From positions 2,232,001 through 2,296,000 of the forward strand of contig NC_012785.1 of NCBI RefSeq assembly GCF_000023325.1: a DNA stretch of 64,000 nt, written 5' to 3'. The position numbers and the translations under genes are program-made. This DNA is from Kosmotoga olearia TBF 19.5.1 (GTDB lineage Bacteria; Thermotogota; Thermotogae; Petrotogales; Kosmotogaceae). A model generated the notes under the pieces. It did not search any database. It was given only the letters and a program-made list of their open reading frames with translations, and was not told the DNA's origin. Below are positions 1-64,000 of this stretch, piece after piece; position 1 is the stretch's first letter; each line of letters starts with the position of its first letter.

Positions 1-422
1 AAGTTTATGATTTTCCCCTTTCTCGCGAGCCTGTAAAGTCGCTCACCTTTATATTTTTTCGCTGAATATGCCGGTGGCACCTGCATGTATTCCCCGGTGA
101 AGCTTTCAATAGCATCTCTGATCATTTCCTCGGTGATATGGGAACTTTCCCTTTCTTCGACAAGATTACCAGTAAAATCAAAGGTATCGGTCATAACACC
201 GAGTTTCATTTCAACCTCATATGTCTTATCCATGCCTTTTATATATTCCAAAAGCCTGGTAGCTTTGCCAACACCAACAATGAGGAGACCACTGGCAAAG
301 GGATCAAGGGTCCCGGAATGCCCAACCTTTTTTATTCCAAACTTCTTGCGGATTTCATCGACAACATCATGCGAAGTAATCCCGGAAGGTTTATCGATGA
401 AAAGAAATCCGTTCAAATTCAT
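1..422 (-). CDS. truB: tRNA pseudouridine(55) synthase TruB, N-terminal part, cut by window edge
   Basis: Isomerises U55 to pseudouridine in the T-arm of tRNAs. About 140 N-terminal residues are present and the gene runs off the left edge. The start of the protein (MNLNGFLFIDKPSG) and the GHSGTLDPFASGLL motif around residues 36-49, with the catalytic Asp in TLDP, are typical of TruB. The ATG lies in an ATGA overlap with the stop of rbfA (419-422), so the two genes are translationally coupled; rbfA-truB is a common bacterial pair. The family is certain. The C-terminal PUA region is outside the window. Confidence 0.96.
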   Translation of the reverse strand, partial: MNLNGFLFIDKPSGITSHDVVDEIRKKFGIKKVGHSGTLDPFASGLLIVGVGKATRLLEYIKGMDKTYEVEMKLGVMTDTFDFTGNLVEERESSHITEEMIRDAIESFTGEYMQVPPAYSAKKYKGERLYRLARKGKIIN

Positions 423-796
423 TCATTCTCTTCCTTTTCCTGTTCTTGTTTTTTGATTTCTTCAAGTATTTTTGATATTCGTAAACTCGCTTCTATGCCA
501 ATGTCTTCATGAAATCTCAACTCAGGAGCTTTAAAAAGCCTTATGTTTTTCGCTACGGCTGTCCTGAAGTATCCCTTGTTTTCCTCCATAAATTCCACCG
601 CTTTTTTCTTTTCTTCATCATTCCCAAGGTAGCTAACAAAAATGTTTGCGTAACGCTTGTCTTTTGAAAGCTCGATTCTCACGATAGAAACCAAAGTAGG
701 ATCTATTTCACTTTCTCCTTTGAAATTCCGAAGCGCTTCAGTTAGAACCTTTTGAATCTCCGATTCCAGCATCGCTTTTCTGTAACCTGCGGACAT
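419..796 (-). CDS. rbfA: 30S ribosome-binding factor RbfA
   Basis: Small KH-type factor that binds pre-30S particles and helps 16S rRNA 5'-end maturation. It has about 125 residues, with the family's N-terminal RxxxMxxEIQKVL-like helix, the central KDxxYANIFVSYLG strand and LRFHEDIGIEAS near the C-terminus. I start at the ATG at 796, which sits about 6 nt after GGAGGTG. The in-frame GTG at 805 lies inside that ribosome-binding site and is unlikely to be used. The gene overlaps truB by 4 nt and has a possible promoter just upstream (-10 near 823-828). Confidence 0.95.
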   Translation of the reverse strand: MSAGYRKAMLESEIQKVLTEALRNFKGESEIDPTLVSIVRIELSKDKRYANIFVSYLGNDEEKKKAVEFMEENKGYFRTAVAKNIRLFKAPELRFHEDIGIEASLRISKILEEIKKQEQEKEENE

Positions 797-822
797 CCGT
801 TCCACCTCCCCTACCTCTAATC

Positions 823-828
823 ATTATA
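823..828 (-). promoter_or_regulatory. Candidate -10 box of the rbfA-truB promoter
   Basis: A perfect TATAAT is read on the minus strand 27 nt upstream of the rbfA ATG, leaving room for a short leader with the GGAGGTG site. No convincing -35 element is visible at 16-18 nt. Confidence 0.4.
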
Positions 829-887
829 CATTACTTTCAAAGGGGCTTGATTTTCGAATCATTAATGCCCAATCAAGGAGGTTTAAA

Positions 888-2219
888 TTAAGGAATTGTT
901 ATTAATGATTCAAAAGAAGAGCGTATCCTTTTATAATCTTCTGAAATTTCTACGTCATGTTTGCTGTTGTTCCAGATAAATTTAAGAAATTCAATCAACA
1001 TATCGTACTTCTTGCCCACGGTTAATTTTAAAAGCGTCGAACGGGTAGTTTGAGGCTCGTCACTATTAACAATCGTTTTAAATAATTCTTCAATAGAATA
1101 TGGCCTTAATTTGTTAATCTCAAGGTAAGAGGCAATATTTTCTAAAACAGCTTCGCACGTTTTCCTAGGAGGCGCGTTGAAAGTTTTAAAAGCTGATTCC
1201 AGGTAAGGTAATACCTGTCGATAATAATGATACGCAACCGGTGCATCTTCTAATGGTTTGATTTCAAGGATGGCCATTGCCTGAGCGCGTTGCTGATCGT
1301 CGAGACTCATAAAGAACTTTCCTATAAGATCTTCACCCGGGTAAATGTAGTAAACATTACCGTGTAGAATCCCATAAGCTTTCAATGTATCGAGATAACC
1401 TTCTGCCATATATTTTTTTGAGACTTCCGGATCGAAAGTTAGTATTCCACCATAATACTCCCGGGGCTTTATGTAAATAATCTCTTCATCCGATTTTGTG
1501 AAGCCTTTGATCAGATTTAAAATATCAACAATCCCATACGTACCTATATCGACAACTACAATCTTTTTAAAACCCTTTTTAATGGCCATTTCTACCGGAA
1601 TGTTTGCATAAACGCCTCCATCAATAAATTTTGCTCCACCTATGTTTTCCCGTTTGAATACCGGGAAATTGGCACTTGCCAGTATATAATCTATAAGCAT
1701 TCCTTCCGGTATATCGTCTATGTAGAGCATAACAGGAGACAAGCTAGAAACCGAGTAGGCAACGAGTCCATAATCGATCGGGGATGAACGTATCTCCTCT
1801 TCAGATATAATCTCACTTAATTTTTTTCTCAATGGAGATACATCTATACCAGACTCTTCAAACAACATTTTTACAGCTTCGGCAATGCTGCTCAATTTGA
1901 GATTCTTGATATCGCCTTCAAAGAGCGGTCTAATATTTGGTGAAATTTTCATTATATCCTCATAAGTTGCTGTCAACCAGAGCTTCCTAGCCAGTTCAAA
2001 CTCGCCCATAGCAACCCCGGCACCGTTAATCGCACCAACTGAGGTACCATAAACGCCGCCTATCTCTTCTCCTAAATCCATCACTGCTTTCCAGACACCT
2101 ACTTCATAGGCTCCTCTACCGCCTCCACCAGAAAACACAAGAGCAATTTTTTCAGAAAAGCCTGTTGAAAACATTATCATACCCACCCCAAAAATAATAA
2201 GTATTTTTAATTTCATCAT
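888..2219 (-). CDS. Secreted patatin-like phospholipase family protein
   Basis: Predicted lipid acyl hydrolase using a Ser-Asp dyad. It has an N-terminal hydrophobic signal (residues 3-22, ending near FS-EK), the glycine-rich oxyanion loop GGGGRGAYEVG (about 31-41), the nucleophile elbow GTSVG with Ser at about 60, and DGG with Asp at about 200. All catalytic motifs are intact. The patatin domain ends near residue 290. About 150 further residues, mostly predicted helical, have no motif I recognise. The start is placed at the first of two adjacent ATGs (2219 or 2216) after a weak GGTGG; an upstream ORF extension lacks a signal peptide at its start. The product probably acts in the periplasm or at the outer envelope ('toga'). 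It is a single-gene unit divergent from the ABC exporter, and its substrate cannot be told. Confidence 0.86.
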   Translation of the reverse strand: MMKLKILIIFGVGMIMFSTGFSEKIALVFSGGGGRGAYEVGVWKAVMDLGEEIGGVYGTSVGAINGAGVAMGEFELARKLWLTATYEDIMKISPNIRPLFEGDIKNLKLSSIAEAVKMLFEESGIDVSPLRKKLSEIISEEEIRSSPIDYGLVAYSVSSLSPVMLYIDDIPEGMLIDYILASANFPVFKRENIGGAKFIDGGVYANIPVEMAIKKGFKKIVVVDIGTYGIVDILNLIKGFTKSDEEIIYIKPREYYGGILTFDPEVSKKYMAEGYLDTLKAYGILHGNVYYIYPGEDLIGKFFMSLDDQQRAQAMAILEIKPLEDAPVAYHYYRQVLPYLESAFKTFNAPPRKTCEAVLENIASYLEINKLRPYSIEELFKTIVNSDEPQTTRSTLLKLTVGKKYDMLIEFLKFIWNNSKHDVEISEDYKRIRSSFESLITIP

Positions 2220-2297
2220 TTTACCACCATTCTCTTTTCTCGCTGGCTTGACACTCCATAACAAATACTACCATACAATCAGAAAACAATGTGGTTC

Positions 2298-2314
2298 TGT
2301 CAATTCCGCGGAAT
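2298..2314 (-). promoter_or_regulatory. Consensus -35 box abutting a 12-bp perfect palindrome upstream of the patatin gene
   Basis: On the minus strand TTGACA (2303-2298) directly follows the perfect palindrome ATTCCGCGGAAT (2314-2303). This looks like an operator overlapping a promoter. A matching -10 is poor: GATTGT lies at 17 nt, and TATGGT is further away. The site is in the 249-bp divergent region between the patatin gene and the ABC exporter, so it could affect either gene. The regulatory role is inference. Confidence 0.3.
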
Positions 2315-2468
2315 AAAACTCTCAAAATTAAAAACTTTTATACAGAAAAATTCCCAACAAACTATGTTTTTGCGTCTTACCGATGAATTCTGGAATTTTA
2401 GAAAACGCTTTTTAATGATAAAATAAATAATGCTTAGGATACAAAATAAAATTTCGGGGGGGAAAACT

Positions 2469-4199
2469 TTGCTCAAAGAGTTCTTCAAGCGTTATTGGTG
2501 GACTTACCTTCTGGGTAGCTTCTTTCTAATCATCGTCGATCTTCTACAACTTATTGTACCCCGGGTTATCGGTAATATAGTCGATGCTCTCAAGGTTGGA
2601 TTGAACGACATATCGGCTTTAAAACTCTCGATTATAAGTATCTTTATGATAGCGCTGGGAGTATTTATGGCCAGGTTCTTCTGGCGTATACTGATAATGG
2701 GTTCTGCACGAAGATTCGAATATTATTCGAAGAAAATACTCTTTGAAAAGCTCCTCAGTCTTTCACCGAGTTTTTACGACAAAACCCGTGTTGGAGATCT
2801 TATGGCAAGGTTTACCAACGATGTAAGAGCAGTCAGAATGGCAATGGGGCCAGCCATCGTTATGATCGTAGATGCTATTTTCCTGACTTCTGTTACAATT
2901 ATCGCCATGGGAACCATGGTTGATTGGAGCTTAACGTGGATAGCAATCATCCCTTTACCTTTTTTGGCAATGGTTACAAGCTTCTTTGGAAAAATGATAC
3001 ACAACCGCTTCAAGAGTGTTCAAGAATCCTTCTCCGATCTTACTGACACCGTTGAAGAATCTGTGTCAGGCGTTCGTGTCATCAAAAGCTATGGTATCGA
3101 GGATTTGAGATACGAAACACTCAAAAAAAAATCTCAGGATTATGTCAACAAAAATATGCGGCTTGTGCGCGTATGGGGAATGTTTTTTCCATTAATACAG
3201 CTACTGGCTTCGATAGGCTATATAATAGCTACCTTTTATGGTGGTAGAAAGGTGATTCTCGGTGAGATAACGCTGGGAGAATTTATCACATTTACTGCTT
3301 ATCTCGGTATGCTTATATGGCCTATGATGGCGATTGGTTGGGTTATAAACCTCATTCAAAGGGGAAGGGCTTCCTACAAACGGCTTCTTGATATCCTGAA
3401 CAGGGAATCGGAAGTAATTTCTAAAGACCCCGTAGCTGCAAAAAAACTGCAAGGCCATGTGATTATAAGAGATTTGACGTATAGATATCCTGGATCAGAA
3501 CGGGTGGTGCTCGATAATATTTCAATGGAAATAAAACCAGGCACCAAAGTGGCGATCGTTGGAACCACAGGTTCAGGAAAATCTACCATAGCGAAACTCA
3601 TAGCCAGACTTTACCAGGTTCCCGATGGAAAGATATTTATAGACGGAATAGACATTAACAAACTTCCACCGGAAACGGTAAGGGAAAATATCTCGTACGT
3701 TCCTCAGGAAACATTCCTTTTTACCGATACGATCAAAGGAAACATAGCCTTTGGTATTGAAGATGATGAAGAAGAAAGGATTGTAAAGTACGCAAGCGTT
3801 GCAGCAATACATGAGGATATCGTTCAGTTCCCGAAGGGATACGACACATTGGTTGGAGAGAGAGGAGTAACACTTTCCGGAGGACAGAAACAACGAGTGG
3901 CAATAGCACGAGCTTTGATAAAAGAAACTCCCATAGTTATACTGGATGATTGTTTGTCGGCTGTGGATACGGAAACGGAAGCTCGAATTCTTTCCAGTCT
4001 CGTGAATTCGACAGAGAAGAAAACTATTATTATCATTTCTCATCGATTGAAAGCCGTTAGAGACGCGAATGTTATCTATGTACTACACGACGGAAAAATC
4101 GTTGGTCATGGAACACATGAGGAATTAATCGAATCTAACGAACTTTATAGAAGAATGTACGAGCGGCAATTGTTAGAAGAAAAATTGGAGGAGGAGTAA
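2469..4199 (+). CDS. Heterodimeric ABC exporter, half 1 (degenerate catalytic site)
   Basis: Half-transporter with six predicted membrane helices (residues 1 to about 310) followed by an ATPase domain with Walker A GTTGSGKST (about 364), signature LSGGQKQR (about 468) and Walker B ILDDCLSAVD (about 490). The residue after the Walker B Asp is Asp, not the catalytic Glu. That is the hallmark of the degenerate-site subunit in TM287/TM288-type exporters. I start at TTG 2469, 6 nt after a run of seven G; the upstream ATG at 2430 has no ribosome-binding site. The partner gene follows after 5 nt. The substrate is unknown; members of this family export drugs or lipids. Confidence 0.9.
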   Translation: MLKEFFKRYWWTYLLGSFFLIIVDLLQLIVPRVIGNIVDALKVGLNDISALKLSIISIFMIALGVFMARFFWRILIMGSARRFEYYSKKILFEKLLSLSPSFYDKTRVGDLMARFTNDVRAVRMAMGPAIVMIVDAIFLTSVTIIAMGTMVDWSLTWIAIIPLPFLAMVTSFFGKMIHNRFKSVQESFSDLTDTVEESVSGVRVIKSYGIEDLRYETLKKKSQDYVNKNMRLVRVWGMFFPLIQLLASIGYIIATFYGGRKVILGEITLGEFITFTAYLGMLIWPMMAIGWVINLIQRGRASYKRLLDILNRESEVISKDPVAAKKLQGHVIIRDLTYRYPGSERVVLDNISMEIKPGTKVAIVGTTGSGKSTIAKLIARLYQVPDGKIFIDGIDINKLPPETVRENISYVPQETFLFTDTIKGNIAFGIEDDEEERIVKYASVAAIHEDIVQFPKGYDTLVGERGVTLSGGQKQRVAIARALIKETPIVILDDCLSAVDTETEARILSSLVNSTEKKTIIIISHRLKAVRDANVIYVLHDGKIVGHGTHEELIESNELYRRMYERQLLEEKLEEE

Positions 4200-4204
4200 T
4201 ATAT

Positions 4205-6151
4205 ATGGCTCGCGATATGTACACAGAAGTTGATGAAAGGAGTAAAGTCCGGGACTGGCATGTAATCCTGAGGTTGTGGAAATACGCAAAACCCTATTGG
4301 TATCTCCTTTTGATAGGGGTTGTAATGATAATAATCTCCACAGGCTTCGACCTGGTTCTACCATATTTACAGAAAGTGGCTATAGATAACTTCATGAATG
4401 TTAAACACCATTATAAAATTGTTGAATATAATAACGGCCAACCAAAATTCGTTGAAGATCCAGATGGGAAATTTATTCTGAAACAGCTCGAAGATGGAAC
4501 CGTTATAATAACAGACGGTGAGATAAAATACCACATTTCTTCTGAAGAATTGCGGGAACTTCGCGCCAGAGACCTTGTAGGTATCTCCAAATTAGCTCTT
4601 TACATGCTTTTGATCCTGCTAGGAATGTTTTTTACGAGTTATCTTCAAGTCTATGTTACGAGCTACATGGGACAAAAAGTTACCCATGATATCAGGAAAG
4701 CATTGTTCAGACACGTGATGAGACTGCCCATGAGGTTTTTTGATACCAATCCTTCCGGGAGGATTGCAACTCGTATAGCAAATGACACAAAAAACATTGC
4801 TGAGTTCTTCAGTAGTGTTATCACGTCAATAATTAAAGATGTTGTTTTGCTTGTTGGAATTATTATCGTGATGCTGAAATTGTCCCTATACCTCGGGCTA
4901 ATTTCTCTTGCCGTTCTGCCACTAATTGCTTTTGCCATACTCATTTTCCGTTACTTCGACCGTATTGCATATCGTAAAGTCAGAACAAGATTAGCTGCTA
5001 TCAACGCTTTTCTTGCAGAACATATATCCGGGATGGCTGTGATTCAGCTTTTCAATCAGGAGAAAAGAAAAGCAAAAGAATTTGATGAAGTAAATAAAAA
5101 ACATTACAAAAGTCTCAGGGAACAGTTGCTTATTTTTTCGATATTCAGACCGCTGATGGATGTTGTGTATTATCTTGCACTGACAGTTCTTATATGGTTC
5201 GGTGCTAAGGGGATCATACAACACACCCTTGAGTTTGGTGTACTGTACGCCTTCGTAAGCTATATCGACATGTTCTTTAGACCACTAAAAGATATTGCTG
5301 AAAAATACGATATAGTTCAAAATGCGCTGGCATCTTCCGAAAAGATATTCAAGCTTATGGATACTCCCGAAGAAACGTACAACGACGAACGAGAACCTGT
5401 AAGAAAGATCTCAGGCGAGATAGAATTTGACAATGTCTCTTTCGCTTATGATGGGGAAAATTACGTGCTTAAAAATATATCCTTCCGCGTTTCTCCAAAG
5501 GAGAAGATAGCCATAGTTGGAGAAACCGGAGCAGGTAAGACCTCAATTATAAGCCTGCTGAACGGTTTATACCGTATCCAGAACGGGGATATAAGAATAG
5601 ATGGTACATCTATCTATGATCTAAACCTTCAATCACTGAGGCGTCGAATTGGTGTCGTTCTACAGGATGTCTTCCTGTTTTCCGGAACGATTCTCGATAA
5701 CATACGTCTTTTCAATGAAGAGATTCCCAGACAGAAGGTTATTGAAGCAGCAAAATACGTTTATGCAGAGCGTTTTATAGAACGTCTGTCAAAAGGATAC
5801 GATACGGAGATTCTCGAACGCGGTGGAACGCTCTCAGCGGGAGAACGGCAATTGATTGCTCTAGCCAGGGCCGTACTCTATAACGCTGAAATTCTCGTAC
5901 TTGATGAAGCGACGGCCAACATCGACGCTGAAACTGAAATGCTTATCCAGCAGGCAATGGAAAAAATTTCCAATGAGAAAACTGTGCTTACCATCGCTCA
6001 CAGAATATCCACGATAAGGAACTCCGATAGAATACTCGTAATTCATAAAGGAAAACTGGTTGAAGTAGGGAGTCACGACGAACTCATAAAGCTTGGTGGC
6101 ATTTATGCAGATCTCTACAGGCTGCAGTATGAGCTGGATGATGCTGGTTGA
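4205..6151 (+). CDS. Heterodimeric ABC exporter, half 2 (catalytically complete Walker B)
   Basis: Partner of the preceding half-transporter. It has six predicted membrane helices, then an ATPase domain with Walker A GETGAGKTS (about 438), signature LSAGERQ (about 541) and Walker B LVLDEATANID with the catalytic Glu present. The signature deviates from LSGGQ. It would face the degenerate Walker site of half 1, so one composite site is fully consensus and the other doubly degenerate, as in TM287/TM288. A hydrophilic insert of about 60 residues (65-127) separates the first two membrane helices and should lie outside the cell; this is unusual for the family. The ribosome-binding site GGAGGAGG lies inside the end of the previous gene. 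Confidence 0.9.
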   Translation: MARDMYTEVDERSKVRDWHVILRLWKYAKPYWYLLLIGVVMIIISTGFDLVLPYLQKVAIDNFMNVKHHYKIVEYNNGQPKFVEDPDGKFILKQLEDGTVIITDGEIKYHISSEELRELRARDLVGISKLALYMLLILLGMFFTSYLQVYVTSYMGQKVTHDIRKALFRHVMRLPMRFFDTNPSGRIATRIANDTKNIAEFFSSVITSIIKDVVLLVGIIIVMLKLSLYLGLISLAVLPLIAFAILIFRYFDRIAYRKVRTRLAAINAFLAEHISGMAVIQLFNQEKRKAKEFDEVNKKHYKSLREQLLIFSIFRPLMDVVYYLALTVLIWFGAKGIIQHTLEFGVLYAFVSYIDMFFRPLKDIAEKYDIVQNALASSEKIFKLMDTPEETYNDEREPVRKISGEIEFDNVSFAYDGENYVLKNISFRVSPKEKIAIVGETGAGKTSIISLLNGLYRIQNGDIRIDGTSIYDLNLQSLRRRIGVVLQDVFLFSGTILDNIRLFNEEIPRQKVIEAAKYVYAERFIERLSKGYDTEILERGGTLSAGERQLIALARAVLYNAEILVLDEATANIDAETEMLIQQAMEKISNEKTVLTIAHRISTIRNSDRILVIHKGKLVEVGSHDELIKLGGIYADLYRLQYELDDAG

Positions 6152-6156
6152 TGAAT

Positions 6157-6185
6157 AAAAAAATTGCTGCCCTTTTCAGGGCAGC
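6157..6185 (-). terminator. Rho-independent terminator ending the mutS-to-era gene run
   Basis: A 7-bp GC-rich stem (GCTGCCC at 6166-6172 with GGGCAGC at 6179-6185) has a 6-nt loop. Read on the minus strand it is followed by AA and seven T. It lies about 110 nt beyond the era stop. On the plus strand there is no T tract, so it serves the minus strand mainly, though the hairpin also falls 15 nt after the ABC exporter. Confidence 0.75.
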
Positions 6186-6294
6186 GAAGCGGTCTGAGGG
6201 TTACTTCAGCAAGAATATTATAATCACTTCAACCGCAGGGCATACCTTTAAGCTTGTCCAGGATTCAAATTTAGTGGGTTGACAGGCCTGAAAC

Positions 6295-7212
6295 TTAGTT
6301 CAGATCTTCATTTAAGTTAGTAAAATCCATGATGAAATTGTCTTTTTCTCTCCATTTTCTCCTGACTTTTACGAAAAGGTCGAGAAACACCTTCGTATCG
6401 AAAAGATATTCCATATCCTGCCTTGCAAGAGTGCCAATTTTCTTTATCATAGTGCCACCCTTACCTATAATTATCGCTTTCTGGGTAGGACGCTCTACAA
6501 CTATCTCTCCCCTGATATACAACGTACCGTTTTCTCTGTAAGTAAATTCTTCGATAGAAACACCAACAGAATGCGGCACCTCTTCCTTTGTAAGCAGGAG
6601 GATCTTCTCCCTGATAATCTCCGAAGCCATAAAACGTGCCGATCTGTCTGTTATAACATCTTCAGGGTAGAGAGGGGGACCTGGTGGCATTCTTTCTATG
6701 ACAGCTTCAAGAAACTCTTTAATGCCTTCCCCGGTAATTGCAGAGACAGGGAAAGTTTTCTCCACATTTTTAAAAAGCTTGGTTCCTTCTTCAAGGAACT
6801 CCGTTATTTTCTTTCTCGTTTTCACCACATCAATCTTGTTAATAACTAAAAACACAGGAATATTGGAGCTGTTCACATGTTTCGCTACGAGAAAATCAGA
6901 TTTTTTTATGCCGTCACTTATATCAAGTATGGCCGCTATCAGATCAGAACCGTTGAGAGCACTGACCGTGATCTTTACAAGGTACCCTCCCAGCTTGTGC
7001 AACGGCTTGTGGATCCCCGGGGTATCATAAAAAATCACCTGTCCCCGTTCGGTGGTTACGATACCACCGATACGGTTGCGAGTGGTTTGAACCTTATCTG
7101 AAACAATAGCTACCTTTTCGCCGACCAGTTGATTGACCAGCGAGGATTTTCCCACATTTGGCTTACCAACCAATGAAACTATACCTGATCTATAATCGCT
7201 TTTTTCGCTCAT
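6295..7212 (-). CDS. era: Ribosome-assembly GTPase Era
   Basis: GTPase that binds the 3' end of 16S rRNA during 30S maturation. The 305 residues hold the G1 loop GKPNVGKS (16-23), the G3 motif DTPG, the G4 motif NKID, and a C-terminal KH domain with the GKGG loop (IIIGKGGTMIKKIG). Length and order are normal. The start codon overlaps the glyS stop by 4 nt (ATGA), making it the last gene of a long co-oriented run. The nearby end of transcription is marked by the hairpin at 6157-6185. Confidence 0.97.
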   Translation of the reverse strand: MSEKSDYRSGIVSLVGKPNVGKSSLVNQLVGEKVAIVSDKVQTTRNRIGGIVTTERGQVIFYDTPGIHKPLHKLGGYLVKITVSALNGSDLIAAILDISDGIKKSDFLVAKHVNSSNIPVFLVINKIDVVKTRKKITEFLEEGTKLFKNVEKTFPVSAITGEGIKEFLEAVIERMPPGPPLYPEDVITDRSARFMASEIIREKILLLTKEEVPHSVGVSIEEFTYRENGTLYIRGEIVVERPTQKAIIIGKGGTMIKKIGTLARQDMEYLFDTKVFLDLFVKVRRKWREKDNFIMDFTNLNEDLN

Positions 7213-9260
7213 TTGTGTTCCTCATTTATCAGATATGAGAGGTCAGCAATCTCAAAGAAAAGCTCATCAAGAGCTTTCAAGAATCCAAGACGATTCAGAC
7301 GTATATCCACCTGGCTGTCCATAACGAAGACTTCATCAAAATATTCGTCTATGGGTTCTTTCAAGGCAATAAGGGTTTTCAATGCTACCGAGAAATCGCG
7401 TTTTTCCAGTGCTTTCTTTATTTTGTCCAGAGCCTCGACATAAGCATTGAAAAGATTTACTTCTGCTTCTTTCAGGAAAAGTGATCCGTCAAACTTATTG
7501 GAATCATGCTTCTTGCTGATGTTGTGAACTCTCTGGTATGCTACAAGCAATTTGTCGAAATCATCACGTCCGATAATCTCAGAAATCGCTTTTGCTACAA
7601 GTTCACCAAGATATGGGTTCTTCCACCACATTGAAACAGCACGGGCTATGTTTATCGAATAGCCTTTTTCGAGTAAGAAGGCTTCATAACGGGACTTTAT
7701 AAAAGGTTCAAGAGTTGTGGAGATTTTCTCGTAACCTTCTCCCAGATTATCAGCTGCCTTCTCAAAGAGCTTGATAAGATTCATATTCCATCCAAAAGCG
7801 TACATCGTCTCGAAGATTTGCGATAATTTCCGTCTCAATCCATAAGGATCTTTAGAACCGGATGGAATATTTCCTAGCAGGAAATTTCCAACCAGCGTAT
7901 CTATTCTATCGGCTACACCAACAACGGCACCTGTAAGGGTTTCAGGAACTTCATTTAGAGGTTCGTAATGTTCCTGAATGCCCCATGCAACCTCGCTGCT
8001 CTCACCGGATTCAAGGGCATAGATCCTCCCCATGATTCCCTGAAGTTCCGGAAATTCCTGAACAACCCTTGTTGTTAGGTCCGCTTTTGCCAGTAAAGCT
8101 GTTCTGTCTATAGCCTCTTCTTCTACCGGTTTTGCATTCAACTGCTTTGCGATATATTTCGAAAGCGAGCGAACACGTTGTGTTTTTTCGTAGAGAGTTC
8201 CAAGACCTCTCTGGAACAGAATCCCTTTTAGGTATTCAACATATGCTTCCAATGGTTTCTGAATATCTCTTTCAAAGTAGAAATGCGCGTCTTCTAGCCG
8301 GGCATTTATAACCTCTTCGTATCCTCTTCTCACATTTCCTTTGGGATCAGCAGGACCGTCCTGGAAGGCAACGAAACTATTCGTTAATTTATTTCCTTCA
8401 TAAACAGGAAAAGTTCTTTGATGGTGCCTTATGGTAACTATGATGACCTCGTCTGGTAGATACAGATATTTGGGCAAAAATTTTCCTAAAACAGCTGTAG
8501 GTAATTCTGTAATGCAGGTAACTTCATCTATTAGTTCAGCGTCCCTGGGAATTGTGACGTTTTTCTCTTTCTCAATTCTCTCAAGCTCATTTATAACCAT
8601 TTGTGCTCTTTCATCGAAATCCGCTATAACCAACGCTTCTTTGAGGGTCTCAAAATAATTTTCAGAGGTAACCTTTATTTTGTCAAAGAAGAAACGGTGC
8701 CCATAAGACGTGTCTGAGGCTTTTTTATCGAAAAGCTCAAGGTTCAGAACCTCGTCGTCGAACAACGCTACAAGCCATCTTACAGGCCTCACGAATTTAT
8801 GTTCGCCATTTCCCCATCTCATCGGTTTTTTGAATTGTAGTCCATGGATAAGTTCCTTAAACACCTCAGAAAGAACCAGAGAGGTTTTCTTACCCTCAAC
8901 CTTTTTCTTCAAGAAAATGTAGGATGTGCCTTTGAATTCCCTTACTTCGACATCGTCGACAGTAGCATTGTTAGATCTCAAAAAACCTTCAAGGGCTTTC
9001 GTAGGCTTACCATCTTTGAAAGCAACCTTTTCAGCTGGTCCGCGTTTCTCCTGATAATAATCTTCCTGCTTCTCAGGCAATCCTTTGATCAAAACGCCGA
9101 AGCGTCTGCTTGCTATGAAAGTCTTGATGTTTGAATAGTTAATACGTTGTTGTTCTAATAAATTAGGCAAACGTCCGTTTATCTGAGAAACGATACTTTT
9201 CACTTCACTGGCAGGTATTTCCTCTATCCCGATTTCAAGCAGTGCCTTATGTGAACTCAT
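7209..9260 (-). CDS. glyS: Glycyl-tRNA synthetase beta subunit
   Basis: Beta chain of the bacterial alpha2beta2 glycyl-tRNA synthetase, responsible for tRNA recognition. The 683 residues are of normal length for the family. The N-terminal [14 protein letters not shown] motif, the KPMRWG segment and the HHQRTFPV motif are characteristic; the C-terminal part is the DALR-type anticodon-binding region. It overlaps glyQ by 4 nt upstream and era by 4 nt downstream, so all three are probably made from one message. Confidence 0.97.
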
Positions 9261-10108
9261 TCGCTATCACGCTCCTGCTGAATATAAGCTCTGGCAACAG
9301 CTCTTGCCATATCACGAATGGATTTGATGTAACTTTGTCTTTGCGCAACGCTGATCGCGTTTCGGGCATCCAGAAGGTTAAAGGTGTGAGAACATTTAAT
9401 CATGTAGTCATAGGCTGGAAGAATCAAATTGGCTTCCATGCACCTTTCAAATTCCTTTGTATACATTCTATAAAGCTCAAAAAGCATTTCGGTATCAGCA
9501 ACATCGAAATTATACGCTGAAAACTGCCGTTCGTTTTCAAGGAACACATCACCGTATTTGAAGTGTTCATTCCAGTCTATATCAAAGAAATTATCCTTAC
9601 CCTGGAGATACATGGCGATTCTCTCAAGACCGTAGGTTATCTCCAGAGATATAAGGTCGACATCTATACTGCCAACCTGCTGAAAATATGTGAACTGAGT
9701 AACCTCCATACCATCGAGCCATACTTCCCAGCCAACACCCCAGGCACCCAAAGTCGGCGATTCCCAGTTGTCTTCAACGAATCGAATATCATGCTCTTTG
9801 GGATCTATACCAAGGGCTTCCAGTGAACCTATATAGAGCTCCTGTGAGTTTTCAGGGCTGGGTTTGATAATTACCTGATATTGGAAGTATCGTTGAGTTC
9901 TCATTGGATTTTCTCCGTATCTTCCATCAGTGGGCCTCCGACTTGGTTGCACAAAAGCTACTCTCCAGGGCTTTTTACCGAGAGAACGTAAAAAGGTTGA
10001 TGGATGAAAGGTACCAGCACCCATTTCAACATCGTATGGCTGGTCAATAAGACACCCTTGAGAACTCCAATAGTCATTAAGTTTTGCTATTATCTCTTGC
10101 AGGTACAT
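9257..10108 (-). CDS. glyQ: Glycyl-tRNA synthetase alpha subunit
   Basis: Catalytic alpha chain that makes glycyl-adenylate. The 283 residues contain the well conserved [20 protein letters not shown] start region, [17 protein letters not shown]-like sequence (here FVQPSRRP) and [18 protein letters not shown]. The ATG at 10108 follows a GGAGG. It lies 13 nt after the fakA stop and is coupled to glyS by an ATGA overlap. Together with tdh/kbl and fhs/folD elsewhere in the window it is one of several glycine- or one-carbon-related genes, but the link is only positional. Confidence 0.97.
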
Positions 10109-10121
10109 ACCATTCCTCCAT

Positions 10122-11786
10122 TCATTCTATAGCTATCAGGTAATAGTAATAAGGTTGCCCGCCATTATGAAGCTCAAATTCCAAATTTTCAAATTCATCG
10201 GAAAGATAGTCCATGAGCTTCTTTGCAGCTTCTTCCTTGATGTCTTTCCCATAGAATATCGTTGCTATTTCGTAGTCTTCGTTTTCATCGAGCACTTTTT
10301 TAATGCTTTCAAAGGCAACCTTTTCAAGCTTTCTTCCAGTAGCAAATAATTTATCTTTCCCCAAAGCTATATATTCGCCTTTTCTTACCTTTTTACCCTT
10401 TACGCTTGAATCTCTTATAGCATAGGTTATAGAAATTGGGGCAACTCTTTCGGCCGCTTCTTCCATCTCTTTTATCAGCTCATCGGTATCCATGGAATCA
10501 TCGTAAACGGCCAGGGCGCTTATGCCTTCCTGTACACTTCTCGTGGGAATAATGTAAACCTTCTTGGCGGGATTCTTTTCCATTACCGCATTTGCTGCTT
10601 CTTTTGCTGTGAGGATTATATTTGGATTGTTTGGAAGCAATATGACAACATTGGGTTCCAAACGCTCGATAGAATCATAAATATCCTTCATACTCGGATT
10701 CATCGTTTGACCGCCTTTAACGAGAATATCTGCACCTAAGCTCTTCATAATCTCTGACAACCCTTCACCTGGAGAAACGGCTACTATCCCATGAACCTTT
10801 CCTTCACCGAAATTCTGTTGAGCTTCCTGAACCTCTATCACGTGTTCGTGCTGGAGCTTCATATTATCTATTTTTACCTTTTGAAGTTGTCCATAGCTGA
10901 TGAATTTTTCAATAACTTCCCCTGGGTGATCGGTGTGTATATGTATCTTTATAATATTATCCTGATTTACTATAACGATAGAATCTCCCATTTCTTCAAG
11001 GTAACTCTTCAGGGAGTCACATATTTCGTGTTGTTCTTCATTATTTTGATCGTCGAGAGCAATAATTAACTCGGTACAGTAGGTGTATTTAAGTTCCTCT
11101 TTTACAACCTCGACGATTTTTTCTGCGGAACCGCCTGCAACAGCCAGCCCGGTCTCAAGAAGTTCTGCTTCCGTATCGCCTTGAGCAGCCAGGTTGAAAC
11201 CTTCGAAAATGTAAGCAAGTCCTTTTGCCCCTGCATCAACAACGCCTGCTTCCCGAAGCTTAGCTAACATGGTTGGAGTCAAGTCCACCGTTTCAAAAGC
11301 AATTTCAGATATTCTCTTAAAGTATTCCTCAAATTCTTCCACATCAGCCAACTCATCCCGTGCTCTATCTGCGACAACCCTTATAACGGTCAGCATTGTT
11401 CCCTCAACGGGTTTAATAACCGATTTGTAGGCCACTTCTTTCGCACTTTGTAGAGCCTCTGTAAAAGCTTTGGTTGTTAGCAACTTCTTTTCTTTCGTAC
11501 CTTCCGCGAAACCCCGGAATATCTGCGAAAGTATGACCCCGGAATTACCACGGGCCCCCATCAACATACCGGTTTTTACTGCTTCCAATACATCCGACAG
11601 ATCATCAGATTTAAGCTTATCAAGGTACGAAAGAGCTTCAAGAACAGCCGCTGACATGTTTGAACCTGTATCTCCGTCTGGAACAGGGAAAACGTTAAGA
11701 GCGTTTATCTCATCCTTATTTGCGAGCAAACGCTCAGCGGCTTTTCGAAAAGCCAGAATGAAGAACTTGCCGTTGAGCCTTTTCAT
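10122..11786 (-). CDS. fakA: DhaL/DegV-type fatty-acid kinase catalytic subunit-like protein (FakA/YloV)
   Basis: 554 residues, close to the 548 or so of FakA. The N-terminal DhaL-type kinase domain (about 1-200) has the metal/ATP motif [14 protein letters not shown] and [17 protein letters not shown] linker and a C-terminal DegV-related domain follow. FakA phosphorylates fatty acids presented by a DegV-family FakB protein; no FakB gene is in this window. The ATG 11786 follows AGGAGG. The gene is directly downstream of an Asp23/Gls24-family gene, the usual arrangement (yloU-yloV) in Gram-positive bacteria. Family assignment is strong; fatty-acid kinase activity is inferred from the family. 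Confidence 0.88.
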
Positions 11787-11801
11787 TTACAACGCCTCCT
11801 G

Positions 11802-12143
11802 TTAGTCTTCAAGTCCAACTACATGAACGTTTACTTTAACATTATTGGCTTCTGTCAAAGTCTTTAGTTTGTGGAATACGTTTTCCTGTATGTTTTCGAC
11901 GACTGTGGGTATTCTTATACCGTACTCGAGGGTCAAATCGATATTCACTTCAAGCGAGCCATCGATCTCCTCGATTACTTTTATACCCTGCTTGTCGTCT
12001 CCACCCAGCAGTTTTGCCAGAAACCCCTGCTGTGGGGCACCTACATTAACAGGCCCGTAGGATTCAGAAACGACTTTCTTTACAATTGACCCGATCGCCT
12101 GCAGCGTGATTTCAATCTTTCCGTACTCGGTCGTTATTAGCAT
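11802..12143 (-). CDS. Asp23/Gls24 family protein (YloU-like)
   Basis: Small alpha/beta protein of about 113 residues from the Asp23/Gls24 ('alkaline shock') family, with TEYGKIEITLQAIGSIVKKVV at the start and a VNVHVVGL-type last strand. Exact function is unknown. In other bacteria the gene sits before fakA, as here. The ATG 12143 is 6 nt after GAGGTG; the GTG at 12152 falls inside that site. The gene overlaps the end of dxs by 32 nt. A second paralogue lies at 17005-17415. Confidence 0.85.
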   Translation of the reverse strand: MLITTEYGKIEITLQAIGSIVKKVVSESYGPVNVGAPQQGFLAKLLGGDDKQGIKVIEEIDGSLEVNIDLTLEYGIRIPTVVENIQENVFHKLKTLTEANNVKVNVHVVGLED

Positions 12144-14007
12144 TTCTTTCACCTCTCAGTTCAAATATTCTTTTTTCAATACCCCTGCTGTCCAGAAAAA
12201 GTTCAGAAAGAATCTCCTCCCTCGATCCATGCTCCGAAAATCTATCTTCAACACCCATTGCTACGACTCTGGTGGAAAAACCGTGATCGCTTGCATAAAG
12301 CATTACGCTGGAACCAAAACCACCTATTTTGACTCCTTCCTCTATGCAAACAACAAGGTCATGCTTCTTCAACACCTCGGCTAAAGTCACCTCATCTAAG
12401 GGTTTTACTGATCTACAGTTGTATAGTGTATAACCATGTTTTTCAGCTACCTGTTTCGCTGGTGAAACCATACTGCCAACAGCGAGTATTGCCACTTCTT
12501 TGCCATCAAAAAGTTTTTCCCATTTCCACACGTTGATCTTCATCATAGAATTGAGAATCTCTTCAAGGTTGGCTATCTCAGATTGTCTCGGATATCTTAT
12601 TGCAATGGGGCCCGAAATTTCTTCATCTGACAGAATAGTGCACACAATATTTGCCAGTTCCTGTAGATTCGATGGCGCTAAAACCCTCATGTTTGGTATC
12701 ATGCTGAGATAAGCGATATCAAATATTCCGTTGTGTGTAGGACCATCCCTTCCCACAATTCCTGCTCTATCTATAGCAAAAACAACCGGCAATCGTTGTA
12801 AAGCAACATCGTGAATCAACTGATCAAAAGAACGCTGTAAGAAAGTAGAATATACAGCGAAAACAGGTTTCAAATTTTTGGTGGCGATACCGGCAGCGAA
12901 AGTTGTGCAGAGTTGCTCGGTAATCCCCAGATCAAAAAATCTTTCAGGGAACTTTCTGGCAAACTCTGCTAATCCTGTTCCATCAGGCATCGCTGCGGTG
13001 ACCGCGACGATTCTTGGATCCAATTCACCAAGCTTTGCTAGAACCGAGCCAAAGACCCTGCTGTAAGAAACCATATTCGTTTGAGTTATTTTCTGCCCTG
13101 TTTCCGGATCGATCCTGGAAACACTGTGAAATGTCGTTGGATCCTTCTCAGCGTAGTCAAGACCTGCACCCTTTTTGGTCACTACATGTATCAAGAATGG
13201 CTCATCAAAGTTTTTAACCATCTTGAACAAGCCTTCCATTTCACGGATATTGTGGCCGTTAATTGGGCCAATGTAGTTCAACCCAAGATCTTCAAATATA
13301 TTTCCGCCAAGAAGGGAATGCTTTACCCCCGATTTGAGTTTGGAAAGTATATTCTCAATTTTACTGAGCCTCATTGTCTCAAGTGCACTTTTCAGGTCCT
13401 CTTTTAATTCACGGTAAATAGGATTCAATCGAAATTCATTGAGTTTTGTTGAAAGAGATCCGACGTTTCTGCTGATACTCATTCCATTGTCATTTACCAC
13501 TATCTTTATCTTCGATGAAAGTTCCCGTATCTGATTTAAGGCTTCCAGGCTTATCCCGGATGTCAACGCACCATCTCCTACGACAACAACAATGTTTCTC
13601 TTCTCGTTTCTTAACTTTAAAGCCTGTTCAATTCCAAGAGCCGCTGGAATAGCAGTTCCAACATGTCCAGCGCCAAATACATCGTACTTACTCTCGTCCC
13701 GTTTGGTGAATCCGCTTATCCCATGCCTTTGCCTTAAGGTTTTGAAAGCCTTAAAGCGCCCTGTCAGGAGTTTATGAGAATAGGCCTGATGTCCTGTGTC
13801 CCAGATGATAATATCTTTTTCCGGATCGAAGACACGATAAAGGGCAAATGTTAACTCAATGGTACCAAGATTTGAGGCAAGGTGCCCTGTATTTTTCGAC
13901 ACAACATTAGCGATGTAGTTCCTGAATTCTTCCGCCAGTATCTCAAGTTCAGGATAGCTATACCCTTTTATTTTCTTGTAAAGAGGAACCTCATCAAACT
14001 CAATCAT
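12112..14007 (-). CDS. dxs: 1-deoxy-D-xylulose-5-phosphate synthase
   Basis: Thiamine-diphosphate enzyme condensing pyruvate and glyceraldehyde-3-phosphate, the first step of the MEP isoprenoid pathway; it also supplies precursor for thiamine and pyridoxal. The 631 residues carry WDTGHQAYSHKLLTGR, the ThDP motif GDGALTSG...NDN (about 143-173), FHSV, and the transketolase-like central domain DRAGIVGRDGPTHNG. Length is normal. ATG 14007 follows GGGAGG. The last about 30 nt overlap the downstream asp23 gene and the start is 2 nt from the folD stop, so it is deep inside the long operon. Confidence 0.97.
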   Translation of the reverse strand: MIEFDEVPLYKKIKGYSYPELEILAEEFRNYIANVVSKNTGHLASNLGTIELTFALYRVFDPEKDIIIWDTGHQAYSHKLLTGRFKAFKTLRQRHGISGFTKRDESKYDVFGAGHVGTAIPAALGIEQALKLRNEKRNIVVVVGDGALTSGISLEALNQIRELSSKIKIVVNDNGMSISRNVGSLSTKLNEFRLNPIYRELKEDLKSALETMRLSKIENILSKLKSGVKHSLLGGNIFEDLGLNYIGPINGHNIREMEGLFKMVKNFDEPFLIHVVTKKGAGLDYAEKDPTTFHSVSRIDPETGQKITQTNMVSYSRVFGSVLAKLGELDPRIVAVTAAMPDGTGLAEFARKFPERFFDLGITEQLCTTFAAGIATKNLKPVFAVYSTFLQRSFDQLIHDVALQRLPVVFAIDRAGIVGRDGPTHNGIFDIAYLSMIPNMRVLAPSNLQELANIVCTILSDEEISGPIAIRYPRQSEIANLEEILNSMMKINVWKWEKLFDGKEVAILAVGSMVSPAKQVAEKHGYTLYNCRSVKPLDEVTLAEVLKKHDLVVCIEEGVKIGGFGSSVMLYASDHGFSTRVVAMGVEDRFSEHGSREEILSELFLDSRGIEKRIFELRGERNANNDRVRKD

Positions 14008-14008
14008 C

Positions 14009-14842
14009 TCATCGCCTCCCGACCATTCTCCTTGAAGAAACCATGAAATGTCTGAAAAGAATGGCCGTAGTTACTATACCTACGCCTCCGGGAACCGGAG
14101 TTATTGCAGCTACCTCAGGTTCAACCTGTTCAAAATCAACGTCTCCAACTATTTTTCCGTCATAGAGGTTGATTCCCACATCAATAATAATAGAATCTTT
14201 ACCAACCATTTCTTTCGTTATGAATCCGGCGCGTCCAACTGCAGAAACTAGCACATTGGCTCTTTTTATCTTTTCCACGAGGTTTTTTGTTCGCGAATGA
14301 CATATGGTAACGGTGGCATCTATTCCTTTTTTGAGCATTAACATCGAAAGCGGCTTTCCCACAGTAGTTGAACGGCCAACGATGGTAACGTCTTTTCCAC
14401 TCAAACTTACATCGTAAAACCTAAGTATCTCCATAACCGCTTCTGCAGTGGGAGGTGCAAAGCTCTCATCACCGGTCATGATACCGCCTAGATTCCCCGG
14501 CGTTCTTCCTTCTACATCCTTTTCCAGTGAAAGAGCTGAGACAACCAGTTTCTCGTCAACGTTCTTAAGCGGGTGCATTATCATAACGCCCGCAACATCT
14601 CTGGATTCGTTCAGCTTTTTGATCTCTTCAACAGGATTTTCCCCTGCATGACAAATCTCCACCGAAATTCCCAGTTTACCACCGCGCTTGACTATCGAGT
14701 TCATATAGGTTTTGGTCGAGTCATCCGGTTCACTGCAAAACAATACCAACTTCGGTGGTTTCTCCTGAAGATTACCCAACCACTCTTTTATTTCCGCGTA
14801 AATCATTTTTGCCACTGGCTTACCATCTAAAAGTATACCCAT
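14009..14842 (-). CDS. folD: Methylenetetrahydrofolate dehydrogenase FolD with altered cyclohydrolase site
   Basis: About 277 residues. The NADP-binding region TIVGRSTTVGKPLSMLML and the C-terminal TPVPGGVGIVTTAIL are intact. In typical FolD a Tyr is followed four residues later by the catalytic Lys (human Tyr52/Lys56). Here Tyr46 is followed by Ile at position 50. The usual VQLPLP is VMIMHPL and KDVDG is KDVEG. The dehydrogenase is thus likely intact, while the 5,10-methenyl-THF cyclohydrolase step may be lost or changed. The start is ATG 14842 after GAGGGGTG; the longer frame upstream would run into fhs. It sits 10 nt after fhs, its pathway partner. Confidence 0.93.
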   Translation of the reverse strand: MGILLDGKPVAKMIYAEIKEWLGNLQEKPPKLVLFCSEPDDSTKTYMNSIVKRGGKLGISVEICHAGENPVEEIKKLNESRDVAGVMIMHPLKNVDEKLVVSALSLEKDVEGRTPGNLGGIMTGDESFAPPTAEAVMEILRFYDVSLSGKDVTIVGRSTTVGKPLSMLMLKKGIDATVTICHSRTKNLVEKIKRANVLVSAVGRAGFITKEMVGKDSIIIDVGINLYDGKIVGDVDFEQVEPEVAAITPVPGGVGIVTTAILFRHFMVSSRRMVGRR

Positions 14843-14852
14843 TTCACACCCC

Positions 14853-16523
14853 TCAGAATAGTCCGGAAATCTTTCCGCTTTTGTCAATGTCGATCCTTTG
14901 AGCACCAAATTCCTTTCCCAGGCCGGGCATCAGCATGATATCTCCCGAGACCGCAACAACAAAACCAGCACCTGCGGATAAATTCAAGTCTCGAATATTG
15001 AAAATATAATCTTTTGGTGCCCCAAGAAGTTTCGGATTGTCCGAGATTGAGTACTGGGTTTTCGCCACAATAACCGGTGCATTCCCAAATCCATTCTTTT
15101 TAAAACTTCGCAACTTCGCTTTCGCTGTGGGAGAAAGCTCATAACCTTTTGCACGATAGATTTCTCGCGTCAAGATATCCAATTTCTCTTCTATCGGGGT
15201 ATCCATTAAATACAACGGGTGATACTCTGAAGTGTGGGTTTCGGCCAGCTTTATGACTTCTCTTGCAAGAGCTTCTCCGCCTTTTCCACCTTTAGCCCAA
15301 ACTCTGGATTCTCCGAAGGGAATCCCGTGTTTTTCGCAAAGTTTTTCAAAGAGCTTCTTCTCGGAATCTGTGTCAGTTGGAAATACGTTTAACGCTGTTA
15401 ATACAGGTACCCCAAATTTTCTCAGGTTTTCATAATGAACCTGAAGATTCACGAAGCCTTTCTCAAGAGCTTCCAGGTTCTCCTCGGTTATACTGTCTTT
15501 CTTTGCTCCACCATGAAGCTTTAACGCGCGTAACGAAGCAACTAGCACAACCACCGACGGTTTGAATCCAGCTACCTGGCTGACAAAATTCAGGAACTTT
15601 TCTCCACCAAGATCTGCCCCAAATCCAGCCTCGGTAACCACATAATCAGATAGTTTCAAGGCAATCTTTGTAGCTATTATAGAATTCGTACCATGAGCAA
15701 TATTTGCAAAAGGTCCGCCGTGAATGAATGCAGGGGTACCTTCTATTGTTTGAACAAGATTCGGATCAATGGCATCCTTTAACAGAGCAGCTATAGCCCC
15801 ATGAACCTTGAGATCTTTTGCGAGAACATACTCTTTCTTTTTGTTTTTCGCAATAACGATGTTTCCGACCCTTTCTTTAAGATCTTCAAGATCTTTAGCC
15901 AGGCAAAGAATCGCCATTATTTCAGACGCTGCGGTTATTATAAATTTATCTTCACGGGGATAGCCGTTGGCTTTTCCACCGAGGCCGACAACAATCTTTC
16001 TGAGAGCACGATCGTTCATATCCATGGCTCTTGGCCAGTATATCTGGGTAGAATCGATTTCTAGTTCGTTATCAAACTTCAAATGTGCATCTATTGCAGC
16101 AGAAAGCAAATTATGTGCTAGTGACACCGCATGAATATCCCCTGTGAAATGAAGGTTTATGTCCTCCATTGGAAGAACCTGCGAATAACCCCCACCAGCT
16201 GCCCCGCCTTTTATTCCCATAACGGGGCCAATTGAAGGCTCCCTGAGGGTGACGAATGATTTTTTCCCCAGGCGGTTTAACGCCATCGACAGCCCTATCG
16301 AAGTGGTCGTCTTTCCCTCGCCAGCGCTTGTTGGGGTTATCGCGGTAACCAGAATAAGGTTCCCATCTTCGCGTTGGGCCAGTTCTTCATAGATTCTGTG
16401 GGATACTTTTGCAATGTAATTCCCATAAGGCTTCAAATATTTACGTTCAATGCCCGCAAATTCTGCTATTTCATCAATGGGCTTTAATTTTGTGGCCTGA
16501 GCGATTGCTAGATCATCATTCAT
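14853..16523 (-). CDS. fhs: Formate--tetrahydrofolate ligase
   Basis: ATP-dependent synthesis of 10-formyl-THF from formate. The 556 residues match the family length. The nucleotide motif [16 protein letters not shown] (Ser replacing the more common Pro) lies near 62-77. [36 protein letters not shown]-type sequence and the C-terminal [20 protein letters not shown] loop are clear. With folD next to it, it forms the folate one-carbon branch; whether carbon flows to or from formate cannot be read from sequence. It starts at ATG 16523, 13 nt after nusB. Confidence 0.97.
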
Positions 16524-16536
16524 AACCTTCCACCTC

Positions 16537-16983
16537 TTAAAGGGCTCTCTTTTCTTCTGAAACCCTCTCTTTAGCTATCTTGTCCAGGACACCGTTGACG
16601 AACTTCCCCTCTTCTTGTGAACCGTATTTTTTTGTTATCTCTATAGCTTCGTTCAGTGTCACCTCGATAGGAACGTCATCTACATAAAGAAGCTCATAAG
16701 TTGCAAGCCTGAGAACACTCCTATCTATGGAAGCAAGTCGATCAAAGGTCCAATTCTTCAGATATGCGGTTATTATACTGTCAATTTCATCGAGGTGCTC
16801 GATTATTCCCATAAGATAACCTTTAGCTCTGTTTTTGCTTTCTTTGTCCAGGGAATAAAAGGCTGTTTCCCGCTCAAGATACTCCATAGCAGCAGGAAAA
16901 TCCTTATGAAAATCGTACTGGAAAATCGACCTGAAAACAATTTCTCTTATTTTCCTTCTCTGACCGGTTCCGGGATTAGGCAT
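16537..16983 (-). CDS. nusB: Transcription antitermination factor NusB
   Basis: RNA-binding all-helical protein that acts with NusE/S10 at boxA during rRNA transcription. About 148 residues; [17 protein letters not shown] at the N-terminus and [20 protein letters not shown]...FVNGVLDKI at the C-terminus are typical. I use ATG 16983. An in-frame TTG at 16995 is nearly adjacent to the GAGGG site, and the ATG is 13 nt from it, so the true start is uncertain by four residues. It lies between asp23 and fhs in the long minus-strand run. Confidence 0.93.
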
Positions 16984-17004
16984 TTTTTCAATCAATCCCT
17001 CGCA

Positions 17005-17415
17005 TCAAGTATCGTTCTCTTCTTCCGGTTTTTCCAGTTCTTCTAGATGTTCTTCTTTTACCTCAGGAACTGGCTCTTCTTCGACAACTTCTACAACGTC
17101 TTCTATCGTGATCGATACTTCTTCGACCTTCAAACCGCTGAGATTTTCAACATCATTTTTGAGCTTCTCCTGAAGCTTCCTTGCGTAAGTAGGAATTGGT
17201 TCGCCGTATTTAACCTTGATTCTCGCAAATATTCTCACCAGCTTTTCGTCGCCTTCCTCTTCAACCTGGATGTTCACCATAGATTTTGCTTCTTTTTTTG
17301 CTTTCGGATCCTTTGGAGACATGTTCAAGAATTCAATTAGTGAATGTATAGCTATATCCCTGATGACAATATCAGATATTTCTATTTTGCCGAGATCAGA
17401 TTCACCGTAATTCAT
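17005..17415 (-). CDS. Asp23/Gls24 family protein (YqhY-like)
   Basis: Second Asp23/Gls24 paralogue, about 136 residues. The family fold covers residues 1-105 (GKIEISDIVIRDIAIHSL, then a VRIFARIKVKYGEPIP strand). A strongly acidic tail of about 25 residues rich in Glu and Pro follows. ATG 17415 follows GGAGGG by 6 nt. The order efp-asp23-nusB is the same as around yqhY in Firmicutes, which supports orthology. Function is unresolved; family members are linked to envelope or lipid homeostasis. The acidic tail is absent from the other copy at 11802. Confidence 0.85.
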   Translation of the reverse strand: MNYGESDLGKIEISDIVIRDIAIHSLIEFLNMSPKDPKAKKEAKSMVNIQVEEEGDEKLVRIFARIKVKYGEPIPTYARKLQEKLKNDVENLSGLKVEEVSITIEDVVEVVEEEPVPEVKEEHLEELEKPEEENDT

Positions 17416-17447
17416 TACGCTCCCTCCTTCCAAGGAAAAACAATTTT

Positions 17448-18005
17448 TTAGGCCCTTTCAATATATTCGCCTGTTCGTGTGTCCACTTTGATTTTCTGAC
17501 CGGTTTCAACAAAGAATGGTACGATAACTTTCAGGCCGGTTTCACAGACGGCTGGTTTTCCACCGCCGGATACCGTATCGCCTTTGTAACTGGGGGCCGT
17601 TTCAACAACCTCAAGGATCACAGTATTTGGCAGTACTACACCAATTGGAGTACTATCATGGAACTGAAGGTCGAGTTCCATGTTCTCCTTCAAATAGTAG
17701 ACAGCCTCACCAATAATGTCTTTATCTAAAGCATATTGTTCGTAAGTTTCCAGATCCATAAAATAGAAAAGGTCGCCGTCACGATATAGATACTGAACAT
17801 GTCTCAGGCTTAGGCTGGCCTCTTCCACTTTTTCACCACTATTGAACTTGAATTCTCTAACATAACCTGTCCTTATATTCTTCATTTTTGTTCTGATAAT
17901 TCCGCTCCCTCTTGCGGTAAAGTGCTTGTTTACATCAAGCACTATATAAATATCATTATCAATGATCAACGCCATTCCCTTTCTTATATCTCCTACCTCT
18001 ACCAC
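17448..18005 (-). CDS. efp: Translation elongation factor P with arginine at the tip
   Basis: Rescues ribosomes stalled at proline runs. With the GTG start at 18005 (7 nt after GGAGGTG) the protein is 185 residues, exactly the family norm; the upstream GTG at 18014 is inside the ribosome-binding site. The three-domain EF-P architecture and C-terminal [29 protein letters not shown] signature are present. The tip loop reads HFTARGSG with Arg at position 32, where E. coli and B. subtilis have Lys. No modification gene (epmAB, earP, ymfI) is visible in the window. Confidence 0.96.
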
Positions 18006-18021
18006 AAACCACACCTCCAGA

Positions 18022-19116
18022 TTAAAGTGTTTTCAATTTTCTATCTAGAGTTGTTAGAATTACTGCTCCGTTATCCGTTAATAAAACATCATCCTCTATG
18101 CGAACACCAAATTTCTCCGGAATATATATGCCAGGCTCTATAGTAACGACAGCACCTGAAGGCAACGGATTCTCGTTTTTAAGACCCACTGCTGGAGCTT
18201 CGTGAACCTCCATTCCCAGGCCATGCCCCAATCCATGTCCAAAATATTCTCCGTAACCTGCATTGGTAATCATATCAACCGCCATCAGATGAAGTTCTTT
18301 TCCAACCATTCCTGCTTTTGCGGCTTCACGGCAGGTTTTTTGTGTATTATAAACAATTTCATACACCTTTACCATCTCATCTGAAGGCGTTCCAAGACAG
18401 AAAGTCCTCGTGATATCGGAACAATAACCATTCACCATGGCTCCATAATCGATAAGAATAAACTCTCCTTCTTTGACTTTTTTTTCTGAGGATCTACCGT
18501 GAACTATCGCACTACGATAACCTGAAGCTACTATAGTTTCGAATGCCGGGATACCGCCGCGCTTTCTCATCTCATATTCAAGAACGGCCGCGATTTTCTG
18601 TTCAGTTATTCCTGGTTTTATAATATTGAGAGTTTCCAGAAGGGCTTTCTCAGCTACGTCTATGGCTACTTTTATTTTTTCAATTTCTTCAGGGGATTTT
18701 ACCGAACGAAGTCCCTTAATAGTTTCGTCTATCGAAAGGATCTCCACATTTTCAAGCCTGGAAAAAAGATCCTTATAATGTGCAAGAGTTATTCTCTCCT
18801 CTTCGATACCGAGTCGCTTGATGTTTTCCTCTTCCACAAATTTGATTATAGTTTCTTCCACTGTCTCCATGCCGTTTTTCAACGGAATAAGCTCAAAAGA
18901 TGTTTGCATAGCAGCCTGTGTGTAATAACGTGAATCGGTTAGAATATACTCTTTCTTTTGACTTATAAGAAGTACAGCAAAAGAACCCGAAAAACCTGAA
19001 ACGTACCACGTTGTGGCACGATTTCTATCTTCAAAGTTAAGAAGTATAACTCCATCTACATCATCTTTTACCATTTTTTCTCTCAACTTTGCCAGATTGT
19101 TTGCTCCCGCCATCAT
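18022..19116 (-). CDS. M24 family Xaa-Pro peptidase (aminopeptidase P / prolidase type)
   Basis: Dinuclear-metal peptidase cleaving at proline, about 364 residues. A creatinase-like N-terminal domain (1-125) precedes the pita-bread domain with the metal ligands: Asp in [19 protein letters not shown] (two Asp), His in [16 protein letters not shown], Glu in TIEPGIYIP and Glu in GVRIEDDVL. All five are present. ATG 19116 follows GGAGG by 7 nt; a longer frame upstream reads into the mutS spacer and has no ribosome-binding site. It directly precedes efp, a common pairing. A candidate promoter lies at 19138-19143. Confidence 0.93.
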
Positions 19117-19137
19117 AAATGAACCTCCATAAAGAAA

Positions 19138-19143
19138 ATTATA
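19138..19143 (-). promoter_or_regulatory. Candidate -10 box upstream of pepQ-efp
   Basis: TATAAT on the minus strand, 22 nt upstream of the peptidase ATG, in the 52-bp gap after mutS. A second TATAAT-like sequence is a little further upstream. No good -35 is seen. It could be an internal promoter of the long operon. Confidence 0.35.
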
Positions 19144-19168
19144 GCATTTCAAAATATTATAACTGATA

Positions 19169-21640
19169 TTAGAATAGGGACATCTGATTCTTATGCATTT
19201 TTCCTTTCTTTTTCTTTCGTATTTCTTTAATTTCATCAGAGGAGAGAACTTTCACCGTCTTATCCAACGCACTGGTTTTAACTATAATCTTCAAAATCTC
19301 CCGTGCCCTTTGCAAAACTATGTCAGGCAATCCTGCCAATTTAGCTACATCGATTCCATGCGATTGGCTGGCAACTCCATCGACAACCTTATGTAGAAAG
19401 ATAACGCCATCCTCGATCTCACGAACCTCGATAGTCTTATTATTTATCCCTTCGTACATCTGCGATAACTCCGTCAATTCAGTAAAATGTGTTGCAAAAA
19501 TCGTATGACAGCCTATAGCTTCGTAAATATATTCAGAAACAGCCCACGCTATACTGATACCGTCAAAAGTGCTCGTCCCTCGCCCAACTTCATCTAAAAC
19601 CACCAAACTATCCTCTGTAGCCTGAGATAAGATAGTCGCCGTTTCCATCATCTCCACAAGAAAAGTAGATTTTCCACCAGCCACATCATCCCGGGCACCT
19701 ATACGGGTAAATATTCTGTCATAAACGGGGAGAATCGCACGTTTTGCAGGTACAAACGACCCAACCTGTGCCATCAAAGAAATTAAGGCGACCTGCCTTA
19801 TGTAGGTGGATTTTCCGCTCATGTTAGGTCCGGTCAATATATAGAAAGAGTGTTTTTCATCGAATTGAATATCGTTAGGAACAAAATCTTTCACATAATG
19901 CTCCACAACAGGATGCCTCGCGGCTTCCACATACGAGGTGTGATTGCTTGAAAAAACCGGTCGGGTGTAACCACATTTTTTTGCCACGGTTGCAAAGGAC
20001 TGAAGTACGTCCAACTCAGCAAGAAGCCCACCGGCTTTTCTGAATCTCTGCACGGAATTAGAGAGTTTTTGACAGATATCTTCGTACAACGCTCTTTCGA
20101 GAACGGCGACACGTTCACTGGCACTCAAAACCTTATCTTCAAACTCTTTTAGTTCGGGCGTAATATATCTTTCCGAGTTAACCAGCGTTTGTTTTCTTAT
20201 GTAATCGTCAGGTACCCGTGAGACCTGGCCTTTCGATACTTCGATGAAGTAACCAAAGACCTTGTTATATTTGACCTTTAGATTGTTTATTCCCGTCTTT
20301 TGACGTTCTCTGAGTTCAAACTCTTTCATTTTGTCCTGTGAATGCTCAAGAAGATCCATCAGTTCGTCGAGCTCTTCACTATAACCCCTGCGTATTACCT
20401 TTCCCTCACCGGGTGCAGCAGCAGGTTCATCACTTATTGAAGCTTCTAAAAGTTTTCTTTCCTCTTCAAACAATTCTATATCTTCAGCGATTACAGAAAG
20501 AACGTCATTGGAATACAAGAGTTCTTTTATCAGGGGTAAAACCTGCAAGGTAGTTCTCAAAGCTTGAAGATCACGTGGAATCGCTCGACCGGTAGCCAGT
20601 CTCGATGATATTCTCTCAATATCGAATGCTTGACGGAGATACTCCCGGAGCTCTTCGAGCAGCAACGGATCAGAATAGAAAGCCTCAACGATATCAAGCC
20701 TTCTCTCAATTTTCCCCAAATCCTTCAAGGGATTAAGAAGCCATTCCTTCAGCTTCCTTCCACCCATAGAAGTTACAGTAGCTTTTAAGGTTTGATAGAG
20801 GGATCCTCTTCTTTCTGAAGGCAAAATAGAGAGATTCTCTATTGTTGAAGCATCAAGATACATGTACCCGGATCTTCTCAGTACTCGGGGAAGAGAAAGA
20901 TGCTTCATGGGTTTGAATTGGGTCATCTCTATATATTTGAAAAGCGCACCAAGCACAATGATCTCAGCGGAAGAGATTTCAAGCGCATCGATAGAGGCAA
21001 GTTCGTAAAAACGTTTTACATATTCGACACTGGAAGAATACGCAAAATGCCACTCCTCAAGAAATTCCAAGAAAACATTGGAAAGTTCCCCCGTTATTTC
21101 CTTCTTCAACGGCTTTAACTTCTCGTTCATTATCAATTGAGAAGGTGCCGTTCTGTACAAAACATCTTTAAGATCTGAAAGGCTTTCGCAACTGGTTACC
21201 GCAACATCACCAGTGGATATATCTGCAATCACAAAGGGAAAAACTCCCTTTTCTTCAGATACTGCCGCTATGAAGTTATTTTCTTCAGACGATAAAAGAT
21301 CATCTTCGATCAATGTACCAGGCGTGATCACTCTTGTTACTTCTCTTTTGACGAGTCCTTTAGCGGTTGCAGGATCCTCCACCTGGTCACAAATAGCAAC
21401 CTTATATCCTGCAGAAATTAGCTTTTTCACGTACTGATCCAGTGCATGATATGGGACGCCGGCCATAGGATGGCCGTTTCGTGAAGTCAGGACAAGTTGA
21501 AGCTCTTCTGAAATAACCCTGGCATCTTCAAAAAATGTTTCATAAAAATCTCCGAGCCTAAAAAGAAGGATACAATCTTTATATTTCTCTTTTATTTCAA
21601 GATACTGTCTCATCATTGGTGTCAGACTTTTGTTCTTCAT
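19169..21640 (-). CDS. mutS: DNA mismatch repair ATPase MutS
   Basis: Recognises base mismatches and small loops. About 823 residues with the mismatch-reading Phe-x-Glu motif (GDFYETF near residue 30), Walker A GPNMSGKST (about 607), Walker B VVLDEVGRGTSTFDG and the ATFHFTEL-type motif (ATHFTELTEL). It is a full-length MutS1; the C-terminal tetramerisation tail is short. ATG 21640 follows GGAG by 8 nt, and the GTG at 21649 overlaps that site. mutL is not adjacent. It starts 23 nt after a terminator hairpin that separates it from clpP. Confidence 0.97.
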   Translation of the reverse strand: MKNKSLTPMMRQYLEIKEKYKDCILLFRLGDFYETFFEDARVISEELQLVLTSRNGHPMAGVPYHALDQYVKKLISAGYKVAICDQVEDPATAKGLVKREVTRVITPGTLIEDDLLSSEENNFIAAVSEEKGVFPFVIADISTGDVAVTSCESLSDLKDVLYRTAPSQLIMNEKLKPLKKEITGELSNVFLEFLEEWHFAYSSSVEYVKRFYELASIDALEISSAEIIVLGALFKYIEMTQFKPMKHLSLPRVLRRSGYMYLDASTIENLSILPSERRGSLYQTLKATVTSMGGRKLKEWLLNPLKDLGKIERRLDIVEAFYSDPLLLEELREYLRQAFDIERISSRLATGRAIPRDLQALRTTLQVLPLIKELLYSNDVLSVIAEDIELFEEERKLLEASISDEPAAAPGEGKVIRRGYSEELDELMDLLEHSQDKMKEFELRERQKTGINNLKVKYNKVFGYFIEVSKGQVSRVPDDYIRKQTLVNSERYITPELKEFEDKVLSASERVAVLERALYEDICQKLSNSVQRFRKAGGLLAELDVLQSFATVAKKCGYTRPVFSSNHTSYVEAARHPVVEHYVKDFVPNDIQFDEKHSFYILTGPNMSGKSTYIRQVALISLMAQVGSFVPAKRAILPVYDRIFTRIGARDDVAGGKSTFLVEMMETATILSQATEDSLVVLDEVGRGTSTFDGISIAWAVSEYIYEAIGCHTIFATHFTELTELSQMYEGINNKTIEVREIEDGVIFLHKVVDGVASQSHGIDVAKLAGLPDIVLQRAREILKIIVKTSALDKTVKVLSSDEIKEIRKKKKGKMHKNQMSLF

Positions 21641-21662
21641 TGCTATCACTCCATATAAGCCT

Positions 21663-21684
21663 AAAAACCGGCGCTTAGCGCCGG
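21663..21684 (-). terminator. Rho-independent terminator after clpP
   Basis: Perfect 7-bp stem CCGGCGC/GCGCCGG with a 3-nt loop, followed directly by five T on the minus strand. It lies 23 nt after the clpP stop, between clpP and mutS. The plus-strand side also has a short T run after CGA. Confidence 0.88.
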
Positions 21685-21706
21685 CGATTTTTCAAAAAAT
21701 GGATCG

Positions 21707-22363
21707 TCAAGCCTTCTTAGCAACCTTCAATTTTCTCGGCTCTATAACCTTATCTACCAGTCCATATTTCACGGCCTCTGCGGGGCTCATATAGAAATCT
21801 CTATCTGTGTCCTCTTCTATCTTTTCCTTCGGTTGATTGGTGTGATGACTGAGAATCTCGTTTATCTGATCCCTTATAAAGAGCAGTTCACGAGTTCTTA
21901 TCTCAATATCTTTTGCTGTTCCTTCGGCTCCGCCCCATGGCTGATGAATCATTATTCTGGAATGTGGTAACGCAAATCGCTTTCCTTTGCTTCCGCCAGC
22001 GAGTATCACCGCAGCCATTGAAGCAGCCATACCAATACATATCGTGCTGACATCTGGTTTTATATACTGCATTGTGTCATAGATCGCCAGTCCTGAAGTT
22101 ACAGAACCACCCGGGCTATTGATATAGATACTTATATCCTTATCCGGGTCTTGAGATTCTAAGAACAACAATTGGGCCACAACGATATTTGATATTTCAT
22201 CGTCAAGTGGCCAGCCAAGAAATATTATCCTTTCGCTCAAAAGCTTTGTGAATATGTCGTATATCCTTTCACCTCTGCCTTTGTTTTCAACAACATAAGG
22301 TACAACAGGCATCATTTTAAAGTCCACGGTTATTTGCCCTCCTGTCTTATCTTTCTTCGCCAT
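21707..22363 (-). CDS. clpP: ATP-dependent Clp protease proteolytic subunit
   Basis: Self-compartmentalised serine protease; about 218 residues. Catalytic Ser is in GMAASMAA, His in [14 protein letters not shown] and Asp in the TDRDFYMSP segment. The N-terminal extension of about 15 residues (MAKKDKTGG...) is slightly longer than in E. coli. I use ATG 22363, whose context overlaps the end of remA by 17 nt, suggesting coupled translation. No clpX is adjacent. A strong hairpin terminator follows. Confidence 0.95.
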
Positions 22364-22598
22364 CAAAAAGTTTTTCGATAAGTTTCTCAACCGGAACAAA
22401 TGAGAATATCAAATGGCCACTGTCCGTTATAATCACGGACCTGGTACACTTTCCAAAAGTCAGATTTATCGTCCTTCCGATTTCAACACTCATCTGCTTT
22501 AGCCTTTTAACTACTGAATTTTGCGCCGGCAAAACAGCCATAATCCTATCGGTTACCACAAAGGAGTCAAACCCTATGTTCACTATTCTTTCCATCAT
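22347..22598 (-). CDS. remA: RemA/DUF370 family DNA-binding regulator
   Basis: 83-residue protein clearly related to B. subtilis RemA ([14 protein letters not shown], then [28 protein letters not shown]-like positions matching RemA's [20 protein letters not shown]). RemA proteins form rings that wrap DNA and activate matrix and osmoprotection genes in Bacillus; the role in Thermotogota is unknown. Two adjacent ATGs (22598, 22595) follow AAGGAGG. The frame extends upstream antisense to obg, but that stretch is the complement of the Obg Gly-rich domain and is not coding. It overlaps clpP by 17 nt and is divergent from obg. Confidence 0.85.
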
Positions 22599-22625
22599 CA
22601 CTTCCTCCTTTTGCTTAACAGTGTT

Positions 22626-22631
22626 ATTATA
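22626..22631 (-). promoter_or_regulatory. Candidate -10 box of remA-clpP in the remA/obg divergent gap
   Basis: The 61-bp gap between the remA and obg starts holds TATAAT on the minus strand 28 nt upstream of remA, and the overlapping plus-strand TTATTATAA could serve obg. The -35 elements are weak on both strands, so the pair may be activator-dependent or autoregulated. Confidence 0.35.
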
Positions 22632-22632
22632 A

Positions 22633-24539
<1,907 letters not shown>

Positions 24540-24553
<14 letters not shown>

Positions 24554-25484
24554 AGTCGGTCTTGCACCCATGGCGGGCTATACGGATGAAGCAATGAGGG
24601 CCATCTCTCTCGAATGGGGAGCAGATTTTGTTTTCAGTGAAATGTTGAGCGTTGAAGGAGTTTTGAGAAATGATCGAACCACACAAAAAATCATTCCGGA
24701 AACCCCGTGCAGGATCCAGCTGTTCGGAAATGACATCGCGCGTCTTGCCATGGCTGCAAAAGCCGTTCTTGATAAAGCCACATGGTTTGACATTAACGCC
24801 GGTTGTCCAGTGAAGAAAGTTGTAAAACGGGGAGCGGGAGCTGCGCTTTTAAGAGAACCAGAAAAATTAAACGCCATGATTCAGACATTGAAAGGCATTT
24901 CAGATTTGCCAGTATCTGTGAAGATCAGGCTTGGGTGGGATAAAAACGAGGTGGTAAAGATCGTCGAAAGACTTGTTGAATCCAGACCTTTCGCGATAAT
25001 GGTTCACGGCCGTACCGTCGTTCAAGGATATTCTGGTGTTGCAGATTGGGAATCAATCGGTAAAGTGGTAAAAATCTGCAAACCTCATGGAATAAAAGTT
25101 TATGGTTCGGGTGATGTCTTTTCTCCAGAAAAAATTGTAGAAGCTTTCGAAAAGTACGGAGTCGATGGAGTTTTAGTGGCACGCGGGGCAATTGGAAACC
25201 CGTGGATCTTCAGCCAATACAAAGAACTGAAGCAAAAGGGAAGTTACACAGTCCCGGATCCTCATGAACGCTTGAAGGTCTTTGCAAAACATCTCAAGAA
25301 GCTGATCGAATTAAAGGGAGAAGAAAGAGCGATAATCGAGTCGAGAAAACACTTTGTGGGTTATTGCAAGGGATTACTAAATGCAACAAAGATGCGAAGA
25401 GAATACATGAAATTGAAAAACAAAACGGATGTCGAGAATTTTCTTATGCAGTATGGATTAGATATAAAGAGCTTAAAACTATGA
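24540..25484 (+). CDS. dus: tRNA-dihydrouridine synthase
   Basis: FMN-dependent reduction of uridines in tRNA. 314 residues as a TIM barrel: LAPMAGYTDEAMR at the N-terminus, NAGCPVKKVVKRGAGAAL with the catalytic Cys (about residue 90), VKIRLGW, MVHGRTVVQGYSG and the FMN phosphate loop VARGAIGNPWIF, followed by a C-terminal helical domain. Which of the Dus subtypes it represents cannot be decided by eye. The gene overlaps nadD by 14 nt; a terminator follows. Confidence 0.94.
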
Positions 25485-25490
25485 ATCGCT

Positions 25491-25524
25491 CAAATAAGCA
25501 ATTAGGGTGCTCTATTTGTTTTTT
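25491..25524 (+). terminator. Rho-independent terminator after obg-nadD-dus
   Basis: Hairpin formed by CAAATAAGCA and TGCTCTATTTG (one bulged C) with a 7-nt loop, followed by six T. It starts 6 nt after the dus stop. Confidence 0.65.
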
Positions 25525-25550
25525 GAAAAGAATATTTCATAAGATAAACT
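25523..25550 (+). promoter_or_regulatory. Candidate promoter of tdh-kbl
   Basis: TTGAAA (25523-25528), 16-bp spacer, TAAACT (25545-25550), about 35 nt upstream of the tdh start. It begins at the T tract of the preceding terminator. Confidence 0.4.
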
Positions 25551-25585
25551 AAAAATGAGAGATTATGAATAAGGAGGCTGGGGGC

Positions 25586-26641
25586 TTGAAAAAAACAATG
25601 AAAGCTATTGTCAAAGAAACATGTGGTCCCGGTTTTTCATTGAAAGAGGTTCCTGTTCCAGAGGAACTAGGGCCAAATGAGGTTCTTGTAAAAGTGGATA
25701 AAGCATCGATCTGCGGAACGGATGTTCACATCTATGAATGGAACGAGTGGTCTCAGCAAAGAATAAAACCGCCGCAAATAGCAGGGCATGAATTCACAGG
25801 AGAGGTTATAGAGGTTGGCGAAAATGTTTCCATGGTATCTGTTGGAGACAGAGTTGTTTCCGAAACGCACATCCCTTGTATGAAATGCTTACAGTGCAAA
25901 ACCGGGAAAATGCACATCTGCAGAGACATGGAAATTCTCGGAGTTGACAGGGATGGTGTCTTTGCCAAATACGTAAAGGTACCTGAAATTGTTCTCTGGA
26001 AAGTGGATAAAGGGATTCCCGCAGAGTACGCTTCGATAATGGAACCCTTTGGAAATGCTGTACACACAGCTCTTGTAACAGATCTGACCGGTAAAAACGT
26101 TTTAATTACGGGTGCCGGGCCAATCGGCGTAATGGCTGCCGCCGTTGCGAAAGCCTCAGGAGCAGCCCGGGTCATAGTTACCGAACTAAAAGACTTCCGC
26201 AAATCACTTGCGAAAAAAATGGGAGCAGATGTCGTGCTCGATCCCAGGGAAATAGATGTTCCTTCAAAAGTAAAAGAACTAACTGAAGGTAACGGTGTGG
26301 ATGTACTTCTCGAAATGTCCGGAAATGTCAACGCTCTTGTTCAGGGGCTTCAAAGCATAACCAACGGTGGAGTAGTTTCGCTCCTTGGAGTGTTCCCTGG
26401 CAGTATCAGCTTCGATATCAATTCCCTGATTATCTTCAAAGGCCTCACAGTTTTTGGAATCACTGGTCGTAAGATGTTTGAAACCTGGCAAATAGCAACC
26501 CAATTATTAAAAAACAACGTTGTGGATCTATCTCCTATTGTCACTCACATTGTAAAGATGGAAGACTGGGAAAAAGGCTTTGAAGCTATGATGAGTGGTA
26601 GTTCTGGTAAGGTAATAATAGATATTTCCGAGGGGGTGTAA
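25586..26641 (+). CDS. tdh: L-threonine 3-dehydrogenase
   Basis: Zinc- and NAD-dependent oxidation of threonine to 2-amino-3-ketobutyrate. Medium-chain dehydrogenase of about 351 residues: catalytic-zinc Cys in [20 protein letters not shown], structural-zinc cysteines in [15 protein letters not shown], and Rossmann motif [13 protein letters not shown]. The TDH subfamily is indicated by the [12 protein letters not shown] segment and by kbl as next gene. I start at TTG 25586, 8 nt after AAGGAGG; an ATG at 25598 is the alternative and would remove four residues. Confidence 0.94.
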
Positions 26642-26643
26642 GG

Positions 26644-27825
26644 ATGTTCGATTATAACGAATTCTCAAAAGAGCTAAAAGAGCTCGAAGAAAAAGGTCTT
26701 CTCGTTAGAATTAGAACATTACAAAGTCCTCAGGGAGCCTGGTTAACGATCGACGGGAAAAAGGTTTTGAATCTTTGTTCCAACAACTATCTGGGTTTAG
26801 CGTTCAATGAAGAGCTTAAAAAGGCTGCCATTGAAGCAATAGAAAAATGGGGTGTCGGTCCTGGAGCAGTTAGAACGATAGCTGGAACACTCGAAATTCA
26901 CGAGCTTCTTGAAAAGGAACTTGCTGAATTCAAGAAAGTAGAAGCAACCCTTGTACTTCAGTCAGGTTTCAACGCGAATCAAGCAGTTATTCCGGCAATA
27001 ACCACAGCTGAAGATGCTATTCTCTCAGATGAACTGAACCATGCGAGTATAATCGACGGAGTCAGGCTTTCCAAAGCGAAACGCTACGTCTGGAAACACA
27101 GAGACGCTGAAGACCTTGAAGAGAAACTGAAGCAAGCCAAAGCTGAAGGTTCAAGAAGACTATTGGTAATCACTGATGGAGTCTTCTCAATGGATGGAGA
27201 CCTCGCCCCGCTTCCCGAGATCGTCGAAAAATGTGAAAAATATGATGCTCTGCTCATGGTAGATGACGCTCACGGAGAAGGGGTACTCGGAAGTCATGGT
27301 CGTGGAATCGTCGATCATTTTGATCTTCATGGAAGAGTCGATATTGAAGTTGGAACCCTTTCCAAAGCCTTCGGAGTAGTTGGCGGATTTGTTGCCGGTA
27401 AAAAAGATCTCATAGATTATCTAAAACAAAAAGCACGTCCTTTCCTGTTCAGTAGTTCGCTATCACCAGCAGAAACTGGTGCCGCTCTTGCTGCCGTGAG
27501 AATGCTCAAAGCTTCCGATGAACTGGTTAAAAAGCTCTGGGATAATGCCAGTTATTTCAAAACGGAAATGCAGAAACTGGGATTCGATACAGGTCACAGT
27601 GAAACCCCAATAACTCCTGTCATGCTTTACGACGCCAAATTGTCATCTCAGTTCAGTAAAAAACTATTTGAAGAAGGAATATTCGCCCAATCTATCGGTT
27701 ATCCAACCGTTCCAAAGGGTAAGGCAAGAATAAGAGTTATGATAAGTGCCGTCCACACGAAAGAAGATCTCGATTTTGCCCTTGGAAAATTCAAAAAAGT
27801 CGGTAAAGAACTTGGTGTGATATAA
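26644..27825 (+). CDS. kbl: Glycine C-acetyltransferase (2-amino-3-ketobutyrate CoA ligase)
   Basis: PLP enzyme cleaving 2-amino-3-ketobutyrate with CoA to glycine and acetyl-CoA, the second step of threonine breakdown. 393 residues of the alpha-oxoamine synthase family: [31 protein letters not shown] and the PLP lysine in [13 protein letters not shown] (about residue 240). It starts 2 nt after the tdh stop with GAGGGGGTG as ribosome-binding site. Kbl cannot be distinguished from relatives such as BioF by motif alone, but the tdh neighbour decides it. Confidence 0.95.
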
Positions 27826-27846
27826 TAATTACCAGTCGATACCATG

Positions 27847-27876
27847 GCGATGGTGGGATTTCCACCATCGCTTTTT
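27847..27876 (+). terminator. Rho-independent terminator after tdh-kbl
   Basis: Perfect 10-bp stem (GCGATGGTGG / CCACCATCGC) with a GATTT loop, followed by five T. It occupies what would be the N-terminal codons of an over-extended antiporter ORF, and so helps fix that gene's start downstream. Confidence 0.9.
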
Positions 27877-27891
27877 ATGGAGGCGAGCGTA

Positions 27892-28842
27892 TTGCTAAAC
27901 CTCTTGTTACTCGCGATTGGTATTTTTCTTCTATTAAAAGGAGCAAATTACCTCATAGATGGTTCGATTGCCCTGGCTAAAAGGCTTGGCGTCTCAGAAC
28001 TGTTTATAGGTCTTACAATAGTAGCTTTTGGAACGAGCGCACCAGAGCTGGCCGTTAGCATACAGGCAGCCGTTAAAGGGTCAGGAATAGCCATTGGAAA
28101 TGTTCTTGGCTCTAATATAGCAAATGTCGCTCTGGTTCTTGGAGCCAGCGCCCTGATCCGGAACATAAAAGTCTCGAAATCCACCATGCGCTCTGAGATT
28201 CCCTTTGTCATCCTCATATCTCTGGCCACGGGTGTGCTGCTGTTGAACGACGGATTCGTGATCAGCAGGTATGAAGGTATCGTTTTACTGTGTTTCTTCA
28301 TCATCTTTATTGATTATGTATACGGTATGGCAAAAAAAGACATCTTCAACAAAGAAACCGTCGTTGAATCGAAAGTCGAAAATATCCTGGAGAAAAACAT
28401 CGCGCTTGCGTGGCTCGCTACTCTTGGTGGGATGGCAGGTGTTGTTTTCGGTGGTGAGATGGTGGTCAAGTCAGGAATTGTACTCGCGAAAACTTTTGGT
28501 GTCAGCGAAACTTTGATTGGCGTTACCGTTGTTGCCGTGGGGACCTCTTTGCCCGAACTCGTTACCTCGATTGTTGCCGGTATCAAAAAACAGGCAGATT
28601 TAGCCGTTGGAAACATCGTTGGTTCAAATATTTTCAACCTTCTTGTGGTACTGGGCATATCCTCGCTCGTATCTCCAATAAAAGCGGACAGACCCGTAAC
28701 ACAGGACATAATTTTCACCATCGCAACGGTTACGATCCTTCCATTTCTTGCAGGAAAAAAGAGGACTCTGGGAAGATTCTCGGGAGTAATATTGCTCGCT
28801 ATCTACGTTCTGTATCTTTGCATGAGCGTTATAGCAAAATAA
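27892..28842 (+). CDS. Calcium/sodium antiporter (CaCA superfamily, YrbG-like)
   Basis: Membrane exchanger of about 316 residues with two inverted-repeat halves. Each carries the alpha-repeat motif: FGTSAPELAVS with GSNIANV in the first half, and VGTSLPELVTS with GSNIFN in the second. These hold the ion-binding Glu residues. About ten membrane helices are predicted. I start at TTG 27892, 8 nt after GGAGG (27879-27883). The ATG at 27877 overlaps the Shine-Dalgarno and an ATG at 27844 lies before a strong terminator hairpin. Ca2+/Na+ specificity is inferred from family motifs. Confidence 0.9.
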   Translation: MLNLLLLAIGIFLLLKGANYLIDGSIALAKRLGVSELFIGLTIVAFGTSAPELAVSIQAAVKGSGIAIGNVLGSNIANVALVLGASALIRNIKVSKSTMRSEIPFVILISLATGVLLLNDGFVISRYEGIVLLCFFIIFIDYVYGMAKKDIFNKETVVESKVENILEKNIALAWLATLGGMAGVVFGGEMVVKSGIVLAKTFGVSETLIGVTVVAVGTSLPELVTSIVAGIKKQADLAVGNIVGSNIFNLLVVLGISSLVSPIKADRPVTQDIIFTIATVTILPFLAGKKRTLGRFSGVILLAIYVLYLCMSVIAK

Positions 28843-28886
28843 TATGTTCTGTCCAGCCCGGTCTTCACAGCAAAATCTGCTATTCC

Positions 28887-28917
28887 AACAACATCATAAC
28901 AACATCATACTGATGTT
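28887..28917. repeat. Tandem 11-bp repeat overlapping a short hairpin between convergent genes
   Basis: AACAACATCAT occurs twice in direct tandem (28887-28897, 28898-28908). The second copy overlaps a 7-bp hairpin (AACATCA, TAC loop, TGATGTT, 28901-28917). It lies in the 94-bp gap between the convergent antiporter and ferritin-like genes. No T tract follows on either strand, so a terminator role is doubtful. Confidence 0.4.
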
Positions 28918-28936
28918 ATAGATGAAGAGCAAAACC

Positions 28937-29389
28937 TTACACATAATTACGGAATGCTTTCGAAAGTTCTTCCAGATGCCTTTCTTCCTCTCTGATTATC
29001 CTTTCCAAGAGTCTCTTTTTTGGAATGTATTCTACCAATCTCTTGTAAAATTCGATAGTGTCTTTTTCAATTTGCACGGCAGCTTTCACCGCTTTTTCCA
29101 GATCATCTATAACCTTTTCAGCGTCTTCAAAAGAGAAAATGGAAATCTCTGCGAGACTTTTTAAAAAATCAGCATTTTCAATCTCATAAGGCACAGCGTC
29201 CGTTTGTTCATCTTTGTATTCCTTCATCAAATCTCGGAACCATTCCACATGCTCCTTTTCCTGCCTGGCAAGACTTTCAAATAAGACTTTATTGTAACCA
29301 GGTGACCTATCCGCTAGCTTAGAATAGTAGGAATAACCTTTCTCTTCAATTTCAATTGCAATCTCCAGTAGTTCTGTAATACCTATCAT
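28937..29389 (-). CDS. Ferritin-like / rubrerythrin-type diiron protein
   Basis: 150 residues forming a four-helix ferritin-like domain. Metal-ligand-like positions are present: IEIEEKGYSYY in helix 1, RQEKEHVEWF in helix 2, IEKDTIEFYKRL in helix 3 and REEERHLEEL in helix 4 (two ExxH pairs). This is the pattern of rubrerythrin's diiron domain, without the rubredoxin-like iron domain. In anaerobes such proteins reduce peroxide or store iron. It stands alone on the minus strand. The exact activity is not determined by the sequence. Confidence 0.82.
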   Translation of the reverse strand: MIGITELLEIAIEIEEKGYSYYSKLADRSPGYNKVLFESLARQEKEHVEWFRDLMKEYKDEQTDAVPYEIENADFLKSLAEISIFSFEDAEKVIDDLEKAVKAAVQIEKDTIEFYKRLVEYIPKKRLLERIIREEERHLEELSKAFRNYV

Positions 29390-29837
29390 AAAATCCCCCT
29401 TTTTTAGCCAGAATTATAACTACTTCCATTATACAAACTATGCTCATCACAACCAAAGCCTATGTACACCGCGGAACATTCAATCTAGAAGAAGAAAGCG
29501 AGATTGGATGTTGGAGATTGGAGAAAACTGCTTCGAAGCGGAAGTGCTGAGCTGCGCTCAGGAGGCTCACGACGTTGACGCTCACGAGGTTGAGGCTTGC
29601 GGACGCTGATAAAAGTCGAGATTCGAGAAGTTAAGTACTGTAGATCCTGAGTCAAGTTCAGGATGACGTATCAGCCTTTGCAAGCGTCGCTCCATCAATT
29701 GACAGCGTTGCAAGCCTCAACCTTGTGAGCGTCAACCGTGCAGCGGTTCTTTCTGTAACACATTCTTAATAGTCAATAATTGAACATCGTGTTAGTATCT
29801 CTTGGTCGGTATTTTTTGATTTACGGAGGTATTTAAC
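29390..29837. other. 448-bp intergenic stretch without a gene
   Basis: No convincing ORF on either strand. The middle part (29530-29736) is a symmetric set of nested inverted repeats described separately. The first 120 bp and last 100 bp are AT-richer and show nothing recognisable beyond the ribosome-binding site of the next gene (GGAGG, 29825-29829). Confidence 0.6.
29530..29736. repeat. Nested inverted-repeat element (27-bp arms around a central palindrome)
   Basis: Arms 29574-29600 and 29710-29736 are inverted copies matching at 26 of 27 positions. Exactly at their midpoint (29654-29655) is a 7-bp palindrome with a 7-nt loop (ATCCTGA ... TCAGGAT, 29644-29664). Left of the arm are GCTTCGAAGC (29530-29539, perfect palindrome) and a hairpin CTGAGC-TGC-GCTCAG (29547-29561). 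It contains no ORF. It resembles a multi-copy intergenic repeat, a MITE or a structured RNA, more than a terminator. Copy number cannot be judged from one window. Confidence 0.75.
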
Positions 29838-30182
29838 ATGGTTGATGGAACAAATGATTTTCAGGATTTTGTTGCGGGACACGATTCTAATGGTCACGAG
29901 CATCTTGAGATGTTCGCTATAACGGATGAGGCTGGTCAGGAGCACAATTTTGCCCTTATCGAACAGTTTGAGCACAATGGCGGCCTGTATTGGGTATGTC
30001 AGGAAGCTTTCTTTGAGGATGATGACAAGATAAGATTCGACGAAGAATCCTTTGTGGTATTCAAAGCCGAACAGGACGACGATGGGAATCTTTACCTGAA
30101 CTCCCTGGAAGATGAGGAATTCGAGTCATTCCAAAAAGCCTGGGAAGCTAGCTTCGAAGAAGAAGAAGAAGAAGAGAACTAA
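29838..30182 (+). CDS. DUF1292-like small acidic protein
   Basis: 114 residues, very acidic, ending in a run of Glu. The core (EMFAITDEAGQEHNFALIEQFEHNGGLYWV...) resembles DUF1292 (YrzB-type) proteins, which share a [DE]EDG-x-E-x-x-F-x(4)-x-F-x-x-x-G-x-x-Y pattern and a final EEEF-x-x-x-x-x-x-WEE-like segment (here DEEFESFQKAWEASFEE). Function is unknown in all members. ATG 29838 follows GGAGG by 8 nt. It is monocistronic, between the inverted-repeat element and a strong terminator. Confidence 0.75.
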   Translation: MVDGTNDFQDFVAGHDSNGHEHLEMFAITDEAGQEHNFALIEQFEHNGGLYWVCQEAFFEDDDKIRFDEESFVVFKAEQDDDGNLYLNSLEDEEFESFQKAWEASFEEEEEEEN

Positions 30183-30201
30183 ATTTCAAAAAAAGATAAT
30201 T

Positions 30202-30226
30202 GAGGGAGCGTAGCTCCCTCTTTTTT
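30202..30226 (+). terminator. Rho-independent terminator after the DUF1292 gene
   Basis: Perfect 8-bp stem GAGGGAGC/GCTCCCTC with a GTA loop, then six T. It starts 20 nt after the stop codon. Confidence 0.92.
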
Positions 30227-30258
30227 GTGGCGTTGTATAATTTAATAGGGGTGTTATT

Positions 30259-30924
30259 ATGATTTTAGTGATGAGCGTTTTTAATCCTGAGGTCAAACCA
30301 CTGCTTGAGGTAATGTTGAAAATCGAAGAAGGTGAGCTCCTTGGAAGGTCTTACACCAGAGGTCTCATCGGAAAAAATGAGGTAGTTGTGGCGAGCGGGT
30401 TCGTAGGAAAAGTGGAAACCGCAGCTCTGGCGCAGAAGTTCATCGATGAATTTTCACCAAGGTTGATCGTGATGACATCCGGTGCGGGCGCGATAGACAG
30501 TTCCATCGAACCGGGAACGGTTGTAATAGGGAGTGAATTTCTTGAGTATGACCTTTATTTGCCACTGCGTTCCGGACATATAAGCGTTCCCACAACTGCT
30601 TCGGTTGCCCTGGATCATATAAAACAGTTGATGCCCGATGCAACCTATGGAAGGATCATCACGGGGGATCAAATTCTGGCGGATACTAAAAAGCGCGATG
30701 AGTTGTTCAAACAGTATCACGCATGTTGCCTCGATATGGATTCAGCGGCTCTCGCGCGTGTTGCCAAAATGAACAGAGTACCCTTTCTGGTTATAAAGGT
30801 TATTCTGGACAAGTGCGATGAGAACAGTGAGAATGACTTCGGTATCAATTTCGAAAGATACGGGCAGAAACCGGCGAAGATTCTTGCTGAATTGCTGAGG
30901 ACCCACGTTCTCGAAATTAAATGA
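30259..30924 (+). CDS. Nucleoside phosphorylase-superfamily protein, MTA/SAH nucleosidase-like
   Basis: 221 residues with the phosphorylase fold. It aligns by eye with MTA/SAH nucleosidase: NPEV near residue 11 matches the Glu12 region, TSGAGAI the phosphate/ribose loop, CLDMDSAALA the ribose-binding DME motif and VILDKCDE the catalytic SD motif. Two positions differ from the norm: DME is DMD (Asp161) and the residue before the catalytic Asp184 is Leu, not Ser. So activity on MTA/SAH is plausible but not safe. ATG 30259 follows AGGGGTG. It heads a run of six plus-strand genes (to 34102). Confidence 0.75.
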   Translation: MILVMSVFNPEVKPLLEVMLKIEEGELLGRSYTRGLIGKNEVVVASGFVGKVETAALAQKFIDEFSPRLIVMTSGAGAIDSSIEPGTVVIGSEFLEYDLYLPLRSGHISVPTTASVALDHIKQLMPDATYGRIITGDQILADTKKRDELFKQYHACCLDMDSAALARVAKMNRVPFLVIKVILDKCDENSENDFGINFERYGQKPAKILAELLRTHVLEIK

Positions 30925-30951
30925 ATTTTCGATTTCGCAGGGAGGGATAAG

Positions 30952-31290
30952 ATGAATTGTATTTTCTGTAAGATAATCGCTGGCGAGATACCAGCTGGCA
31001 AAGTTGCGGAAACGGAAAACTTCCTTGCTTTCAGAGACATCAATCCCGTTGCTCCTGCACACATTCTGGTTGTTCCAAAGAAACACATGGAAAAACCTGG
31101 TGAATTGGCTCTCCTAGACGGGGATATTCTCAAGGAACTTTTCAAACTCTTCCAGGATATAGCCGAAAAGGAAGGTATAGCGGAATCCGGGTTCCGCACT
31201 CTCGTGAATACCGGGCCTGATTCCGGCCAGGAGGTTAAGCACCTCCATTTTCATATAATTGGTGGAAGAAAACTCGGAAAGATAGGGTGA
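30952..31290 (+). CDS. HIT family protein (HINT type)
   Basis: 112-residue histidine-triad hydrolase acting on purine nucleoside phosphoramidates or related AMP conjugates. It has the N-terminal CIFCKIIAGEIPA with zinc-like Cys pair, then DINPVAPAHILVVPKKH, and the triad HLHFHIIGG near the C-terminus. It is a typical single-domain HINT, without odd residues. GGAGGG precedes the ATG. It follows a nucleosidase-like gene and is 4 nt upstream of a methyltransferase. Confidence 0.94.
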   Translation: MNCIFCKIIAGEIPAGKVAETENFLAFRDINPVAPAHILVVPKKHMEKPGELALLDGDILKELFKLFQDIAEKEGIAESGFRTLVNTGPDSGQEVKHLHFHIIGGRKLGKIG

Positions 31291-31294
31291 ATAG

Positions 31295-31909
31295 ATGAGT
31301 TTGGATAAGGATTTTGAGCATTATTATACATCGAAACCGACTTCACCTTTTAAGGTGAAGAAGGTTGTTCTTTCTTTGAAAAACGGGAGAATGTATAAAT
31401 TCAAGACACCATCGGGAGTTTTTTCTTTTGGGCAGATTGACAAGGCGAGCAAGCTGCTTATTGAACATGCCATTATTGGTGAGACTGACAGGCTCCTTGA
31501 TCTCGGCTGTGGTTACGGTGTTATTGGGATCACCCTGAAAAAAGAAAATCCTGATATCTCCCTTTGCATGAGCGATGTAAATGAAAGGGCTTTGGAGTTC
31601 GCAAAGATCAACGCTAAGAATAACAATATCGTTGCGGATATAAGGCTTGGAAATCTCTATGAACCGTGGAAAGACGAGATTTTTGACAACATTGTCTGTA
31701 ATCCCCCTATCGCTGCGGGAAAGAAGGTCTGGGAAAAGATTATAGTTGAAGCACCGGATCATCTTTCAGCAAAGGGAAAACTCCAGTTGGTAGCTTATCA
31801 TAACAAAGGCGGAGAAAGGCTCAAAAAAATCATGAAGTCCGTCTTTGGTAATGTGAGGGAAACGGTGAAATCAGGAGGAATAAGGGTTTATGTGTCCATC
31901 AAGCTCTGA
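31295..31909 (+). CDS. Class I SAM-dependent methyltransferase (RsmC/RlmG-like)
   Basis: 204 residues. SAM-binding motif LLDLGCGYGVIGI lies near residue 68 and the target-base motif NPPI (CNPPIAAG) near 131. DLGCGYG together with an NPP[IY] tetrad indicates a methyltransferase acting on an exocyclic amine of a base in RNA (COG2813 type). The N-terminal YYTSKPTSPFKVKKV-like stretch is that family's shape. The specific target is not known. It overlaps the next gene by 20 nt. Confidence 0.85.
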   Translation: MSLDKDFEHYYTSKPTSPFKVKKVVLSLKNGRMYKFKTPSGVFSFGQIDKASKLLIEHAIIGETDRLLDLGCGYGVIGITLKKENPDISLCMSDVNERALEFAKINAKNNNIVADIRLGNLYEPWKDEIFDNIVCNPPIAAGKKVWEKIIVEAPDHLSAKGKLQLVAYHNKGGERLKKIMKSVFGNVRETVKSGGIRVYVSIKL

Positions 31910-32600
31910 GATTTTGCTAGAACTGGAAGATATTTCTTATGAAATAAATGGAAAAAAGGTACTCAATGGAATAGATTTGAGAATTTTTAAAGGGGAGTTC
32001 TTTGGGATTTTGGGATCAAACGGTTCGGGCAAGACGACTTTGCTCAGGGTTGTTCTCGACCTTATAAAATCTACAAAAGGTGAAGTTCGAAAAGCTAATA
32101 CAGTTGATATTATCGGTTACATCTTTCAGAATCCTGATAATCAAATTGTTGGATCCAGTGTCGAGGAAGACATAATCTTTGGACTTGAGAATCTCGGGCT
32201 TACTGTTGAAGAGATTAAAACCCGTGTAGATGAGACACTCAAAACTATGGGATTGGAAGATTTAAGAGATGTTGATACCATCAGTCTTTCAGGAGGACAA
32301 AAACAGCTATTGTGCATCGCTTCCATCGTCGCTATGCGACCTGAAGTTATCCTGATGGATGAACCTTACAGTATGCTCGGCAGGGGAGAGCGGAGAAAGG
32401 TTAAGCCAGTTGTTGAAGGTCTGATAAATAAGGGAACTGCGATTGTTATGGCTTCGACCAGGCTGGAGGAACTCTGTAATTGTCATCGTGTTGCGCTTTT
32501 GGAATCAGGCCGTTTGGTTTTTCTTGGCCCTCCTGAAGAGCTCAGGAAAAAAACAGAACTTCTTGAAAGAACTGGAATCTACATTCCACTGGTGTGTTAG
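31890..32600 (+). CDS. ECF-type transporter ATPase, degenerate subunit
   Basis: 236 residues. Walker A GSNGSGKTT, Q-loop IFQNPDNQIVGSSVEEDIIFGLENLG (the EcfA hallmark), signature LSGGQKQL and Walker B VILMDEP are intact. The D-loop reads SMLGRG, lacking the usual Asp, and the switch histidine is replaced (ASTRLEEL instead of xTHxxEE). It is therefore probably the less active half of a heterodimer with the next gene. ATG 31890 is 11 nt after AGGAGG, inside the end of the methyltransferase gene. No EcfT or EcfS gene is nearby. Confidence 0.85.
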   Translation: MCPSSSEILLELEDISYEINGKKVLNGIDLRIFKGEFFGILGSNGSGKTTLLRVVLDLIKSTKGEVRKANTVDIIGYIFQNPDNQIVGSSVEEDIIFGLENLGLTVEEIKTRVDETLKTMGLEDLRDVDTISLSGGQKQLLCIASIVAMRPEVILMDEPYSMLGRGERRKVKPVVEGLINKGTAIVMASTRLEELCNCHRVALLESGRLVFLGPPEELRKKTELLERTGIYIPLVC

Positions 32601-32602
32601 TT

Positions 32603-33424
32603 ATGTTGAGATTTGAAGTGGTAACGCACATATACAATTTTGGAAGCCCTTACGAACGAAAAGCTCTCGAGGTTTTATCTTTTGAAATACCCAAAGGTGG
32701 TTTTTTGCTGGTTCTAGGGGGAAATGGATCCGGAAAGACCACCCTTCTCATGCTCGCTTCCGGACTTATGAAGCCAACTTTTGGGGAGATTTATGCTTTC
32801 AATGAAAAGTTAGAGAATGGGGGAAGCAAGAATCTCAGGAAAAGGATAGGGATACTGTTTCAGTTTCCTGAAAACCAGTTTTTTGCCGAAACCGTTGAAG
32901 AGGAAGTTAAATACGCGGGAAAGAACTTTGAAATACCTTCTCTAGAGAAACGCTTCGATGAAGTTATGCAAATGGTTGGGTTGCCTGCTGAAAAAATTGC
33001 CAACCTTTCCCCTTTCAAACTTTCCGGTGGGGAGATGCGAAGAGTTGCCTTTGCCAGCGTGTTGATATATTCACCGGAACTGCTGATTCTGGATGAGCCA
33101 ACCGCATCGCTGGATTATATGGGAATAATTCAAATTAGAAAAATCCTTTCTAAGATTCATGAAAACAACGGAACGGTGGTTGTTTCAACACATTGGCCTG
33201 AATATTTTCTTGATATGGCTTCCCATGTTTTAGTCTTGAAAGAGGGGAGGAAAGTGTTTTTCGGAGGCGTGCGCGAATTTCTTTTGCATTCTGAGAAAAA
33301 ACTGTTAGAATATGGATTAACACTCGACGGCGAGTTGGGGTTATTGAAGCATTTTTTTGAAAAGCATGGAAGATTGCCTGAAAAAAGGTCTGAGTTGACT
33401 AAATTCAATGGAGGGGAAAGGTGA
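32603..33424 (+). CDS. ECF-type transporter ATPase, catalytically complete subunit
   Basis: 273 residues. Walker A GGNGSGKTT, Q-loop FQFPENQFFAETVEEEVKYAG, signature LSGGEMRRVAFA, Walker B LLILDEPTASLD and switch His (STHWPEYF) are all present. It pairs with the previous gene to form the EcfA-EcfA' module that powers vitamin or metal uptake through a shared EcfT. I use ATG 32603, 8 nt after GGTG and 2 nt after the stop of the previous gene; the GTG 32594 has no ribosome-binding site. The substrate-binding and EcfT subunits must be elsewhere. Confidence 0.88.
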   Translation: MLRFEVVTHIYNFGSPYERKALEVLSFEIPKGGFLLVLGGNGSGKTTLLMLASGLMKPTFGEIYAFNEKLENGGSKNLRKRIGILFQFPENQFFAETVEEEVKYAGKNFEIPSLEKRFDEVMQMVGLPAEKIANLSPFKLSGGEMRRVAFASVLIYSPELLILDEPTASLDYMGIIQIRKILSKIHENNGTVVVSTHWPEYFLDMASHVLVLKEGRKVFFGGVREFLLHSEKKLLEYGLTLDGELGLLKHFFEKHGRLPEKRSELTKFNGGER

Positions 33425-33427
33425 TAC

Positions 33428-34102
33428 ATGTTCAACATCTCTGTTTTAGTCAATACCGCAGCTATCATAATTGGTTCAATCCTCGGAATCTTCTCGGGTA
33501 AAAATCTCAGCGACAGATACAAAGATGTTCTTTTCAAGATTATAGGTTTGCTTACCCTTGGACTGGGGGTAAAGATGTTCCTTGATTACCATAATGCAAT
33601 GGTTGTTCTTGGAAGCATGGTTATCGGCGGTTTGATTGGTGAAAAGTTTGATATAGAAACAAAGATAGGGCGTTTAACAGGGAATAAAAACAACCAACTT
33701 TACGTGAAAGGATTCATAACCGCAACGGTGCTTTTTCTTGCGGGCCCTATGACCGTTATAGGTTCGATACAGGCGGGGGTACAGGGAAACAATGAGATTA
33801 TATTTATAAAATCCCTTATGGACGGTATATCTTCAGTGATGCTAGCGGCCTCTTTCGGTACGGGAGTTCTTCTCTCTGCGGTTTCTGTGTTTGTCGTACA
33901 GGGGACCCTGGTTTCCCTTGCAGGGTTTCTCGAATTTTTGCAACAACCCGCTTACATGGGGGATTTCTCCGGAGTCGGCGGCCTCATGCTCCTTGGCCTG
34001 GGGATTCGATTGCTGGAGATAAAAGAAATCAAGGTTGGAAACTTCTTACTGGCTCTGATCATATCCCCTCTTTTGACTTATCTCACACAGTTGTTCATTT
34101 GA
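33428..34102 (+). CDS. DUF554 family membrane protein (YqgA-like)
   Basis: 224 residues with about six predicted membrane helices. The N-terminal NTAAIIIGSILGIFSGKNLSDRYKD and the GAMTVIGSIQAG-like motif (here AGPMTVIGSIQAGVQGN) identify DUF554. Members are putative transporters of unknown substrate. It starts 3 nt after the ECF ATPase stop, in the same transcription unit. Its 3' end overlaps the end of the convergent oxidoreductase gene by 8 nt, so there is no room for a terminator between them. Confidence 0.88.
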   Translation: MFNISVLVNTAAIIIGSILGIFSGKNLSDRYKDVLFKIIGLLTLGLGVKMFLDYHNAMVVLGSMVIGGLIGEKFDIETKIGRLTGNKNNQLYVKGFITATVLFLAGPMTVIGSIQAGVQGNNEIIFIKSLMDGISSVMLAASFGTGVLLSAVSVFVVQGTLVSLAGFLEFLQQPAYMGDFSGVGGLMLLGLGIRLLEIKEIKVGNFLLALIISPLLTYLTQLFI

Positions 34103-34946
34103 AGCTTTCAAGCTCTTCAAGCACTTCTTCACTTTCCCTGATCTCAATGAGTTTCGTTCCGGATCTCAAAACCGGATGTAATTCGTGAAATGTGAGCTTT
34201 TTGTTGAGATAGATGATCCCCGTGGGGATTTTACCACCAAATTCAAGTGCCTTTTCAAAGGCTTTTAATCTATCGGTCGGGTCGTATGAAGGGTCTTTTT
34301 CGTTGACGTCATAAAGTCTTGATTTGTACCACGCAAAGGTATTCACTTTATTGAAGGAAACACAGGGATGCATAACGTCCACGATAGAGAATCCTTTATG
34401 TTCAATAGCCGCGGAAAGGGTCTTTTTGAAGTGGTCTTTATCACCAGACCATGTTCGTGCGACAAAGCTGGCGTTAAGGGCTATTCCCATAGCTATGGGA
34501 TTTAAGGGTTCGTTTATTACTCCCCAGGGTTGAGCACTGGTGATCTGGTTTAATTCGGTGGTGGGCGATCCCTGCCCCTTTGTGAGACCGTAGATTCTAT
34601 TGTCGTGAACGATAACCGTTATATCCACGTTCCTCCTGATTCCATGAATCATATGATTTCCACCCTCACCATACATGCACCCGTCACCGGATTCAGCGAT
34701 GACCACAAGATCCGGGTTGGCAACCTTTGCAGCGAAGGCAACGGGAATACTCCTTCCATGAAGACCGTTGAAGAAGTTGACGTTCAGGTAATGGGGCATC
34801 TTTGCAGCCTGGCCGATTCCCGTTACCATAAGAACCTGATCTGGTTCGAGCCCCATATCCTCAAAGGTTTCAGCAAGGAATTGCCTTATCGGAAAATTAC
34901 CACATCCCGGGCACCAGGCTGGAGAGCTGTCTTTCAGGAATTTCAT
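34095..34946 (-). CDS. 2-oxoacid:ferredoxin oxidoreductase, beta (ThDP) subunit
   Basis: 283 residues; the thiamine-diphosphate subunit of a CoA-forming 2-oxoacid:ferredoxin oxidoreductase. CPGCGNFPI at the N-terminus is the family's Cys-containing motif, and AESGDGCMYGEGGNH...HDNRIYGLTKGQ is the ThDP-binding GDG...N motif. It overlaps the alpha gene by 4 nt (ATGA). This two-gene enzyme (alpha-gamma fusion plus beta) differs from the four-gene korDABC at 58390-60998. The preferred 2-oxoacid cannot be told from sequence. Confidence 0.92.
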   Translation of the reverse strand: MKFLKDSSPAWCPGCGNFPIRQFLAETFEDMGLEPDQVLMVTGIGQAAKMPHYLNVNFFNGLHGRSIPVAFAAKVANPDLVVIAESGDGCMYGEGGNHMIHGIRRNVDITVIVHDNRIYGLTKGQGSPTTELNQITSAQPWGVINEPLNPIAMGIALNASFVARTWSGDKDHFKKTLSAAIEHKGFSIVDVMHPCVSFNKVNTFAWYKSRLYDVNEKDPSYDPTDRLKAFEKALEFGGKIPTGIIYLNKKLTFHELHPVLRSGTKLIEIRESEEVLEELESFK

Positions 34947-36598
34947 ATTTTGCCCACCTCCTCGAGTTTTTTGTCAAGCCAGTTTGCGGTAATTGGTCTG
35001 CCATCGTAGCGACCAATGTGTTCCACTTTACGGTAGAGCTTTGAGGCGAGCAATTCAGCGAATTGGCCGGTATAATTTCCTTCAACGGTTATAAGACGCT
35101 TGTTTTTGAGCTGGTCAAAAATATTTAAATTCAACGGGTAAAGTTCATTGTAATGGACATAACCCAGATTGCGTTTCCTTGCGAATTCATCGATGGCTCC
35201 CCAGGAGTCTCCCCATCCTACAAGAATCGTATCCGCCTCCAGGTTATACGTAAGGGGTGAAGCGATTTCCTTTTGCAGACTTTCAAGTTTTTTATTTCTT
35301 TTCTCTACCATTCCGGCGCGTATCTCCAGGTCTTCTGTGATGAATCCGTATTCATCGTGCTCATCGCTGTCAGCTCTAACTATGGCGTCACCACCCGGAA
35401 TAGCTCTGGGAGAAACCCCATTTTTTGTTAGTTGATAGCGCTTGTATTCAAGACCCTCATCACTTTTAATGAGAAATCTCTTTGAATACTCAGACCTGTG
35501 GACAGGAGGTTCGATGGTAGCCTGAGAATCGACCAGCTGCTGGGAGAGAAGCACAAAGGCAGGTATTTGATATTTATCAGCAAGGTAGAAAGCTTTTTCA
35601 GTTAATTCAAAGGCTTCTTTGGAAGTTCGAGGAGCGCAAATATATCTTGGAAACTCACCGTGACCAGATTTAAGCACAAAATACAGGTCTTCCTGAGCCG
35701 TTCTTGTCGGCAAGCCGGTAGCAGGTGCCGGTCGTTGAGCATCAACAATTACCACCGGTGTTTCTGTCATTCCAGCGAGGCTTACTCCCTCCTGCATCAG
35801 AGCAAACCCACCACCGGAAGTGGTTACCATGGAACGTACACCCGCAAATGAAGCACCTATAGCCATGTTTATTGCTGCTATCTCATCTTCGGCTTGTTCC
35901 ACTACGATAGAATATTTTTCCGCACGTTTTGCAAGAAAGAGCATGACACCTGTTCCGGGTGTCATTGGGTAAGCCGAGATGAATCTACAACCGGCAGCAA
36001 TGGCTCCCAGACCGGTTCCTTCCGTCCCGTTGAGCAACAGCCTTTCATTTTCTCGATTCTTTGGAATTTTTTTAAAAGATAGATCGAGTGATATCTCGTA
36101 GCCATTTTTAAGAGCTTTGATGTTTGATTCCAAAAGCTGTTCGCTGCTGGTGAAATAATCCGTTATAAGTTGAATGGGGATTTCAACCGGAACGTCCAAA
36201 GCTTTAAGGATTGCCCCAACTATCACAGTATTCAAAGTTCTTGGATTTCCCGCTCCCTTCGCTCTCTCTTTGAATTTTATCCGAATAGGTTCGAACTTGT
36301 GCCCAACATCCTCTTTATCAGCCACAACGACTGTGTTCGAATGGATGTAACGCTCTAAGGTGTTTGTAGTGACTGAACTTAATGAAGCAACAAGATCAAC
36401 TTCCTCACGCATAGCATAAACAGGGTATTCTGAAACACGGATTCTGTAAATGTATTCACCACCACGTATTCTTGAATGGTAACTTTTATCTGTAAATACA
36501 TTATATCCGGCTCTAAAAAGAGCTTTAGCAGCTAAGTTGCCCGCGGTTTGAATACCTTGTCCCGCTTCGCCAGAAATGGCTATCACAAGCTCTTTCAT
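34943..36598 (-). CDS. 2-oxoacid:ferredoxin oxidoreductase, fused gamma-alpha subunit
   Basis: 551 residues. Residues 1-180 are the gamma domain (SGEAGQGIQTAGNLAAKAL, RIRGGEYIYRIRVSE). From about 195 on is the alpha (pyrimidine-binding) domain with GTEGTGLGAIAAGCRFISAYPMTPGTG, VEQAEDEIAAINMAIGASFAG and TTSGGGFALMQEGVSLAGMTETPVV. This is the fused KorA type with only two subunits and no own ferredoxin. ATG 36598 follows GGAGGTG. A bidirectional hairpin terminator lies just upstream and isolates it from rubredoxin/sor. Confidence 0.92.
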   Translation of the reverse strand: MKELVIAISGEAGQGIQTAGNLAAKALFRAGYNVFTDKSYHSRIRGGEYIYRIRVSEYPVYAMREEVDLVASLSSVTTNTLERYIHSNTVVVADKEDVGHKFEPIRIKFKERAKGAGNPRTLNTVIVGAILKALDVPVEIPIQLITDYFTSSEQLLESNIKALKNGYEISLDLSFKKIPKNRENERLLLNGTEGTGLGAIAAGCRFISAYPMTPGTGVMLFLAKRAEKYSIVVEQAEDEIAAINMAIGASFAGVRSMVTTSGGGFALMQEGVSLAGMTETPVVIVDAQRPAPATGLPTRTAQEDLYFVLKSGHGEFPRYICAPRTSKEAFELTEKAFYLADKYQIPAFVLLSQQLVDSQATIEPPVHRSEYSKRFLIKSDEGLEYKRYQLTKNGVSPRAIPGGDAIVRADSDEHDEYGFITEDLEIRAGMVEKRNKKLESLQKEIASPLTYNLEADTILVGWGDSWGAIDEFARKRNLGYVHYNELYPLNLNIFDQLKNKRLITVEGNYTGQFAELLASKLYRKVEHIGRYDGRPITANWLDKKLEEVGKI

Positions 36599-36623
36599 GA
36601 GGGTTCACCTCCAAATAACCAAC

Positions 36624-36655
36624 AAAAAAGGCGGGGAACAATCCCCGCCTTTTTT
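36624..36655 (-). terminator. Rho-independent terminator of the sor-rubredoxin unit
   Basis: GC-rich 8-bp stem GGCGGGGA/TCCCCGCC with a 4-nt loop, flanked by six A on one side and six T on the other, so it can work on both strands. On the minus strand it ends the sor-rubredoxin transcript 5 nt after the rubredoxin stop codon. Confidence 0.92.
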
Positions 36656-36659
36656 AAAT

Positions 36660-36821
36660 TCAATCGACTGGTTCAAAATCATCTTTACCTGCGCCACAAA
36701 GTGGACACACCCAATCCTCGGGAATTTCTTCAAAAGGAGTTCCGGGTTCAACTCCGTTGTCGGGATCACCGGTTTCAGGATCGTAAATATACCCGCATAT
36801 GAGACATCTGTACTTCTTCAC
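36660..36821 (-). CDS. Rubredoxin
   Basis: 53-residue one-iron electron carrier. The two Cys-x2-Cys knuckles (CLICG near residue 6 and CPLCG near 39) and the conserved [30 protein letters not shown] sequence are diagnostic. The start is GTG 36821, 7 nt after AAGGAGA; the stop is at 36660. It begins 14 nt after the superoxide reductase stop and very probably supplies electrons to that enzyme. It is short and easily missed in automatic calls. Confidence 0.96.
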
Positions 36822-36835
36822 GATGCTCTCTCCTT

Positions 36836-37192
36836 TCACTTAACCTCAATTTTTTTAGAACTTTCCCATAAACCATGAAGATTACAATAACTAGTTGCTA
36901 TCAGCGTGCCGGATTTCTCCAGTTTGATTGTAAGCGTAGCTTTTGGTTCGGAAAGCACGGGAGTTAGTTCAATGTGGCCAAGGTGTACAAGGAATTGGCT
37001 GTCATCGTACTTAACATAAAGGTCCATCCATTTAATATGGTGTTCAACTGTGTTAGGGTGAGGAATTTCCTTTCCCACAGAGAGTTCAACGGTAAAAGCT
37101 TTTGCAGTTTCAACCTGTTCCGGTGCCTCAATGAGTGGTGCATGTTTTTCATTCTTCCAATCGGCTGTCTTCACAAATTCACCAATCTTCAT
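36836..37192 (-). CDS. sor: Class II superoxide reductase (neelaredoxin type)
   Basis: Reduces superoxide to hydrogen peroxide without making oxygen. 118 residues with all iron ligands visible: EKHAP (His about 17; Glu before it), [11 protein letters not shown] (three His) and CNLHGLW (Cys and His near the C-terminus). The N-terminal desulforedoxin-like iron site of class I enzymes is absent. GGAGGG precedes ATG 37192. It is co-transcribed with rubredoxin, its usual electron donor. A small hairpin at 37215-37235 lies in its leader. Confidence 0.94.
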
Positions 37193-37214
37193 TTTTTTAC
37201 CCTCCTTAATAAAC

Positions 37215-37242
37215 GGTCTGCTATTACATCAGACCATTTTTT
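37215..37242. other. Small hairpin in the sor leader
   Basis: GGTCTG (37215-37220) pairs with CAGACC (37230-37235) over a 9-nt loop; six T follow on the plus strand. On the minus strand it sits 23 nt upstream of the sor start, between it and the end of the PHP gene. It could be a weak terminator, an operator or chance. Confidence 0.3.
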
Positions 37243-37311
37243 CGAGCTACATTACAATCTTACACCACTCTATTATTCTGAAGAAAGCCAAGCAGAGACA
37301 CTTATTGTATT

Positions 37312-38151
37312 TTAAAGTACCCTGCAAAGGAAATCTGAGACAAATCTATATGGTACGTACATTCCCAATTCAAACGGAACGTCCGTTTCTCCATTGAGTT
37401 TGAGCTCGTTATACCCATGATAATCGCTTCCGGCAGTGACAACAAGTTCATATTTTTTCGCGATGTTCAAATAAAACTCGATCTTTTCATCGGTGTGATA
37501 AGGATAAAAAACCTCGATACCAGCAAGGCCATGTCCTTTCAGTTCTTTGATTAGCCCCTCAAACTCTTCGTCCGGTAACCCTGTTTGATACGGATGAGCT
37601 ATCACGGGGATCCCATCAGCTTCAAGAATCATTTCTATAGATTCTTTTGGAGAAAGCCGCTTTTTGTCCACGTAAAAAAGAGCACCCTTTTTGAGATATT
37701 TTTCGAAAGCTTCGTCGTAGGAATCAACATAGCCTTTCTTGATCATAAGGGAAGCGAAGTGAGGACGGCCGATTAAATCATCATTCCCGACTTCTTTTAG
37801 TTCTTCAAGGGTTATATCGAAGCCGTGGGATTTCATTTTTTCTATCATTATAAGGTTTCTTTTAAGCCTGTAATCCTGAAGCTCGGTTAATGTCTGATCT
37901 ATCCTTTCGTTGTTTGGGTCCACACCATAACCGAGTATGTGGAGTACTCCGTTAAATTCGGCACTTATCTCAACACCTTTTATCACAATGACATCTTTGA
38001 AAACATTCGGAAGCTCTTTAACCCCATTTATTGTATCGTGATCTGTAATGGCAAGAACTTCAATCCCCTTATCGGCCGCTTCTTCCAATAATTCTTCCGG
38101 GGTACATGTTCCGTCTGACGCTGTGCTATGTACATGCAGGTCTATTAACAT
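37312..38151 (-). CDS. PHP-domain phosphoesterase (YciV/RnaAM-like)
   Basis: 279 residues, trinuclear-metal PHP fold: DLHVHSTASDGTCTPEEL at the N-terminus, AITDHDTINGV, GVEISAE with Glu, HxGYG-like LHILGYG, IAHPYQTGLPDEEF and GSDYHG at the C-terminus. An AMP- or nucleotide-binding insertion follows GYG as in YciV. Members hydrolyse 3',5'-bisphosphonucleotides or short RNA 5' ends. The ATG at 38151 has AGGTGAGATATA upstream. It is monocistronic, and its activity is inferred from the family. Confidence 0.88.
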   Translation of the reverse strand: MLIDLHVHSTASDGTCTPEELLEEAADKGIEVLAITDHDTINGVKELPNVFKDVIVIKGVEISAEFNGVLHILGYGVDPNNERIDQTLTELQDYRLKRNLIMIEKMKSHGFDITLEELKEVGNDDLIGRPHFASLMIKKGYVDSYDEAFEKYLKKGALFYVDKKRLSPKESIEMILEADGIPVIAHPYQTGLPDEEFEGLIKELKGHGLAGIEVFYPYHTDEKIEFYLNIAKKYELVVTAGSDYHGYNELKLNGETDVPFELGMYVPYRFVSDFLCRVL

Positions 38152-38284
38152 ATATATATCTCACCTCTTTCTGCGTGTATTTAATTAATGATACAACAGA
38201 TTTGACTTGCTTGAAATAACCGGATAAATCTACTTCGTTTCAAAAGGAAGACAAAATGAAGATTTAGCGTAAATACAGCTATGC

Positions 38285-38290
38285 TATACT
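38285..38290 (+). promoter_or_regulatory. Candidate -10 box and leader of the LarE-like operon
   Basis: TATACT at 38285-38290, with TTTAGC about 16 nt upstream. The roughly 65-nt leader that follows (38298-38362) can fold into a hairpin GAGC..GCC-loop-GGGC.GCTC. The upstream part of the 211-bp gap (38152-38284) has another TTGACT-17-TAAATC promoter-like pair at 38202-38230 and no gene. I cannot match the leader to a known riboswitch. Confidence 0.35.
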
Positions 38291-38362
38291 ATATATGCGG
38301 AAAAAATAACCCTGTAAAGAGCTTGCCTTCAGGGCTGCTCGCACGGTGGATGGGAGATTATA

Positions 38363-39322
38363 ATGCGCAATCCAGGGGAACTGATTGATAAATCTATAGC
38401 TGAAATAAGGACTTTTGCGAACAAACTTGTTGTTGCTTTTTCTGGTGGCGAGGATAGTACGCTTGTAGCTCTTCTGGCACGTGAGGCTCTTGGAAAAGAC
38501 AACGTGAAACTGATCAACGTTTGTTTCGGGCCGTACAGTTACAGCGCCGGACTTGAAATCGTTGCATCGTTAGCAGCTAAGCTGGGTCTCAGACTTGAGT
38601 TTACTCCTGGATACGAGGAACAGGAAAAGATATGGAGGCATGGGCCTTCATGTAATCGTTGTACGCGTTTCGCAAAATTCAATTCCGTACGGAAGGCAAC
38701 GACAGCGTTGATTGCCACCGGTGCTAATCAATCTGACACGTGGGGACAGACTGGTATCGCTTTGAGCAAAGGGCTTTATTCACCGATAAGAGACTGGACA
38801 AAGGAAGAGATAAAAAAAGCTCTCAATTTTTTCGGTGTAGAGGTTCCAAGGATAGGTGAGGCCCCCGTTCGCGAAGGCTGTAAGCTCAAGCATCTGCTGA
38901 AGATGATGACCAATCCGGGATACCACGGCTACGCGGTTGCAGTGGCGAATGAGATACTGCTCGATAATTTAGGTGGTAGAAAACATGAACTCGCTAATGT
39001 GAAGATAATCGGGCCTCTTTCAAAAAATATTGCGCTGGTGAATGTTAGGCCTTTGCCACCTGAAAATGTCATTCAAAGGATCACAGAGAGGTTGACATCT
39101 GTAAATGCAATAGATGAGGTTCATTGGGTACAGAGACCAATAACACTTATAGTGACTGCCAATCCCGGAATATTTGGGGCAGAAAACTCTCGAAGGTGGA
39201 TCTTAGAAGGTAGGTTACAGCCGGAAATAGCTGAAAAAATAGAAATTAAATGGATTAAATCTAAGAACAGAAGGCTGGCAACATTCCAGGTTGTCGGTTT
39301 TGAAGAGACGGAGGTGCACTAG
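38363..39322 (+). CDS. LarE-like PP-loop ATP pyrophosphatase with three-cysteine motif
   Basis: 319 residues. The PP-loop SGGEDS (27-32) marks an adenylating pyrophosphatase; overall order resembles LarE (sulfur transfer to the lactate-racemase nickel-pincer cofactor) and related tRNA-thiolation enzymes. Cys97 and Cys100 (CNRC) and Cys173 (EGCKLKH) match the three-cysteine pattern that binds a [4Fe-4S] cluster in cluster-type LarE/TtuA proteins. About 110 C-terminal residues (210-319) form an extra domain I do not recognise. No larB/larC/larA is next to it. GGGAG precedes the ATG. It heads an operon with a HAD phosphatase and lnt. Confidence 0.75.
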   Translation: MRNPGELIDKSIAEIRTFANKLVVAFSGGEDSTLVALLAREALGKDNVKLINVCFGPYSYSAGLEIVASLAAKLGLRLEFTPGYEEQEKIWRHGPSCNRCTRFAKFNSVRKATTALIATGANQSDTWGQTGIALSKGLYSPIRDWTKEEIKKALNFFGVEVPRIGEAPVREGCKLKHLLKMMTNPGYHGYAVAVANEILLDNLGGRKHELANVKIIGPLSKNIALVNVRPLPPENVIQRITERLTSVNAIDEVHWVQRPITLIVTANPGIFGAENSRRWILEGRLQPEIAEKIEIKWIKSKNRRLATFQVVGFEETEVH

Positions 39323-39324
39323 AT

Positions 39325-40167
39325 TTGATAAAGCTAATAGCTATTGACCTCGACGGGACATTATTGAATAACAAAAAAGAGATTTCCCTTGAGAATACAG
39401 CTGCTCTAACGGAAGCAATGGAGAAAGGACTACATGTATCTATCTTTACGGGAAGAAGCTACATCTCGGGAAGCGAATATGCGAAAAAGCTTGGTCTGCG
39501 TGTTCCGGTGGTCTATCAAAACGGTGCTTTGATAATAAACTCAGATGATGGAAACAAAGGCGTGATAAGGAAGGTCATACTTTCCGCAAAACGTGCCCGG
39601 GAAATAGTCGAAGCTGCTAAGAAATATGGGTTGACATACATTGTATTTACGAATTTTTTCGACCTGCCGGATATGTTCATGGAAAGGATACCTGAAAATT
39701 CTCCCTTTAAGGGATACTTTCGCGCCAATCTTTACAGAATCACTATTGTGAATGATCCCGCTGATTTCATCCGTGATGAAGGAATCGCAGAGGTGGCCGT
39801 TGAAGGTCCCGAAAATCGTATCCTCTCTATGGTTGAGGAGCTTGGTCAACCCATGAATGATCTTTCTATTGTAAAAAATAACAGGATTAATGAACACACT
39901 TTCTACGAGTTCTTCGGCCCGAATGTTGGGAAAAATCAGGCTTTAGATTATGTGATGCATCATTTAGCATTGACCCCGGATGAGATCGCCTATATCGGGG
40001 ATAACTACAACGATGTTGAAATAATGAAGGTAGTGGGTCTTCCCATTGCCATGGCTAATGCACCGAAAGAGGTCAAAGATTTTGCGAGATATGTTACCAC
40101 AAGAACGAACAATGAACATGGTGTTGCGGAAGCTGTTAGAAAGATAATAAGGGAGGAGATAAGGTGA
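39325..40167 (+). CDS. Cof-type HAD-IIB family phosphatase
   Basis: 280 residues. Motif I DLDGTLLNN with the nucleophilic Asp, motif II FTGRSYIS, and motif IV GDNYNDVEIMKVVGLPIAMANAPKEVK mark the Cof subfamily, which dephosphorylates sugar phosphates or coenzymes such as FMN or PLP; the substrate is not predictable. The start is TTG 39325, 8 nt after GAGGTG and 2 nt after the previous stop. The stop overlaps the lnt start by 4 nt. Confidence 0.9.
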   Translation: MIKLIAIDLDGTLLNNKKEISLENTAALTEAMEKGLHVSIFTGRSYISGSEYAKKLGLRVPVVYQNGALIINSDDGNKGVIRKVILSAKRAREIVEAAKKYGLTYIVFTNFFDLPDMFMERIPENSPFKGYFRANLYRITIVNDPADFIRDEGIAEVAVEGPENRILSMVEELGQPMNDLSIVKNNRINEHTFYEFFGPNVGKNQALDYVMHHLALTPDEIAYIGDNYNDVEIMKVVGLPIAMANAPKEVKDFARYVTTRTNNEHGVAEAVRKIIREEIR

Positions 40168-41660
40168 TAAATGTACTACTATCTGCAGTTTTAACTGCTC
40201 TATCTATGCCGGGAATGCTGTGGGGTGGTTTGATCTGGATAGCTTTAGTGCCTCTGTTTTTAGAACTCAATAGATCAAATCTTGTTTCAGGAACCTTGAA
40301 ATCCTTTCTCTTTGGATATATCTATTTGCTTCTTGCTCATTACTGGGTTTTTCCGGTTTTATCTGTGAATGTTCCCGAAGTCCTGAATAGCTTTCCTCCT
40401 TTTGTAGGCGGTATGACCTTCTTTCTTATGGGATTGATAATGGCGGTTTCCTTTCTTGGCTTTGGATTTATTTACTCATTGTACAGTAAAAAGTTTCAGG
40501 ATTCGCTTTTGCTGAAATCAGTTTTTGTGGCAACACTCTACACGATCTTCGAGTACTTGAGAGGACTTGGACCTCTCGGTTTCACAGGTGGGAGACTCTC
40601 GGATGCCCTGGTCGATCAAAAAGGCTTATTACAGCTTTCTTCTCTTGGCGGACCGCTTCTACTTATTTTCATTGTGGCTTTTGTAAATGCATTGATAGCA
40701 GCCAGAGTAGGCGAACGACGCAGGGGAAGGCCCATGTTTGTGGTTACATTGCTCCTCGCAATTTTTGTTATCAACGGAGCTGTTGAAAGGTTTATACCTG
40801 TGGTAGATTTTGATCCCGAATATTCAAAGGAGATAGTCGCTATCCAGACGAATTTTCCTCAATCCATAAAATACAACGGTTCTATTCAAGAAACGCTCAA
40901 GGTAGTTGAAGAGGCTCTTGAAGAGGTTCCCGATGGTTCTATTGTGGTGCTACCTGAGGCAACGTTTATGAATGATATCAGGCATAATTATGTTGGCAAA
41001 GAATTAATAGATATATGTGAAAGGAAGCAGATTGAACTCTTCATAGGGTTCCCGACTTTTAATGAAGGCACCCACAACCAGATACGCGTTGTTTCGGGTG
41101 ATGGATTTTCTTCCGAATCTTACGCAAAAATCAAATTGACTCCATTTGCAGAGTTTCTACCCTGGCCAAGGCTTTTCGGCGTTTTTGGTTTTTTGCGTTT
41201 TCTTGATTTCTTTACCCCGGGTAATGAATACACTGTTTTCACTCTGAATGACCAGCGTATAGGGACACAGATATGTTTCGATTCATATTACTCATCGATT
41301 TCACGTGGTCTTACCAAAAATGGGAGTTTCATTCTGATTACCTCTACAAACGACGGCTGGTTTTCCTTTGATTCTGGCCTGAATTATCATCTATCGAAAA
41401 GCGTTATCCGAGCTGTGGAAAACAGAAGATTCGTGCTTCAGGTATCGAATACAGGAATAACGGCTTTAATAGATCCTTATGGGAGAATCATAAAAAGCTT
41501 GCCAACTGCCAAAGAAAAGAATGTGGATTTTCTGGTATCCACCTTTGAATATTTACCTCTTGCAGGCCAGAGTTTCTATACCAGGCACGGAGATTGGTTG
41601 TTCTATATCTTGCTTATAGTCGCACTGATAATGATTGTCTTCGGTGGTATATTGTTCTGA
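40164..41660 (+). CDS. lnt: Apolipoprotein N-acyltransferase
   Basis: 498 residues; adds the third acyl chain to lipoproteins. About seven N-terminal membrane helices are followed by a periplasmic nitrilase-like domain (215-465) with the catalytic triad: Glu in VVLPEATF, Lys in YAKIKLTPFAEFLPW and Cys in GTQICFDSYYSS. A last membrane helix closes the protein. Its presence fits a diderm envelope with triacylated lipoproteins. It overlaps the HAD gene by 4 nt and is the last gene of its unit. Confidence 0.92.
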   Translation: MINVLLSAVLTALSMPGMLWGGLIWIALVPLFLELNRSNLVSGTLKSFLFGYIYLLLAHYWVFPVLSVNVPEVLNSFPPFVGGMTFFLMGLIMAVSFLGFGFIYSLYSKKFQDSLLLKSVFVATLYTIFEYLRGLGPLGFTGGRLSDALVDQKGLLQLSSLGGPLLLIFIVAFVNALIAARVGERRRGRPMFVVTLLLAIFVINGAVERFIPVVDFDPEYSKEIVAIQTNFPQSIKYNGSIQETLKVVEEALEEVPDGSIVVLPEATFMNDIRHNYVGKELIDICERKQIELFIGFPTFNEGTHNQIRVVSGDGFSSESYAKIKLTPFAEFLPWPRLFGVFGFLRFLDFFTPGNEYTVFTLNDQRIGTQICFDSYYSSISRGLTKNGSFILITSTNDGWFSFDSGLNYHLSKSVIRAVENRRFVLQVSNTGITALIDPYGRIIKSLPTAKEKNVDFLVSTFEYLPLAGQSFYTRHGDWLFYILLIVALIMIVFGGILF

Positions 41661-41665
41661 GATTT

Positions 41666-42448
41666 TTATAGTATTTTGTCCGTAAACTCCATGATTAGCT
41701 TTTTGTTTCCGTTATAAGCAAGAATGTCTGGCGCGAAGATATCAAATGTCTCTCCAGTGCAACTTTGTATATCTCCGCCTGCTTCTTTTACAAGCAGTAT
41801 ACCAGCGGCAACATCCCAGGGGTTTAACGCTTCCTCCCAGAATACATCTGCTCTGCCACTTGCAACGTAGCAAAGATCCAGGGCGGCGCTGCCAGTTATC
41901 CTCAGGGCTCTGCTGTGTTTTACCGCTTTTGATATTCTTTCAACAACTCTGGTATATGCGGTGTCTGAGGAATACTGAAGACCTGTATGAATGGAAGCTT
42001 CTTTCAATTCCGAAGTGCTGCTTACCTTCAATTTTTTTCCGTTAAGGTAAGAGCCTTTTCCGTTGACGGCCCAGAAGGTTTCCCGGGTATTCGGATCATA
42101 TACAACCCCAAGAATGACGCTGTCTTTCTTCATAAGCGCCACCGAGGTACAAAAGTGAGGTGTCCCCCGGGAGAAATTCGTGGTTCCATCTATGGGATCA
42201 ACAACCCACATCATCTCTTTGTTTGTAATACCGACAGTTTCCTCTCCAAGATAACCTGCATCAGAAAGGAGCTTACCGAGAAACTCTTTGAGTTCCTCTT
42301 CTATTTCTATGTCTATTGTTGTAACAATATCTCTAAAACTGGATTTTCTGTCGACTTTGAAACGGCGGGAAAACAACTTTTCCCGCCATATTTCGTACAA
42401 CTTCTTTTTAACTTCGTCAACGATTTTCTCCAGAGAACCATTATCCAC
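41666..42448 (-). CDS. Inositol monophosphatase family protein
   Basis: 260 residues of the IMPase/FBPase family. Metal-binding motif 1 WVVDPIDGTTNFSRG and motif 2 WDVAAGILLVKEAGG are intact, and the GEE motif is YLGEETVG. In thermophiles these enzymes often act on inositol-1-phosphate and fructose-1,6-bisphosphate; which applies is open. The start is GTG 42448, 9 nt after GGAG and overlapping pheT by 8 nt, so it is co-translated with pheST. It converges on lnt with a 5-nt gap. Confidence 0.9.
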   Translation of the reverse strand: MDNGSLEKIVDEVKKKLYEIWREKLFSRRFKVDRKSSFRDIVTTIDIEIEEELKEFLGKLLSDAGYLGEETVGITNKEMMWVVDPIDGTTNFSRGTPHFCTSVALMKKDSVILGVVYDPNTRETFWAVNGKGSYLNGKKLKVSSTSELKEASIHTGLQYSSDTAYTRVVERISKAVKHSRALRITGSAALDLCYVASGRADVFWEEALNPWDVAAGILLVKEAGGDIQSCTGETFDIFAPDILAYNGNKKLIMEFTDKIL

Positions 42449-44801
42449 GTAACTTCACTCCAATTTCTTCCAGGGAGCTAATAATATTGTTTATCGCTGA
42501 ATTGATCTCATCTTCCTTCAGCGTTTCTGTAAAAGACTCGAAGGTAAGAGAGATTGTAATGCTCCTAAATCCCTTGGGGATTCCTTTTCCACGATATATG
42601 TCGGTAACCCTGATATCCGTCAGATATTTGCTGCCGGCTTTCTGAATTGTCTCTTTTATTTTTTCATAGGTGATTTCAGGGCTTATGAGGATCGAAAGAT
42701 CTCTGAATACCCTCGGGAACGGAGACATATTTACATTAATACACCTTTTCGTTTCTTTTTCCAGTAGGCTTTCAAGGTCGAGTTCAGCGATGAAGACCTC
42801 AGCGTTCTTTATTTCGTAGAGCCTATCAGCTAGACTGCTATCGAAGACTCCGAAAAAGCCTATTTTCTTTTCGCCTATATAAATATCCGCAGAAGCGCGT
42901 TTTTCCAGCCAGCTCTCTTCTGGTTCTTTGAAGGTAACGGAAACGCCGTAAGATTCAAGGACATCTTCAACAACTCCTTTGAAGGTGTAGAAAGAAACCA
43001 TGCGTTTGTCTGTGTAATCCTCCTTGTTCTCTTTCCCCATGGCCAAAAATCCGAGAGACAGCGATTCAGGCTTTTTTGGATCCACCGAGAAAATCTTTCC
43101 CACTTCAAATATTTTGAGATCTCTATTTTGCCTGCGATAGTTGTATGAAGCCACCTCAAGAAGCCCAAAAAGGAGAGAGGGTCTTAGCGCACTCATCTCG
43201 ATTGAAAGAGGATTTTTCAGTAAGGTGTATTTGAGATTCTTGTCCAGCGAGGTGATACTATCCGGATTAATAAAACTGTATGTGATAACTTCGTCATATC
43301 CCAGGGAAGTCATGATATTTTTTACCCTTTTTATGGTTTTTACCTCTGAAGATTGTGAGCAGCCACCTGGAGTAATTCGCGGAAGCTCGCTTTCAATCTT
43401 GTCGTAACCATAGATACGGCCGATTTCTTCCACAAGATCGATCTCCTGATCGATATCGTGCCTGTGAGATGGTGGGGTAACATTCCAGCCATCACCGGAT
43501 TCTTTGAGCGAAAATCCTAGAGATAGCAATATTTCTTCTACGTCTTTTATAGGAACCACAGTTCCAAGAACCTTATCCACAAACCATTTTCGCAGATGAA
43601 TGGTTCCTGGTTCTGAAGATTGCCCAACGTCGATTATTCCGCTGGCTATCTCGGCAGAAGCGAGTTGTTGCAACAGGGTGGCAAGCCTTTTGATGACATA
43701 CAGCGAATCCTTTGCGTCTATCCCTCTTTCGAAGCGGTAAGAGCTATCAGTAGATATACCCAATCTCCTGGCCGTTTTTCTTATTCTGACAGGATCAAAG
43801 ACTGCTACCTCTAATAGGACATCGGTGGTCTCTTCTGAGATCCCCGAATTCGCTCCTCCCATAATACCGGCCAGCGCAAGCGGTGTTTCTCCATCCGTTA
43901 TCAGCAGATCCGTGTCAAGAAGCTCGATAACCTTACCATCAAGCAGTGTCATTTTTTCTCCCTGCGAAGCATTCCTAACCACGATTTTTTTGTTCGGGAT
44001 TTTGGCCAGATCAAAAGCGTGAACCGGGTGGCCAGTTTCTAATAAGACATAGTTGGTGATGTCAACAACGTTGTTTAAGGGTCTCAATCCTGCAGCGATG
44101 AGGCGTCTCTTCAACCACAGTGGTGATTCTTTAACCCTGACGTTTTTCATCACAAGTGCTGTGTATCTTTGACATCCCTCATCTTCAATTCTTATTTCTA
44201 CCGGTTTATCTGTTCCTTTGACTTCGTTAATCTCCGGGATTTTGAGAGGACGTTTGTATATAGCCCGCAACTCTCGCGCAATACCGATCATTGACAGACA
44301 ATCACCTCTATTGGGTGTCAACTCCACCTCTATTACAGGATAGTTCAGTTTCAGGATATCTTTAACGTCTTTTCCCAGTGGTACCGCTTCGGAGAATCTG
44401 AGGATGTGTGTTGATTTTTCCTCGAGCCTTAACTCTTCAAATGAAAGGAACATCCCTTCAGACATCACTCCGCGAAAGTTCCTCTTTCTTATCTCCAGAT
44501 CCCATAGCCTGCCACCTTCAGGAAGCACAGCCACGTATTCTTCAGGTTTGACGCTGAGATCAGCAGTAACTACCGTTAAAAGTTTGTCCCCTATATTCAC
44601 CTCGGTGACAACGAGCTTATCTGCATTCGGATGGGGGATAACCTTTTCAATTTTTCCCGTTACCGCTCCTTCAAGATAATCCCAGGGATATTCAACACCT
44701 TCAACCGCTGTACCGCTGAGTGAAAGCGCACTGGTTAACTCCTGAACATCTTTATCTGATAGATCTATTATCTCATTCAACCATTCGACGGGTATTCTCA
44801 T
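42441..44801 (-). CDS. pheT: Phenylalanyl-tRNA synthetase beta subunit
   Basis: 786 residues with the full bacterial layout: EMAP-type tRNA-binding OB fold (about 40-150), B3/B4 editing domain (about 210-380, including RDVTNYVLLE-like [18 protein letters not shown]), B5 (about 400-470), catalytic-like core and C-terminal ferredoxin-fold anticodon-binding domain (about 690-786). Start ATG 44801 overlaps pheS by 4 nt. It is followed by an IMPase gene that starts before pheT ends. Confidence 0.97.
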
Positions 44802-45835
44802 GCATTCACCCCCATGAACTTTTTGAGGAATCTTCGATCATTTCTGAGAAGGTCTCTGATATCCCCGAGGTTGTATTTGAGCATCGCGATCCTTTCGACA
44901 CCCGTACCGAGTGCGAATCCAGACCAGATCTCGGGATCGTAACCAACATTTCTGAAAACATTGGGATGAACCATTCCTGATCCGAGGATTTCCAGCCAGC
45001 CGGTACCACCGCAGCTACGGCAACCGGTACCACCACAAATTCCGCAAGACACGTCAACCTCAAAGCTCGGTTCAGTAAAGGGGAAGAAACTTGGTCCCAA
45101 TCGGATTTTTCTGTTTTCACCAAACATCCTTTTCACGAAAACCTCAAGAACACCTTTCAAATGCGCCACTGAGACGTGCCTATCGACATACAAAACCTCA
45201 AATTGATGGAACATTGGCAGATGAGTACTGTCCGGGGTATCCTTGCGGTAACATTTCCCGGGTGAAAAGATCGCCAGAGGCGGCTTTCGCGACTCCATAA
45301 CCCTTATTTGAACTGGAGAGGTATGGGTTCTGAGGAGCCAACGTTCATCGAGGTAAAAAGTATCATGCATATCTCTTGCAGGATGCCATTCCGGAGTATT
45401 CAATGCTTCGAAGTTGTAGTAAACCTCCTCAATTTCCGGACCAAGCACAACCTCAAATCCCATGCTGCTCCAGATTTCCTGAACCTCTTCCATAACCTGC
45501 GTGAGAAGATGTAATGCACCTCTGTCGCGTCTAGCTCCAGGCAAGGAAACATCGTACCTGTCCTCAAGTTCCCTGATTTTTCGCGCTTCCATTTCGAGAA
45601 CTCTTCGTTTTTCAGAGATTTTCTCTTCAAGGGTCCTTTTGAACTGGTTAACCATCTTCCCGTAGCCCTTTCGCTCCTCTGGAGGGAGTTCCCGAATCTT
45701 TTTAAGCATGGAAGTCACGAGCCCTTGTTTTCCTAAATAGCGAGCTTTGATTACCTGAAGCTCGGCTGAGTTCGTAGCTTCAGAAATCTCTTTTAAGGCC
45801 TTTTCTAAATCAAATTCTCTGATATCTGACACCAT
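44798..45835 (-). CDS. pheS: Phenylalanyl-tRNA synthetase alpha subunit
   Basis: 345-residue catalytic subunit. Class II motifs are visible: [12 protein letters not shown] (motif 2 region), [10 protein letters not shown], and [36 protein letters not shown] (motif 3). It has the cysteine-rich insert [17 protein letters not shown] found in many bacterial PheS. ATG 45835 follows GGGGGTG; codons upstream of it belong to the intergenic spacer. It is coupled to pheT by ATGA. Confidence 0.97.
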
Positions 45836-45867
45836 AAGCACCCCCAGAAACGGCAAGTTGTTTATCT

Positions 45868-46302
45868 TCACGATGTTTGTTGTTGTGCACAGCGTTTACA
45901 TATACCAAAAAAAGAGATATTGATTTGTTTAACTTCTGAACTATCCTCAGGTACAAAGAAAAGAAGTCCCTTAGAAAGGTTTTGAGAAAGTTCAACATCG
46001 AAAATTCTATTGCATCTTTCACATACGAAATGAGCGTGGAGTTCAGTGTTTGGATCGTATCTCCGTGTTCCATCCGGTGTCTGGAGCACCACTATGAATC
46101 CCTCTTTTTCTAGCATCTCCAGGACATTGTAAACGGTTGCTATCGAAACATTGGATTGCAGCTTCATGGTTTTTCTATGGATCTCTTCAGCGGTAGGGTG
46201 TTCCGTGTTGTTATGTAAAACGCGTAACACGGCAACTCTCTGTGGAGTAATACGATACCCTTTGCCTTTAAGCATACTTATGGCAGACTTAACATCAAAC
46301 AT
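45868..46302 (-). CDS. Fur-family transcriptional regulator (PerR-like)
   Basis: 144 residues: winged helix (1-80, [18 protein letters not shown]...[27 protein letters not shown]) and metal-binding dimerisation domain with [15 protein letters not shown] and CKRC, a four-Cys structural zinc site. DGTRRYDPN is the PerR/Fur regulatory-site segment. Which metal or peroxide it senses is not certain; the anaerobe oxygen-defence genes elsewhere in the window (sor, ferritin-like) are natural candidate targets. A TATAAT box is 30 nt upstream. It precedes pheST on the same strand by 32 nt. Confidence 0.9.
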
Positions 46303-46331
46303 ATTTTGATGCCTCCATTATCATTTTCTTG

Positions 46332-46337
46332 ATTATA
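46332..46337 (-). promoter_or_regulatory. Candidate -10 box of the Fur-family gene
   Basis: TATAAT on the minus strand, 30 nt upstream of the ATG and followed by GGAGG. AT-rich sequence with GATAAT-like elements between it and the start could be an autoregulatory Fur-type site, but no clear inverted repeat is present. Confidence 0.45.
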
Positions 46338-46400
46338 CAATGAAACAAAGGTTTTTTGTGAATATCGTACATGTCAGAAGACGGTTTGAGGGGCGGCGCA

Positions 46401-47288
46401 TCAATGAGCAGCAATTAGATGCGAAAGAATATTCCTTAGTTCTTCAGAATCCCTGGAACCAATTATAATCAGAGATATTGAAGAGCCAAAAAGTTCATAA
46501 TAATAGTTTAAGCCATTGGCAGCACATACATCTAATATCATTTTTAAGAGCGGATCAGGGTTGGCATTGAATAAAAGAAAAACTACGATTCTTCCTGAAA
46601 TCTCTGAGTCAAGATATAGTGTATATAGCAGGTGACCGTCTTTGCCGTAGCTGAAGTCCATGGCATGCCACTGGAAATTCTCGTTCAGATAACTTTCGGA
46701 TAACTGAATAGGCGGTCTGATGATGTTTACACCATTCAAAGCGTTCGATACCTTATCCGCGTCCTCCTGGGTAATCTTACGGTAATTGTTGTATTTAACC
46801 AGCACTATGTATGGTCCGAACCTTTTTACCAATTTTGTAAGCCTGAGCTTGTCATCAAAGGTTATCTCGTAGTTAATACCATCATTGCTAATAATGTATT
46901 TATGTCCGTAGGGTAAGTCGAGCACTAACCGTACATCGTAAACTCCGTTCTTGATGATATCTATCAATTTATCCTCCACATCCCTGATGGGTAGCAAAGG
47001 TTCGAAGGCATTCTTACCGAGAATAACAAATTCTCCCTGTGAATTTTTTACCCAAGTGTAACCGCCTCTGGATGAATGAACCTCCACAAGTCTATATGGA
47101 CCTACATTTATAACGGATTCGCTCCTGTAAACGGTTTCAAAAAAACCTTTTTCAGTTACCATTCTCTCTACCTTGTAGGAGGATGAGGATAATTTTTCTA
47201 CAAGATCCAAAAGTATTTCTTGAGCTTTTTGGGCAAAGCTTATGGACAAAAGCAAACACACGAAAATGACTGTGAGTATTCTCTTCAT
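46401..47288 (-). CDS. Exported RseB/MucB-like protein of the ECF sigma operon
   Basis: 295 residues with a signal peptide (1-20, MKRILTVIFVCLLLSISFAQ). The following region (YKVERMVTEKGFFETVYRSESVINVGPYRLVEV, then SRGGYTWVKNSQGEFVIL) looks like the LolA/RseB fold: beta-strands about a lipid-binding barrel. Gene position after an ECF sigma factor and an anti-sigma membrane protein supports a MucB/RseB-like regulatory role. No close family was recognised with certainty. ATG 47288 lies 8 nt after GGAG; a GTG at 47297 is inside that site. Confidence 0.6.
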   Translation of the reverse strand: MKRILTVIFVCLLLSISFAQKAQEILLDLVEKLSSSSYKVERMVTEKGFFETVYRSESVINVGPYRLVEVHSSRGGYTWVKNSQGEFVILGKNAFEPLLPIRDVEDKLIDIIKNGVYDVRLVLDLPYGHKYIISNDGINYEITFDDKLRLTKLVKRFGPYIVLVKYNNYRKITQEDADKVSNALNGVNIIRPPIQLSESYLNENFQWHAMDFSYGKDGHLLYTLYLDSEISGRIVVFLLFNANPDPLLKMILDVCAANGLNYYYELFGSSISLIIIGSRDSEELRNILSHLIAAH

Positions 47289-47303
47289 TCGACTCACTCC
47301 TGG

Positions 47304-47837
47304 TTAGAAGTTTGTATTAACCACGACAACATCGATGTTTTCAGCGGGTACTTTCTTTATGAAATCAACACTTTTCAACATTTTTTCCTGCAAATCGGTA
47401 TCTGCCTGTGCGGAGGGTTCTGCGGAAATTGCTTTTTCTACACCGCCAGTCGTTGATAGTGCTAAATTCGGAAAGTCTCCAAGACCCTGTCTGGCATTGA
47501 GAACATTGATGTTGTATTCAAGAGGTGTTCTCCCTTCAGTGACAACAATAGGAAAATTTTTTCGGTGAATGTCGATGCTATTCTTTGAAAAGAAATCAAT
47601 ACCAATAAAAACGGCAATAAAACAGGCAGCCAGAGATATGTAGAGTCTGTATGGAAGCACTTTTTTCCTTCTGATGGCTTCCAGAGTTTTTCTTTTCAAT
47701 TTTTCACCTGGATTATAGGCAGTTCTTTCTTTAAAGACCAAAAGTGCTCTAACATATTTCACCACGGCTTCTTTATCTTTTTCATTCAGAGCTTCTTTTG
47801 GAATTTCACCGTCAAGGAATCTGTCAAAATTACTCAT
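47304..47837 (-). CDS. Putative membrane anti-sigma factor
   Basis: 177 residues with one membrane helix (about 63-83, LYISLAACFIAVFIGIDFF). The N-terminal cytoplasmic part (1-62) is charged and helical (FDRFLDGEIPKEALNEKDKEAVVKYVRALL), as in anti-sigma domains, but has no HxxxCxxC zinc motif. The C-terminal ~95 residues are outside the membrane. The start ATG 47837 follows GGAGGGAGG and overlaps the sigma gene by 8 nt. Assignment rests mostly on context and topology. Confidence 0.7.
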   Translation of the reverse strand: MSNFDRFLDGEIPKEALNEKDKEAVVKYVRALLVFKERTAYNPGEKLKRKTLEAIRRKKVLPYRLYISLAACFIAVFIGIDFFSKNSIDIHRKNFPIVVTEGRTPLEYNINVLNARQGLGDFPNLALSTTGGVEKAISAEPSAQADTDLQEKMLKSVDFIKKVPAENIDVVVVNTNF

Positions 47838-48390
47838 TGTAACCTCCCTCCTCAAGGAGATGCCTGAGACGTTTCCGGGCATAGTGTAATCGGCTCTTTA
47901 TTGTTCCGTTTGGCTTCCCGAGAATCTGGGCTATCTCTTCATATGAAAGCCCCTCAATATCTCTAAGCTTTATCAACAACCTATCTTCTTCAGGGAGTTT
48001 TGCGATTATATTTGTCAGTTCTTCATAGCTCAGCTCGTTCATTACTTCCCTGAACACATCGTTGGGCGCTGGAGGTTCGAGAAATGGTTTCTCGTCGTTT
48101 TCCTGGAAGTCCGTCAAGTACTCCCGGTTTCTCTTCCGTTTTGCAATAATGTCATTACACACGTTGATTGCGACCCTATAAAGCCATGTAGATAGTTTCG
48201 CTTCGCCACGGAACTTTTTTATATTTTTAAACACCTTTATAAAAGTCTCCTGAAGGACGTCATCAACATCATCTGTGCCGAGGTAGGAACGAATAACACT
48301 CCCCAATCGAGGAGCGTATTTGTCGTACAGTACCTCATAAGCCCACATTTCTTTCTTTTTCAGTCCTTCGATCAATTTTTTCTCGTCCAA
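47830..48390 (-). CDS. ECF (sigma-70 family) RNA polymerase sigma factor
   Basis: 186 residues with region 2 (WAYEVLYDKYAPRLGSVIR...DDVDDVLQETFIKVFKNIKKFRGEAKLSTWLYRVAINVC) and region 4 (LPEEDRLLIKLRDIEGLSYEEIAQILGKPNGTIKSRLHYARKRLRHLLEE), no region 1 or 3. I start at TTG 48390, 5 nt after AGGGGGA; the ATG at 48441 upstream has no ribosome-binding site and would lie almost on the -10 box. The stop overlaps the anti-sigma gene. It resembles SigW/RpoE-type envelope-stress factors; the target genes are unknown. Confidence 0.92.
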   Translation of the reverse strand: MDEKKLIEGLKKKEMWAYEVLYDKYAPRLGSVIRSYLGTDDVDDVLQETFIKVFKNIKKFRGEAKLSTWLYRVAINVCNDIIAKRKRNREYLTDFQENDEKPFLEPPAPNDVFREVMNELSYEELTNIIAKLPEEDRLLIKLRDIEGLSYEEIAQILGKPNGTIKSRLHYARKRLRHLLEEGGYNE

Positions 48391-48424
48391 GGGAATCCCC
48401 CTGTCATGAATTTTGACACCACTT

Positions 48425-48453
48425 TTGCTGTTACGGTTCATACTAATTATACT
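48425..48453 (+). promoter_or_regulatory. Promoter of the M18 aminopeptidase gene
   Basis: TTGCTG (48425-48430), a 17-bp spacer and TATACT (48448-48453) form a good sigma-70-type promoter, with an inferred transcript start near 48460 and a 42-nt leader carrying GGGGAGG. Confidence 0.55.
48446..48451 (-). promoter_or_regulatory. Candidate -10 box of the ECF sigma operon
   Basis: TATAAT on the minus strand, 56 nt upstream of the sigma TTG. Its bases are shared with the -10 box of the divergent aminopeptidase promoter, so the two promoters would compete. No -35 consensus or clear ECF-type -35 (GGAAC-like) is visible. Confidence 0.4.
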
Positions 48454-48501
48454 ATAAAGAATTCTTATCCTCTGATAGAATATTACCGGGGAGGTGTGAA
48501 T

Positions 48502-49902
48502 GTGAATAGTAAAGACGAGCTCGTATTTAAACACAAAACAGCATGGAAAGATTTAAAAAGAGCTTCTATTGAGGAGTATTCTGGAGAATATCTTGCCTTC
48601 TTAAAGGAAGGATTAACCGAAAGAAAGGTTGTGAATTATTTAGTTGAATACCTTAGAGATAGAGGCTTTCTTTCGTTGGATGAACTTGAAGAAAAACCAG
48701 AAAAACTCTCTGGCGTTACCGGGGTTTATAACTCAAGGTCGGGCAAAACCCTGGTTGCGTTGCGCCTCGCTGAGGATTTTGAGAACGGATTCAGATTTGT
48801 GGGAGCTCATGCCGACGCACCAAGACTTGATTTGAAACCATTACCGGTGGTTGAAAAACAGGGACTTGTCCTTCTAAAAACCCACTATTACGGCGGCGTC
48901 AAAAAATATCAGTGGTTGAATATTCCTCTTGCGCTTGTTGGGGTCGTGGTGAAATCGAATGGCGATGTTGTAGAGATTTCTATAGGAACAGAACCGGGTG
49001 ACCCGGTGTTCGTTATAAGTGATCTTTTGCCTCATCTTGATAGGCGAAAAGGCGATATAAATGATGTTTTCAAAGGAAAGGATTTAAACGCGTTAGCTGC
49101 TTCCATACCGATAGATCTGGATAAGGATTCGAAAGAATCTGTGAAACTCCATTTTCTAAAACTCTTAAACAACAAATATGGTTTAACCGAGGAAGATTTT
49201 ATCAGTGCCGAACTCCAGTTGGTTCCAGCCATTGAGCCGAGGGAAATTGGGCTGGACAGGTCCATGATTGCTGGATACGGCCACGACGATAGGGTTTGTT
49301 CATTTGCAGCAATCACAGCTCTGGCTGATTCGAAGGAATTAAGAAAGAATGCCTGTGTCCTTATCTTCGATAAAGAAGAGATAGGAAGCGACGGTTTAAC
49401 GGGAGCTAAAGGAAGTTTCTGGATAAACACCCTCGTTAGAGTGGCGAGGTTGTTGAAAGCGTCTGATCCAGTTATGACGGTAAATTTAGCCCTTGAAAAG
49501 TCCTATATGTTATCCGGAGATGTTTCTGCTGCCATTAATCCAATGTTTGCAGATGTTCACGATGTGGAAAACGCTCCACGGCTGGGTTATGGAATAGTTC
49601 TGATGAAATATACAGGACGCGGCGGAAAATATGGTACCAGTGACGCCAGTGCTGAATTCGTCGCAAAGGTGAGAAAGATACTAAACGAAAATGAAATTCA
49701 CTGGCAAACAGCGATTCTCGGTGAAGTAGATCAGGGTGGCGGTGGAACGATTGCCAAATTTTTTGCAGAAAAAGGTATAGAGGTCATTGATGCAGGCCCG
49801 GCGGTTCTTGGAATGCATTCACCCTTTGAAATAATCTCAAAAGCTGATCTCTATGAAACATACAGAGCGTACAAAGCCTTTCTGGAGGGAAAGGATGAAT
49901 AA
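48502..49902 (+). CDS. M18 family zinc aminopeptidase
   Basis: 466 residues, dinuclear-zinc aminopeptidase I type. Metal ligands and catalytic residues appear in FVGAHADAPRLDLKP (His, Asp), GYGHDDRVCSFAAI (Asp), FDKEEIGSDGLTGAKGSF (the Glu-Glu pair), DVHDVENAPRLGYG (Asp) and GPAVLGMHSPFEIIS (His). The start is GTG 48502, 7 nt after GGAGG; upstream in-frame codons cover the promoter. It transcribes away from the sigma operon and overlaps nth by 8 nt. It is likely cytoplasmic and part of peptide use. Confidence 0.93.
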   Translation: MNSKDELVFKHKTAWKDLKRASIEEYSGEYLAFLKEGLTERKVVNYLVEYLRDRGFLSLDELEEKPEKLSGVTGVYNSRSGKTLVALRLAEDFENGFRFVGAHADAPRLDLKPLPVVEKQGLVLLKTHYYGGVKKYQWLNIPLALVGVVVKSNGDVVEISIGTEPGDPVFVISDLLPHLDRRKGDINDVFKGKDLNALAASIPIDLDKDSKESVKLHFLKLLNNKYGLTEEDFISAELQLVPAIEPREIGLDRSMIAGYGHDDRVCSFAAITALADSKELRKNACVLIFDKEEIGSDGLTGAKGSFWINTLVRVARLLKASDPVMTVNLALEKSYMLSGDVSAAINPMFADVHDVENAPRLGYGIVLMKYTGRGGKYGTSDASAEFVAKVRKILNENEIHWQTAILGEVDQGGGGTIAKFFAEKGIEVIDAGPAVLGMHSPFEIISKADLYETYRAYKAFLEGKDE

Positions 49903-50527
49903 TTGTAAACCGGAAGTTGTAGCGGCAAAAATAATCGAGCTTTTTCCGCGGATTCATCAGGACAGCGATCCTTACAGGGTCCTGGTTTCCACTGTGTTGA
50001 GTCAGAGGACGCGGGATGAAAACACAGAGGTGGCATCAAAAAAACTTTTCTCGGTCTACCCTGATGTTTTTGCTATAGCAAAAGCAAAACCTGAGGATCT
50101 TTACAATCTGATTAAAGCGGCCGGGATGTATCGACAAAAGGCAGAAAGGATAGTCGAAATCTCAAAGATTATTGTTGAGACATACAACGGGAAAGTTCCG
50201 GATACCCTTGAAGAATTAACCAAATTGCCCGGAGTAGGAAGGAAAACCGCGAATATCGTTCTCAACGTTTCTTTTGGGAAAGCAGCACTTGCTGTTGATA
50301 CACATGTTCATAGGATCTCAAACAGGCTCGGGTGGATAAAGACAAAACAGCCGGAACAGTCTGAATTTGAGCTTCAGAAGATTTTACCGGAGGAATTGTG
50401 GGGACCTTTGAATGGTTCTATGGTGGAATTCGGCCGAAGGGTGTGCAAGCCTGTAAATCCACAATGCAATGAGTGTCCCATCAATTCCTGCTGCCGGTAT
50501 TTCTCAGATGTTCAGAAAAAGAGGTGA
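49895..50527 (+). CDS. nth: Endonuclease III (Nth) DNA glycosylase/AP lyase
   Basis: 210 residues; removes oxidised pyrimidines. The helix-hairpin-helix ELTKLPGVGRKTANIVL carries the catalytic Lys, and VDTHVHRISNRLGW the catalytic Asp. The [4Fe-4S] cluster loop Cys-x6-Cys-x2-Cys-x5-Cys is near the C-terminus (CKPVNPQCNECPINSCC). ATG 49895 is 6 nt after GGAGG and overlaps the aminopeptidase end. Its last 47 nt overlap the convergent permease gene. Confidence 0.95.
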   Translation: MNNCKPEVVAAKIIELFPRIHQDSDPYRVLVSTVLSQRTRDENTEVASKKLFSVYPDVFAIAKAKPEDLYNLIKAAGMYRQKAERIVEISKIIVETYNGKVPDTLEELTKLPGVGRKTANIVLNVSFGKAALAVDTHVHRISNRLGWIKTKQPEQSEFELQKILPEELWGPLNGSMVEFGRRVCKPVNPQCNECPINSCCRYFSDVQKKR

Positions 50528-52112
50528 AGAAACCGCCTATCAGTGCCAGTGAGACCAGAACGACAATCACCAGCAAAGAGCTCAGAAATCTCGCTTCGAT
50601 GAGATGGCGGCTGGACATCAACCGATATATGGCAACGGTTATTGTGGGATAGCTATCTCCACCGAGGATTAGAGACCCGCTGAATTCGCCCATAGATATC
50701 GCAAAGATCACACTGAAGGATGCGATAAGCACCTTTCTGAAAAGAGGAACGATAATATGCCACAGAATTTGCAATGAGCTGGCACCATCTATTTTTGCCG
50801 CTTCTATTGCCGTTACGCTCACACCAGCGGTTCCAGCGTGGATCAGGTTCAGATTGATTGGAAGGGATACCACAAGGTAGAGCAGAATCATGGCCAGCGG
50901 TGGTGCAATAAACTTAAAAGAAGTGCTGTAAGATAGAGCAAGTATAGCCGGGGTTATTGATATACTTAGAAGAGAAATACCTCTTAAAATAAAGCTTCCA
51001 CGAGGTGTATCTCTTAATCCCCAGATCATAGAAAAACCGAGAACCATTCCTATTAAGGCTGTGGTTGCTGACAATAGCAGCGATCTTAAAATTGCCTCCG
51101 GGATGGTAGAACCCACGATAGGAATCTGCGATGATGTAAAGATGGTCACTATCCTGTCAAAGAGAAATTCTTTCCTTCGAAAATCGTAAACCGATCCAGC
51201 AAAACCCGCTATAACCGGCGCGCTTTCAAAAATCAGAAAGAGAACGGAGTAAACCTTCAGGTATTTTCTTTTTTCAATGTACCGTTCTCCATATTGAAAG
51301 CTCTCTCTCTTTTCGAAGAAAGAAAGAAAAAATCCAAAGGCAAATATGAAAAGAAATTGGAGTATTGCCAGAGAAATCGCGATATTTGGTTTGGCAAGTA
51401 GTTTGAGGTACATGTAAATCGCAACCTCCAGGGTCGCGTACTGCGAGCCACCGAGAATCAAAACAACAGCAAAGGAAGTGAAGCAGTAAGAAAAAATGAG
51501 AATAGTTCCGGCCACTAATGCAGGAAGAACCAGAGGAAATTCAATCTTCCAGAATATCTTCCATTTATTCGCACCATCAGACAGTGCGTTTTCTATCTGT
51601 TCTTTTGGGATTCCTGCAAGTGCATCACCGAGAACTCTAACAAGTATCGGGGCGTTGTAAAAAATATGTCCAAGCAAGATCGCGGTGAAGGTGTAAAGAA
51701 TCTGAAGCTTGATCCCAAAAATCCCCAGGAAGGAATTGAGTATACCATTTCTTCCGTACATTATCAGAAAACCTACAACCGCTGATATCCCCGGTAAAAA
51801 AAACGGAATGAACGTCGTTATGTAAAGGAGTTTCGCTAGAGTATCATTGTGGTGGGCATAGTAATAAGCAGCCGGAAATCCAACAAGAACAGCCAGCAGC
51901 GTGCTTATTGTTGCCTGAAACACAGTAAATTTCAAAATCTTCTGAATTGTATTGCTTCTTATTATTGTCAAAACTTCGCTTCCTCTGGCGGAGCCAAAGG
52001 AAGCGAACAATGGATAAAGTATAAAGAGAACCGCGATTGCTAACGTCAAAAAAAGAGCCAGATAGAATTTATTCGTAGATAACACTCTCCCAGAGGGCAA
52101 TAATTTTTTCAA
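50481..52112 (-). CDS. thiP: Thiamine ABC transporter permease (ThiP-like)
   Basis: 543 residues with about 12 membrane helices in two fused permease halves. Each carries an EAA-type loop (IENALSDGANKWKIFWKIEFPLVLPAL near 180 and AIEAAKIDGASSLQILWHIIVPLF near 445). Fused permeases of this shape are ThiP or Fe3+ transporters; the TPP riboswitch ahead of the operon identifies thiamine. The start is uncertain: TTG 52112 gives the longest frame, and GTG 52085 is an alternative; neither has a clear ribosome-binding site, so reinitiation after thiB is likely. No thiQ ATPase follows; the gene runs 47 nt into the end of nth. Confidence 0.85.
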   Translation of the reverse strand: MKKLLPSGRVLSTNKFYLALFLTLAIAVLFILYPLFASFGSARGSEVLTIIRSNTIQKILKFTVFQATISTLLAVLVGFPAAYYYAHHNDTLAKLLYITTFIPFFLPGISAVVGFLIMYGRNGILNSFLGIFGIKLQILYTFTAILLGHIFYNAPILVRVLGDALAGIPKEQIENALSDGANKWKIFWKIEFPLVLPALVAGTILIFSYCFTSFAVVLILGGSQYATLEVAIYMYLKLLAKPNIAISLAILQFLFIFAFGFFLSFFEKRESFQYGERYIEKRKYLKVYSVLFLIFESAPVIAGFAGSVYDFRRKEFLFDRIVTIFTSSQIPIVGSTIPEAILRSLLLSATTALIGMVLGFSMIWGLRDTPRGSFILRGISLLSISITPAILALSYSTSFKFIAPPLAMILLYLVVSLPINLNLIHAGTAGVSVTAIEAAKIDGASSLQILWHIIVPLFRKVLIASFSVIFAISMGEFSGSLILGGDSYPTITVAIYRLMSSRHLIEARFLSSLLVIVVLVSLALIGGFFTSFSEHLRNTGSRN

Positions 52113-53055
52113 TATCGATATTTTCAGGAACAGAGAGAAGTTCGGTAGGTTTCACCGCGTAGTTAAACGCTTCTGGCAGATCAATTTCTATAACCGGGAA
52201 CATCCACTGATTCAGCGGAATGCTGTTCTGGCATTCCGGGGAAATAAGAAAATCGATGAATTTTTGAGCAGCCTCTAAATTATCCGTCCATTTGCAGATT
52301 CCGGCTCCCTCGATTTGAACGTAACCTTTTCCACCTGGAATGATGGCTCCATAATATACCTTTCCATAATAGTGGTAGGAGTACGCTCCGTCGGTTGCAT
52401 AGCTAACCATCATGGGTGCTTCTCCGGCTTCAAACTTTTCAAAAGCATCATCCCAACCAAAGGTAATTGTAAGTATAGAATCCTTTAAATTTCGCCAGAA
52501 TTCGACAAAATCCTCATCTTCCTGGTGTAATAGGTATGTCCACATTACAAAGGACAACCCTGTACTGGAAGTTCTTGGATCCTGAATGATGAGGCTTCTT
52601 CTGAATCGTTTTTCGGTTAGCTGGTCAAGAGATTCGATATCGAGTTTGCCATATTCTGCGTGGTCATAGATTATTGCAATCGCTCCGTAGTCATAAGGTG
52701 TCAGTCGCCACTGGGGGTCAAAAATCAGGGACTTATCGACAATCGAATCTGCATTCTTTGGTTTGTAGCTAAGGAAGATATCCTCTTCAAAGGCTCTCTT
52801 TGCCAGTAGGTTGTCGATACCTATGACCACATCAACATCTGACTTTTCCCTCTCCGCAATGACCTTTGACAAAACCGCTCCGGCGTCACCGTAGGTTCTC
52901 ACCACAACCTCTATCCCGGTGAGCTCTTCAAATTTTGGAAAGGCTTCTCGCGCGAGAGGAAGCAGACTGTCGTAGGTGTAAACCACCAGTTTTTCAGATA
53001 AAACCAGTGAAGACACAAGGAACATCAGAAGAATCAGCAACACAGTCCTTTTCAT
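52069..53055 (-). CDS. thiB: Thiamine ABC transporter substrate-binding protein (ThiB-like)
   Basis: 328 residues with a signal peptide (1-20, MKRTVLLILLMFLVSSLVLS). Mature part LVVYTYDSLLP...FEELTGIEVVVRTYGDAGAVLSKVIAE and the segment GEAPMMVSYATDGAYSYHYY are typical of ThiB/TbpA; the Trp/Tyr-rich thiamine site looks present. It binds thiamine or its phosphates outside the membrane. ATG 53055 follows GGAGGG. The frame continues upstream through the riboswitch and its terminator, which is not coding. Confidence 0.9.
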   Translation of the reverse strand: MKRTVLLILLMFLVSSLVLSEKLVVYTYDSLLPLAREAFPKFEELTGIEVVVRTYGDAGAVLSKVIAEREKSDVDVVIGIDNLLAKRAFEEDIFLSYKPKNADSIVDKSLIFDPQWRLTPYDYGAIAIIYDHAEYGKLDIESLDQLTEKRFRRSLIIQDPRTSSTGLSFVMWTYLLHQEDEDFVEFWRNLKDSILTITFGWDDAFEKFEAGEAPMMVSYATDGAYSYHYYGKVYYGAIIPGGKGYVQIEGAGICKWTDNLEAAQKFIDFLISPECQNSIPLNQWMFPVIEIDLPEAFNYAVKPTELLSVPENIDIEKIIALWESVIYE

Positions 53056-53070
53056 TTTAAATCCCTCCCT

Positions 53071-53097
53071 AAAAAAAATGACCGTCCGGGGGACGGT
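53071..53097 (-). terminator. Riboswitch-controlled intrinsic terminator
   Basis: On the minus strand ACCGTCC-CCC-GGACGGT is followed by CA and eight T, 16-40 nt before the thiB start. The segment TCCCCCGG in it is complementary over 8 bp to CCGGGGGA at the 5' end of the TPP aptamer. Confidence 0.9.
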
Positions 53098-53103
53098 TCG
53101 AAA

Positions 53104-53193
53104 ACGCCCTCCCTTCGCCGGTATTACCCGGATCAGGTTCAAGGGGTCTGCGCCGAACGCACTCTCAGCCTGTACAGGCTCCCCCGGCAGTTC
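53104..53193 (-). ncRNA. TPP riboswitch (thi-box)
   Basis: Read on the minus strand the leader contains the conserved thi-box elements in order: GGGGGAGCC, a short P3-like GTACA hairpin closing in GGCTGAGA, then GACCCCTTGAACCTGATC, CGGGTAATACCGGCGAAGGGA. These match the TPP aptamer consensus (CTGAGA and ACCTGATC ... GGTAATACCGGCG). It is followed by a hairpin terminator, so TPP binding should turn transcription of thiBP off. Boundaries are approximate at the P1 stem. Confidence 0.96.
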
Positions 53194-53194
53194 C

Positions 53195-53200
53195 ATTATA
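53195..53200 (-). promoter_or_regulatory. -10 box of the thiB-thiP transcript
   Basis: TATAAT on the minus strand, with TTCCAT at a 17-bp spacer upstream. The inferred transcript start near 53188 places the first bases of the aptamer at the very 5' end of the RNA. Confidence 0.55.
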
Positions 53201-53274
53201 ACAGTTTTATTGTTATCATGGAAGTGATAGAATCTATACTCAGGCTTTGAGGTAGTATCAAAGGAGCGTTCAAC

Positions 53275-56200
53275 TTGAATGAGAAAGAACTGATAATAAC
53301 AAAGGATCCATTTCTCTGGGTAATCGAAAATCTCGAAAGAATCCCCGAAAGTTCTGTAATCATTTTCCCTTCGGAAAGGGAATTGCAAAGATTCCTATCC
53401 TTTCATTCACCATCAGGAGATGAAGGGATTTTCTTTTCACATGATGTTTTTCCCTTTGAAGACGTCAGGGTTTCCGCATATGTGAGAAATCATCGTATGA
53501 GCTGCTTGAGCAACCTTCAGAATAAAAACATCAAAAGGATCTACACCAGTCTGGATGCGATTCTGAGGAAAACGCTTCCTCCTGAAGCAATGAAAGGAAG
53601 TACGAAAAAGATTAGAATTGACGATCCTTTTGGATTTCATCCAGACAAACTCGTCGAGATGGGTTACGAAAGGGTTTTTACCGTTGTTGAACCCGGGCAG
53701 TTTTCCTGGAAAGGCGAAGTCGTTGATATTTTTGTTCCAGGCAGCGTTTTACCGTATAGATTGATTCTCTTCGATGACATAGTCGAGGAGATAAAGCTTT
53801 TTGACCCGGGAAACCAAAGAAGCGTAAAACACATTAGTGAAATTGAGATCTTTCCAGCTGGTGAAGTACTTACAATTGAAGAAAACGTCTCTTTGGCAAA
53901 ACTCAGAATAGAAAACGCGGAAAAAGCTACCGGAAAAAGGTTTTCCATCAGCCCTCTCAACTGGCAAAGGATGGATACAGTGGTGGGGCTTTTTTACAGG
54001 CAGCAGGCCTGGCTGGGAGATTATCTTGGCGATGACTGCTTTTTCCTTTTTGTAGATCCCGAAGAAGGACTGAAAGACTTTGAACTCAGGGAAAGAGAAA
54101 CCCTAGAAATTCTCTCGAACAAAGAAGTCGAAAAATTCATATATAGGAGGTTCGGAACCTTTTCACCTACTCTGCTGTATTCGGTGAAAAAGTATGGATT
54201 GATTTCTAAGAGAGAGGTTGAGACTTTCGAGTGGACATCTTTAAAGTACGAAGATGTTAAAGCAACCAGGAAAAATCTGCCGAGAAAACAAGAAAAATAC
54301 GTTCCCAAGGCCCCTGTTTTTGACTGGAGCGAGCTTGAAGAAGGTGATTTTGTCGTTCATATTGAGTACGGCATTGGAAAGTTTCTTGGAATAAGAAAGA
54401 TTAACGGCGTTCTGGGAACCCGGGAATACCTCACTATTGAATATCGCGAAGGTTCGAAGATTTACGTTCCGATAGAACGCCTCGACCGTGTCCATAAGTA
54501 TGTTGGGGATACGGATAATATACAGTTGAATTCATTAAGAGGGAACGCCTGGAAGAAACGAAAGAAACGGGTTGAGAAAGAGGTAAAGGAAAGGATAAAA
54601 GAACTGGCGTTGCTGTACGGTACGAGGGAGCATTTAAGGGGATTGAGCTTGAAAGGAGATCCCACCCTGGAGGATGCGTTCAAGAGAAGTTTTCCCCATC
54701 TTGAGACAGAAGATCAGGCAAAGGCTATAGAAGAGGTACTGGACGACCTTGCTGACGAAAAACCAATGGACAGGCTTGTTAGCGGCGATGCGGGTTATGG
54801 CAAAACAGAGGTTGCTTTGAGAGCAGCTTTTCGAGCGGTGGTTTCAGGAAAGCAAGTTTCGATTCTCGTTCCGACGACAGTTTTGGCGCGTCAGCATTAT
54901 GAAACCTTCAAAAACAGGCTTGAACCCTTTGGAGTTAACGTAGATATACTCGATAGATACCGCACACCGAAAGAAAGACAGAAGATACTTCGTGAGTTGA
55001 AGAATGGAAAAATCGACGTAATAATTGGTACTCACAGCCTGCTCTCTAAAGACGTGCGTTTCGCTGATCTGGGGCTGGTAATAATCGATGAAGAGCAGCT
55101 CTTCGGGGTAATGCAGAAGGAACATTTGAAGAAACTCAGGCTTGAGGTCAACGTTTTGACCATGAGTGCCACACCAATTCCCAGAACACTTTACATGGCA
55201 CTTTCAGGGCTCAGAGAACTTTCCATGATCGCGACTCCACCCATTGGGAGAACCATGCCGGAAACGTATGTCGGTCCCGTCAACGACAGGTTGATCAGAA
55301 CGGCTGTTTTGAGAGAGATCAATCGTGGGGGTCAGGTTATATACGTCCATAACAGGGTAAACGAGCTCAACAAACTCGAAAATAAGATCAGAACATTGCT
55401 TCCTGAGGTTGAAATTGGAGTGGCGCATGGCCAGATGCCCAAAAGGCTTTTCGAAAAAAATGTGGGTGATTTCTACTCTGGCAAGCTTCAGATGCTGTTA
55501 TGCACAACCATCATAGAAAGCGGTGTTGACATTCCCAATGCGAACACCCTTATAGTTGATGATTCTCAGAGATATGGGCTGGCTCAACTTTATCAATTGA
55601 GAGGAAGGGTAGGCAGAAGCACCAGAAGAGCATTTGCGTACTTTTTGTACAATCCTAAACGTCTGACGCCAAAAGCAAAAGAACGTTTGAAGGCTTTGAG
55701 GGAATTTTCCGGACCAGGGAGCGGAATGAAACTCGCCATAAAGGATATGGAAATAAGGGGATTCGGAGAATTACTTGGCAAAGAACAGCACGGAAATATT
55801 TCCTCCATCGGGTTGTACCTGTACAAAGAGATGGTGGAGAGAGCTGTAGCTGAAGCCAGAGGCATAAAGGAACTCGAACCACTGGAAGAAAAATTCATAG
55901 ATACCGAATTGCACAATATACCCTATGATATGGTAATCCCTGAGGAATACATCAACGATTCTTTTGAAAGGATGAAGATTTATAGGCGGATAGCAATGAG
56001 CAGGTCCGTTGAAGAGATCACAGAAATCGAGGAAGAATTGAAGGATAGGTTTGGCACTTTACCCGATGAAGTAAGATCTCTTCTCGATGCTGCGAGAATA
56101 AGAATAGCCGCTTATAACCTATCAATAAAGTTCATAGAATACGACCCGCATTCTGAAGCGGTTATTATCGGATTGAAGGAAAGCGGGAAGAAAAATGTAA

Positions 56201-56331
56201 AGATATTCGATGGTTTAAGAAACATTTTCAACGAGAAGGAGTCAAAGGTTATCCTGTACAATATCAAGGAAGAAAAACTCCTTGATACAATAAAAGCTAT
56301 CTTTCTTGGAGATGATAAAGATGATTCATGA
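53275..56331 (+). CDS. mfd: Transcription-repair coupling factor Mfd
   Basis: 1018 residues, shorter than the about 1150 of E. coli. After a shortened UvrB-like N-terminal part come the RNA-polymerase-interacting CarD-like domain (EEGDFVVHIEYGIGKFLGI, about 355), the SF2 translocase with Walker A SGDAGYGKTEVALRAAF (about 500), the DEEQ-type motif IIDEEQLFGVMQKE, the helicase C-terminal domain LLCTTIIESGVDIPNANTLI, and the TRCF domain. The start is TTG 53275, about 7 nt after AAGGAG. mfd and mnmE overlap. It is divergent from thiB. Confidence 0.95.
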   Translation: MNEKELIITKDPFLWVIENLERIPESSVIIFPSERELQRFLSFHSPSGDEGIFFSHDVFPFEDVRVSAYVRNHRMSCLSNLQNKNIKRIYTSLDAILRKTLPPEAMKGSTKKIRIDDPFGFHPDKLVEMGYERVFTVVEPGQFSWKGEVVDIFVPGSVLPYRLILFDDIVEEIKLFDPGNQRSVKHISEIEIFPAGEVLTIEENVSLAKLRIENAEKATGKRFSISPLNWQRMDTVVGLFYRQQAWLGDYLGDDCFFLFVDPEEGLKDFELRERETLEILSNKEVEKFIYRRFGTFSPTLLYSVKKYGLISKREVETFEWTSLKYEDVKATRKNLPRKQEKYVPKAPVFDWSELEEGDFVVHIEYGIGKFLGIRKINGVLGTREYLTIEYREGSKIYVPIERLDRVHKYVGDTDNIQLNSLRGNAWKKRKKRVEKEVKERIKELALLYGTREHLRGLSLKGDPTLEDAFKRSFPHLETEDQAKAIEEVLDDLADEKPMDRLVSGDAGYGKTEVALRAAFRAVVSGKQVSILVPTTVLARQHYETFKNRLEPFGVNVDILDRYRTPKERQKILRELKNGKIDVIIGTHSLLSKDVRFADLGLVIIDEEQLFGVMQKEHLKKLRLEVNVLTMSATPIPRTLYMALSGLRELSMIATPPIGRTMPETYVGPVNDRLIRTAVLREINRGGQVIYVHNRVNELNKLENKIRTLLPEVEIGVAHGQMPKRLFEKNVGDFYSGKLQMLLCTTIIESGVDIPNANTLIVDDSQRYGLAQLYQLRGRVGRSTRRAFAYFLYNPKRLTPKAKERLKALREFSGPGSGMKLAIKDMEIRGFGELLGKEQHGNISSIGLYLYKEMVERAVAEARGIKELEPLEEKFIDTELHNIPYDMVIPEEYINDSFERMKIYRRIAMSRSVEEITEIEEELKDRFGTLPDEVRSLLDAARIRIAAYNLSIKFIEYDPHSEAVIIGLKESGKKNVKIFDGLRNIFNEKESKVILYNIKEEKLLDTIKAIFLGDDKDDS

Positions 56332-57643
56332 CCCTATTTGTGCCATTGCCACATCTCCCGGCATTTCTGCGTTGGGAATAATAAGGTGTTCCGGTGAAGG
56401 AAGCTGGGAAAAGCTACTTCCCTTTGTCAATGTCACCGATCCCAAACCGTGGCGGCTGTATCTCACCCCCTTTACGATCAATGGTGAGATGATAGATGAA
56501 GTGATGATTGCGTTTTATAAGTCGCCAAAGTCCTACACTGGCGAGGATATGGTCGAGCTTATTTCACACGGGAGCCCCCTTATTCTGAGAATCATTCTGC
56601 AGGAGCTCATCAAAGTGGGGTTCAGGCAGGCGCTTCCGGGAGAGTTCACAAAACGGGCCGTACTCAATGGCAAAATGGATTTGATAAAAGCAGAGTCAAT
56701 AGAGACCCTTGTAAGTGCCCACAGCAAAAAGGCATTGAAAGCTGCTTTATCAAATTATTCTGGCAGACTTAGCCAGACTATAAATAGGATAAGAGAAACT
56801 CTTTTGGAACTACTCGCAAAAGTTGAGGTAGAGCTCAATTATCCTGACGAAATTGAGGGCTCCGATGATGAAATAATTCGGGAATTGGAAAAGACCCTGA
56901 GCAGGGTGAAGAAGCTGATCAGACACGGAGAAAACGGTATTGTGGCTGTCAACGGTGTAAAAACAGTCATCGCGGGTAGAACGAATGTAGGGAAATCGAC
57001 TTTGCTGAACGCTTTACTGAGACGAGACAGGGCAATTGTTACCGATATTCCCGGAACAACCCGCGACACCATCGAAGAAGACATAAGTATCAACGGTATA
57101 TACTTTCGATTGGTTGATACGGCGGGGATTCGTGAGTCATCGGATAAAGTCGAAAGAATCGGTATTGAAAGAAGCTTAAAACAGATAAAGGAGGCCGACC
57201 TTGTTCTTTTTATGGTCGATCTGATCGAACCCGAAAATGATCTAGAACTGTACGAGAAGCTGAGGAAAGAATTCAGGCACAGTATATTGATAGGCAACAA
57301 ACTCGATATGGTCGAAAAATGCCCGGATGGATTCGATGTGTGTATAAGTGCAAAAACAGGAAGAGGGATCGATAAACTTGAAAATCTCATGGTAGAAAGA
57401 ACTCAGGATATCACTGAACTCTATCCAGATGAGGTCTTTGTCACCGAAAGGCAACTTGCGCTTGTGCAGAGATCTGTGGAAATGATTGAAGAAATTCTTG
57501 AAGCCTTAAAGTCAGGTATTACTCCCGACGTTGTTGGATCATATCTTCAACAAATCATCTTTATCTACGATGAATTGACGGGACGATACTCCGCTGAAGA
57601 TTTGCTGGACAAAATCTTCGGAAACTTTTGTGTAGGAAAGTAG
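56321..57643 (+). CDS. mnmE: tRNA uridine-5-carboxymethylaminomethyl GTPase MnmE
   Basis: 440 residues: N-terminal formyl-THF-binding domain (1-120, with FTKRAVLNGKMDL), helical domain, inserted G domain (about 215-375; G1 GRTNVGKST, DTAG, NKLD), and the C-terminal FCVGK motif with the catalytic Cys. Works with MnmG on tRNA wobble U34 and uses methylene-THF, linking to folD. Start ATG 56321 is 9 nt after GGAG, inside the end of mfd; the TTG 56306 lies on that site. A membrane-protein gene follows 8 nt after the stop. Confidence 0.95.
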   Translation: MIHDPICAIATSPGISALGIIRCSGEGSWEKLLPFVNVTDPKPWRLYLTPFTINGEMIDEVMIAFYKSPKSYTGEDMVELISHGSPLILRIILQELIKVGFRQALPGEFTKRAVLNGKMDLIKAESIETLVSAHSKKALKAALSNYSGRLSQTINRIRETLLELLAKVEVELNYPDEIEGSDDEIIRELEKTLSRVKKLIRHGENGIVAVNGVKTVIAGRTNVGKSTLLNALLRRDRAIVTDIPGTTRDTIEEDISINGIYFRLVDTAGIRESSDKVERIGIERSLKQIKEADLVLFMVDLIEPENDLELYEKLRKEFRHSILIGNKLDMVEKCPDGFDVCISAKTGRGIDKLENLMVERTQDITELYPDEVFVTERQLALVQRSVEMIEEILEALKSGITPDVVGSYLQQIIFIYDELTGRYSAEDLLDKIFGNFCVGK

Positions 57644-57651
57644 GTGCGAAA

Positions 57652-58356
57652 ATGATTTTAGGAATAGCTCTTCTGATAGCTGCCATGGTTTCCAGGTTTT
57701 TCCTTTCCCCGTTGTGGTACTTTCTCGTGGCTGAAGCCCTTACGGTGGTTTTTGTAACCCTCAGGAAAAGGTTCGAGTACCCTGTTATCGTTTTTTCAAC
57801 CGTGGCACTACTGGTAGCGGAAGCGGTGGCCATATTCTTCAATATCGGTTCGGCCGGTCATCTCTTCGGGACCATTGTCGGAACGATTACCGCTCTCCTG
57901 GGATTTGCGGAAGAACGTTCGAAAGAGAGATTTATACAAAGCCTTGGTCTCGAAGGAAAAGAATACAGAAAACAGGTAAAATCCTTTCTCTACACCTTCG
58001 GCGAGGTCGAGAGGATAGAAAAGATTCGAATGACCCAGTGTTATGCCATCCTGTTCAAGAGAAAACTTCACTTACTGATAGAGACCTTTCAGGGTGGCAA
58101 GGTTCCGGTTGAGCTTAAGATGAAAGATATAGTTGAAACAGGCGTTCATCAGGCGATTTCAGAGAATCCTTTATATTATCCGAGGCTAAGAGATCTCTTT
58201 CTTCCCATTAAAAACTTCCGAACCATTGGAAAACCTAAAGAGAAGGACTACTTTCTTGTAATAAGAACGGGCGACGGTATCTGGACTTTTTTCGAAGAGC
58301 CCGATAAACTTTTAGAATTCAGGGAGGAAATAGAAAAAGCGCGGAACAGCTCATGA
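57652..58356 (+). CDS. Membrane protein of unknown function
   Basis: 234 residues I do not recognise. The first ~90 residues contain three to four hydrophobic helices (ILGIALLIAAMVSRFFL, YFLVAEALTVVFVTL, VIVFSTVALLVAEAVAIFF, HLFGTIVGTITALLGF), followed by a ~140-residue charged, probably cytoplasmic domain with mixed strands and helices ending in WTFFEEPDKLLEFREEIEKA. No catalytic motif is visible. ATG 57652 has AGGTG upstream and is 8 nt after the mnmE stop, so it is probably co-transcribed. The stop codon lies inside a hairpin terminator. Confidence 0.7.
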   Translation: MILGIALLIAAMVSRFFLSPLWYFLVAEALTVVFVTLRKRFEYPVIVFSTVALLVAEAVAIFFNIGSAGHLFGTIVGTITALLGFAEERSKERFIQSLGLEGKEYRKQVKSFLYTFGEVERIEKIRMTQCYAILFKRKLHLLIETFQGGKVPVELKMKDIVETGVHQAISENPLYYPRLRDLFLPIKNFRTIGKPKEKDYFLVIRTGDGIWTFFEEPDKLLEFREEIEKARNSS

Positions 58357-58377
58357 GCTCCCGCGCTTTCTAATTTT
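58336..58377 (+). terminator. Rho-independent terminator at the end of mfd-mnmE-membrane-protein unit
   Basis: A large hairpin: AAAGCGCGG (58336-58344) pairs with CCGCGCTTT (58361-58369), and inside it AGCTCATGAGCT is itself a palindrome. CTAATTTTT follows. It covers the last codons of the membrane-protein gene. Being symmetric it may also act on the convergent kor operon. Confidence 0.75.
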
Positions 58378-58389
58378 TATTCCTTTTTC

Positions 58390-58932
58390 TCAATCTTTTA
58401 CCGCTCTCATTCCGGCCTCAATGGCTTTGAGGTTCAAATCGATCAATTCGACCTTTTTCCCGGTGAGCTTTTTCCTCAGTGCTTTTTCGATACTTCCGGT
58501 TGAAACAGCTCCGGTCATTGCGAGATAAGCGCCAAGAGCAACCATGTTCGCTATTTTCAGATTGCCGATTTCTTCGGCGATTTTGTTGGCATCGACTTTT
58601 GCGACCTTTATATCCGTCCTGGTTGGTTCTCTGTCTACGACGGAGGTATTGAGAATCATGATACCTGAGGGTGTCAGGTTTTTTTCGAATTTCAACAGTG
58701 ATGGGATGTTCATTATTATTAGTTCATTCGGGGTATCAGAAATCGGCGATGCGATGAATTCATCGCTGATAACCACCGTACAGTTTGCTGTTCCTCCGCG
58801 CATTTCAGGACCATAAGAGGGTAACCAGGTGCTGTGTTTGTCTTCAAACATGGCCGCTGTTGCCAGTACCTGTCCAAGAAGCATTACACCCTGACCGCCA
58901 AATCCGGCTGCTATCAGTATGTGTTCGCTCAT
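58390..58932 (-). CDS. korC: 2-oxoacid:ferredoxin oxidoreductase, gamma subunit (KorC)
   Basis: 180 residues of the gamma domain: AAGFGGQGVMLLGQVLATAAM, YGPEMRGGTANCTVVIS and the LGAYLAMTGAVS segment. It is the last gene of korDABC, overlapping korB by 4 nt. This enzyme makes acyl-CoA from a 2-oxoacid with reduction of ferredoxin. The substrate is not fixed by sequence. Next to buk-ptb, branched-chain 2-oxoacids or 2-oxoglutarate are both possible. The ribosome-binding site GAGGT-like is inside korB. Confidence 0.9.
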   Translation of the reverse strand: MSEHILIAAGFGGQGVMLLGQVLATAAMFEDKHSTWLPSYGPEMRGGTANCTVVISDEFIASPISDTPNELIIMNIPSLLKFEKNLTPSGIMILNTSVVDREPTRTDIKVAKVDANKIAEEIGNLKIANMVALGAYLAMTGAVSTGSIEKALRKKLTGKKVELIDLNLKAIEAGMRAVKD

Positions 58933-59690
58933 TTCACGTCACCAACCTTATCCACGAATACTCCCATTGGATACTCTTTTTTCATGTTCTCATTTAGCCA
59001 TTTTATGGATTCTATCGGGCTCATTCCCCAGTTGGTTGGACATGTAGAGAGAACCTCTACCAGAGAGAATCCCAGTCCTTTTATCTGTGCGATAAACGCT
59101 TTTTTAATCGCTTGTTTGGCTTTTCTAACCTCGGCCGGGGAGCTTACAGCAACCCTTTCAAGATAAACAACTCCTGCAGCTTCCTTCAGAATCTCTGACA
59201 CGTGTATCGGGTATCCTTCCCTTTCTGATGTTCTGCCGTATGGGGAGGTTGTTGTCTTCATGCCGAGAAGTGTGGTTGGAGCCATTTGACCTCCGGTCAT
59301 ACCGTAAATGGCGTTGTTTATGAAGATAGTGGTTATCTTTTCGCCACGATTGGCCGCATGGATTATCTCGGCAGTACCTATGGCAGCAAGATCACCGTCT
59401 CCCTGATAGGTAAAAACAACCCTATCCGGCATTGCTCGTTTCATACCGGTAGCCACCGCGGGCGCTCTTCCGTGTGGGGCGACCGTACCGTCAACATCAA
59501 AGAATTCATATGCAAAAACCGAACATCCAACAGGAGCCACCATTATCGTTTTTCCCTGAATACCGAGTTCGTCTATCACTTCGGCAATCAGTCTATGAAC
59601 GATCCCGTGATGGCATCCAGGACAGTATGTAAAATCTCTTTTTGCTAAGGATTTAGGGCGCTGAAATAGAGTAACTTTCGCCACCTTCAT
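58929..59690 (-). CDS. korB: 2-oxoacid:ferredoxin oxidoreductase, beta (ThDP) subunit (KorB)
   Basis: 253 residues: YCPGCHHGI near the N-terminus, GCSVFAYEFFDVDG, and the ThDP motif QGDGDLAAIGTAEIIHAANRGEKITTIFINN. It has the KorB length rather than the longer two-gene type at 34095. It overlaps korA by 4 nt and korC by 4 nt. Confidence 0.92.
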   Translation of the reverse strand: MKVAKVTLFQRPKSLAKRDFTYCPGCHHGIVHRLIAEVIDELGIQGKTIMVAPVGCSVFAYEFFDVDGTVAPHGRAPAVATGMKRAMPDRVVFTYQGDGDLAAIGTAEIIHAANRGEKITTIFINNAIYGMTGGQMAPTTLLGMKTTTSPYGRTSEREGYPIHVSEILKEAAGVVYLERVAVSSPAEVRKAKQAIKKAFIAQIKGLGFSLVEVLSTCPTNWGMSPIESIKWLNENMKKEYPMGVFVDKVGDVK

Positions 59691-60754
59691 TCACCTCTTT
59701 CAACGATTTTCTTGAGTTCACCGAAGACTTCCTGCGGTGTCGGTACAACTCCTCCGGTGCGTCCGTAGAAATGTACAGGAACGTTTCCCTCTACAGCAAG
59801 CCGCACATCTTCAACCATTTGCCCGGCAGACATTTCAACGGTTAGCACAGCTTTCTTTCCCTTCGCCGCTTCTTTGAGTTCTCTATAAGGATAAGGCCAG
59901 AGAGTGATTGGCCTGAACAGGCCGGCCTTTATTCCCATTTCTCTGGCTTTTCTTACAACGTTTCCAAGAATTCTTCCCATGGTTCCGTAAGCAACAAGAA
60001 GATATTCAGCGTCATCAACCATTTCTGTTAAATAACGAACCTCATTTTTCTCAATCTCTCTATATTTTTTCTGATAACCTAGGTTCATTTCTTCAAGACA
60101 GTGAGGATCGATGTTAAATGAAGTTACTTTATGGGGTTCTCTTCCTTCACATCCCTGCAACGCCCATGAGCTGTGATCAGGCAAGGTGCTTAAATCACGG
60201 AATTCAGGGAATGAAACAGGTTCCATCATCTGGCCAAGCATACCGTCTGCGAGAATAAGCACGGGGTTTCGATATTTATCAGCCAGATCGAATGCTAGCA
60301 CCACAAGATCAACAGCTTCCTGAATTGAACCCGGTGAAAGAACTATCAATTTGTAATCCCCATGTCCGCCGCCCTTTGTGGCCTGGAAATAATCGCTCTG
60401 GGCCGGTTGAATGTCACCGAGGCCCGGGCCGCCGCGAACAACATTTATGAAGACTGCCGGAAGCTCCGCACCAGCAATGTAGGAAACACCTTCCTGCATC
60501 AAACTGAATCCGGGGCTTGAGGTTGAAGTCATAACGCGAGTTCCCGTGCTGGCAGCACCGTAAATCATATTGACAGCAGCTACCTCACTCTCAGATTGCA
60601 GGAATGTCCCTCCAACCTCCGGAAGGCGTCTGGCCATATACTCAGTTAATTCGGATTGGGGAGTTATGGGATAACCGAAATAAAGTCTACATCCTGCCCT
60701 TACTGCCGCTTCCCCCATAGCTTCGTTGCCTTTAACCATCACTTTTTCTTCCAT
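59687..60754 (-). CDS. korA: 2-oxoacid:ferredoxin oxidoreductase, alpha subunit (KorA)
   Basis: 355 residues, the pyrimidine-binding alpha chain: GNEAMGEAAVRAGCRLYFGYPITPQSEL, QSESEVAAVNMIYGAASTGTRVMTSTSSPGFSLMQEG and VVRGGPGLGDIQPAQSDYFQATKGGGHGDY. ATG 60754 follows GGAGG; a longer upstream frame runs into the ferredoxin gene end. It shows the DABC gene order typical of 2-oxoglutarate- or branched-chain-type oxidoreductases. Confidence 0.92.
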   Translation of the reverse strand: MEEKVMVKGNEAMGEAAVRAGCRLYFGYPITPQSELTEYMARRLPEVGGTFLQSESEVAAVNMIYGAASTGTRVMTSTSSPGFSLMQEGVSYIAGAELPAVFINVVRGGPGLGDIQPAQSDYFQATKGGGHGDYKLIVLSPGSIQEAVDLVVLAFDLADKYRNPVLILADGMLGQMMEPVSFPEFRDLSTLPDHSSWALQGCEGREPHKVTSFNIDPHCLEEMNLGYQKKYREIEKNEVRYLTEMVDDAEYLLVAYGTMGRILGNVVRKAREMGIKAGLFRPITLWPYPYRELKEAAKGKKAVLTVEMSAGQMVEDVRLAVEGNVPVHFYGRTGGVVPTPQEVFGELKKIVERGE

Positions 60755-60767
60755 CGCAACTCCTCCC

Positions 60768-60998
60768 TTATTTTGAAACCTCAGCTGTTTCACGATAGAC
60801 GGTTATAGCAGTGTCAGGACACATCATATAACAGAAGCCACAACCTATACAGTTGTCCGGATCATGCTGTTGGGCTGGGTGATAACCTTTGCTATTGAAT
60901 TTCTTAGAAAAACTCAATACCTTCTTAGGACAGGCATTTATACACAGTCCACAGCCCTTGCAGCGTTCTTCATCGATAACAACGTAATTCATCATCAT
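60768..60998 (-). CDS. korD: 2-oxoacid:ferredoxin oxidoreductase, ferredoxin-like delta subunit (KorD)
   Basis: About 76 residues with two [4Fe-4S] motifs: CKGCGLCINACP (about 13-24) and CIGCGFCYMMCP (about 49-60). It carries electrons from the ThDP site to ferredoxin. Three consecutive ATGs (60998, 60995, 60992) follow GGAGG; the first is 6 nt away. It is 13 nt upstream of korA and directly preceded by the P-loop gene, whose stop is 1 nt before it. Confidence 0.93.
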   Translation of the reverse strand: MMMNYVVIDEERCKGCGLCINACPKKVLSFSKKFNSKGYHPAQQHDPDNCIGCGFCYMMCPDTAITVYRETAEVSK

Positions 60999-60999
60999 C

Positions 61000-63647
<2,648 letters not shown>

Positions 63648-63651
<4 letters not shown>

Positions 63652-64000
63652 ATAGTTTCACCCACCTTGAAACGCTTTGGGTTCTCTTTCCCTGTTAAAA
63701 CACGTTTAGCACCTTCAGCTAACGCAAGGAGTTCATTTTCTCCAGGCTCAACGACCACCAACGCAAAACGGGCAACGTAGCTCTTGATTTTCTCCACGAA
63801 GTCCGAGTTATAAGCCATACTACCCGTAAGAATTATCGCGTCAATATTTCCACCGGCTACCGCACACATTCCACCGATCTCTTTGGCAATTTGATAAGCC
63901 ATTCCTTCAATTACAAGCTCTGCCTTAGGATCATTTGCAGCAAGTTTCATCGCTTTTCTCAAGTCGTCTGTTCCCAGATAAGCCAGAAGCCCTCCCTGCT
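63648..64000 (-). CDS. buk: Second butyrate kinase, C-terminal part, cut by window edge
   Basis: The C-terminal ~116 residues of a butyrate kinase paralogue. The frame extends to the window end: QGGLLAYLGTDDLRKAMKLAAND then ELVIEGMAYQIAKEIGGMCAVAGGNIDAIILTGSMAYN. It ends in ATGA overlap with ptb. It is clearly different from the other copy (61655-62746). The buk-ptb-buk order matches what I recall for Thermotoga maritima, but that is from memory. Confidence 0.9.

Follow-up and report, generated by a model that had tools for sequence, protein, structure and literature searches.

A gap of 448 bp in the genome of Kosmotoga olearia TBF 19.5.1, from either side of which a rubrerythrin-family gene (minus strand) and a DUF1292 gene (plus strand) diverge, probably holds one copy of a mosaic intergenic repeat that is a passenger at this locus. 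Two opposite copies of a repeat module, module A, flank a CGTC-tagged REP, and a short hairpin, H_A, stands at the left edge. The new observation concerns this left-flank hairpin, one of a family with over 200 members, in which many different, compensating stems carry an almost fixed C-GNA-G triloop. The gap lies in a window of 64,000 nucleotides (NC_012785.1, positions 2,232,001 to 2,296,000), and the features within and beside it are collected in Table 1.

Table 1. Features of the divergent gap and its flanking genes, in window coordinates.
Feature	Position	Strand	Remarks
Rubrerythrin-family gene (PF02915)	28937..29389	-	Pfam match
Conserved rubrerythrin upstream region	29392..29462	-	alignment with the upstream region of the G002 orthologue; ends at 29462
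Rubrerythrin promoter-like TTGGTT (29451-29456), 17-base spacing, TATAAT (29428-29433)		-	read by eye
Repeat module, GAGATTGGATGTTGGAGATTGGAG-type	29487..29524	+	multi-copy in the host genome (G000); also in G002 and G004 (similarity matches)
Perfect 10-bp palindrome GCTTCGAAGC	29530..29539		other copies have GCCGCTACGCGGC-type hairpins at the same place
Hairpin H_A, CTGAGC-TGC-GCTCAG	29547..29561	+	minus strand gives a C-GCA-G triloop; stem covaries among copies
Module A, left copy	29565..29612	+	best genomic copies 87-99% identical, about 29520-29628
Left arm	29574..29600		inverted partner of 29710-29736
Central CGTC-tagged REP, CGTC-ATCCTGA...TCAGGATC	29643..29668	-	stem 29644-29650/29658-29664
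Module A', right copy, opposite orientation	29669..29743	-	minus-strand extension GTCAATTGATGGAGCGACGCTTGCAAAGG
Right arm	29710..29736		inverted partner of 29574-29600
Degenerate hairpin AACCG-T-GCA-G-CGGTT	29734..29748		T.G replaces the C-G closing pair
DUF1292 promoter-like TAGTCA (29770-29775), 17-base spacing, TAGTAT (29793-29798), extended TG	29770..29798	+
DUF1292 gene (PF06949)	29838..30182	+	Pfam match

The original prediction had proposed a multi-copy, REP-like intergenic element, and a similarity search bore this out, with 128 matches to window positions 29470-29770 in the host genome (G000, 2,302,126 bp). By hand count, 68 of the 128 fall within about 0.19 Mb at 1.27-1.46 Mb, some 8% of the genome, and this dense stretch also carries both host copies of a RAYT-type transposase gene. 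Identity among the best copies is 87-99% across the left 70-110 bases of the query, and a relative of the right half, at 898043-898165 of the host genome, is 80% identical to module A' with the central REP included. Some modules also occur in related genomes, clearly in G002 and G006 and with weaker matches in G004 and G008; in G040, from another family, the central palindrome alone was matched. The 24-mer core of module A had no match among genome contigs beyond the Kosmotoga group, in a collection that may omit the host genome. A phage or plasmid origin was rejected, since searches of both kinds of collection with the sensitivity of blastn found no match.

We compared about 35 loci side by side, and the copy statistics given here refer to the loci read, except for the genome-wide counts of 128, 42 and 171. 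The loci are mosaics of a few modules whose order and combination differ from one locus to the next. Module A consists of GCTCACGACGTTGACGCTCACGAGGTTGAGGCTTGCGGACGCTGATAA and its variants, built from diverged units of about 15 bp, and is immediately preceded by the 15-base hairpin H_A; module C is the GATCCTGAATCAAGTTCAGGATGAC palindrome. Further modules are CCGAGAATCCGAGA runs, GAGATTGGATGTTGGAGATTGG tracts, a GTCATTCTGG...CCAGAATC palindrome and hairpins of 15 bases arrayed in trains, with the contexts CG/AA...TT/G, GTAAG/.../GGT and GCTATG/.../GC. Distinct short palindromic repeats that vary in order and orientation between genes are what defines BIME- and NIME-like elements, and this is what the loci contain. 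Their intergenic placement is partly obscured, because by simple ORF calling 90 of the 224 hairpins fall within an ORF of 100 aa or more. Convergent gaps had 2.9 hairpins per kb, tandem gaps 1.5 and divergent gaps 1.7; we claim no preference for gene orientation from these densities because ORF calling in repeats is unreliable.

Three further arrangements were observed. Positions 97543-98758 of the host genome contain a higher-order tandem duplication, about three copies of a mosaic of roughly 0.4-0.5 kb that includes module A and hairpin trains. In G006 (contig C2, 303001-306500, bases 200-700 of that locus), a tandem array of CAATTGTCGTACCATCA-like units, akin to the extension of module A, lies upstream of a gene. 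A large palindrome cluster at 1944190-1945010 of the host genome has several GTCATTCTGGAAATG...CCAGAATCT palindromes among CGTC REPs.

The central palindrome is a CGTC-tagged REP, of a class already reported from K. olearia (PMC3733652). On the minus strand an unpaired CGTC at 29668-29665 is followed by the AT-starting palindrome ATCCTGA, and the pattern of the central palindrome has 42 matches in the host genome, a high copy number, against 0 for the reversed control. The other Kosmotogaceae examined had none, and another family within the class had a few. The superfamily was described by Di Nocera et al. 2013 (PMC3733652), who name K. olearia and M. prima as having CGTC-3 REPs with unusual loops, report for K. 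olearia no tyrosine-transposase gene flanked by CGTC sequences, and treat the spread and palindrome upkeep of CGTC REPs without a dedicated transposase as an open question. The window centre shares with these CGTC-3 REPs the tag, the AT-starting palindrome, the high copy number, the species and the lack of a transposase flanked by the repeat; the likeness ends with the 26-bp centre, since neither module A nor H_A nor the trains of hairpins are described in the accessible text of that paper. Where the CGTC-3 figure consensus would call for a 9-bp stem, the commonest host copy shows 8 bp; the window copy, which is single, has 7 bp through one A-to-G change relative to the commonest copy. At least 115 stretches from the genomes of other bacteria, in many phyla, contain the exact 26-mer with R allowed at one position, the hosts among the matches listed including Sphingomonas, Sulfurimonas, Bacteroidales, Vibrio and Armatimonadota. 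These matches, together with the CGTC-tagged REPs described in PMC3733652, bear out the tentative earlier statement that sequences close to the central palindrome recur in other bacteria.

Copies of H_A were collected by their flanks ([GA]A[AG]NG before, GA[CG]GC after), with no palindrome required. From 36 distinct flank hits we kept 21 by eye according to context, leaving out CCGAGA-type repeats and hits resembling unrelated or coding sequence, and dropped one more for alignment. In the resulting 20 distinct sequences 95% of the stem cells are paired, and the covariation score reaches 0.547, where shuffles gave 0.213 and slid versions no more than 0.133. Compensatory changes had been named beforehand as a check on the element, and the H_A stems do contain them: double-sided changes occupy 27 cells, against 8.9 in shuffles, and are found at 5 of the 6 stem pairs. 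Selection by eye favours recognisable copies; the unselected flank hits (n=69) are likewise bimodal, 40 having 5-6 of 6 pairs and 24 having 0-2. Because of this pairing and covariation and the bimodal unselected counts, we conclude that the palindrome has been retained rather than the sequence.

In all contexts it is the loop that the hairpins keep constant. Repeat-rich host DNA (223.5 kb) contained 343 perfect hairpins whose stem is 6 bp or longer and whose loop has 3 bases; 206 of them have a C-G closing pair and a GNA loop (TNC on the other strand), compared with 1.0 in local shuffles, an excess of about 200-fold to which common descent of a few hairpin types contributes. These 206 use 34 different stems. 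Their loops are GAA (110), GCA (58), GTA (35) and GGA (3), followed among the other hairpins by AAA (23), ACA (9) and ATA (4), with the remaining C-closed loops combined at about 20. Arbitrary host stretches (280 kb) contained 18 C-GNA-G hairpins against 1.75 expected. Over 140 kb each, G002 had 2 where 0.8 were expected and G009 had 1 where 0.85 were expected, both near chance; G030 had 3 in 120 kb against 0.3 expected. A subtype pattern, CGAACYNCTNCGNRGTTG, had 171 host matches where the control had 1; in G006, G004 and G002 it matched 9, 5 and 2 times. Within the window, the hairpin preceding module A is of the C-GNA-G kind and the one at the outer end of module A' is a degenerate form. Our search of the Kosmotoga literature, with most subscription journals beyond its scope, found no account of these hairpins.

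Mini-hairpins of the d(GCGAAGC) type are exceptionally stable as DNA. The promoter hairpins of the phage N4 virion RNA polymerase also have a C-G closing pair and a loop with G first and A last, and C-GNA-G is the sequence required there for supercoil-driven extrusion; this likeness concerns DNA structure only and we claim no homology. The host hairpins keep the same two loop positions, and the middle base varies. In the nearest-neighbour parameter sets used, a triloop has the same energy whether or not it is GNA, with no GNA bonus, so folding energies do not inform the choice between DNA and RNA, and we have taken the DNA-specific stability of GNA loops from the literature. A fixed loop on variable stems would argue for selection on, or copying through, folded DNA, and the C-GNA-G signature points to folded DNA rather than RNA.

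The host has two RAYT-type Y1 transposase genes, at 1.342 and 1.355 Mb (1341659-1342354 and 1355258-1355983), whose products as read from ORFs are about 95% identical and have lengths of 242 and 236 aa. Both proteins pass the Pfam PF01797 cut-off (58.6 vs 23 bits) and fall under that of the NCBIfam REP-transposase model NF047646 (67.4 and 68.3 vs 80 bits). Degenerate CGAAC-type hairpins lie directly 3' of both genes. In two Mesotoga-like genomes, G003 and G007, a RAYT 3'-end remnant is followed by a train of C-GNA-G hairpins, and the sole match of each genome to the hairpin pattern lies in that train, at most 180 bases from the remnant; in the Mesotoga-like G009 the train stands at related sequence and the RAYT remnant is missing. 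As these trains have one shared ancestor, we count them as a single observation, which supports a historical link between hairpin trains and RAYT. A GGGGACA...TCCCCATTTTC palindrome lies inside the coding sequence of the host RAYT-like genes, and a protein that looks RAMP-like by eye is encoded beside one of the copies.

With RAYT/TnpA_REP and REPIN systems the host shares two RAYT-like proteins that have REP-like hairpins directly downstream, and its hairpins resemble group 3 REPs in being perfect palindromes with short loops, one group 3 REP having a 3-nt loop. The flanks of the host RAYT genes are of GGGACAG type, and TIRYTs have GGGGWSAS motifs. Unlike those of RAYT/REPIN systems, the host hairpins have no GTAG guide, and the NCBIfam score is below the cut-off. 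No common GTAG tetranucleotide was found beside the palindromes in the contexts of four hairpin classes; we therefore do not assign the repeats to GTAG REPs or REPINs, and recognition of the hairpins by RAYT lacks the support that a uniform tag of this kind would give.

We propose that the modules may have spread as non-autonomous repeats through folded single-stranded DNA. Since the C-GNA-G triloop folds and extrudes easily, hairpins of this kind would be expected to arise on the lagging strand, or else, where supercoiling is negative, as small cruciforms. A RAYT-type HUH transposase, of which the host has two copies with related hairpins after each, may have supplied the activity that cleaves and transfers strands; the modules would then have been reshuffled, and genes rearranged, as copies underwent homologous recombination with one another. 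For the RAYT and folded-DNA steps of this scheme, and hence for RAYT mobilisation of the modules and a function of the cruciforms, which we infer, we would put the chances at somewhat short of even. It is a tentative suggestion that the more than 200 C-GNA-G DNA hairpins, with their more than 30 compensating stems, are kept or spread through single-strand folding or supercoil-driven mini-cruciforms; if true, this would set them apart as a class of repeats by the chemistry of the loop and not by sequence, and they might serve a GTAG-less RAYT as substrate.

The alternative that survives best retains the same mosaic and dispenses with transposition: palindromes would be made and maintained by fold-back (template-switch) synthesis seeded by stable GNA mini-hairpins, and spread by recombination and duplication only. 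Such synthesis could give the same pattern of loop and stems without selection, in keeping with a loop that is fixed on differing stems of preserved complementarity, and the tandem mosaic duplication at 97.5-98.7 kb also fits. Against it, a few stems and linkers dominate, which implies that whole hairpins were copied to many loci, and hairpin trains adjoin RAYT genes. We regard this account as unlikely, though worth keeping in mind.

That the element is a structured RNA, such as a leader, a terminator or a small RNA, and is conserved because of how the RNA folds, is an improbable explanation. Predicted folds are very stable on both strands, base pairing continuing past the arms and the z-score for positions 29530-29760 being -6.9 for the plus and -6.0 for the minus strand, and the compensatory changes in H_A would suit an RNA as well. 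That both strands fold is also a point against it, as are the absence of the long stem from most copies, the lack of conservation of the element at the orthologous gene and the match between the conserved loop and a triloop known from the literature for its stability in DNA. Structured RNA had been among the earlier suggestions; the element has no Rfam family at the gathering score, and a known RNA family was accordingly rejected. The one hit of the Rfam scan of the window at that score is a TPP riboswitch at 53093-53195 on the minus strand.

In G002 the DUF1292 gene diverges from another gene, putatively CYTH-like by sequence reading, and the phosphorylase and HIT genes that follow it are those of the window; about 590 kb separate it from the rubrerythrin orthologue, which is flanked by module-like sequence. 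The patch thus sits at a gene-order breakpoint relative to the nearest relatives, between two promoter-like regions that look intact. On the rubrerythrin side, where a scan with a consensus promoter returned none, the TATAAT read by eye falls inside the upstream stretch conserved in G002, conservation stopping at 29462. On the other side, GTGTTAGTAT in the promoter-like region is common to Mesotoga-like orthologues, and matches colinear with the DUF1292 start, including the extended -10 TGTTAGTAT at 29790-29798, begin near 29743; each of these short matches is near the shuffled maximum in score and none is better, their support being colinearity with the start codon. The mosaic fills the space between promoter-like regions joined by rearrangement, with recombination between dispersed copies as a plausible cause.

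A cis-regulatory region dedicated to the DUF1292/rubrerythrin pair, which the position in a divergent gap between two promoter-like sequences might suggest, is very improbable on this evidence. The two genes are not neighbours in G002, the upstream regions of their G002 orthologues have no equivalent element near the start, and dozens of other sites have the same modules. The original prediction had raised the possibility of regulation of DUF1292, which does not fit upstream regions of orthologues that, where read, are without the element, or promoter-like sequence that is intact on each side. The patch is most likely a passenger and not a dedicated DUF1292 regulator; possibly it serves as a supercoil-absorbing spacer between the two divergent promoters.

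The symmetry that first drew attention to the patch combines real arms with an accidental centre. The 27-bp inverted arms pair at 26 of 27 positions, as claimed, against a best of 20 of 27 among 300 first-order-Markov simulations of the 448-bp gap. The palindrome ATCCTGA-7-TCAGGAT at 29644-29664 is likewise where it had been placed, as are the 10-bp palindrome to the left and its neighbouring separate hairpin. The coincidence of the arm and palindrome centres, put forward as an argument against chance, did not hold up: with the palindrome free to sit anywhere in the 109-bp interval between the arms, coincidence within 1 bp is estimated at about 3%. The loci read contain 64 A and 22 C copies, and the order A-C-A' occurs in the window only. 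Opposite A pairs with no intervening C are found at about 439.5, 525.5 and 530.8 kb, and C followed at short spacing by an inverted A occurs again at 898 and 1270 kb. Because of this recurrence we regard the right half as a recurrent combination and the left A as an independent neighbour; given also the single occurrence of A-C-A', the coincident centres are not a conserved feature, and we rejected them as a sign of function. The symmetry is a chance assembly, neither a unit transposon nor a designed feature.

Least probable of all is the earlier suggestion of a MITE, which would be about 163 bp long with the arms as termini and a DDE transposase acting in trans: the arms are long and nearly perfect and their sequence has many genomic copies, but elsewhere the arm modules are mostly single or in direct orientation, A-C-A' stands alone, the other inverted A pairs differ in contents and spacings, module A runs beyond the arms and no flanking duplication is apparent at the arm ends, so that the arms are not terminal inverted repeats of a whole recurring unit and this reading is largely refuted.

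The patch is best filed as a BIME/NIME-like mosaic intergenic repeat, neither a MITE nor a known RNA. Like E. coli BIMEs and the intergenic mosaics of Neisseria (in which dRS3 is CGTC-1), it combines different short repeats in alternating orientation between genes, and the CGTC-1 elements of Neisseria are likewise interleaved with other repeat families. It differs from both in its sequences, in having no GTAG tag and in the triloop-hairpin trains with many stems.

The feature is real and ordinary in kind, an intergenic repeat mosaic at a breakpoint with a known REP at its centre, and the suspected designed element gives way to a passenger at the junction of a rearrangement. What deserves further attention is the population of loop-conserved, stem-variable hairpins around the patch. 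A population with variable stems and a fixed loop suggests that the folded DNA strand, not RNA or the sequence itself, is what is recognised or copied. With varying stems, and a loop confined to a few sequences whose folding as DNA is the best, it offers a direct handle on how short palindromic repeats that lack a dedicated transposase spread and why they remain palindromic.
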